The notes below the pieces were generated by a model that was not told the DNA's origin, did not search any database, and saw nothing but the letters and a program-made list of their open reading frames with translations. The position numbers and the translations under genes were made by a program. Shown one piece after another: positions 1-39,606 of a DNA stretch of 39,606 nucleotides; the first letter of the stretch is position 1; each line of letters opens with the position of its first letter. Location: assembly GCA_947454005.1 (NCBI GenBank), contig CANGMH010000005.1:1-39606 (forward strand), in the 5' to 3' direction. The DNA is from Verrucomicrobiota bacterium. Its GTDB lineage: Bacteria; Verrucomicrobiota; Verrucomicrobiia; Limisphaerales; UBA9464.

Positions 1-936
1 GCCCAGGGCAACCTGTACGCCGGGACCGGCGACAACACGCATCCGGGCGCATCGGACGGCTACACGCCGGTGGACGAACGCGACGGTCGCGGTCCATGGG
101 ACGCCCTGAAATCGGCCGCGAACGCGAACGATCTCCGCGGGAAGATCCTGCGGATCCATCCGGAACCCGACGGCACCGCGACCATCCCCAAGGGCAACCT
201 CTTCCCGCCGGGCACTCCGAAGACGCGGCCCGAGATCTACGTGATGGGCAACCGCAACCCGTGGCGCATCTCCGTCGACCAACGCAACGGCTACCTCTAT
301 TGGGGCGAGGTCGGGCCGGACGCGGGCGGACCGAACGAGAAGCGCGGACCGGCGGGCTTCGACGAGATCAACCAGGCGCGCGTCGCCGGCAACTTCGGCT
401 GGCCCTTGGTCATCGCGGACAACAAGCCCTACCACCGCCACGATTTCGCCACCGGCGTCAGCGGCGAGGCATGGGACCCGCTGCATCCGGTGAACGGATC
501 GCGCTACAACACCGGTCCGCGCGAGCTCCCGCCGGCCCAGCCGGCCTTCATCTGGTATCCGTACGGGCCGTCGACCAAGTTCCCCGCGGTGAAGGACGGC
601 GGCCGCACCGCCTGCGCCGGCCCGGTGTACCACTTCGACGAGAAGCTGCGGTCGCCGACGAAGCTGCCGCGCGAGTACGACCGCACGCTGTTCATCTACG
701 AGTGGTCGCGGAACTGGATCATGGCCGTCCATCTCGACGAAGACGACCGCATCGCCAAGAACGCCGACGGGTCGCTGCGCATGGAACGCTTCTGCCCGAA
801 GATGACCTTCGTCAGGCCGATGGACATCGAGCTCGGGGCCGACGGCTGCCTGTACGTGCTGGAGAACGGCACCGCGTGGACCGGGAACAAGGACACCCAG
901 ATCGTGCGGATCGAGCACCATCCGGCCGCGGAGTGA
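1..936 (+). CDS. PQQ-dependent sugar dehydrogenase / glucose-sorbosone dehydrogenase-like protein, 5' truncated by window edge
   Basis: Frame 1 is open from base 1 (AQGNLYAGTGDNTHPGASDGYTPVDERDGR...), upstream of the ORF-track ATG at 70. Motifs RGKILRIHPEPDGT, NRNPWRISVD, LGADGCLYVLENGT are typical of soluble aldose/sorbosone dehydrogenase beta-propellers. Confidence 0.85.
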   Translation, partial: AQGNLYAGTGDNTHPGASDGYTPVDERDGRGPWDALKSAANANDLRGKILRIHPEPDGTATIPKGNLFPPGTPKTRPEIYVMGNRNPWRISVDQRNGYLYWGEVGPDAGGPNEKRGPAGFDEINQARVAGNFGWPLVIADNKPYHRHDFATGVSGEAWDPLHPVNGSRYNTGPRELPPAQPAFIWYPYGPSTKFPAVKDGGRTACAGPVYHFDEKLRSPTKLPREYDRTLFIYEWSRNWIMAVHLDEDDRIAKNADGSLRMERFCPKMTFVRPMDIELGADGCLYVLENGTAWTGNKDTQIVRIEHHPAAE

Positions 937-946
937 GCGGCGCGGA

Positions 947-1747
947 TCAGGCGGCGTCCCACTCGAGCTCGGCGAGCACGGGGCGGTGGTCGGAAGCGAC
1001 GCGTTCGTCGAGGACGCGGATGGTGACGACGCGCCAGCGCGCGGCCGGTCGGGCGAACACGTAGTCGATCCGCACCTTGGGCGCGTCGGCCGGATCGGTC
1101 GGCTGCGGGTCCTCCGCGGCGGCATCGGACCAGCCCTCCGAGAACCCGCGCACCACCGGGCTCCCGGGCAGGTCGTTCATGTCGCCGGCGAGGATCGTCG
1201 GCGTCGCGTCGGTGAAGAGCTGGTGCAGCTCGGCGGATTGGAGCCGCCGGTCGCCGTCGTCGCGGGTGGCGTCGAGATGCGTGCCGACGAAGCGGATCCC
1301 GGGCATGCCGGGAGGACGTACCATGGCCGAGACGGCGATGCGCGGCTCGCGCTTCGACGGGTTCGGTAGATGGTGGGTCGCGAAGCCCGAGAGGGGCCAT
1401 CGGCTGAGCAGCATCTGCCCGTATTCTCCGCCCTGGAAATCCATCGCCGCACCGAACTCGCCGTGGAGCCCGGTCAGACGGATGTACTCGGCCGGTTGGT
1501 CCACGCTCCCGGTGCGGCGCGCGCGGCGGTCGAGCTCCTGCAGCGCCACCAGGTCGGCACCGGAACCGCGGATGATCCGCGCGATCCGCTCCAGGTCGAC
1601 CTTCCCGTCGAGTCCTTCGCTGTGGTGGAGGTTGTAGGTGAGGACGCGGAGCGCCGGCCGCGTGGCGGCGGTCCGGCATCCTGCGGCGAGCGCCGCGGCG
1701 AAGGTCCCGGCGATGAAGCCGCGGCGGTCGATGGTCCTGGTGTTCAT
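947..1747 (-). CDS. Endonuclease/exonuclease/phosphatase (EEP) family protein with Tat-like/lipoprotein signal
   Basis: LTYNLHHSEG, LVALQELD, GTHLDATRDD, LAGDMNDLPGSP, DYVFAR, ASDHRPVLAELEW EEP motifs; N-term MNTRTIDRRGFIAGTFAAALAAGC. Start chosen at 1747; an upstream in-frame ATG lies at 1771. Confidence 0.88.
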   Translation of the reverse strand: MNTRTIDRRGFIAGTFAAALAAGCRTAATRPALRVLTYNLHHSEGLDGKVDLERIARIIRGSGADLVALQELDRRARRTGSVDQPAEYIRLTGLHGEFGAAMDFQGGEYGQMLLSRWPLSGFATHHLPNPSKREPRIAVSAMVRPPGMPGIRFVGTHLDATRDDGDRRLQSAELHQLFTDATPTILAGDMNDLPGSPVVRGFSEGWSDAAAEDPQPTDPADAPKVRIDYVFARPAARWRVVTIRVLDERVASDHRPVLAELEWDAA

Positions 1748-1846
1748 CTTGCGATCGGTCTCGTCCGTCATCCGTTCTCGGTGGCCGGGATCAAGAAGCG
1801 GACGAGGACCGATGGCAAGGTCGGCGACACGGCCGGAGCCGGCCGC

Positions 1847-2968
1847 TCAATCCGCGACGTTGACGAGCTTGAGCGCGCCGATGCCGCCGGGGTTCCACGC
1901 GGTGAAGACGATGTACACCTCGCGCTTGCTGCCGGTGCCGGAGACGTACCAGCAGGCGCCGTGGACGCTCTGCACATCGGCGTAGCCGAGGTCGTCGCGA
2001 GGACGGATCGTGGCGACGACGGCGTGTTTCTTGAGGTTCACGATGAAGATCGGGCCGGCCTTGGTCTTGTCGGTGTCGTTGAGGCACGGCGCGAGGGCGT
2101 GGTCGCCCCAGATGTCCATGTTGCAGATCGTGCTGCCGGGCGGCAGGCCGTCGATCGCCTGGAAGCGCTCGTGCTTCATGTCCCAATCCATGATGCGGCC
2201 TTCGGGGCGGGCCGAGATTAGCAGCGACCCGGTGCGCGGATCAAAGGAGATCCCGTGCGGCGTCTGCGACATGGCTTTGCCGCCATGGATCTTCGCGGAG
2301 TACCGCAGCGGCGATGTCTCGGCGCCCATGAAGAACGCCTTGCCGTAGCCGTCGGTGATCCACAGGTGGCCTTCGTCCTGGATGGCCACATCCGTCGGTG
2401 CGTAGCCCTTCTTGTCGGCGTATTGCGCGAACGGCGGCATGCCGAGGTTCTCGCTGTGCTGGAACGTGGTGTCGGTCAGGTGGATCTGGCCGTCGTCGTT
2501 GTCGGCGGCCGCGACCAGCGCGGGCCTGCCCTTGCGGGGGAAGATGTCGGCGCCGTGCAGGTTGCCCTTCTTCAGCGCGGGATCGCCCTCGACGATCCAC
2601 GACCGGCTGAGCTTGTTGCTGAAGCCGACGAAGCCGACGTCCTTCAGGCCCCAGTACACGGCGTCGTTCTTGGCGTCGAAGATCACGGTGCCGTGCGCGC
2701 CCTTCACGAACGGGACGGCGGCCGGCGGGACCGGGACGAGATCGGGCGCGGCGATGAACTTCCAGAATCCTTGGCCGGAGACCTTGGTGCCGGGTTCCAG
2801 TTTGGCCGCTTTCGGCGCGCGGACGGGCCCGGTCTTCTCCACGACGAACGGGAGCGGGACGGCGGTGACCGCCGTGTCCTTGGGATGGCCGCCACCGGCG
2901 TCATGGGCGGAAATAGCCGGAGAAAATGCCACGAGGGCACACGTCAACAATACAGGTAGGGAACGCAT
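1847..2968 (-). CDS. Secreted NHL/SMP-30-like beta-propeller protein of unknown function
   Basis: Signal peptide MRSLPVLLTCALVAFSPAISA after start at 2968; repeated propeller-like blades (GHLWITDGYGKAFF, ISFDPRTGSLLISARPEGRI). Family assignment tentative. Confidence 0.65.
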   Translation of the reverse strand: MRSLPVLLTCALVAFSPAISAHDAGGGHPKDTAVTAVPLPFVVEKTGPVRAPKAAKLEPGTKVSGQGFWKFIAAPDLVPVPPAAVPFVKGAHGTVIFDAKNDAVYWGLKDVGFVGFSNKLSRSWIVEGDPALKKGNLHGADIFPRKGRPALVAAADNDDGQIHLTDTTFQHSENLGMPPFAQYADKKGYAPTDVAIQDEGHLWITDGYGKAFFMGAETSPLRYSAKIHGGKAMSQTPHGISFDPRTGSLLISARPEGRIMDWDMKHERFQAIDGLPPGSTICNMDIWGDHALAPCLNDTDKTKAGPIFIVNLKKHAVVATIRPRDDLGYADVQSVHGACWYVSGTGSKREVYIVFTAWNPGGIGALKLVNVAD

Positions 2969-3120
2969 TTGTTTGGGTTTGGCAACGCGAGATGCCGGGG
3001 AGGAGGCTTCCAAGCCGCGGCGATGAAGTGAAGCGAAACCTGTCGTCGGACACGGGATCATCGTTTTTCCGCGCGATGGGGCGGCGACACGGAGCCGTCC
3101 TCGTCGTAACGTCGGTCCCG

Positions 3121-3627
3121 ATGCGCCTCATGCATCTTGTCGTGGAGGATCCGAAGAAATCGCCGGACACGGGCGCGGTCGCTCCCGTCGTCTGGATCGC
3201 CCTCGCGGCGGCCGCGGCGTTGACGGTGTTCGCAGCGTGGGTCTCCGGCGGCAGGAGCGCCCCCGTCCCGGTCCCGGAAGGGATCCGCATCGCGGCTGCG
3301 GGCTATTCGACCAACGGCGACGGCGAACGCTGCGCCGTGCTGCGCATCCACAACGCCAACCCGGTCCCGATGCTGGGCCTGACCTACATGGATGCCTACC
3401 CGAACCGGCTGGGTCTGTTCGTGCCGTTGCCCGCGTCCGGGGATGCGACGGGCGTGCTGTCCCTTCCGACGAACGCGGTGGCAAGCGCGGTCCAGCTGAC
3501 GTGCTACGTCGAGGACCGCCGGTGGTACGTCCTGGCGTTGATGGCGATCGAACGGTGGAGGACCGGCCGCGTGCAACCGGCCCACCGGGTGCTGTTCGTC
3601 GTCCCCGGCCCCGTGGTCGGACCGTGA
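3121..3627 (+). CDS. Hypothetical single-pass membrane protein
   Basis: ORF with one N-terminal TM segment (VVWIALAAAAALTVFAAWV); no family recognised. Start uncertain (3121 chosen). Confidence 0.5.
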   Translation: MRLMHLVVEDPKKSPDTGAVAPVVWIALAAAAALTVFAAWVSGGRSAPVPVPEGIRIAAAGYSTNGDGERCAVLRIHNANPVPMLGLTYMDAYPNRLGLFVPLPASGDATGVLSLPTNAVASAVQLTCYVEDRRWYVLALMAIERWRTGRVQPAHRVLFVVPGPVVGP

Positions 3628-3732
3628 GCGGTCGTCGTCCCGAGCGACGGGCACCCGGCGCCGGAAACAAGACTGCCGACCGGGCAGGGTCCTCTGTAAC
3701 CTCGCGTCCCGTCCTCCTCAGGAAGCGCGTGT

Positions 3733-7038
<3,306 letters not shown>

Positions 7039-7119
7039 CCGATGGCGGCCGACTCCGTCATGCCCCTCTACCCCGAGGTCGGTGCGGTCGATCCAGCCCC
7101 GCGGGGAGTCCGCGAGGTT

Positions 7120-7277
7120 TTGGACTGCGGCAGTCCTCTGCCGCTTTCGGAGATCAGGTTTGGCTACGAAGGGGCGCAAGCGGCGCAAAGACGCCGATTC
7201 CGATGGCTTTATCTTCTTCGGCCCTCCGCGACTGCTAGCGCTCCGGCCCAAAGCGGCAGAGGACTGCCGCAGTCCAA
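7120..7277. repeat. Palindromic repeat element (REP/MITE-like): 28-bp perfect inverted repeats around a ~102-bp core
   Basis: ttggactgcggcagtcctctgccgcttt (7120-7147) is the exact reverse complement of aaagcggcagaggactgccgcagtccaa (7250-7277). Imperfect complementarity extends outward (ccgcggggagtccgcg vs gcgcgacttcccgcgg). Confidence 0.85.
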
Positions 7278-7327
7278 GACGCTGGCGCGACTTCCCGCGG
7301 CCTGCCCATCGAAGTGAAACTCACGCC

Positions 7328-8077
7328 GTGAACACTCCCGCCCTCTCCGCCGCCGCATCGGGCGCCTTCGGTCCGACGCGTTGGACTCTCGTGCTCGCGG
7401 CCCGGGGCGGGACGCCGGAGGCGCGGGCGGCGCTGGGCGAGCTGTGCGCGGCGTACTGGACGCCGGTGTTCCGTTTCCTCCGTCGCGAAGGGCGCGACGA
7501 GGACGCGGCGCGCGAGCTGACACAGGAGTTCTTCGCCCGGCTGCTCGCCCGCGGCGGCGTGGCCGGAGCGGCGCCGGAGCGCGGACGTTTCCGCTCGTTC
7601 CTGCTCGGCGCGGTGAAGCATTTCCTCGGCGACCTACGCGACCGGGAGAACGCGGCCAAGCGCGGTGGCGGCATGGTGCCGGAATCCCTCGACCACGACA
7701 CCGGCCACGGCACGGCCCCGGGGTTGCAGGTCGCGGATCCGACCTCGGACGTGCCGGATCGTGCGTTCGATCGCGAATGGGCCTTGGCCGTCATGGCGCG
7801 CTCGCTCGGCGCGCTGGAAGCCGAGTTCGCCGCGACGGGCCGCGCCGCGCATTTCACGGCGCTCAAGCCGTGGCTCGTCGGCGACGCGGCGGCGCTCTCG
7901 CAGGCGACCGTCGCCGCCGCTCTCGGGATGAGCGAAGGCGCGGTGAAGGTGGCGATCCATCGGCTGCGCCGACGGTTCCGCGAACTGGTCCGGACCGAGG
8001 TCGCGCAGACGCTGCCCGCAGGGGACGATCTCGACGCCGAGCTGCGCTACCTCATCGAGGTGTTGACTGGTGGTTGA
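7328..8077 (+). CDS. ECF-type RNA polymerase sigma factor (kinase-associated type)
   Basis: TRWTLVLAARGG..., RFLRREGRDEDAARELTQEFFARLL, GRFRSFLLGAVKHFLGDLRDRE, AALGMSEGAVKVAIHRLRRRFRELVR. GTG start inferred (VNTPALSAAASG); upstream ORF sequence is repeat element. Confidence 0.85.
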   Translation: MNTPALSAAASGAFGPTRWTLVLAARGGTPEARAALGELCAAYWTPVFRFLRREGRDEDAARELTQEFFARLLARGGVAGAAPERGRFRSFLLGAVKHFLGDLRDRENAAKRGGGMVPESLDHDTGHGTAPGLQVADPTSDVPDRAFDREWALAVMARSLGALEAEFAATGRAAHFTALKPWLVGDAAALSQATVAAALGMSEGAVKVAIHRLRRRFRELVRTEVAQTLPAGDDLDAELRYLIEVLTGG

Positions 8078-8172
8078 CCCCGCGCTCCCGGGAGGGAGGA
8101 TCCTGCGACCCGCTCTCGCGGCCGGGCTTTGCTGCCGCCGCCATGCCCGTTGTCCGGACGCAGGGTGGACAT

Positions 8173-8207
8173 CGGGAACCAGCCGCCGTGTCGCGGGCCG
8201 GTTCCCG
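8173..8207. terminator. Stem-loop between convergent genes; possible bidirectional terminator (no U-tract)
   Basis: cgggaaccagcc / ggccggttcccg: 12-bp stem with one mismatch and an 11-nt loop, between sigma gene end (8077) and PEP-CTERM gene end (8219). Confidence 0.4.
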
Positions 8208-8218
8208 TGGACCGCGGA

Positions 8219-9070
8219 TCACGCCTGGGTATCGCGGCGGAGTTTCCGGGCCACACCGAGCAACAAGCAGGCGCCGCCGGCCAGGGCGGCCCATTCCTGC
8301 GGTTCGGGCACGGCGGTGAGGGCCTGGGGCTCGCTGTAGAAGAAGTCGTCCATCGCCACGACGTCGTGGGTCGGGTCGTCGATGTTGCCGGGGCCGAGAG
8401 CGAGGTTGCCCGAGGTGATGCGGACGCTCGTCGCGACCTGTCCTGGATCGAGGGTGAGGCCGAGGAAGGAGAGCCCCTGGTTGTTCACCGGCGCGAACCC
8501 GCTCGCCAGCACGACCCCGCCGGCGCCGATCAGCTCGAGCTTGGTCGTGTTGGCGAGGTCCACGTCCGCGAAGATAGCGCCGAACGCGGTGATGGTCGCG
8601 GCCTGGGAGGTGGTGTTCGGTTGGAAGAACGTGGCCTCGAGGTTGACCGAGCCGACCGCGGCGAAGAGGCGCTGCGGGCTGAACAGGCTGAACTCGGCGA
8701 CGTATCCGGCGTCCACGTTGCCGAACTTCCGCGTGACGCTGGACGCGCTGTTCTCGCTGACTTGGAAGCCGCTGCCGTCGGTGCCGAACACGGCGCCGCG
8801 CCGCGAGGTGGTGTTGAAGAAATCGGCGGGCATGGAGACCGGGAGCGCGGCGGCGTCCCAGTTGATCTCGCGGCGCCCGGTGGCGAGCGTGGTGCCGAGT
8901 GTGTTGTTCGCTCCGTTGTTGGCGCCGCCGATGGCGGTCTTGAAGTCGTTGACCGGCGTGCTCAGCCCGGTGTCGGAGCTGCCGGTGCCGATGCCGGAGA
9001 AGAGCGCGGCCTGGGTGTCGAGAGCGAGAGCCGCGGTGGCCGCGGCGAGGAGGGATCGGGTGTGTTTCAT
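8219..9070 (-). CDS. PEP-CTERM sorting domain-containing secreted protein
   Basis: N-terminal signal MKHTRSLLAAATAALALDTQA; C-terminal AVPEPQEWAALAGGACLLLGVARKLRRDTQA = PEP motif + TM + basic tail. Confidence 0.9.
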   Translation of the reverse strand: MKHTRSLLAAATAALALDTQAALFSGIGTGSSDTGLSTPVNDFKTAIGGANNGANNTLGTTLATGRREINWDAAALPVSMPADFFNTTSRRGAVFGTDGSGFQVSENSASSVTRKFGNVDAGYVAEFSLFSPQRLFAAVGSVNLEATFFQPNTTSQAATITAFGAIFADVDLANTTKLELIGAGGVVLASGFAPVNNQGLSFLGLTLDPGQVATSVRITSGNLALGPGNIDDPTHDVVAMDDFFYSEPQALTAVPEPQEWAALAGGACLLLGVARKLRRDTQA

Positions 9071-9119
9071 GGTATCGGTGGGGAGTGATCCGGCGCGGAC
9101 GGTCTTCGCCCGGTCACGC

Positions 9120-9227
9120 CCGATGACGCCGAGGCGCTGCGCGGCATTACACGGCGCGCGAGGATTCTCCCGGCTTTGGGCGGCGGGAGTTTTCCGGTAA
9201 TGCTCGCCGCGCCTCCGGCGTCATCGG
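9120..9227. promoter_or_regulatory. Long imperfect palindrome interpreted as two divergent ECF-type promoters
   Basis: Arms 9120-9150 and 9197-9227. Plus strand GTAATG (9197-9202) - N16 - CGTCAT (9219-9224); minus strand the same boxes at 9150-9145 and 9128-9123 with the same N16 spacing. Lies between divergent genes at 9070 (-) and 9264/9285 (+). Confidence 0.6.
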
Positions 9228-9284
9228 TCCCGTGGAGAAGGTGACCTGGCCGGACGGCGGCCGATGCCAGAAGAGGGAACGGAC

Positions 9285-9851
9285 ATGACGGCGTGCTTGG
9301 AGCGCGTGCGCGCGGGCGACAACGCCGCGGCGCGCGACCTCGTGGACGCGCTCGCGCCGCTCGTCGGCAAGATCGTCGGCGCCCATCTGCCGTGGCGGCT
9401 CTCGGCGGACGACCTGCGCCAGGAGATCTTCATGAAGGTGTTCGCGCGGTTGGACCAATACGCAGGCGTGGTGCCGTTCGAGCATTGGGTCGCGCGGGTC
9501 GCGCTGAACACCTGCCGCGACCACCAGCGGGGCGAGCAACGTTCGCGCGAGGTGCGTTGGACCGACCTCGGGGAGCAGGAGGCGGCGGTGCTCGAATCCA
9601 TCGCCCACGAGACGGCGGCGCCGGACGCGACCGAAGGCATCGCCGCGCGCGAGCTGGCGGAGCGGTTGCTCGCGACGTTGTCGCCGGACGACCGGCTGGT
9701 GGTGACGATGCTCGACCTGGAGCAGCGCACCGCGGCGGAGGTCCGCGAGTTGACGGGCTGGAGCATCACGGGCATCCGTGTCCGGGCCTTCCGGGCGCGG
9801 CGCAAGCTGCGGAAGCAGATGGAGCAGTTGCAGGAAGGACCCCGACCATGA
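9285..9851 (+). CDS. ECF RNA polymerase sigma factor
   Basis: Region 2-like LSADDLRQEIFMKVFARLDQY...FEHWVARVALNTCRDHQR; region 4-like LSPDDRLVVTMLDLEQRTAAEVRELTGWSITGIRVRAFRARRKLRKQ. ATG 9285 preceded by agaggg; alternative ATG at 9264. Confidence 0.88.
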   Translation: MTACLERVRAGDNAAARDLVDALAPLVGKIVGAHLPWRLSADDLRQEIFMKVFARLDQYAGVVPFEHWVARVALNTCRDHQRGEQRSREVRWTDLGEQEAAVLESIAHETAAPDATEGIAARELAERLLATLSPDDRLVVTMLDLEQRTAAEVRELTGWSITGIRVRAFRARRKLRKQMEQLQEGPRP

Positions 9852-10381
9852 GCGTACGGAAGCCATCTTGGGAGCAGCTCGCCCGCGCCGCGCGGCCGGT
9901 CGCCGCGCGTGCGGAGCCCGTTCCTCCCGCGGATTGGACCGCTGCCGTCGCCGCGAAGGCGATGGCCGGCGCGTCGCTCGGGAAGCCGTCGCTCTGGACC
10001 GTCGTGGCCGCCTGGGCCTCGTCGCCCAAGGTCGGCCTTCCGCTGCTCGCGCTGCTGCTCGCCGGAGGGATGTGGCTCGGGCCGCGGTACCTCGGGAACG
10101 GACCTTCAGCGGAGCAGCGTTCGTCGCTCTGGGCGGAGGCGACGCTCCGCCAGCTCAAGGCGTGGCATCCGATGGAATGCGAGGAGGCCGGTGCCATCGG
10201 CCGATTGCTCCAGCGTCGCGCCTCCGAGCTGACGACCACGACCAACGCCGCGGCCGTGCTGGATTCCATGCGGGACGAGATCGGCCGGTTGCTCACGCCG
10301 CCGGAGCGGGCCGCCTTCGAATCCGAGCAGGCGCGGTTGCGGGCGAGATGGTTCCCCGCCGCGAAAGGGATGACGCCGTGA
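9848..10381 (+). CDS. Small single-pass membrane protein, possible anti-sigma/regulatory partner
   Basis: ATGA overlap with upstream sigma gene; one TM (KVGLPLLALLLAGGMWLGP). No conserved anti-sigma motif recognised. Confidence 0.7.
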   Translation: MSVRKPSWEQLARAARPVAARAEPVPPADWTAAVAAKAMAGASLGKPSLWTVVAAWASSPKVGLPLLALLLAGGMWLGPRYLGNGPSAEQRSSLWAEATLRQLKAWHPMECEEAGAIGRLLQRRASELTTTTNAAAVLDSMRDEIGRLLTPPERAAFESEQARLRARWFPAAKGMTP

Positions 10382-11235
10382 AGGTCCGGTCCGCCGCGCC
10401 CGTTCGCCGGGCCTTCACGCTCATCGAGCTGCTGGTGGTCATCGCCATCATCGCGGTCCTCGCCGGCATGCTGTTGCCCGCGCTCGGTCGGGCCAAGGCG
10501 CAGGCGCAGAAGACCGTGTGCCTCGGCAACACGCGCCAGCTGGCGATCGCCTATCTCCAATACGCCGGCGACCACGACGACCGGTTGCCCGACAACTCCA
10601 CGCCCGCGGGACAACCCGGCCTCGCGGGTCCGGACGCCTGGGTGCAGGGCAACGTGCAGACCTGGACGCCGTTCTACGCGTCGAACCTGTCGGGCAACGC
10701 GCTCCACACCTACGCGCCGGCCGACGGGGTGTGGCGTTGTCCGGCGAGCAAGGCGTTCGTCACCGCGGCCGACGGTCGGCGCGTGCCGCACAACCGCAGC
10801 TACTCGGTCTCGGCCTGGCTCAACTGCAACTCGCTCACCAACTCGATCAAAGGCGCGCCGCCCATCGCTGCGTCGCTGGTCGGAAAGCTCTCCGGCGTCC
10901 GGGCCCCGTCGCGGGTCTTCGTGTGGGCCGAGGAGAACGCGGTGAGCATCGACAACGGCGCCTTCGGCATCCGCGGGCCGGACGAGTTCGCCTGGTTCTG
11001 GCATCTGCCCGCGAGCCGGCACGGGCGCAGCGCCACGTTCGCGTCCGCCGACGGCCACGCCGAAGCGCGCACCTGGACCGGTCCGACCGTCGCCCGGCAG
11101 AACGAGACCGAGTTCAACGCCGACGACACGCGGACGCAGCGGCCGAACCCCGAGGCCAACCCGACGCTCGCCGTGCCGACGCCGCCGCAGGATCCCGACC
11201 GTGTCTGGTTGATGGAGCGGGTGCCCTACGATTGA
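10378..11235 (+). CDS. Type II secretion-type pseudopilin with H-X9-DG motif
   Basis: GTGA overlap with upstream gene; [36 protein letters not shown]-terminal RHGRSATFASADGHAE matches H-X9-DG. Confidence 0.88.
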   Translation: MKVRSAAPVRRAFTLIELLVVIAIIAVLAGMLLPALGRAKAQAQKTVCLGNTRQLAIAYLQYAGDHDDRLPDNSTPAGQPGLAGPDAWVQGNVQTWTPFYASNLSGNALHTYAPADGVWRCPASKAFVTAADGRRVPHNRSYSVSAWLNCNSLTNSIKGAPPIAASLVGKLSGVRAPSRVFVWAEENAVSIDNGAFGIRGPDEFAWFWHLPASRHGRSATFASADGHAEARTWTGPTVARQNETEFNADDTRTQRPNPEANPTLAVPTPPQDPDRVWLMERVPYD

Positions 11236-11287
11236 TGCCGGATGTCATCGGTCCGGCCTGGAAGCGCTCCGGGAACGCCCTTCCGCT

Positions 11288-11869
11288 TCACCGCGCCACC
11301 GTGTCGAGCCACTTGGACAAGTGGACCGGCCGGTAGGTCCGCAGTTGAGCGAGCAGGCTTTCGGGATCCGCCGCGACGAGCACCATGTCCCGGTGCTCCG
11401 GACGCGTGAGGCCGCCGGCCACCGCGGTCGCCACCTGGGCCAGCAGGCCGTCGAAGTAGCCGCCGATGTTCACCAGCCCGCACGGCTTCTCGTGGATGCC
11501 CAGTTGCGCCCAGGTGAGCACCTCGCAGAACTCGTCGAGCGTGCCGAAGCCGCCGGGCAACGCCACGAAGGCGTCGGATAGGTCCGCCATCAGCGCCTTC
11601 CGCTCGTGCATCGAACCGACGACGTGGAGCCGCGTCAGGCCCTTGTGCTCGAGTTCGCGCTCCTTCAGCGCGTGGGGTAGGACGCCGATGACCTCGCCGC
11701 CGCCGGCCAGCGCCGCGTCGGCGACCACGCCCATCAGACCGACGCGCGCGCCGCCGTAGACGAGCCCGAACCCTTCCCGGGCCAGCAGGGTTCCCAAGCT
11801 CCGTGCCGCCGCGGCGAACGCCGGATCGCTGCCCAGGCTGGAACCGCAGAAGACGCAGACCCGTTTCAT
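11288..11869 (-). CDS. LOG family protein (TIGR00730-type Rossmann fold)
   Basis: MKRVCVFCGSSLGSDPAF, VYGGARVGLMGVVADAAL, MHERKALMADLSDAFVALPGGFGTLDEFCEVLTWAQLG (PGGxGTxxE). Confidence 0.95.
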   Translation of the reverse strand: MKRVCVFCGSSLGSDPAFAAAARSLGTLLAREGFGLVYGGARVGLMGVVADAALAGGGEVIGVLPHALKERELEHKGLTRLHVVGSMHERKALMADLSDAFVALPGGFGTLDEFCEVLTWAQLGIHEKPCGLVNIGGYFDGLLAQVATAVAGGLTRPEHRDMVLVAADPESLLAQLRTYRPVHLSKWLDTVAR

Positions 11870-12046
11870 CGCGGAAACGATGATGCGGGCCTGTCGACCG
11901 GTGGAACCGAAATCTCCGCGCGGCCCGGACGCCCCCCCCGGTCCGGGGCATCGCGCCGCTTGCCGGCCGCATGCGACAGTTCGCGGGATCGTGACGCGAG
12001 CGGCCTTGCTGCGAGGTGCATCCGTCCCGATTCTCGGCACGCCCGT

Positions 12047-14749
12047 ATGAAGCCAACGTCCACGTTTTCGCTCACCTCCGTCCTGCTCGCCTCCGGTCTC
12101 GCGCTGCAGGCCGCTTCCTCGGCTCCGCTCGCGCCCGGCACCACCTCCGAACGCGTCGGGCGCTCCGGGACGAACCGCATCGTGTTGCCGGTGAACCAGG
12201 TCGTCACGCCGCTCGGCCGCCAGGTCGACCTGCCTGGATTGCGCCCGCAGGTGCTCGCGCTCTCGCCCGACGGACGCCGGCTCGTCGTCTCCGGCAAGAC
12301 GGCCGAGTTGCTCGTGTTGGATCCGGTCGGCGGCACGGTCCTCCAGCGCGTGCCGTTCCCGGATGAGAAGGTGAACGAGCCGCGGCCGGACGTCGTCTCG
12401 CCGAACATCCTCAAGCCGGACAAGGACGGCCTGGTCAGCTTCACCGGTCTCGTCTTCTCGGCGGACGGACGCCGTATCTTCCTCAGCAACGTCAACGGCT
12501 CGGTGAAGGTCTTCGCGGTCGCCGCCGACGGCACCGTGTCGCCGTCGCATTCGCTGCCGTTGCCCCATGCCGACGCACCTCGCCGCAAGGACGAGATCCC
12601 CGCCGGTCTGGCGCTCTCGGCCGACGGCGCGAAGCTCTACGTCTGCGGCAACCTCTCGAACATGTTGCTCGAGATCGAGGCCGCCACGGGCAGAGTCATC
12701 CGTCGTTTCGACGTCGGCGTCGCCCCTTACGACGTCGTGCTGGTGGGCGACAAGGCGTACGTCTCGAACTGGGGCGGACGTCGCCCCGGCGCCGGCGACC
12801 TCACCGGACCGGCCGGCCGCGGGACCGTGGTGCGCGTGGACCCCGTCCGCCACATCGCCAGCGAAGGTTCCGTCAGCGTCATCGATCTCAAGGCCGGCAA
12901 AGGCACCGCCGAGATCCTCACCGGCCTGCACGCCAGCGCGCTCGCTCTCTCGCCCGACCGCCGATATCTGGTCTGCGCGAACGCCGGCTCCGACAACCTG
13001 AGCGTGATCGACACCCGCACCGACAAGGTGGTCGAGACCGTCTGGGTGAAGGCCAAGCCCAGCGATATCTTCGGCGCGTCGCCCAACGCGCTCGCCTTCG
13101 ACAAGAAGGGCAAGACGCTCTATGTCGCCAACGGCACCCAGAACGCCGTCGCCGTCATCGGCTTCGACCCGGGCGACCGCGAATCCAAGCTGACCGGCTT
13201 GATCCCTGTGGGCTGGTTCCCGGGCGCGCTGGCCTTCGACGCCGTCCGCGGGGTGCTCGCCGTCGCGAACATCAAGGGCCACGCCGTGGTCCCGAAAAAG
13301 GACAACGACGGCAAGAGCGGCTTCAACTCGCACCAGTACAACGGCTCGGTCTCGCTCGTGCCGCTGCCGAAAAAGCGCGACCTGCCGAAACTCTCGGAGA
13401 CGGTCATGCGCAACCTGCGCCGCGAGGCCATCGTCGCCAGCAAGCTGCCGCAGCGTCCCGGCCAGCCCGCGCGCCCCGTGCCCGAGCGCATCGGCGAACC
13501 GAGCCCCATCAAGCACGTCGTGTACGTGATCAAGGAGAACCGGACGTACGACCAGGTCCTCGGCGACATCAAGGAAGGCAACGGCGATCCGGCCTTGTGC
13601 ATCTTCGGCGACCACGTGACGCCCAACCAGCACAAGCTCGTCCGCGAGTTCGTCCTGCTCGACAACACCTACTGCTCCGGGATCCTCAGCGCCGACGGCC
13701 ACCAGTGGAGCACCACGGCCTTCGCCACCGATTACATGGAGAAGTCCTTCGCCGGCTTCCCCCGCAGCTATCCCGACGGCATGGGAGAGGACGAGGACGA
13801 CGCGCTCGCCTATTCGCCCGGCGGGTTCCTCTGGGACAACGCGATCAAGCACGGCAAGACGCTGCGCGACTACGGCGAGTTCGCCGCGCCCGCGGTGAAG
13901 TGGCGCGACCCGAAGCGCAAGGGCTCGCCGAAGTTCATGGACTGCTTCCGCCAGTGGAAGGGCGAGACCGACGACGTGCTCTTCTCGAGCTACCCCATGG
14001 TCGCCTCGCTCAAGCCGCACATGCCCACCAACTACGTCGGCTGGGGCATGGAGGTGCCCGACCAGTACCGCGCCGATTTCTTCATCCGCGAGCTCAAGGC
14101 CGCCGAGGAAAAAGGCGAGTGGCCGTCGCTCATCCTGATCTGCCTGCCGAACGACCACACCAGCGGCACCAGCAAGGGATCGCCCACGCCCGCCTCCTGC
14201 GTCGCCGACAACGACCTCGCCTTCGGCCGCATCGTCGAGGCGATCTCGAAGAGCCGGTTCTGGCCGGAGACCGCCATCTTCGGCATCGAGGATGATCCGC
14301 AGGCCGGCTGGGACCACGTGAGCGGCTACCGCACGACGGCCTACTGCATCAGCCCCTACGCCAAGCGCGGCGCGGTGGTTTCAACGCAGTACAACACCAC
14401 CAGCCTCATCCGCACGATGGAGCAGATCCTCGGGCTGCCGCCGATGAACCAGTTCGACGCCAGCGCGACGCCGATGTCCGAGTGCTTCACCGACCGGCCC
14501 GACTTCACGCCCTTCACCGCCGTCCCGAACCAGATCCCGCTCGACCAGATGAACCCGGCGCCGCAGGCGATCAACGATCCGGTGCTCCGGCGCGACGCCG
14601 AGGTCTCCGCGAAGCTGAACTTCCGCGAGGTCGACAAGGCGCCGGAGGACGTGCTCAACCGCATCCTGTGGCACACGATGAAGGGCAGCGCGATCCCTTA
14701 TCCCGAGTGGGCGGTGACGAAGGACGCGGACGACGACGACGACAAGTGA
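12047..14749 (+). CDS. Bifunctional YncE-like beta-propeller / alkaline phosphatase-type phosphoesterase
   Basis: YVTN/YncE-type blades (LALSPDRRYLVCANAGSDNLSVIDTRTDKVVETV) then phosphoesterase motifs (IKHVVYVIKENRTYDQVLGDI, DGHQWSTTAFATDYMEKSF, FGIEDDPQAGWDHVSGYRTTAYCISPYAKRG). Signal peptide after ATG 12047. Confidence 0.9.
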   Translation: MKPTSTFSLTSVLLASGLALQAASSAPLAPGTTSERVGRSGTNRIVLPVNQVVTPLGRQVDLPGLRPQVLALSPDGRRLVVSGKTAELLVLDPVGGTVLQRVPFPDEKVNEPRPDVVSPNILKPDKDGLVSFTGLVFSADGRRIFLSNVNGSVKVFAVAADGTVSPSHSLPLPHADAPRRKDEIPAGLALSADGAKLYVCGNLSNMLLEIEAATGRVIRRFDVGVAPYDVVLVGDKAYVSNWGGRRPGAGDLTGPAGRGTVVRVDPVRHIASEGSVSVIDLKAGKGTAEILTGLHASALALSPDRRYLVCANAGSDNLSVIDTRTDKVVETVWVKAKPSDIFGASPNALAFDKKGKTLYVANGTQNAVAVIGFDPGDRESKLTGLIPVGWFPGALAFDAVRGVLAVANIKGHAVVPKKDNDGKSGFNSHQYNGSVSLVPLPKKRDLPKLSETVMRNLRREAIVASKLPQRPGQPARPVPERIGEPSPIKHVVYVIKENRTYDQVLGDIKEGNGDPALCIFGDHVTPNQHKLVREFVLLDNTYCSGILSADGHQWSTTAFATDYMEKSFAGFPRSYPDGMGEDEDDALAYSPGGFLWDNAIKHGKTLRDYGEFAAPAVKWRDPKRKGSPKFMDCFRQWKGETDDVLFSSYPMVASLKPHMPTNYVGWGMEVPDQYRADFFIRELKAAEEKGEWPSLILICLPNDHTSGTSKGSPTPASCVADNDLAFGRIVEAISKSRFWPETAIFGIEDDPQAGWDHVSGYRTTAYCISPYAKRGAVVSTQYNTTSLIRTMEQILGLPPMNQFDASATPMSECFTDRPDFTPFTAVPNQIPLDQMNPAPQAINDPVLRRDAEVSAKLNFREVDKAPEDVLNRILWHTMKGSAIPYPEWAVTKDADDDDDK

Positions 14750-14768
14750 GCCGTCCGCGTCCGCCCCG

Positions 14769-15701
14769 TCACAGCTTCGCCAGCGCCTTGCCCTCGCGGC
14801 GCTGGATCAACGCCTCGATCTTCGGCACGTACATCTGCGTCTCCGCCGACAGGCCGGACGCGATGTGGTCGAAGCTCTTGACCTTCGACTTGGCCAGCAA
14901 ACGGCGGACCCGTCCGTCCCCGGCGTTGTAGGCGGCGAGCGCCAGCGGCCAGTCTTTGAACTCGCCGTGCAGCGTGCGCAGGTACCTGGCCGAGGCGCGG
15001 GCGCTCTTCTCGGCCTGGTAACGCTGGTCGGTCGGCCGCATCGCCAGGCCCATGCGCTGCGCCGTCGGCGGCATGAGCTGGAACATCCCGGCCGCGCCGC
15101 CCGGGCTGCGCGCCTCGGGGTTGAACCGCGATTCGACCTCGGCCAGCCACACGAGCTCCGGCGGCACGCTCTCGGAGACGAACACCGGCTTCAGCATCGG
15201 CACGTAGCGCTTCGCCTCCGCCGGCCACGGTTCGGTTGCGACGACCTGGGTCCAGACCTGCCGCTGCTGCGCTGGCGTCGGGTTCACCGCCTTGGGCGCA
15301 GGCTTCCCGGGCGTGGACGGCTTGGGCTTCGTCGGCGGTACCGGTGCGATCCGGCGAAGATCATCGGCGGCTCGGAAGTAATCCATGCGCGTCCGCAACC
15401 ATCCGGCGTAGGGACGCGACGCCGCGTCCTGCTCGAGCAGCGGAAGAGCGGCCTCGGCGACCTCTTTGAAACGGGCGATGTCGACCACGTCGTCGCCGGC
15501 GAAGGCGTCCTGGATCTGGCTCACCAGGCGGCCCGCCGCCGCCACGTCGAGCGGCGGGAAGAGCTCGGCCACACGAGGGTCGAGATTTTCGCGGAGCGCT
15601 TGTTCGCCGGCCTTCAGCACGTCCTCGATGGACGGATCGGCCGCGTGCGCGCCGGTCGCGGCGACGAGTGAGAGACCGATGACCCACGCGAAGGGCTTCA
15701 T
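14769..15701 (-). CDS. Lytic transglycosylase (SLT domain) secreted protein
   Basis: LVWLAEVESRFNPEARSPGGAAGMFQLMPPTAQRMGL...LPLALAAYNAGDGRVRR-type motifs; signal peptide MKPFAWVIGLSLVAATGAHA. Confidence 0.92.
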   Translation of the reverse strand: MKPFAWVIGLSLVAATGAHAADPSIEDVLKAGEQALRENLDPRVAELFPPLDVAAAGRLVSQIQDAFAGDDVVDIARFKEVAEAALPLLEQDAASRPYAGWLRTRMDYFRAADDLRRIAPVPPTKPKPSTPGKPAPKAVNPTPAQQRQVWTQVVATEPWPAEAKRYVPMLKPVFVSESVPPELVWLAEVESRFNPEARSPGGAAGMFQLMPPTAQRMGLAMRPTDQRYQAEKSARASARYLRTLHGEFKDWPLALAAYNAGDGRVRRLLAKSKVKSFDHIASGLSAETQMYVPKIEALIQRREGKALAKL

Positions 15702-15799
15702 GGCGCGAGCATAGCAGGCGGACGGGAAGATTCAGCGGGAGATTCGGCGGGGCTGGACGCGCGCAGGTGCCGTCGGATGCCTTCTTGTCGCGCCCAGCT

Positions 15800-16774
15800 T
15801 CAATACCATTTCCGCAAACGCACCTCGATGCCGAGGTCGGTGCCGACCTGGGTCTTGAACTGCTGCGTGTTGGATTCGGAGAAGTGGTACGGATAGACGA
15901 CCTTGGGCCGGAACTGGCGCACGGCGCTGACCGCCTTGGGGATCGTCATCGTGAACGGCAGGTTCATCGGGATGAAGGCGACATCGATGTCCTGGAGCGC
16001 GCGCATCTCCGGGATGTCCTCGGTGTCGCCGCCGATGTAGATGCGCCGTCCGCCGATGGTGAGCAGGTAGCCGTTGCCGCTGCCTTTGGGATGGTAGGCG
16101 GAGGTGAGGTTGTACGCCGGCACGGCGTCGACGGTGAGGCCGAGGACGGACACGACCGCGCCGTTGGTCATGGCCGTGGTGTTGGTCTTCAGCGAAGCCG
16201 GCAAGGAGACCTGCACGACGGCCGGCGCGAGCACGACGGCGTTGGTGCGGCGGATCGCGAGGATGGTGGAAGCGTCGAGATGGTCGCTGTGGTTGTGGGT
16301 GACGAGGACGAGATCGGCCTTGCCGATGCCTGTGAACCGCCCGACGCCACCCACCGGGTCCACATAGATCAGCTTGTCCTGCCAGCCGAGCACCAGCGTC
16401 GCGTGGTTGATCGGGTGGATGACGACGTCGCCGTCGGCCGTCGGCAGATGGTCACCGGTCAGCACCGTCGTCGGTTCGACCGCGAGCGCGCGATAGAAAC
16501 GGCTTCCGGTGAACGGCGCGCCGCCATCGGTGAACGGATTGGTCCCGACAGAAGCGGCGGAGAACAGCGACGACCAGGTCGTCAGGTCCGCGGACTGTTC
16601 GACGCGGAAGACGGACTTCGCGGGCGCCGTCAACTTCAGCGCGACCTCCCCGTTGGTGCCGGGCTGGAGCGAGACGAACTCGGGCGCGACCTGCGCCCGC
16701 GCGACCGGTGACGCCGCGGTCAAGACCAGCAATGCGCCGAGGACGAGGCTCCGGAGCGAGGAAAGGAGTTTCAT
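15800..16774 (-). CDS. UlaG-like metallo-beta-lactamase-fold hydrolase with N-terminal secreted module
   Basis: INHATLVLGW, VTHNHSDHLDAST, YIGGDTEDIPEM; N-terminal signal and FRVEQSADLTTWSSL...SRFYRAL module. Confidence 0.87.
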   Translation of the reverse strand: MKLLSSLRSLVLGALLVLTAASPVARAQVAPEFVSLQPGTNGEVALKLTAPAKSVFRVEQSADLTTWSSLFSAASVGTNPFTDGGAPFTGSRFYRALAVEPTTVLTGDHLPTADGDVVIHPINHATLVLGWQDKLIYVDPVGGVGRFTGIGKADLVLVTHNHSDHLDASTILAIRRTNAVVLAPAVVQVSLPASLKTNTTAMTNGAVVSVLGLTVDAVPAYNLTSAYHPKGSGNGYLLTIGGRRIYIGGDTEDIPEMRALQDIDVAFIPMNLPFTMTIPKAVSAVRQFRPKVVYPYHFSESNTQQFKTQVGTDLGIEVRLRKWY

Positions 16775-16886
16775 CGAGGGTGAAGTCGTCGGGGGCGAAG
16801 GTGGGAGTCACCAAAGCGATGGGGCCCGAGGTCGGCAAGGCACAAGATGCGGCCGAGGGCCCGATGGGTACATCGGACGGCCAAGG

Positions 16887-18089
16887 CTAGGGCGGCAGCG
16901 AGCTTTCGGTCCGGACTCGCCAATACCGGAACGGCGAGGAGCCACGGACGTCGTTGAAGAGCGTCGTGGGCCCGGCGGCGGTCGCGGCCAGGACCGACGT
17001 CCACGCACCGGTTCCCAAAGCATCGGTCGACTCCACGACGTAGTTTCGGCCGGCGATGCTCCCGAAGGACAGGGTCGTTTGCGCATCGGTCAGCGAGACG
17101 AGCGCGATGGCCAACGGCGGAGCGACGGACAGCTTCACGGGGCTGGTCGTGGCGGTGCCGGAAGGACCGGTCACCGTCACCGAATAGTCGCCGGCGTCGG
17201 AGGCCGAGACCTTCGCCAAAGGAAGCGTCGCGGCCGTGGCGCCGGGCAGTGGCACCCCGTCCTTGCTCCATTGGTAGGTGAGCGGCGCAGGGCCTTCGGC
17301 GGTCACCTGGAACGAGGCGGGTTCGCCTTCATGCACGGTCTTGGCCGTCGGCGGAACGAGGATCGTCGGACCTGCGGCCGTCACGACGAGCACCGCGGGC
17401 GCGCTGAGGACCACCCCGGCGGCGTTCGACACGCGGACCTTGTAGCTGCCCGCGGAGGCCGTCGTCGCAGACGTGACCGTGTAGGTGTCGTTGGTCGCCT
17501 TCGCCAGCTCGATGTCGTCCTTAAGCCAACGGTACTTCAGGCTCGTGCCTTCGGCGGCGACGTCGAATGTCACCGGCGTGCCCACCGCGACGGTCCGGCC
17601 CGTCGGCGATCGCAAGATCACGGGGTTCTGATCGGCGATGGGCAGGCTGATGCTCGCCGTGAAGTCGTGTCCGCCGGGGGGGCTCTTTTCGTATCCAGTG
17701 ACCCGGACCGCGAAGGTCCCTGTCTCGGTCGGCGTGCCGGTGATGACTCCCTGGAGGCTTCCTTTCAAACCTGCCGGCAAGCCGGTGAAGACATACGCTT
17801 TGGCCGTCCCGTAGTCGGCGCTGGTGACCTGCACCCGATAACCGGAAAGGACCAGCCCGTTGGTCCCCTTCGGGCTGACGCTTGGTCCCGTGCCTTGCGT
17901 GACGGTGAGCCCGGTCGCTCCCGACACCGCATGGAACGCCCCGGACACCGCGATCGAGCCCACGATCCAGCGCATCACGATGGTCCATGGCGACGCCAGC
18001 GCGATCGCTTCGGGCGCGAGGCCGCGGCACAATGGCGCGAGCTGGAGCAACGCGGAGAGAAGAAGGGCGGATGGACGGAACCACTTCAT
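16887..18089 (-). CDS. Secreted immunoglobulin-like domain protein
   Basis: Ig-like repeats PTAKTVHEGEPASFQVTAEGPAPLTYQWSKDGVPLPGATAATLPLAKVSASDAGDYSVTVTGPSG and PTGRTVAVGTPVTFDVAAEG..YRWLKDD; GVITGTPTETGTFAVRVTG putative Ig; C-terminal YVVESTDALGTGAWTSVL...FRYWRVR. Confidence 0.88.
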   Translation of the reverse strand: MKWFRPSALLLSALLQLAPLCRGLAPEAIALASPWTIVMRWIVGSIAVSGAFHAVSGATGLTVTQGTGPSVSPKGTNGLVLSGYRVQVTSADYGTAKAYVFTGLPAGLKGSLQGVITGTPTETGTFAVRVTGYEKSPPGGHDFTASISLPIADQNPVILRSPTGRTVAVGTPVTFDVAAEGTSLKYRWLKDDIELAKATNDTYTVTSATTASAGSYKVRVSNAAGVVLSAPAVLVVTAAGPTILVPPTAKTVHEGEPASFQVTAEGPAPLTYQWSKDGVPLPGATAATLPLAKVSASDAGDYSVTVTGPSGTATTSPVKLSVAPPLAIALVSLTDAQTTLSFGSIAGRNYVVESTDALGTGAWTSVLAATAAGPTTLFNDVRGSSPFRYWRVRTESSLPP

Positions 18090-18120
18090 GGAGACCTGCA
18101 GGACCTTAGCAGGTCCCGAG

Positions 18121-18153
18121 CCCCGTGCAGCGCGGACCTGTCGCGCCACGGGG
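18121..18153 (-). terminator. Strong stem-loop between apbE and the Ig-like gene
   Basis: ccccgtg(ca)gcgcg gacctgt cgcgccacgggg: ~12-bp stem with 2-nt bulge; positioned downstream of apbE end (18170, minus strand), no clear U-tract. Confidence 0.4.
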
Positions 18154-18169
18154 AACGGTGATCGCGGGT

Positions 18170-19189
18170 TCAGGTCGTCGCATAGGCGTGGAACCGGCGG
18201 CTCACCAGCGTCTGCGTCTCCGTCACGATGGCGCCTTCCACGCCCATGGTGGTGTCGAGCAGCTTGCGGCCTTCTTCGGCGCCGAGCGTGAAGATGGAGG
18301 TCGTGAGCATCCCGGCCTGGGTGCAGGAGGGCGCGAGCACGCTCACCGAGAGGACGCCGTTGGACACGGGGCGTCCGGTCCGGATGTCGATGATGTGGCC
18401 GTAGCGGGTCCCGTCCGCCTCGAACTTCCGCACGTAGTCACCGGAGGTCGCCACCGCGGCATCGCGCACGGCGAGGCCGGTCCAGCACGCGCCGGGCTTC
18501 CGGGGATCCTCGAGGCCGATGTGCCATGCGGCCCGTCCGTCGGGCGGCGGTCCGAACGCCCGGATATCCGCGCCGAAGTCCACCAGCGCGCTGGTACAAC
18601 CGTGGGCGCGGGCGAGCATGGCGACCTGGTCGACGGCGTATTCCTTGCCCATGCCGCCGAGGTCGATGCCCATGCCGGCGCGGGGCAGGAAGATCTTGCC
18701 TGGTGCGCGTTGGACCCCGCGCCATCCGACCAACGCCTTCGCCTCGGCGACCTCGGCATCGGTGGGCAGGGCGGTCCGTTGTCGGCGCCAATCCCAGAGT
18801 TTGAGCAGCGGCAGCGCGGTCGGATCGAAGACGCCGCGGGTGAGGAAGTGCAGCTCGTGGCAGAGCGCGAGGACGCGGTCGGCATCGGCGTCGAGCGCGA
18901 CCGGTTCCTTGCCGGCGGCGGCGTTGATGCGGCTGACCAGCGAGGCGTCCCAGAAGCGCGACCACTTCGCTTCGAACGCGGCGACCCACGCCAGCACCGC
19001 GGGCTGGAACGCCGCGGCGACCGGCGGCGTGGCGACGAAGGCGATGCGGCACCCGGTGCCGAACGCGCCGAAGGTCAGCTCGCGCGCTCCGTTGGCGGCA
19101 CCCTCGCGGAGGCTGCCGCGGATGCGGGCGAGGATGGCGGTGGCGCCGAAATCGTCCGGCGGCCGTCCGGCCGGTGAGGGTCCAGCCAT
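18170..19189 (-). CDS. apbE: FAD:protein FMN transferase (ApbE family)
   Basis: GMGIDLGGMGKEYAVDQ, YGHIIDIRTGRPVSNGVLSVSVLAPSCTQAGMLTTSIFTLG are ApbE motifs. Confidence 0.93.
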   Translation of the reverse strand: MAGPSPAGRPPDDFGATAILARIRGSLREGAANGARELTFGAFGTGCRIAFVATPPVAAAFQPAVLAWVAAFEAKWSRFWDASLVSRINAAAGKEPVALDADADRVLALCHELHFLTRGVFDPTALPLLKLWDWRRQRTALPTDAEVAEAKALVGWRGVQRAPGKIFLPRAGMGIDLGGMGKEYAVDQVAMLARAHGCTSALVDFGADIRAFGPPPDGRAAWHIGLEDPRKPGACWTGLAVRDAAVATSGDYVRKFEADGTRYGHIIDIRTGRPVSNGVLSVSVLAPSCTQAGMLTTSIFTLGAEEGRKLLDTTMGVEGAIVTETQTLVSRRFHAYATT

Positions 19190-19201
19190 GGGCCTAGGCG
19201 A

Positions 19202-20182
19202 TCAACGCTTGCCCTTCGGATCGAGGTCTTGCTTGAGGTCGTCCTCGGTGATGGCGGATTCCACGCCGCCGGCGGGGACCTCGACCTTGGCGATCCAGAG
19301 GAGCGCGTTGAGCAGCGCCTTTCGTTGGCTGGCGACGCCCCAGTTCGCGTGGGTATGGCCGCCGGTGAAGCCGAAACCGCGTCCGCCGTCGGGACGCTCG
19401 AAGGCCCACATCATGGTCTCCTGGCGACCGCTCGCGGCGATGATGTGCGGGTACGGCCCCGGGGGATACACGTACGGGCCTTTGCGCACGGCGTCGCTCG
19501 GGGTGGCGACGAGGATGGGCGTGATGCGCTTCTGGGCGGCCTCATCGGGCACCCAGCGCATGTTGAAGTACCATTCGTCGCGGTCGCTGAACGGTTTCAC
19601 GCCGCGCGCGATGGGATGCGCCGGGAACTTCTCGTAGCTCGGGGACCACATCGGGTTCACCGAGAACTGGTGCTCGTAATGCCCGCCGATCCATCGCTGC
19701 ATCGCCGCGCCGGGCTCCCCGGCCGGGACCTCCACGCCGTAATGCGCGAAGCCGAGGCCGACGCCCTTCGCGGCCAGCGCGTCGATCAGCTTCAGGCGGT
19801 CGGGTCTGATGGCCGGATGCCCGCCGCCGCCGTCCGCGTAGACCACCACCGCGGCCGCGCCCTCGAAGACCGAGTTGTCGTCGACGCGGTTGGTGCCCTC
19901 GACCTTGGTCGGCCAGCCGTTGGAATAGACCTCGACCGTCACGCCGGGATAGCCCGCGAGGCTCTTCTGGAGCAGCAGGCTGCCGGCACGGAACTCATGC
20001 ATGCCGGGCGGATGACTCGGACGGCCGGCGATGAGCAGGATGCGCTTCGGCGCCTTCGAAGCCTGGCCGGTGCCGACCGTCGCGCAGCCGGCGACCAGTG
20101 CGGCCACCGCGACACCGAGGATGCAGGTCGAGAGCACGGCGCGCGACAAGGTCCGGAAAAGGAGACGATCAGAAGGGGCCAT
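19202..20182 (-). CDS. ThuA domain-containing protein
   Basis: RILLIAGRPSHPPGMHEF, FAHYGVEVPAGEPGAAMQRWIGGHYEHQFSVNP, HPIARGVKPFSDRDEWYFNMRW; lipoprotein-like N-term (AALVAGCATV). Confidence 0.88.
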   Translation of the reverse strand: MAPSDRLLFRTLSRAVLSTCILGVAVAALVAGCATVGTGQASKAPKRILLIAGRPSHPPGMHEFRAGSLLLQKSLAGYPGVTVEVYSNGWPTKVEGTNRVDDNSVFEGAAAVVVYADGGGGHPAIRPDRLKLIDALAAKGVGLGFAHYGVEVPAGEPGAAMQRWIGGHYEHQFSVNPMWSPSYEKFPAHPIARGVKPFSDRDEWYFNMRWVPDEAAQKRITPILVATPSDAVRKGPYVYPPGPYPHIIAASGRQETMMWAFERPDGGRGFGFTGGHTHANWGVASQRKALLNALLWIAKVEVPAGGVESAITEDDLKQDLDPKGKR

Positions 20183-20294
20183 AGAAAGTGATCAGGATGT
20201 GGGAGAACGCTGCCGGAAAATCCCGTCCGCGACCTTCGCTAGCAAGGTGAAATCCGCTGCCGGACCGCTTCGGGAGCCGTGCCTGGAAACGAGA

Positions 20295-20320
20295 ACGGGA
20301 CGCCTTTTCGGGCGTCCCGT
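20295..20320 (-). terminator. Rho-independent-like terminator hairpin downstream of the DUF1080 gene
   Basis: Perfect 10-bp stem acgggacgcc-ttttcg-ggcgtcccgt; on the minus strand followed by tctcgtttcc. Confidence 0.7.
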
Positions 20321-20344
20321 CCGCTTCGGAGGACCAAGCGCGGC

Positions 20345-21067
20345 TCAGGGCAGCTTCTTGATCTTGATGTCGCGGAACTGCACGACCATGGGCGGGCCCA
20401 CGTGGATCTGCAGGGCGAGGATGCCGGATTTCGCGGCGGCGGCCGGCTGCTCGTCCAGCACGTCGATGGTCATGCGGTTGTTGATGAAGTGCATGAGGTG
20501 GTTGCCATCGGCGATGATGGTGTAGTCGTTCCAGTCCTCGTCCTTGATGTTCGCCTGGAGTTCGGCGGACGAGGCGAGGTCGCCGACCTTCGTGATCTTC
20601 GTCTTGCCGTTCTCCTCGGTGATGCGCGTGCGCTGCCCGCGCTCGGCGAGGATGCCGCGGCCGCGCTCCTCGTACAGGATGCCGCTGTAGGTCTTGCCGG
20701 CCTCGAAATCGGCCTGATAGCCGCCGACGATGAACTTCTCGGCGTCGATGAGCTTGCTGCGGTACTGGACGCCCGAGTTGCCGCCGATCATGCGGTAGCG
20801 GAAGCGCAGCTCGAAGTTGTCGACCGTGCCGTTCGTCCAGACCAGGAAGGTGTTGTTCTTGAGCGGGTCCGCCTTCTCGGTGTAGCCGGTGATGGCGCCG
20901 TCCTGGATGCGCCAATGGTTGGCCACCCCTTGCCAGCCCTTGAGCGTCTTGCCGTCGAACAACGGCACGAAGCCCTTGTCGGTGTCGGCCGTGGTGCGGC
21001 AGGCGGTCTGGGTGAACGCCAAGGCGCCCAACGTCAGGGCCGCGAGGAACGTGCTGAACTTTTTCAT
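20345..21067 (-). CDS. DUF1080 (3-keto-disaccharide hydrolase-type) lipoprotein
   Basis: GFVPLFDGKTLKGWQGVANHWRIQDGAITG, LRFRYRMIGGNSGVQYRSK, LALQIHVGPPMVVQFRDIKIKKL; lipobox-like FTQTAC. Confidence 0.93.
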   Translation of the reverse strand: MKKFSTFLAALTLGALAFTQTACRTTADTDKGFVPLFDGKTLKGWQGVANHWRIQDGAITGYTEKADPLKNNTFLVWTNGTVDNFELRFRYRMIGGNSGVQYRSKLIDAEKFIVGGYQADFEAGKTYSGILYEERGRGILAERGQRTRITEENGKTKITKVGDLASSAELQANIKDEDWNDYTIIADGNHLMHFINNRMTIDVLDEQPAAAAKSGILALQIHVGPPMVVQFRDIKIKKLP

Positions 21068-21087
21068 GGTGGGTCGGAGGAGGGGAC

Positions 21088-21936
21088 TCAGGCGCCGAAC
21101 GCTTTCTTGAGGTTCTTCAGGCCCTTGACCGCGATCTCGTCGCGGGTGGGCTCCATGCGGCGCCAGATGGCGGCGGCGCGGGCGATGACCTTCACGTCGG
21201 TCGTGAACGACTCGATGACCACGTCGCCCGTGTACTTGATGGACTTCAGCGCCTTCACGATCGGCTCCCACTGGAGCGAGTCGTTGCCCGGCGTGCCGCG
21301 GTCGGTGCCGCAGGCGTGGAAATGGGCGAGGTGCTTGCCGGCCTTCTTGATGGCGGCGGCCTGGTTCTTCTCCTCGATGTTCATGTGGAACGTGTCGAGG
21401 TGGAGCTTTAGCGCCGGCGAGCCGACGTCGGCGATGAGCTTGAGGCCTTGGTCGCAGGTGTTGAGGAAATCGGTCTCGAACCGGTTCAGCGGCTCGACGC
21501 AGATCTGGACGCCCTTCTTCTCGGCGTACTTGGCGAGCACCTTGAGGTTCTTGACCACCAGCGCCCATTCCTTGGGCTGCTGCTTGGGTTCCACGGCGTC
21601 CGCCTTGCCGACGACGCTGTACACCGGCCCGATCAACGACGGGCAACCGAGCACCACCGCTTGGTCGATGAGCGCCTTGCAGTAGACCATCGCGGTCTTC
21701 TGCTCCTCGGCCGTGCCGCGGAAATCGCGGCCGGGCCCCATGCACGCGCAGATGGACCCGCAGGCCAGGCCGGCCTTGTCGAGCTCGGCGCGGACGTGCG
21801 CGGCGTTGATGTGCGACGGGTCCTCGATGGGGATCTCGACCGTCTGGAAGCCCCATTTCTTGAACTGGGCGAAGAGTTTAGTGCTCTCGTCGGTGAACGG
21901 AGAGGCGAAGAGGAAGGAATTGATGCCGAATCTCAT
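21088..21936 (-). CDS. Sugar phosphate isomerase/epimerase (xylose isomerase-like TIM barrel)
   Basis: MRFGINSFLF, ELDKAGLACGSICACMGPGRDF, GVQICVEPLNRFETDFLNTCDQGLKLIADVGSPALKLHLDTFHMNIEE, HFHACGTDRGTPGNDSLQW are typical of tagatose/psicose-3-epimerase-like proteins. Confidence 0.92.
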   Translation of the reverse strand: MRFGINSFLFASPFTDESTKLFAQFKKWGFQTVEIPIEDPSHINAAHVRAELDKAGLACGSICACMGPGRDFRGTAEEQKTAMVYCKALIDQAVVLGCPSLIGPVYSVVGKADAVEPKQQPKEWALVVKNLKVLAKYAEKKGVQICVEPLNRFETDFLNTCDQGLKLIADVGSPALKLHLDTFHMNIEEKNQAAAIKKAGKHLAHFHACGTDRGTPGNDSLQWEPIVKALKSIKYTGDVVIESFTTDVKVIARAAAIWRRMEPTRDEIAVKGLKNLKKAFGA

Positions 21937-22015
21937 GGTCTGTGGTGCTGGAAGCTAGGGATCGGGGCGGCTGCGGGGAAGCGTTTTCCAGTGTCCGTCG
22001 GGCTCGTGGTCGGGG

Positions 22016-22834
22016 TCACTTGTATTTGCCCTCGGCGTACGACGCGGCCTGGAAGCGCTTGAGGTCGCGGTTGTTCTTGCCTGCCGCGGGATACGGGCCC
22101 TTCAGGTTGATGGTGCCCGGTTCGACCCAGCGCCACAGCTCGGAGTGCCCGTCGGAGAAGGAGACCACGCCGCCGTTGCCGTGACGGCTGGCCGGCGGGT
22201 TGCGCCACTGGCTGGATTGGTGCGAATCCACGGCGAAATAGCCGTCGTCGATGCTGCTGAGGTCCGACTTGGCGATGTCGGGATAGGCCTGTTCATCGAT
22301 GAAGAACAACGCCTGGCTCGGGCCGGGGTTGTTCACGTCGGAGAAACGCTTGTTCTCCGGGATCCCGGGATGCACCGAGGTCACCGCGAAATCGCTGTTG
22401 ATGCCCATCATGCCGCTCAGCGAGTAGCTGCGCACCCGGGTCGCCGTCAGCGTCTTGGAGCCGCTCTTCAGGTTGAACTGGTCGCTCGGGCACTGGTAGA
22501 TCTTCAGCGAGCCGTTGTACGGGTAGAGACGGCCGTTCTTGATGTCCAACTGGTTGGTCGCGCCCGGCAGGGAGGCGACGTTGCCGCCGATCCAGGCGTT
22601 GGTGTCGCCCAAGAGGTTCGGCGGGATGAAATCGCGGAAATCGGTCGCGTACAGGTGCGCCGCCAAGGTCAGCTGCTTCGTGTTGTTCAGGCACGAGATG
22701 CCCGAGGCCTTCTGCTTCGCTTTGCTCAACGCCGGCAAGAGCATGCCGGCAAGGATGGCGATGATGGCGATGACGACGAGCAGCTCGATGAGCGTGAAGC
22801 CGGCAGGGGTGCGACGATCAGGTCTGGCGTTCAT
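22016..22834 (-). CDS. Type II secretion-type pseudopilin with H-X9-DG motif
   Basis: [63 protein letters not shown] (H-X9-DG). Confidence 0.92.
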
Positions 22835-22859
22835 GGTATGCGCGACGAAGCGTGTGGGA

Positions 22860-23037
22860 CCTCTTGGTTTTAGCCCTCGCGGCGGTCCAAGCCAGCCAAA
22901 ACTCGGCCCATCTCCGGTTTTCAGGCCAGCCAAGCTGCCGGAACCCGCGATGTCGGTCCCGGGAAAGAAGAAGCGGGCTTGGGGGTGACACACGGTTTAC
23001 ACCGCCCAAGCCCGCCTATCCCTCCACACGGAGGGAT
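22860..23037 (-). ncRNA. Candidate structured 5' leader upstream of the pseudopilin gene
   Basis: Minus strand: atccctcc-gtgt-ggagggat hairpin, gcgggcttgggcggtg...cacccccaagcccgc hairpin followed by ttcttctttccc, and gttttggc...gctaaaac helix nearer the start codon. Confidence 0.4.
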
Positions 23038-23376
23038 TTGAAATCTACTGGGGACGCGGCGGATTTAAGAGGCCGAGAACGGAAATTCAAGCCCTTTGAT
23101 CGGGCGCGTCCGGGCCGGCCGCCATGGGTCCCGGGAGGTACCTTCGGCCGACCTCCAAGCCTGCGCAATCAGGTCTTTTCCTCTGCTCGTTCCCCATGGT
23201 CTGGCGTCCGATCCCGGGCTTGGTTCCAGATGCCGCGGGCCGGCGGGAAGCGGACGCTCCAGCGATGGGTGGTCGGCCAGGGTCCCCGAGGGACCTGTCT
23301 GCAGCCGGTGGCCGACGGTCCCTGTCCCGCCTGTTTGTCTTTGGCGACCCCGCGGACGCCGTTTACCGTGCGCGGC

Positions 23377-24579
23377 GTGCGACCACAGAAATTTGATGGG
23401 ATCCCTGCCGTCCTCGCCGACCTCAAGCGGGGCAAGATGGTCATCGTGGTCGATGACGCGGACCGCGAGAACGAAGGCGACCTCCTGATGGCCGCCGAGA
23501 AGGCCACGCCGGCGACGGTCAACTTCATGGCCAAGCACGGCCGCGGCCTCATCTGCGTGCCCACGACCGGCGAACGGCTCCAGCAGCTCGGCATCGCCGA
23601 GATGGTGGCCCGCAACCGCGAGTCCTTCAAAACGGACTTCCAGGTCAGCGTCGACGCCGCCTCGGGCATCACCACCGGCATCAGCGCCGCCGACCGGGCG
23701 CGGACCATCCAGCTCATCGCCGATCCGCGGGCGACGGCCGGCGACCTCGTGCAGCCCGGCCACATCTTCCCGCTGCGCTCCAAGCCCGGCGGCGTGCTCC
23801 AGCGGAGCGGCCACACCGAGGCCGCGGTGGACCTCGTGACGCTCGCTGGTTGCCGGCCGGTCGGCGTGATCTGCGAGATCATGAACGACGACGGCACGAT
23901 GGCGCGGTTGCCGCAGTTGCGGAAGTTCGCCGCCAAGCACCGCCTGAAGATCTGCACAATCGAGGCCCTGATCGAGCATCGGCGCGCCTCCGAACGGCTC
24001 GTCGAGCGCATCGAGAAGATCACCATGCCGACCGACTACGGCGATTTCGACCTGCACCTCTACCGGTCGAACATCGACGGCGGCCACCACCTCGCGCTGG
24101 TGAAGGGCGACGTCTCGGGCCAGCCGGGCGTGATGGTGCGGGTCCACAGCGAGTGCCTCACCGGAGATGTCTTCGGGTCGCGGCGGTGCGATTGCGGTCC
24201 GCAGCTCCATGCGGCGATGCAGCGGATCCAGAAGGAAGGCCGCGGCGTGATCCTCTACATGCGCCAAGAAGGCCGCGGCATCGGCCTTGCCGCGAAGATC
24301 CAGGCCTACAAGCTCCAGGAGCGCGGCCTCGACACCGTCGACGCCAACCTGAAGCTCGGCTTCCCGATGGACCTCCGCGATTACGGCGTCGGCGCGCAGA
24401 TGCTCTGCGATCTCGGCCTCAGGACCATCCGCCTCCTGACCAACAACCCGAAGAAGGTCGTCGGCCTGCAAGGCTACGGGCTGGAGATCGTCGAGCAGCT
24501 GCCCATCCGGGTGAAGGCCAATCCCCACAACGCGGCCTACCTCGACACGAAGCGCAAGCGCATGGGGCACCTGCTCTGA
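23377..24579 (+). CDS. ribBA: Bifunctional 3,4-dihydroxy-2-butanone-4-phosphate synthase / GTP cyclohydrolase II
   Basis: VDDADRENEGDLLMAAE, TTGISAADRA, GHTEAAVDL (RibB); RVHSECLTGDVFGSRRCDCGPQL, YMRQEGRGIGL, NNPKKVVGLQGYGL (RibA). GTG start inferred; alternative GTG at 23368. Confidence 0.95.
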   Translation: MRPQKFDGIPAVLADLKRGKMVIVVDDADRENEGDLLMAAEKATPATVNFMAKHGRGLICVPTTGERLQQLGIAEMVARNRESFKTDFQVSVDAASGITTGISAADRARTIQLIADPRATAGDLVQPGHIFPLRSKPGGVLQRSGHTEAAVDLVTLAGCRPVGVICEIMNDDGTMARLPQLRKFAAKHRLKICTIEALIEHRRASERLVERIEKITMPTDYGDFDLHLYRSNIDGGHHLALVKGDVSGQPGVMVRVHSECLTGDVFGSRRCDCGPQLHAAMQRIQKEGRGVILYMRQEGRGIGLAAKIQAYKLQERGLDTVDANLKLGFPMDLRDYGVGAQMLCDLGLRTIRLLTNNPKKVVGLQGYGLEIVEQLPIRVKANPHNAAYLDTKRKRMGHLL

Positions 24580-24759
24580 AAGGGGCGGGCTGCTCGCGCA
24601 AAAAAGCGAGAAGGACGAGACCCGGGGCCGCATCCGGCTTCATCCAGTCGATGGCGCGGCTTCACGTGTCTTCTTTCCTGCCTTCCTGCTTTCCAGATTT
24701 GGCCCCCCCCTCCGCTCCCGAGATTTGACCGCGCGGCTTCCGCCTCCCAAGATCCGGCC

Positions 24760-26061
24760 ATGGATCCCCGATTGAGTTGGCTCCGCGTGGTCGCTTTGCT
24801 CGCGGTCGTGTCGAGCGCCATCGCCGCCGAAGTCATCCCCAGCAACGAGGACGAGAGCAAGGTCCCGCCCTACACGTTGCCCGATCCGCTGGTCTTCGCC
24901 GACGGCCGGCCGGTCCGGGATGCCGCCGCGTGGAGACAACGCCGCGCCGAGATCCTCGAGCTCTATCGCACCCACGTCTACGGCCGCACGCCCAAGGGCT
25001 TGCCCCGCCCGAAGGCCAAGGTGCTGTCGACCGAGGCCGGCGCCCTCGGCGGCGTGGCGGTGCGGAAGATCGTCCGCGTCCCGCTCACGTCCGACCCGAA
25101 GGGCCCGGCGATGGACGTTCTGATCTATCTACCGAAGGGCGCGACCGGCCCGGTCCCGGCGTTCGTCGGCTACAACTTCAACGGCAACCACGCCGTCACG
25201 CTCGATCCGGGCGTGCCGCTCGCCCGGGGCTGGGTCGAGAACCGCAAGGAGACCGGAATCACCGACCACGTCGCGAACGAAAGATCCCGCGGCAGCGAGG
25301 CGTCCGCCTGGCCCATCGAGCGGATCCTGGCCCGCGGCTACGCGGTGGCGACGATCTACTACGGGGACGTCGAGGCGGACTTCGACGGCGGCTGGAAGAC
25401 CGGCCTCCGGGGCGCGGTCGCCAAGGAGGGCGCCGCCCATGTCTTCGCCCCCGATGAATGGGGCGCCATCGGCGCGTGGGCCTGGGGCCTGGGCCGCGCG
25501 CTGGACCATCTGGAGACCGACCGGGCCATCGACGGCAAGCACGTCGCCGTCATCGGGCACTCGCGTCTCGGCAAGACGTCGCTCTGGGCCGGCGCCCAGG
25601 ACGAACGGTTCGCCATGGTGGTCGCCAACGAATCCGGCGAAGGCGGCGCGGCGCTCGCGCGGCGGTGGTTCGGCGAGACCGTGTGGCGCATCAACACCAG
25701 CTTCCCGCACTGGTTCTGCGGACGGTTCAAGGACTACAACCACGACGTCCCCGCCCTGCCGGTGGACCAGCACGAGCTGATCGCCCTCGGCGCGCCGCGC
25801 CCGGTGTACGTGGCCAGCGCCGAAGAAGACCGTTGGGCCGATCCGCGAGGAGAATTCCTCGCCACGCAGCATGCGGAGCCGGTCTATGCGTTGCTCGGCA
25901 AGCCCGGTCTCGGTGTGGCCGCGATGCCGCCGGTCAACACCCCGGTGGGCGGCACGCTCGGCTACCACATCCGCACCGGCAAGCACGCGCTCACGGCGTA
26001 CGATTGGGAGCAGTATCTCGATTTCGCCGACCGCCATCTGAAACCGGCGAAGGCGCGCTAG
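24760..26061 (+). CDS. CE15-like glucuronoyl methylesterase / acetylxylan esterase-type alpha/beta hydrolase
   Basis: GYNFNGNHAV, ASAWPIERILARGYAVATIYYGDVEAD, VAVIGHSRLGKTSLWAGAQDERFAMVVANESGEGG (nucleophile Ser), FPHWFCGRFKDYNHDVPALPVDQHELIALGAPRPVYVASAEEDRWADP. Confidence 0.87.
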   Translation: MDPRLSWLRVVALLAVVSSAIAAEVIPSNEDESKVPPYTLPDPLVFADGRPVRDAAAWRQRRAEILELYRTHVYGRTPKGLPRPKAKVLSTEAGALGGVAVRKIVRVPLTSDPKGPAMDVLIYLPKGATGPVPAFVGYNFNGNHAVTLDPGVPLARGWVENRKETGITDHVANERSRGSEASAWPIERILARGYAVATIYYGDVEADFDGGWKTGLRGAVAKEGAAHVFAPDEWGAIGAWAWGLGRALDHLETDRAIDGKHVAVIGHSRLGKTSLWAGAQDERFAMVVANESGEGGAALARRWFGETVWRINTSFPHWFCGRFKDYNHDVPALPVDQHELIALGAPRPVYVASAEEDRWADPRGEFLATQHAEPVYALLGKPGLGVAAMPPVNTPVGGTLGYHIRTGKHALTAYDWEQYLDFADRHLKPAKAR

Positions 26062-26193
26062 CGGCCTGCCGGAAGAGCCTTCCTTGATGCATGGCGTGCC
26101 CGGCGAAGGTCCTTTTCTGCTCGGCGGAGAGGTCGACATCGAGGTCCGTTCCGGCGAGGCTGCCCGCATCCCGGCGACCGTGCCGTCGTCATC

Positions 26194-26847
26194 ATGAACC
26201 CGCCTTCCACCATCCTGATCGCCGATGATCATCCGATCTACCGGAAAGGGCTCTGCGAAGTGGTCGAGAGCGATCCTTCGCTGCGGCTGGTAGGCCAGGC
26301 GGCCAACGGCGAGGAGGCCCTGCGATTGATCCGCGGACTTCGCCCGGCGGTGGCGATCCTCGACATCAACATGCCGCGCCTGAGCGGTCTGCAGGTGGCG
26401 CAGGAATTGTCGGGCGAGGCCGCTCCGCCACGGCTGGTGCTGCTCACCATGCACGAGGACGCGGCGTTGTTCGACCGGGCGATGGAGTTGGGCGTGCGCG
26501 CCTATGTCCTGAAGGAAAGCGCGGTCGAGGACCTGCTGACGGCGGTGCGCACGGTGGTCGAGGGCCGCAACTTCATCAGCCCGACCATGGCCACCCTGCT
26601 GCTGAAGCGCCGGGAAGAGGGCGCGGTGTTGCGTCGGGAAAAGCCGGGGCTGGACCTCCTCACGCCCACGGAACGGCGCGTCCTCCGGTTGATCTCCGAG
26701 GACCGCACGACCAAGGAGATCGCCGACCTGCTCGGTCTCAGCCCGCGCACGGTGGAGACGCATCGCCAGAACATGAGCCACAAGCTGCACCTCAGCGGCA
26801 GCCACAGCCTGCTGAAGTTCGCCTTCGACCATAAGGCGCACCTGTAG
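26194..26847 (+). CDS. NarL/FixJ-family response regulator (receiver + LuxR HTH)
   Basis: ILIADDHPIYRKGLCEVVE, AILDINMP receiver motifs; LTPTERRVLRLISEDRTTKEIADLLGLSPRTVETHRQNM HTH. Confidence 0.95.
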   Translation: MNPPSTILIADDHPIYRKGLCEVVESDPSLRLVGQAANGEEALRLIRGLRPAVAILDINMPRLSGLQVAQELSGEAAPPRLVLLTMHEDAALFDRAMELGVRAYVLKESAVEDLLTAVRTVVEGRNFISPTMATLLLKRREEGAVLRREKPGLDLLTPTERRVLRLISEDRTTKEIADLLGLSPRTVETHRQNMSHKLHLSGSHSLLKFAFDHKAHL

Positions 26848-26865
26848 CCCGAGCCTCGCCCTATC

Positions 26866-29800
26866 ATGTCGAACTGCGTCGGATGGATCCAAGGAGCGAT
26901 GCGGGCGGCGACCCGTGTCCTTCGGTGGGCGGTGTCGTCGGTGCTCCTCGGGCTGGCCGCCGGGCCGGCCTCGGTCGCCTCGACGGCGGTGGTCGGCGAC
27001 CTGCCGAAGGAGTATTCCATCGATGTCTTGCAGGTGGAGGACGGCTTGCCGGGCAACACCGTCACGTCCATCGCGCAGACGCCGGACGGCTATCTGTGGT
27101 TCGGCACCTTCCAAGGGTTGGTGCGTTTCGACGGCGTACGTTTCACGGTGTTCGATTCCACCACTCCGGGCTTGGAGAGCGAACGGGCCACCCGGTTGTT
27201 CGTGGACCGGGCGGGGAGCCTGTGGGTCACGATGGAACAAGGCCAGGTCGCGCGCTATGCGGATGGCCGGTTCACGCCCCTGACGAAAACCGATGGTTGG
27301 CCGGGCCTCGCGGTGAAGTGGATGGCGAACTCGGCCGAGAACACCGTGCTGATCACGGTCGGGGCCGATGATTTCGGTCCGCGGATACTCCTGGAGTATG
27401 CGGCGGGGCGTTTCCGCGAGGTGCTTTCCAAGCCCCCGGTCCCGCCCGAGATCGTACCGACACGGGGCTCGGTGGGCGACACGGTCGTGGAAGTGGACAC
27501 CACCGGCCGCCGCTGGGTGGTGCAGGATCGCCGGCTCGGTTTCCTTGAGCGCGGTCGCTGGCAGCCGTGGACACCGCCCGCGGGCGAGCCGGTCCCGACC
27601 ATCGCCCGCATCGCCGCCAGTCCGCGCGGCGGCATATGGGTGTGCGCCGAGGGTCGCATCCGCCGGCTCGTCGACGGGCGCTGGAGCACGGACACACCGA
27701 CGTTCGCTTGGCCGAAGGAGAACGTGGTGATGGAGCTGATGGAGGATTCTGCCGGCCAGCTCTGGGTGGGAAGCTGGAGCAAGGGGCTGATGCTGGGCAG
27801 GCCGGACGGCTCCACCGAATGGCTCACGACCGGACGCGGCTTCACGAGCAACACGGCCAACTGCGTCTTCGAGGACCGCGAGCACAACGTCTGGGTCGGC
27901 ACCACCGCCGGCGGCCTGCTGCGGCTCCGGCACCGCGATTTCTCCACCTACGACCAGCGACACGGCCTGCCGACCCAACCTGCGATGGCCATCGCCAACG
28001 GTGCGGATGAAGTTTGGCTGGGCGTCACCGCCGGCGGCCTGTGGCGGTTGGCCGGGGGACGATCCGCCCCGATCGAACTGCCGGGAGCCCCGGATCCCAC
28101 CGTGCGGTCCCTGTGCTTCGACCGCGGTGGAACGCTCTGGTCGGGCCTGCATGGCAACAGCCTTTTCCGGCATCGCGCGGGTGAGACCGCGCGCTATGAC
28201 CGGGAGCAAGGGCTGTCGCACGAGATCATCTATGCGCTGTTCGAGGATCGGGACGGCATGCTCTGGATCGGCGGCGACAAAGGCGTGAGCCGGTTCGACG
28301 GCCGCAAGTTCGAGACGCTGACGAAGCGCGACGGCTTGTCCTCGGATCTGGTCTCGGCGATCGCCCAGGACCGGGATGGTGCCGTTTGGTTGGGCACCTT
28401 TGGCAGCGGCCTCGACCGCTTCCACGCGGGCCGGTTCCAGACCTTCACGCGTCGCGAAGGGCTGGCGCACGACACGGTGCGGGCGCTGCTGGCCGATGAC
28501 GACGGCACGCTCTGGATCGGCACGGGTGGCGGCGGCCTGAGCCGGTTGCGCGATGGCCGTTTCACGACCTACTCCGCCCGGACCGGGCTGCCGGGCAACG
28601 AGATCTCCGCGGTGCTCGATGACGGTTTGGGCCAGCTTTGGCTCGCCTCCAACCGCGGTGTGTTCCGGGTGGCGCGGGCGGAATTGGAGGCATTCGCCGA
28701 CGGCCGCCGAAACCGGCTGGAAGGCGTCACCTATCTGCCGGCCGACGGGTTGGCCGCCATGGAATCCGCCGCGGGCAATCCGTCCGCCGTGCGCGACCGC
28801 GAGGGTCGCCTGTGGTTTGCTTCCGTGAAAGGGGTGAGCATGGTGGACCCGCGGAAGCTCCGCACCAACCTGGTCCCGCCCACGGCGGTCATCGAGGAGG
28901 TCTGGCTGGATGGCGTCTGCCTGCTCTCGAACGGCAGCCTCGATGGTGACGCGAGCCGGATCCAGGCGACGACCCCTTACCGCGTTCCCCCGGGAAAACA
29001 GCGGCTGGAGATCCGCTACACCGGGCTGAGCCACATCGCCCCGGAAAGGGTGCGCTTCCGGCACCGGCTCACGGGCTTGGACCAAGGCTGGGAGGAGGCG
29101 GGTTCCCGTCGCACGGCCACCTATCACCTGCTGGCTCCCGGCGACTACCATTTCGAGGTCATGGCGCGGAACCATGACGGCGTGTGGAGCCCCGTGGCGG
29201 CGGCCTGGGATTTCAGCGTGCTGCCGGAGTGGCGGCAGACGCTCTGGTTCCGCAGCGGAGCCGGCCTGTTCCTGCTCGCGGGCGGGCTGGCGGCCTACCG
29301 TATGCGGATCCGCACGCTCACCCGGGCCCGGGTGCAGCAGGAGGTCTTCTCGCGCCGCCTCATCGCCTCCCAGGAAAGCGAACGGCAGCGCATCGCGAGG
29401 GAACTGCACGACAGCTTGGGGCAGAATCTGCTGGTCATCAAATGCCGGGTGGCGCTGGCCCAACAGCAATCGGCCCAGCCGGAGAAGCTGGCCGAGCAGT
29501 TGGGCGAGGCGGCGGCCATGACTTCCAGCGCCATCCGCGAGGTCCGCGAGATCTCCCAGGGCCTCCGGCCGTTCCAGCTCGATGAGCTGGGCCTCGGCCA
29601 GGCGCTGGAGGCGGTGGTGAGGAAACTGGCGGCGGCGACCCCGATCCGGTTCGTCGCGGAGATCGCCGAGCTGCGCGGGGTGTTCCCGCCCGAGTTCGAG
29701 ATCAGCTTCTACCGCATCGTGCAGGAATGCCTGAACAACGTGGTGAAGCACTCGAAGGCCGGCGAATGCCGCGTCCTCGTGGCCGACAACGGGTCCCAGG

Positions 29801-29991
29801 TCCGCGCCGAGATCACCGACAACGGCCGAGGGCTGGCGGGTGGGGACCGTCGGCACGGACCTGCGGCGGCCGAAGGCTTCGGCCTGACCAGCATCCGGGA
29901 GCGTGTCCGCACGCTGGGCGGGACGGTGGAGTTCACCTCCCGGCCCGAGGGCGGCACCCGCGTCGTCGTGGTCGTGCCGCGGCGTCCGTGA
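26866..29991 (+). CDS. Two-component regulator propeller-domain sensor histidine kinase (HisKA_3 type)
   Basis: Repeated blades (GYLWFGTFQGLVRFDG, MLWIGGDKGVSRFDGRKF, TLWIGTGGGGLSRLRDGRF), Y_Y_Y-like segment, TM, SERQRIARELHDSLGQNLL (HisKA_3) and ITDNGRGLAGG...GFGLTSIRERVRTLGG (HATPase). Confidence 0.95.
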   Translation: MSNCVGWIQGAMRAATRVLRWAVSSVLLGLAAGPASVASTAVVGDLPKEYSIDVLQVEDGLPGNTVTSIAQTPDGYLWFGTFQGLVRFDGVRFTVFDSTTPGLESERATRLFVDRAGSLWVTMEQGQVARYADGRFTPLTKTDGWPGLAVKWMANSAENTVLITVGADDFGPRILLEYAAGRFREVLSKPPVPPEIVPTRGSVGDTVVEVDTTGRRWVVQDRRLGFLERGRWQPWTPPAGEPVPTIARIAASPRGGIWVCAEGRIRRLVDGRWSTDTPTFAWPKENVVMELMEDSAGQLWVGSWSKGLMLGRPDGSTEWLTTGRGFTSNTANCVFEDREHNVWVGTTAGGLLRLRHRDFSTYDQRHGLPTQPAMAIANGADEVWLGVTAGGLWRLAGGRSAPIELPGAPDPTVRSLCFDRGGTLWSGLHGNSLFRHRAGETARYDREQGLSHEIIYALFEDRDGMLWIGGDKGVSRFDGRKFETLTKRDGLSSDLVSAIAQDRDGAVWLGTFGSGLDRFHAGRFQTFTRREGLAHDTVRALLADDDGTLWIGTGGGGLSRLRDGRFTTYSARTGLPGNEISAVLDDGLGQLWLASNRGVFRVARAELEAFADGRRNRLEGVTYLPADGLAAMESAAGNPSAVRDREGRLWFASVKGVSMVDPRKLRTNLVPPTAVIEEVWLDGVCLLSNGSLDGDASRIQATTPYRVPPGKQRLEIRYTGLSHIAPERVRFRHRLTGLDQGWEEAGSRRTATYHLLAPGDYHFEVMARNHDGVWSPVAAAWDFSVLPEWRQTLWFRSGAGLFLLAGGLAAYRMRIRTLTRARVQQEVFSRRLIASQESERQRIARELHDSLGQNLLVIKCRVALAQQQSAQPEKLAEQLGEAAAMTSSAIREVREISQGLRPFQLDELGLGQALEAVVRKLAAATPIRFVAEIAELRGVFPPEFEISFYRIVQECLNNVVKHSKAGECRVLVADNGSQVRAEITDNGRGLAGGDRRHGPAAAEGFGLTSIRERVRTLGGTVEFTSRPEGGTRVVVVVPRRP

Positions 29992-30123
29992 CCACCACGG
30001 CCCCGTCCTCGGTGGTCGGTGGCGGTCGGCGGCTACGTGGGAACACCTAGTGGTTCCCGCGGACCCGGTTCTGCGTGTTGGCTCTGATGCCGTGCCGCGA
30101 CCGGCCCGGCCATCCTGGGCACG

Positions 30124-30489
30124 TTGAAACGAGCCCGCCTGAAATTCCTGATCGTGGATGACCACGCCTCGATGCGCCTGGCGCTGCGCGAGTTGCTGAC
30201 CATCCCGGGCGACAGCGTGCACGAAGCGACGGACGGCGCGGAGGCCGAGGCCGCCTACGAATGGCAGCTGCCCGACTGGGTCATCATGGACGTGCAGATG
30301 CGGCCGGTGGGCGGGCTGGCGGCGACCCGTCACATCACGGCCCGTCATCCGGAGGCCCGCATCGTCATCGTCTCGCAGTTCGATGACCCCGACCTCCGCG
30401 CGCGCGCGGCCGAGGCCGGCGCCCGGGCCTACTTCACCAAGGACGACCTTTCCTGCCTCCCGCGCATGGTCCGCCCGATCCCGGCCTGA
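30124..30489 (+). CDS. Receiver-only response regulator
   Basis: FLIVDDHASMRLALRELL, VIMDVQMRPVGGLAATRHI, IVSQFDDPDL, AYFTKDDL; ends after the receiver with no output domain. TTG start inferred. Confidence 0.85.
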   Translation: MKRARLKFLIVDDHASMRLALRELLTIPGDSVHEATDGAEAEAAYEWQLPDWVIMDVQMRPVGGLAATRHITARHPEARIVIVSQFDDPDLRARAAEAGARAYFTKDDLSCLPRMVRPIPA

Positions 30490-30490
30490 G

Positions 30491-31417
30491 ATGAGCACAT
30501 CCTCCACCATCATCTTGATCGTCCTGGCCGCAGCGGTGGTCTCATGCCGTCAAGAGAAGCCGGCACCGGTGACGGAGCTGGCGCCGGACGTCGTGGCGAT
30601 GGTGGCCGGGCGTCCGGTGAAACGATCGGCGTTGGAGGCCGAGCTCGCGCGGCGCGGTCCGGGCGTGACGAAGGAAGCGGCGCTCGGCGACCTGGTGCGG
30701 CAGGAAGCGACGCTCGCCCAGGTCCGCGCCTCCGGGTTCGACCGCGATCCCGCGACGGTCGCCGCGATCGAGCGGTTGATGGTGGCGCGTTTCGAGGAAC
30801 GGGAACTGGCGGCGGCGGAGGCCTCGGCGGTGAGCGAGGACGAGGTCCGCGCGGCCTATGCCGCCGACGCGGCGCGGTACGCGGTGCCCGCGGCGGTGCG
30901 GGGCGGCGTGCTGTTCTTGAGATCCAGCCCCAGGTCGGCACCGGAGAAACGCGCGGCGGTGGCGGAGCAGGCGGAACGGTTGCGGATCCAGGCCCAAGCA
31001 GCCGATGGCGCGGCGTTCGAGCGGTTGGTGCGCGAACATTCCGAGGACCAGGCCACCCGATACCAAGCGGGTGACACCGGTTGGTTGAGCGCGGGTGCCG
31101 ACGACCAGCGCTGGGACCCCGCCATCGCCGAGGCGCTCCGCGCGCTCCAGCGACCGGGCGACTGCGCGCCGGTCGTCGCGACGGCGACGGGCTTCTACGT
31201 CGTCCGTCTCACCGGCACGAAACCCGCCGCCACCCGGCCCCTGACCGAGGTCGGGCCAGCCATCCGTCACCAGCTCCAGCAAGCCAAGCGCGAGCAGTCG
31301 ATCGCGGCCTTCCACGCGCGTATGCGCGCCGGTCTCGACATCCGGACCAACACCGCCGTCTTGGCCCGGATCGTCGCCCCCGACCCGTCGACCCCGCGTC
31401 CACCGGCCTTGCCCTGA
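30491..31417 (+). CDS. Parvulin/SurA-like peptidyl-prolyl cis-trans isomerase lipoprotein
   Basis: Lipobox-like LAAAVVSC; EDEVRAAYAADAARY, RLRIQAQAADGAAFERLVREHSEDQATRYQAGDTGWLSAG, VVATATGFYVVRLTGTKPA rotamase motifs. Confidence 0.88.
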   Translation: MSTSSTIILIVLAAAVVSCRQEKPAPVTELAPDVVAMVAGRPVKRSALEAELARRGPGVTKEAALGDLVRQEATLAQVRASGFDRDPATVAAIERLMVARFEERELAAAEASAVSEDEVRAAYAADAARYAVPAAVRGGVLFLRSSPRSAPEKRAAVAEQAERLRIQAQAADGAAFERLVREHSEDQATRYQAGDTGWLSAGADDQRWDPAIAEALRALQRPGDCAPVVATATGFYVVRLTGTKPAATRPLTEVGPAIRHQLQQAKREQSIAAFHARMRAGLDIRTNTAVLARIVAPDPSTPRPPALP

Positions 31418-31442
31418 TCTTTCTCGCCTCTTTCCCCGAGCC

Positions 31443-33254
31443 ATGAAGACCCCATCCTCCTCCGCTTCGCTGTGGCGCCTTGTCGTCTGCCTGCTGTCGT
31501 TGCCGCTGGCCGCGCTGCTGGCGCGGGCCACGCCGACGACCACGCAGACCGTCACGCTCAACCCGGGCTGGAACGCCATCCATCTCGAGGTGGAGCCGGC
31601 GAACCCCGATCTGAGCGCGGTCTTCGACGGCGTGGCGGCGGACAGCGTGTGGGCCTACGGGAACAACCTGGGCCAGCCCGATTTCATCGCCGAGGTCACC
31701 GAGACGGCGCTGGCCAAGGCCGGCTGGTTCTCGTGGGTGCCCACCAACCGCGTCGATGCCTTCCAGAACAACCTTTTCCAGGTCCAGGTCAACCGGTCGT
31801 ACCTGGTGAAGTTCACCGGCGCGACCGCCGCCACGCTCACCTTGTCCGGCCGGCCGACCACCCGCACGCGGGCCTGGTTGCCGGATTCGTACAATTTCCG
31901 CGGCCTGCCGGTGGACCCCGCGCTCCCGCCGACGTTCCTCAGCTTCTTCCGTCCGTCCACCGCCCATTATTCGACGAAGACCGGTCTCGCGGCGATGTAC
32001 CGGCTCGACCCGACGGGAGCGTGGCAACGGATCGTGGCCACGGACCTGGTGCTCCGCGGCGAGGCCTATTGGATCTGGTGCCAAGGCGGTTCGGATTTCG
32101 TCGCGCCGTTCGTGGCGGCGCCGGTCTTCGGGGACGGGCTCGAGTTCGGCCTCTCTGCCGACGACGTGGAATTGGACCTGAAGAACCTGGGGAACACGGC
32201 CTTCAACGCCACCGTCCGAGACCTCGGCGCCCCGACGCCCAACCCGTTGTCGTATGCCCAGCGCTTGTCCGACCAGACGCTGAACTGGCCCGGGCTGCCG
32301 ACGCCGTGGGTGCGGCCGGTGCCGACGGGCGCCGCCCGCCGCGAGCGGATCGCGGTCCGCCGCGCCGACATGACGACGGATCTGTTCGAGACGGTCCTCG
32401 AGATCACTGACGGTCTGGGCACCCGTCACCTGTTGCCTGTGTCGGTCACCCGCGCGTTGACGCCGGTCGGCGCGGCACTGCCGGCGGTGGCAGCCCACGC
32501 CGGCCTGTGGGTCGGGGTCGCTACGTTGAACGCCGTCAGCGAGGCGCATTCCGGTCCGCTCACGACGAACATCTCGCAGGGTTTCACGGTCCAGCTCGAG
32601 ACCAATGCCGTCTCCAGGATCATCACCACGAACCTGGTCCCGCACTCGGTGGTGCGCACGGCGCCGTCCATGGCGCCCACGCCCACCGGCAGCGAGCTCG
32701 GTCTCAGGCTTCTTCTGCACGTGGATGCCGCGGGCCAGACCCGGCTGCTGAAGGAGGTCATCGAGATGTGGCAGGACGGCACGACCACCAACGATGCCTC
32801 CGGCACCGCGATCATCGACCGCCCAGGCCGCCACGTGCTGCTGACGGACGATTCCCTGGTCGGCAGGTACACCGGCGTGTCCGCCCGGGACGGCGTGCCG
32901 GTCGGCCGGCGGCTGAGCACCGCGGGTTTCGATTTCGCGGAAAACGAACTGCCGATGTCCGGCGTGTTCGACATCGGGTCGTCGGTGGTCGCGACGAACA
33001 CCATGTCCGATACCTTCGCCCGGAACCCCTTCAAGCACCGCTACCATCCGGACCACCAGAAGGGCTACGAGATCCGTCGCGTCATCGGGCTGGAGTTCGG
33101 CGCCGCCCCGGCCAATCCACCGCCCGGCTACGGCGAGCGCGTTCTCGACGGCATCTACCGCGAGACGGTCTCCGGCCTCCACCGCACCAACATCGTGGTC
33201 AGCGGCGCTTTCCGGCTGACCCGCATCGCGACCACCGCCGTGCTCAACCAGTAA
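31443..33254 (+). CDS. Large secreted protein of unknown function
   Basis: Signal peptide (LVVCLLSLPLAALLARA) then TTTQTVTLNPGWNAIHLEVEP...; no enzymatic motif recognised. Confidence 0.75.
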   Translation: MKTPSSSASLWRLVVCLLSLPLAALLARATPTTTQTVTLNPGWNAIHLEVEPANPDLSAVFDGVAADSVWAYGNNLGQPDFIAEVTETALAKAGWFSWVPTNRVDAFQNNLFQVQVNRSYLVKFTGATAATLTLSGRPTTRTRAWLPDSYNFRGLPVDPALPPTFLSFFRPSTAHYSTKTGLAAMYRLDPTGAWQRIVATDLVLRGEAYWIWCQGGSDFVAPFVAAPVFGDGLEFGLSADDVELDLKNLGNTAFNATVRDLGAPTPNPLSYAQRLSDQTLNWPGLPTPWVRPVPTGAARRERIAVRRADMTTDLFETVLEITDGLGTRHLLPVSVTRALTPVGAALPAVAAHAGLWVGVATLNAVSEAHSGPLTTNISQGFTVQLETNAVSRIITTNLVPHSVVRTAPSMAPTPTGSELGLRLLLHVDAAGQTRLLKEVIEMWQDGTTTNDASGTAIIDRPGRHVLLTDDSLVGRYTGVSARDGVPVGRRLSTAGFDFAENELPMSGVFDIGSSVVATNTMSDTFARNPFKHRYHPDHQKGYEIRRVIGLEFGAAPANPPPGYGERVLDGIYRETVSGLHRTNIVVSGAFRLTRIATTAVLNQ

Positions 33255-33272
33255 TCTCCACGAGATCGAGCC

Positions 33273-36200
33273 ATGAAATCTTCCTTTTCCCTCTTCCTTC
33301 GGCGCTCCGTTCCGCGCTGGTCCGCGCTGCTCGTGTGCTTCGCCGCCTTGGCCCAGGTCATGGGCCGGGCCCAGAATCTTCCGCCCGTCGCGGGACCGGC
33401 CACCGCGCTGGAGCTGGACGGCATCAGCCAGCAGGTCCTCCTGCCCGCCCTGTCGCTCAACAACCGCTCGTTCTCCGTGGAGATGTGGGCGCGTCGCGCC
33501 GCGCCCAACCGCGCCGACTTCGTGCTCGGCCAAGGGAATGGCGAATATCAGAACGGGCCCGTCAACTACGCGCTCCATATCGGTTTCCGCCCTGAGAACA
33601 CCTTCACGTTCGCCTTCTACGGCAACGACCTCAACACCCCGGCCTACACCGACACCAACTGGCACCACTGGGCCTGCACCTTCGACGCTGTGACGAAGGC
33701 GCGGAGGATCTACCGCGACGGCGTCGTGGTCGCGGCCGACATATCCAGTTCCAATTTCCTGGCGGACGGGAACGTGATCATCGGCAACACGCCCCTCGGA
33801 GCCGGCTTCTTCAAAGGCGAGTTGGCCGATGTCCGCATCTGGTCCACCGCCCGCACCGCCGCGGAGATCGCCGACAACCGCGGTGCCAGCATCCCACCCG
33901 CCACGCCGGGGTTGTTGGTCAACTACCGTTTCAACGAAGGCTGGGGCACCGTCGCCACGGACCTCGCCAGCTCGGCTTCCAATCCTGACCAGGGCGGTGC
34001 CCAGAACGGGATCGTGCAGAACGGTGCGATCTTCGTCGGGGCGGATGCGGTGTTGGGCAGGTCCATCGGGTTCAGTCTGGCGGCGGGCCAGAAGATCACG
34101 GTCCCGAACTTCGCGGCGAGCCTGATCAACGGGGAGGCGGTCACCGTGGAGTTCTGGCAGAAGGTGGACGCTCAGGTCGCCCAGAGCACCATCAGCATGG
34201 GAAGCGGCTCGGTCCGGTTTGTCGCACACGTGCCTTATAGCGATGGCAAGGTCTATTGGGACTTCGGCGATATCAACGGCAACGGCCGGCTCTCCTACAC
34301 GCCGCCGGTGACTCCGGTGGGGCAATGGAACCACTTCGCCTTGGTCGCTGACGGGAACAGCCAGCAGATGAAGATCTATCGCAACGGTGTGCTGGAGGCT
34401 TCCAAAGCCAGCGCCGCCTTCTTCGCTCCGGCCTCCGGCGACCTGGAGATCGGACCGGGCGGGCGCATCGCGGATCTCCGGATCTGGAACATCGTGCGCA
34501 CCGCGGCGCAGATCGCGGACAACCGCTTCGCCCCGGTCGCGCCCGGCTCCCCGAACCTGATCCTGAATTATCGTTTCAGCGAGATCTCGGGAACGACCAT
34601 CGCCGATGTGGCGACGTACCGGGGCGCGCAGAACGGGACCTTGGTCAACAGCCCGCGGCTCCACACCGCCAACACCGAGGCGCTGGCCAACCTGCTGGTC
34701 GTGCCGGTGCCGGAGGATGCGTCGAGGGTCATCAACCTGCCCGCGGCCGACGGGAACTTCACGGCGCCGACCTATTCCAGCATCAGCGCGACGAGCGGGA
34801 GCGTGGTGCCGCTCACGGGTGGCAACGTGCTCTACACCCCGGCCTCCGGTTACTCGGGGAACGACACGATCAGCTACACGGTGAGCGACGGAAGCCTGAC
34901 CAGTTCCGGCACGGTGAAGGTGCAGGTCAACGCGCTGAACGATCCGCCGGTCGTCGGTCCCGGCACCGCGCTCGCGCTCAACGCCAGCGGCAACGGCAGC
35001 GGCAGCGGCAGCGGCCAGTATCTAGACCTGCCGGACGGCGTGTGGTTCGGCGACACCTTCACCGTCGAAGGATGGGTTCACGTCCGGTCCTATGCGACCT
35101 GGTCGCGGTTCTTCGATTTCGGCAACGGCCCGGGCATCAACAACGTCCTAGGCGCGCTGACCAGCGGCAACGACGGCAAGCCGCGGCTCGACATCTATCA
35201 AGGGGCCGCGGGTCTGCCGCAGTCCATCATCTCGTCGCAACAGGTACCGCTGAACACATGGACCCACCTCGCCTTCACCCGCGACACGTCCGGCATCGGC
35301 CACATCTACATCAACGGGATCGAGACCGCTTCCGGCGCGATCTGGGCGCCGCTGAACGTGACGCGCACAGGAGCCTATTTCGGCCATAGCAATTGGCCGG
35401 CGGACGCGGACGCCGACGCGAAGTTCGCCGACCTCCGCATCTGGAGCACCGCGCGCACCGCGCAGCAGCTCAAGGAGGACTGGAACCCGTCGCTGCTGAA
35501 CACCACCACCGGCCTCGTCGCCTATTACCGGCTGAACGAAGGCTCCGGTCCGACCGCTTTCGATTCCGCCACCGCTGATGGCGCGCAAAACGCCGCGCTC
35601 GTCGGCGCGCCCGTCTGGCGCCCGGTCGATGGGCCGGCCACCTCGCTGGCTTTCAACGGCACCAGCCAGTACGGCCAGGTGCTGGACAGCGCGGCGATCA
35701 GCATCACCGGCCCGATCACGCTGGAGGCGTGGGTCCGGCCGGCGGCGATCGGCACGGCGATGGGGATCATCGAGAAATATGGCGTCAACGACGGCGGCTA
35801 TTTTCTCAGGGTGGACCCGAGCGGCAAGATCATCTGCTCCACCGTGGACAAGTCGTTCACCAGCTCCGTCGTGACGGGCAACACAGTGTTGCGTACAGAT
35901 GTCTGGAGCCACGTGGCGGCCACCTGGGATGGCACGCTGCTTCGGGTGTATGTCAACGGCGTGCTGGACGGATACGGCCTGGTGGGCCGGAACCCCAAGG
36001 ACGGCGCGACACCGCTCTTCATCGGGGCGGTCGGCGACAACCAGAGCTACAAGTTCTCCGGCCGGATCGGCGATGTCCGCGTGTGGAACGTGGCGCGCAC
36101 GGCTGCCGAGATCGCGGCATCCCAGGGCGGCGTGCCTGCCGCCTCGTCCGGCTTGGTGCTGAACTACAAGTTCACGGAAGGCACGGGCACGACGTTGAAC

Positions 36201-39200
36201 GACGTCGCCACGGCCGACGGCGTGCAGAACGCCAGCCTCGTCGGGTCTCCGACCTGGCCCGCTCCGGAGGCGACGCTAGGCACGCTCCAGGTGGTCCGCT
36301 TCACCGAGGACATCGGCCGGCAGCTCGTGCTCCCGGCGTTCGACGTCGAAGGGAACCCGTTGACCTACTCGGCGGTCACGGCGAGCGCGGGCACGGTCAC
36401 GGCGGTGTCCGGGAGCGGCTTCACCTACACGCCGCCGGCCAACTTCAACGGTGCCGCGACGATCACCTACACCGTCACCGACGGCACCACGCCGATGACG
36501 GGGACCATCTACCTCCAGGGCATCGCGGTGGAGGACGGCCCGACGCTCGCCGCCATCGCCGACCAGACCATCGGCGAAGGCACCGGCACCGCCACGCTCG
36601 GCATCGCCCTGACCGACGGCGACCCGGAGCTCACCCAGACGCTCAGCATCACGGCGACCTCGAGCAACCCGGCCTTGGTCCGCAACCCGGGCGTCGTCTA
36701 CACCAGCCCAGCGGAGTCGGCCCAGCTCACCTACAAGCCCAGGCCGGGCCAGAGCGGGACCGCGGTCATCACGGTGGTGGTCACCGATGTGGCGGCCAAC
36801 TTGACCGCCACCCGGACCTTCAACATCACCGTCACCTCGGTGGACGACGCGCCCAACGTGGGCGGAGCGACGTCGCTGGCCTTCAACGGGGCGAACCACG
36901 TCAACATCCCCGGCTTCGGCCCCAACCTGCCCCTGGGCGAGGTCACCATCGAGTTCTGGCAGAACACCCCCGGCCCGCAGGCGCCGCCGATGTTCCAGCT
37001 GACGGCCGACGACCTTGCCAACCGGCTGAACGTCCACGTGCCGTACACGGACGGGAAGGTGTACTGGGACTTCGGCGACATCAATGGTGCCGGCCGGCTG
37101 GCCTACACGCCGCCGGTGCCTGTCGTCGGTTCGTGGCAGCACTTCGCGTTCGTGAAGAGCACGAGCGGGAACTATATGAAGATCTTCCGCAACGGCATCG
37201 AGGAGGCGACCAAGCCTGGCGTCTCGGCCCTCGTGCCGGGCGTCCGCGACCTGAAGCTCGGCGGGTTCACCGGCCAGTTGGCCGAGTTCCGCGTCTGGAA
37301 GGTCGCCCGCACGTCCGAGGAGATCCTGGCCACGCTGCACGCTTCGCTCCGGAGCGACACCGCCAACCTCGTCGCCTACTATCGTTTCAACCAGAAGCCC
37401 ACGACCGAGCTGACCGATTTCGCCTCGGCCGCGGGCCAGGGCGGCGCCCAGAACGGCGTGCTCGTCGCGGACAACGCGGACAACGACCCCATCTGGAGCA
37501 CACCGATGACAGGGGTCTCCGGGAACCTGCTCGGCCTCTCGTGGCAGGTGGCGGATCCCGCCTTGAAGGCGCTCCAGGTCCTGCGCGTCCCGGACGGCAC
37601 GGCGACCAACCTGTTCCTGCCGGCTTGGGATGCGGAGGACGGCCTCTCGCTCACCTGGCAGAGTGTCAACGCCAGCACCGGCGCCGTCGCCCAGGTCACG
37701 GGCGGCGTCTGGACCTACACCGCGCCCACCGGGCATGACGGCCCTGCGACGATCAGTTACAGCGTCCGCGACTCGGCGAACCACGTCACCAGCGGCTCCG
37801 TCAACGTGCGCGTCGTCATCGCCGCGAACGATCCCCCGACCATTTCCGTGGTGCCCAACAAGGCCTCGGAGGAGGACTCGGCGCTCATCGAGATCCCCTT
37901 CACCGTGGACGACGACCAGCCGGCAGCGGCGTTGACCGTCACGCCCCAGGCGCTGGCCAACGCAGAGCTGCTCCAGAGCTTCACCGTCCCGGCCGGCGGC
38001 AACTTCCGCACGCTCAACATCGTGCCCAAGCCTGGTGTCATCGGCACCGTCCATCTCCGGCTGAACGTCCTGGACGCCGGCGGCAAGAGCGCCCAGACCG
38101 AGTTCGACCTGCGCATCGAGGCCAAGCCGGCGTTCAGCGTGGTGGATCTTGGGGTGTTGCCCGGCAAATCGGCCGGCTTCGGCACGGCCATCAACGACCG
38201 CGGCGCGGTCGCGGGGTACATGGCGGACGAAGAATCGCTCGAGAGCAATCCGGTCGGCTTCTTGTTCAACGGCCTGGCGAACGGCGGCCAGCTCAGCCCG
38301 ATCGGGCCTTCGCCATTGTCGTCACCGTTCCGTGCCTTCGCCCTGAACAACAGCAACAGTCTTGCGGGTGCCGCGAAGAACGGCGGCCAGACAGTGGCGT
38401 GGCTGAAAGGACACGAGGATGCGGTGACCAGCCTTAGCGTGCTGCCGGGCGGAAGCTTCGCCGCGGTCCGGGCGCTCAACGCAGCCGGCATGATGACCGG
38501 CGTCGCCACCAACAGCGGCGGGAAATCGCGGGCGTTCTCGTTCTCCGCTGGTGCGGTCTCGCTGACCGACCTCGGGGTCGGGCCGGCGCCGTTCGACGAC
38601 CAGAGCGAGGCGTTCGCGCTGAACATCAGCAACCGCTACGTCGGCTCGGTCTCGGCGACCGACGGCCGCCGGCGCGCGATGATGGTGAAGGACGGCGTGA
38701 TGCGTCCGTTGTTCAGCGTGCCGGACGACACGAACAGCGTGGCCAACGGCATCAACGCCTTCGACCAGGTGGTCGGCCGGGCCACCACGTTCGCCGCGGG
38801 CGACACCGCGCTGGAACTCGACGGAGTGGACGACGTGTTCACCCAGGCGAACTTGTTGACCAATCCCACGGGCACCCCGCTCGTGGCCGGCAACGCGGCG
38901 CACACGGTCGAGGCGTGGATCAAGGTCGGCGCCCTGCCCGGGAACCGGTCCTGGCCGCTGTTGCTCGGCAACTATGGCACCGGTGCGCACCACTGGCTGG
39001 TCAACAAGGCGTCCTCGGGCGGCGACCTCTATGTGGGGATCTTCAACAGTGTCGGGGTGAGCGTCCCGGTGACGGTCGGCGCGTGGATGCACGTGGCGGC
39101 GACCTACGACCCGCCCACCTCCAAGCTGGTCGTGTATCGCAACGGCCAGCCGTACGGGACCAACACCGTGGCCGGCGTGAACCTGCAGGGCATCCCGCTC

Positions 39201-39606
39201 GTGCTCGGTGCCGCGAACGGCGAGGACCGGTTCAAGGGCGCCTTGGACGAGGTCCGCGTGTGGCGCACCACGCGCACCGCCGCACAGATCGCCGCCGGTT
39301 ACACCCAGCGCCTGACCGGCACGGAGACGGGGCTGGTCGCCTACTATCCGATCGATGAGGCCAGCGGCGCCGCGACGACGAGCCAGGCGTCGGGCGGCCT
39401 CGTGGCCGCGCTCACCGGCAATCCCGTGCGGACGGTCCGCGGCGGGCTTCCCGCGCCTGCGCTGACGGTCAGCGAACCGGCGCTCCAGTTCGACGGGGCC
39501 AGCAGCCAGCTCAACCTGCCCGCCTTCCCGCTTGCGAACAGCTCGTTCTCGCTGGAGTTCTGGGCCCGCCGCGCCGAGATCGACAGGAATGACTACGCGA
39601 TGGGCC
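33273..39606 (+). CDS. Giant multi-LamG (concanavalin-like) surface protein with cadherin-like and HAF repeats, truncated by right window edge
   Basis: Frame from ATG 33273 (MKSSFSLFLRRSVPRWSALLVCFAALAQVMGRAQ) reads through to the window end (over 2,100 codons). At least seven LamG-like segments (e.g. FSVEMWARR...WHHWACTFD...ELADVRIWSTARTAAEI) with interspersed TYTPPANFNGAATITYTVTDG-type cadherin-like segments. Confidence 0.88.
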   Translation, partial: MKSSFSLFLRRSVPRWSALLVCFAALAQVMGRAQNLPPVAGPATALELDGISQQVLLPALSLNNRSFSVEMWARRAAPNRADFVLGQGNGEYQNGPVNYALHIGFRPENTFTFAFYGNDLNTPAYTDTNWHHWACTFDAVTKARRIYRDGVVVAADISSSNFLADGNVIIGNTPLGAGFFKGELADVRIWSTARTAAEIADNRGASIPPATPGLLVNYRFNEGWGTVATDLASSASNPDQGGAQNGIVQNGAIFVGADAVLGRSIGFSLAAGQKITVPNFAASLINGEAVTVEFWQKVDAQVAQSTISMGSGSVRFVAHVPYSDGKVYWDFGDINGNGRLSYTPPVTPVGQWNHFALVADGNSQQMKIYRNGVLEASKASAAFFAPASGDLEIGPGGRIADLRIWNIVRTAAQIADNRFAPVAPGSPNLILNYRFSEISGTTIADVATYRGAQNGTLVNSPRLHTANTEALANLLVVPVPEDASRVINLPAADGNFTAPTYSSISATSGSVVPLTGGNVLYTPASGYSGNDTISYTVSDGSLTSSGTVKVQVNALNDPPVVGPGTALALNASGNGSGSGSGQYLDLPDGVWFGDTFTVEGWVHVRSYATWSRFFDFGNGPGINNVLGALTSGNDGKPRLDIYQGAAGLPQSIISSQQVPLNTWTHLAFTRDTSGIGHIYINGIETASGAIWAPLNVTRTGAYFGHSNWPADADADAKFADLRIWSTARTAQQLKEDWNPSLLNTTTGLVAYYRLNEGSGPTAFDSATADGAQNAALVGAPVWRPVDGPATSLAFNGTSQYGQVLDSAAISITGPITLEAWVRPAAIGTAMGIIEKYGVNDGGYFLRVDPSGKIICSTVDKSFTSSVVTGNTVLRTDVWSHVAATWDGTLLRVYVNGVLDGYGLVGRNPKDGATPLFIGAVGDNQSYKFSGRIGDVRVWNVARTAAEIAASQGGVPAASSGLVLNYKFTEGTGTTLNDVATADGVQNASLVGSPTWPAPEATLGTLQVVRFTEDIGRQLVLPAFDVEGNPLTYSAVTASAGTVTAVSGSGFTYTPPANFNGAATITYTVTDGTTPMTGTIYLQGIAVEDGPTLAAIADQTIGEGTGTATLGIALTDGDPELTQTLSITATSSNPALVRNPGVVYTSPAESAQLTYKPRPGQSGTAVITVVVTDVAANLTATRTFNITVTSVDDAPNVGGATSLAFNGANHVNIPGFGPNLPLGEVTIEFWQNTPGPQAPPMFQLTADDLANRLNVHVPYTDGKVYWDFGDINGAGRLAYTPPVPVVGSWQHFAFVKSTSGNYMKIFRNGIEEATKPGVSALVPGVRDLKLGGFTGQLAEFRVWKVARTSEEILATLHASLRSDTANLVAYYRFNQKPTTELTDFASAAGQGGAQNGVLVADNADNDPIWSTPMTGVSGNLLGLSWQVADPALKALQVLRVPDGTATNLFLPAWDAEDGLSLTWQSVNASTGAVAQVTGGVWTYTAPTGHDGPATISYSVRDSANHVTSGSVNVRVVIAANDPPTISVVPNKASEEDSALIEIPFTVDDDQPAAALTVTPQALANAELLQSFTVPAGGNFRTLNIVPKPGVIGTVHLRLNVLDAGGKSAQTEFDLRIEAKPAFSVVDLGVLPGKSAGFGTAINDRGAVAGYMADEESLESNPVGFLFNGLANGGQLSPIGPSPLSSPFRAFALNNSNSLAGAAKNGGQTVAWLKGHEDAVTSLSVLPGGSFAAVRALNAAGMMTGVATNSGGKSRAFSFSAGAVSLTDLGVGPAPFDDQSEAFALNISNRYVGSVSATDGRRRAMMVKDGVMRPLFSVPDDTNSVANGINAFDQVVGRATTFAAGDTALELDGVDDVFTQANLLTNPTGTPLVAGNAAHTVEAWIKVGALPGNRSWPLLLGNYGTGAHHWLVNKASSGGDLYVGIFNSVGVSVPVTVGAWMHVAATYDPPTSKLVVYRNGQPYGTNTVAGVNLQGIPLVLGAANGEDRFKGALDEVRVWRTTRTAAQIAAGYTQRLTGTETGLVAYYPIDEASGAATTSQASGGLVAALTGNPVRTVRGGLPAPALTVSEPALQFDGASSQLNLPAFPLANSSFSLEFWARRAEIDRNDYAMG
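34986..35015 (+). repeat. In-frame (agcggc)n microsatellite encoding SGNGSGSGSG
   Basis: agcggcaacggcagcggcagcggcagcggc within a LamG domain's first loop. Confidence 0.85.

Follow-up and report, generated by a model that had tools for sequence, protein, structure and literature searches.

Four genes lie around a divergent gap in the window, by which we mean the whole stretch of 39,606 nucleotides that was analysed. On the minus strand, positions 8219..9070 code for a PEP-CTERM-like surface protein of 283 aa, and on the plus strand lie an ECF sigma factor (9264..9851; 195 aa, or 188 aa from the ATG at 9285), a gene for a probable membrane anti-sigma/sensor protein, here called gene 2 (9848..10381; 177 aa), and a gene for a type IV pilin-like protein or pseudopilin with an N-methylation motif (10378..11235; 285 aa; PF07963 and TIGR02532). 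The beginning of gene 2 and the end of the sigma gene share 4 nt, and the pseudopilin gene likewise overlaps gene 2 by 4 nt. The sigma factor has the ECF/group IV layout, with sigma2 and sigma4 as its only domains and a short linker between them; it matches PF04542 at residues 26-93, PF08281 at residues 130-182 and TIGR02937 with 70 bits (cut-off 42.9), and its solved structural relatives are E. coli sigma-E and CnrH. An earlier note on this DNA had called the divergent gene a PEP-CTERM gene, which holds for its layout, as judged by eye (signal peptide, VPEP, hydrophobic helix and basic tail, with VPEP also present in the orthologue), but not for its TIGR02595 score of 14.5 bits, which falls under the 16-bit cut-off. 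Elsewhere in the window, a Ser/Thr protein kinase gene (3733-7038, plus strand) is followed on the same strand by a second ECF-like sigma at about 7082-8077, which directly adjoins the PEP-CTERM gene and may form a pair with the kinase.

Box pairs in the divergent gap

The sequence GTAATG-N16-CGTCAT occurs on both strands of the gap. The predicted promoter of the sigma operon has its -35 box at 9197..9202 and its -10 box at 9219..9224 (plus strand), while that of the PEP-CTERM gene has its -35 box at 9145..9150 and its -10 box at 9123..9128 (minus strand), all four as exact matches. The arms are therefore where the earlier note had placed them, with both box pairs symmetric about 9173.5. Between the arms, 21/31 positions are identical, but the inner part agrees at only 5/23, which is the chance level, so the element consists of two like arms and not of a continuous palindrome. 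The pattern had no match in 100 dinucleotide-preserving shuffles of the window, and scans for sigma-70-type promoters, terminators and Rfam families gave no finds. With regard to the ECF promoter hallmark, the -10 box CGTCAT fits, but the -35 box GTAATG is without the AAC that the parent family retains in its GTAACC; the AAC-type hallmark is no longer taken to define the ECF family (PMC8103513).

The gap measures 193 bp, as noted before, if the sigma starts at the ATG at 9264, but not if it starts at the in-frame ATG at 9285, which has a better Shine-Dalgarno sequence (GAGGG) and is equally likely. Leaders of about 30-45 nt were proposed earlier; the predicted sigma leader is about 33 nt from the first ATG but about 54 nt from the later one, and the predicted leader of the PEP-CTERM gene is about 46 nt.

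The orthologous locus, the sigma family and the recognition helix

The best relative of the window sigma in the genome collection, 63% identical, is encoded on contig CAIYXO010000870.1 of an uncultured Verrucomicrobia bacterium, a MAG from Lake Loclat (locus L091, the same contig as G030:C870). All four genes are found there in the same arrangement, with the PEP-CTERM gene on the minus strand and the sigma, gene 2 and the pseudopilin on the plus strand; the PEP-CTERM proteins are 57% identical and the gene 2 products 48%. Both divergent box pairs are present as well, which settles the question of their conservation at an orthologous locus in favour of the earlier model: GTAATG-N16-CGTCAC is directed toward the sigma and GTAATG-N15-CGTCAC toward the PEP-CTERM gene, both as predicted promoters. 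Box positions are identical at 22/24, against 56/98 for the remaining positions of 9110-9240 (one-sided Fisher p = 0.0009), and the two differences are the same T-to-C substitution, which affects the final -10 position of both arms. The distance between the -35 boxes, however, is 60 nt in the orthologue and 46 nt in the window. Since each box pair is conserved but the mirror geometry is lost, the arms are better read as two promoters than as a single palindromic operator, and the "mirror-image" palindrome of the earlier note, though real in the window, would be a by-product of two promoters.

Strong relatives of the window sigma occur in 140 of the 320 genomes of the order that were searched, and the titles of the close relatives name Limisphaerales and Verrucomicrobia. 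Most sigmas of this family have GTAACC-N15/16-[C/G]GT[C/T]A upstream, 50-75 nt before their own start, so autoregulation is indicated for the family; the box pair before the window sigma's own gene recurs in the orthologue, and its GTAACC version stands before most relatives. In a tree of 78 sigmas, the window sigma and that of L091 form a fully supported group (100/100) that does not include the ordinary copy of G030 (L163). The source genome also has an ordinary copy (C126, L012), which has GTAACC upstream and is absent from the 78-sigma tree, and genus-level relatives at 49-51% identity belong with this copy. Its separate position in the tree, together with an ordinary copy in the same genome that has GTAACC, marks the window sigma as an additional paralogue whose -35 box has changed. 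Two MAGs, both incomplete (the source genome, G000, and G030), are the only ones in which this GTAATG paralogue was found.

The recognition helix of sigma4 differs along with the box. Most relatives read [LV][IV]KVRAFRAR, the window sigma reads GIRVRAFRAR and its orthologue SIRVRAFRAR. Among distinct sigmas with a recognisable box, those with K at this position have GTAACC in 56 cases and another hexamer in 3, whereas those with R have GTAACC once and another hexamer in 6 cases (Fisher p = 6e-6, with relatedness not corrected for); one of the three K exceptions comes from a site picked wrongly at L144, where the box is in fact GTAACC. The other hexamers of the R sigmas are GTAATG (twice), GTAATT, GTAACA, GTAACG and GTAACT, a variety that, together with the single GTAACC, led us to reject a strict rule linking the K-to-R change to GTAATG. 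On the tree, R arises through about five changes, at least three of them on well-supported branches. The K/R residue aligns with the R of TVRSRIFRAR in E. coli sigma-E and, if the residues reported for M. tuberculosis SigH (T179, S182, R183, H185, R186 and R188; PMC6411747) are taken as a guide, seems to correspond to SigH M181, a residue that sets part of the specificity at -31 and -30 and whose substitution loosens it (PMC6411747). Numbered as in SigH, the change from GTAACC to GTAATG alters -30 and -29. With this correspondence, the box and the sigma match in a way that agrees with what is known of ECF structure.

Sites elsewhere in the genome

Scanning the source genome (4.3 Mb in 460 contigs) with a spacing of 15-17 gave three occurrences of the box pattern, two in the gap and the third at C266:3069-3096. 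The mobile repeat that the earlier note had considered would recur at unrelated loci, but the sole site outside the gap precedes another PEP-CTERM gene. This box pair is directed, in the right orientation, at an ORF of 344 aa that starts 15 nt past CGTCAT, ends C-terminally in VPEPGQVGLLLTGLAVLSWTRRGKT and is a PEP-CTERM protein by TIGR02595 (24.5 bits in the genome search; cut-off 16). Third-position G+C marks the ORF as coding from about residue 30 on, and the leader, counted to the ORF start, would be just about 8 nt long. The end of the spacer and the -10 region, CCTCCGGCGTCATCG, are the same in the plus arm of the gap and at C266. Taking some 45 PEP-CTERM candidates for the genome, we estimate that a site placed at random would lie in the 100 nt before one of them, and in the right orientation, with a probability of about 45 x 100 / 8.6 million (5 in 10,000). 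After the C266 gene comes a large surface-protein-like gene (L161, L003), and the pair seems to be conserved in G037 (L227), there with a different sigma gene upstream.

An extended pattern, GTAATGN{13,15}GGCGTCAYCG, matched six times in 50 genomes of the family: three times in the source genome, twice in the orthologous gap of G030 and once in G037, with no match for the reversed pattern used as a control. The G037 site lies inside a long coding frame and was set aside as chance, as was a one-mismatch site on C229 within a miaB-like coding frame; two-mismatch matches in the source genome were taken as background. Beyond these loci, GTAATGN{15,16}CGTCAY occurs at a background of 0-2 per genome in seven genomes.

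The source genome encodes about 40 PEP-CTERM candidates and has five exosortase loci. The boxes lie upstream of only 2/~40 PEP-CTERM genes, those of the window and of C266, and of none of the 5 exosortase loci. A general PEP-CTERM/exosortase regulon was rejected on these counts, as the fetched loci of both kinds held no more sites upstream, and 2/~40 points to a small private circuit instead of one that governs PEP-CTERM genes at large. In other families (G131, G069, G098 and G140), the homologues of the PEP-CTERM protein have no such boxes upstream and no such sigma adjoining them. The self-contained surface regulon of the earlier note is thus kept in part: the pseudopilin shares the operon here and in the orthologue, but the PEP-CTERM and exosortase genes generally stand outside it. 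Five of the PEP-CTERM candidates share one strand of contig C120 and may form a surface-protein cluster.

A candidate circuit and its alternatives

In many relatives, the gene after the sigma encodes a single-helix membrane protein of about 98 aa, and at several of these loci a gene for an LTXXQ/Metal_resist protein is also present nearby. Gene 2 combines the two in one chain: in hhalign comparisons, with a gene 2 profile built from two sequences only, residues 1-56 match the small membrane protein (probability 93%, E 3e-7) and residues 58-168 match the LTXXQ/Metal_resist protein (97%, E 4e-10). That two neighbours of the sigma are joined in a single polypeptide suggests that they work jointly, as CnrY and CnrX do with CnrH (PMC4598750). 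From its position and these remote similarities, gene 2 probably codes for an anti-sigma with its own periplasmic sensor. The zinc anti-sigma motif HxxxCxxC (ZAS class I) is absent from gene 2, which has a single cysteine; as for likeness to CnrY or CnrX, no PDB chain matched at E values up to 1, and a fold search of the PDB with a weak structure model (mean pLDDT 61) returned no relatives.

Taken together, our results make it likely, at a probability of roughly 80%, that the two arms are separate divergent promoters read by the adjacent ECF sigma, which would thereby run a positive loop with PEP-CTERM targets and an anti-sigma, insulated from its paralogue. The sigma would transcribe its own operon, comprising itself, the probable anti-sigma/sensor and the pseudopilin, as well as the divergent PEP-CTERM gene and, away from this locus, at least the PEP-CTERM gene of C266. 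In the resting state, the membrane protein encoded by gene 2, with its N-terminal part in the cytoplasm and its LTXXQ/Spy-like part in the periplasm, would probably sequester the sigma until an envelope signal freed it. The GTAATG box and the changes in the sigma4 helix would insulate the circuit from the parent GTAACC copy in the same genome. The core of this proposal, in which the sigma activates both its own gene and the divergent PEP-CTERM gene, was already part of the earlier note and, as far as comparison of sequences can tell, gains support from the boxes of the orthologue, the C266 site and the promoters of the family. The fuller account, in which a duplicated ECF sigma was rewired to GTAATG by helix changes and runs, with a one-piece anti-sigma/sensor, a private PEP-CTERM and pseudopilin circuit, has somewhat better than even odds in our judgement.

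Among the competing explanations, an unlikely one, and yet the strongest, accepts the promoters but assigns them to a different ECF sigma, such as the parent copy on C126 or the second sigma of the window. Several ECF sigmas are present in the genome, where 11 stretches match the window sigma, and CGTC-type -10 boxes are common to many ECF groups; however, the parent copy is itself preceded by GTAACC, GTAATG with this -10 box appears only alongside the paralogue, in G000 and G030, and the -35 box varies together with the helix of the sigma it accompanies. We give still less weight to the idea that the palindrome is one operator through which a dimeric repressor or activator controls both divergent genes. 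Two symmetric arms in a divergent gap would suit such an operator, but its inner 23 nt are asymmetric, the third copy in the genome consists of one arm, single arms of like design lie upstream of most family sigmas, and the orthologue keeps the box pairs at a different inner distance (60 vs 46 nt) and with one spacer of 15 instead of 16. Chance or a mobile repeat is very improbable: a GC-rich genome does contain many imperfect inverted repeats, but against this stand the 0/100 shuffles, the total of three genomic sites with two of them in the gap, and boxes conserved beside a sigma of only 63% identity. This conservation excludes chance unless L091 is a misassigned near-copy, against which the protein identities of 48-63% speak.

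The preferred reading, of divergent promoters read by the adjacent sigma, has precedents in part. Autoregulated ECF sigmas are common (PMC8103513), and the window shares with them a two-domain sigma, -35 and -10 boxes with a 15-16 nt spacer before its own operon and a neighbouring membrane protein; it differs in having GTAATG in place of the usual AAC-containing box and a divergent PEP-CTERM gene as one predicted target. The CnrH-CnrY-CnrX system of Cupriavidus metallidurans combines an ECF sigma, a small one-helix membrane anti-sigma and a periplasmic sensor, a layout that the relatives of the window sigma resemble with their sigma, one-helix protein and, at several loci, LTXXQ/Metal_resist protein, whereas in the window the partners are joined in one polypeptide and sequence similarity to CnrY or CnrX is not detectable. 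For PEP-CTERM genes, the regulator described so far is sigma-54 with PrsK and PrsR, in Proteobacteria (PMC1569441), with experimental support (PMC9850573); Haft et al. considered their motif confined to Proteobacteria and other regulators still to be found (PMC1569441). Both systems would dedicate an alternative sigma to PEP-CTERM surface protein genes, but the window circuit would use another class of sigma and other boxes, and would reach only a small fraction of these genes.

A full-text literature search, with most subscription journals outside its coverage, returned no ECF sigma linked with PEP-CTERM genes. If true, the circuit would be the first ECF-controlled PEP-CTERM circuit found in the literature searched, as well as a natural example of paralogous sigma factors becoming insulated from each other. 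The locus offers a candidate sigma, boxes and targets for PEP-CTERM control in Verrucomicrobiota, and the GTAACC family, with its natural helix variants, provides a ready set for studying how ECF promoter specificity changes after duplication. Natural variation of the -35 hexamer alongside K/R is seen across the order-wide family (L119-L146, L163-L202). In a paralogous sigma group (L010, L011, L013-L017 and L020), GAAGTAT[C/G]TGTAACC-N16-CGTCA is strongly conserved just downstream of the sigma gene, between it and the next gene, whose promoter it appears to be.
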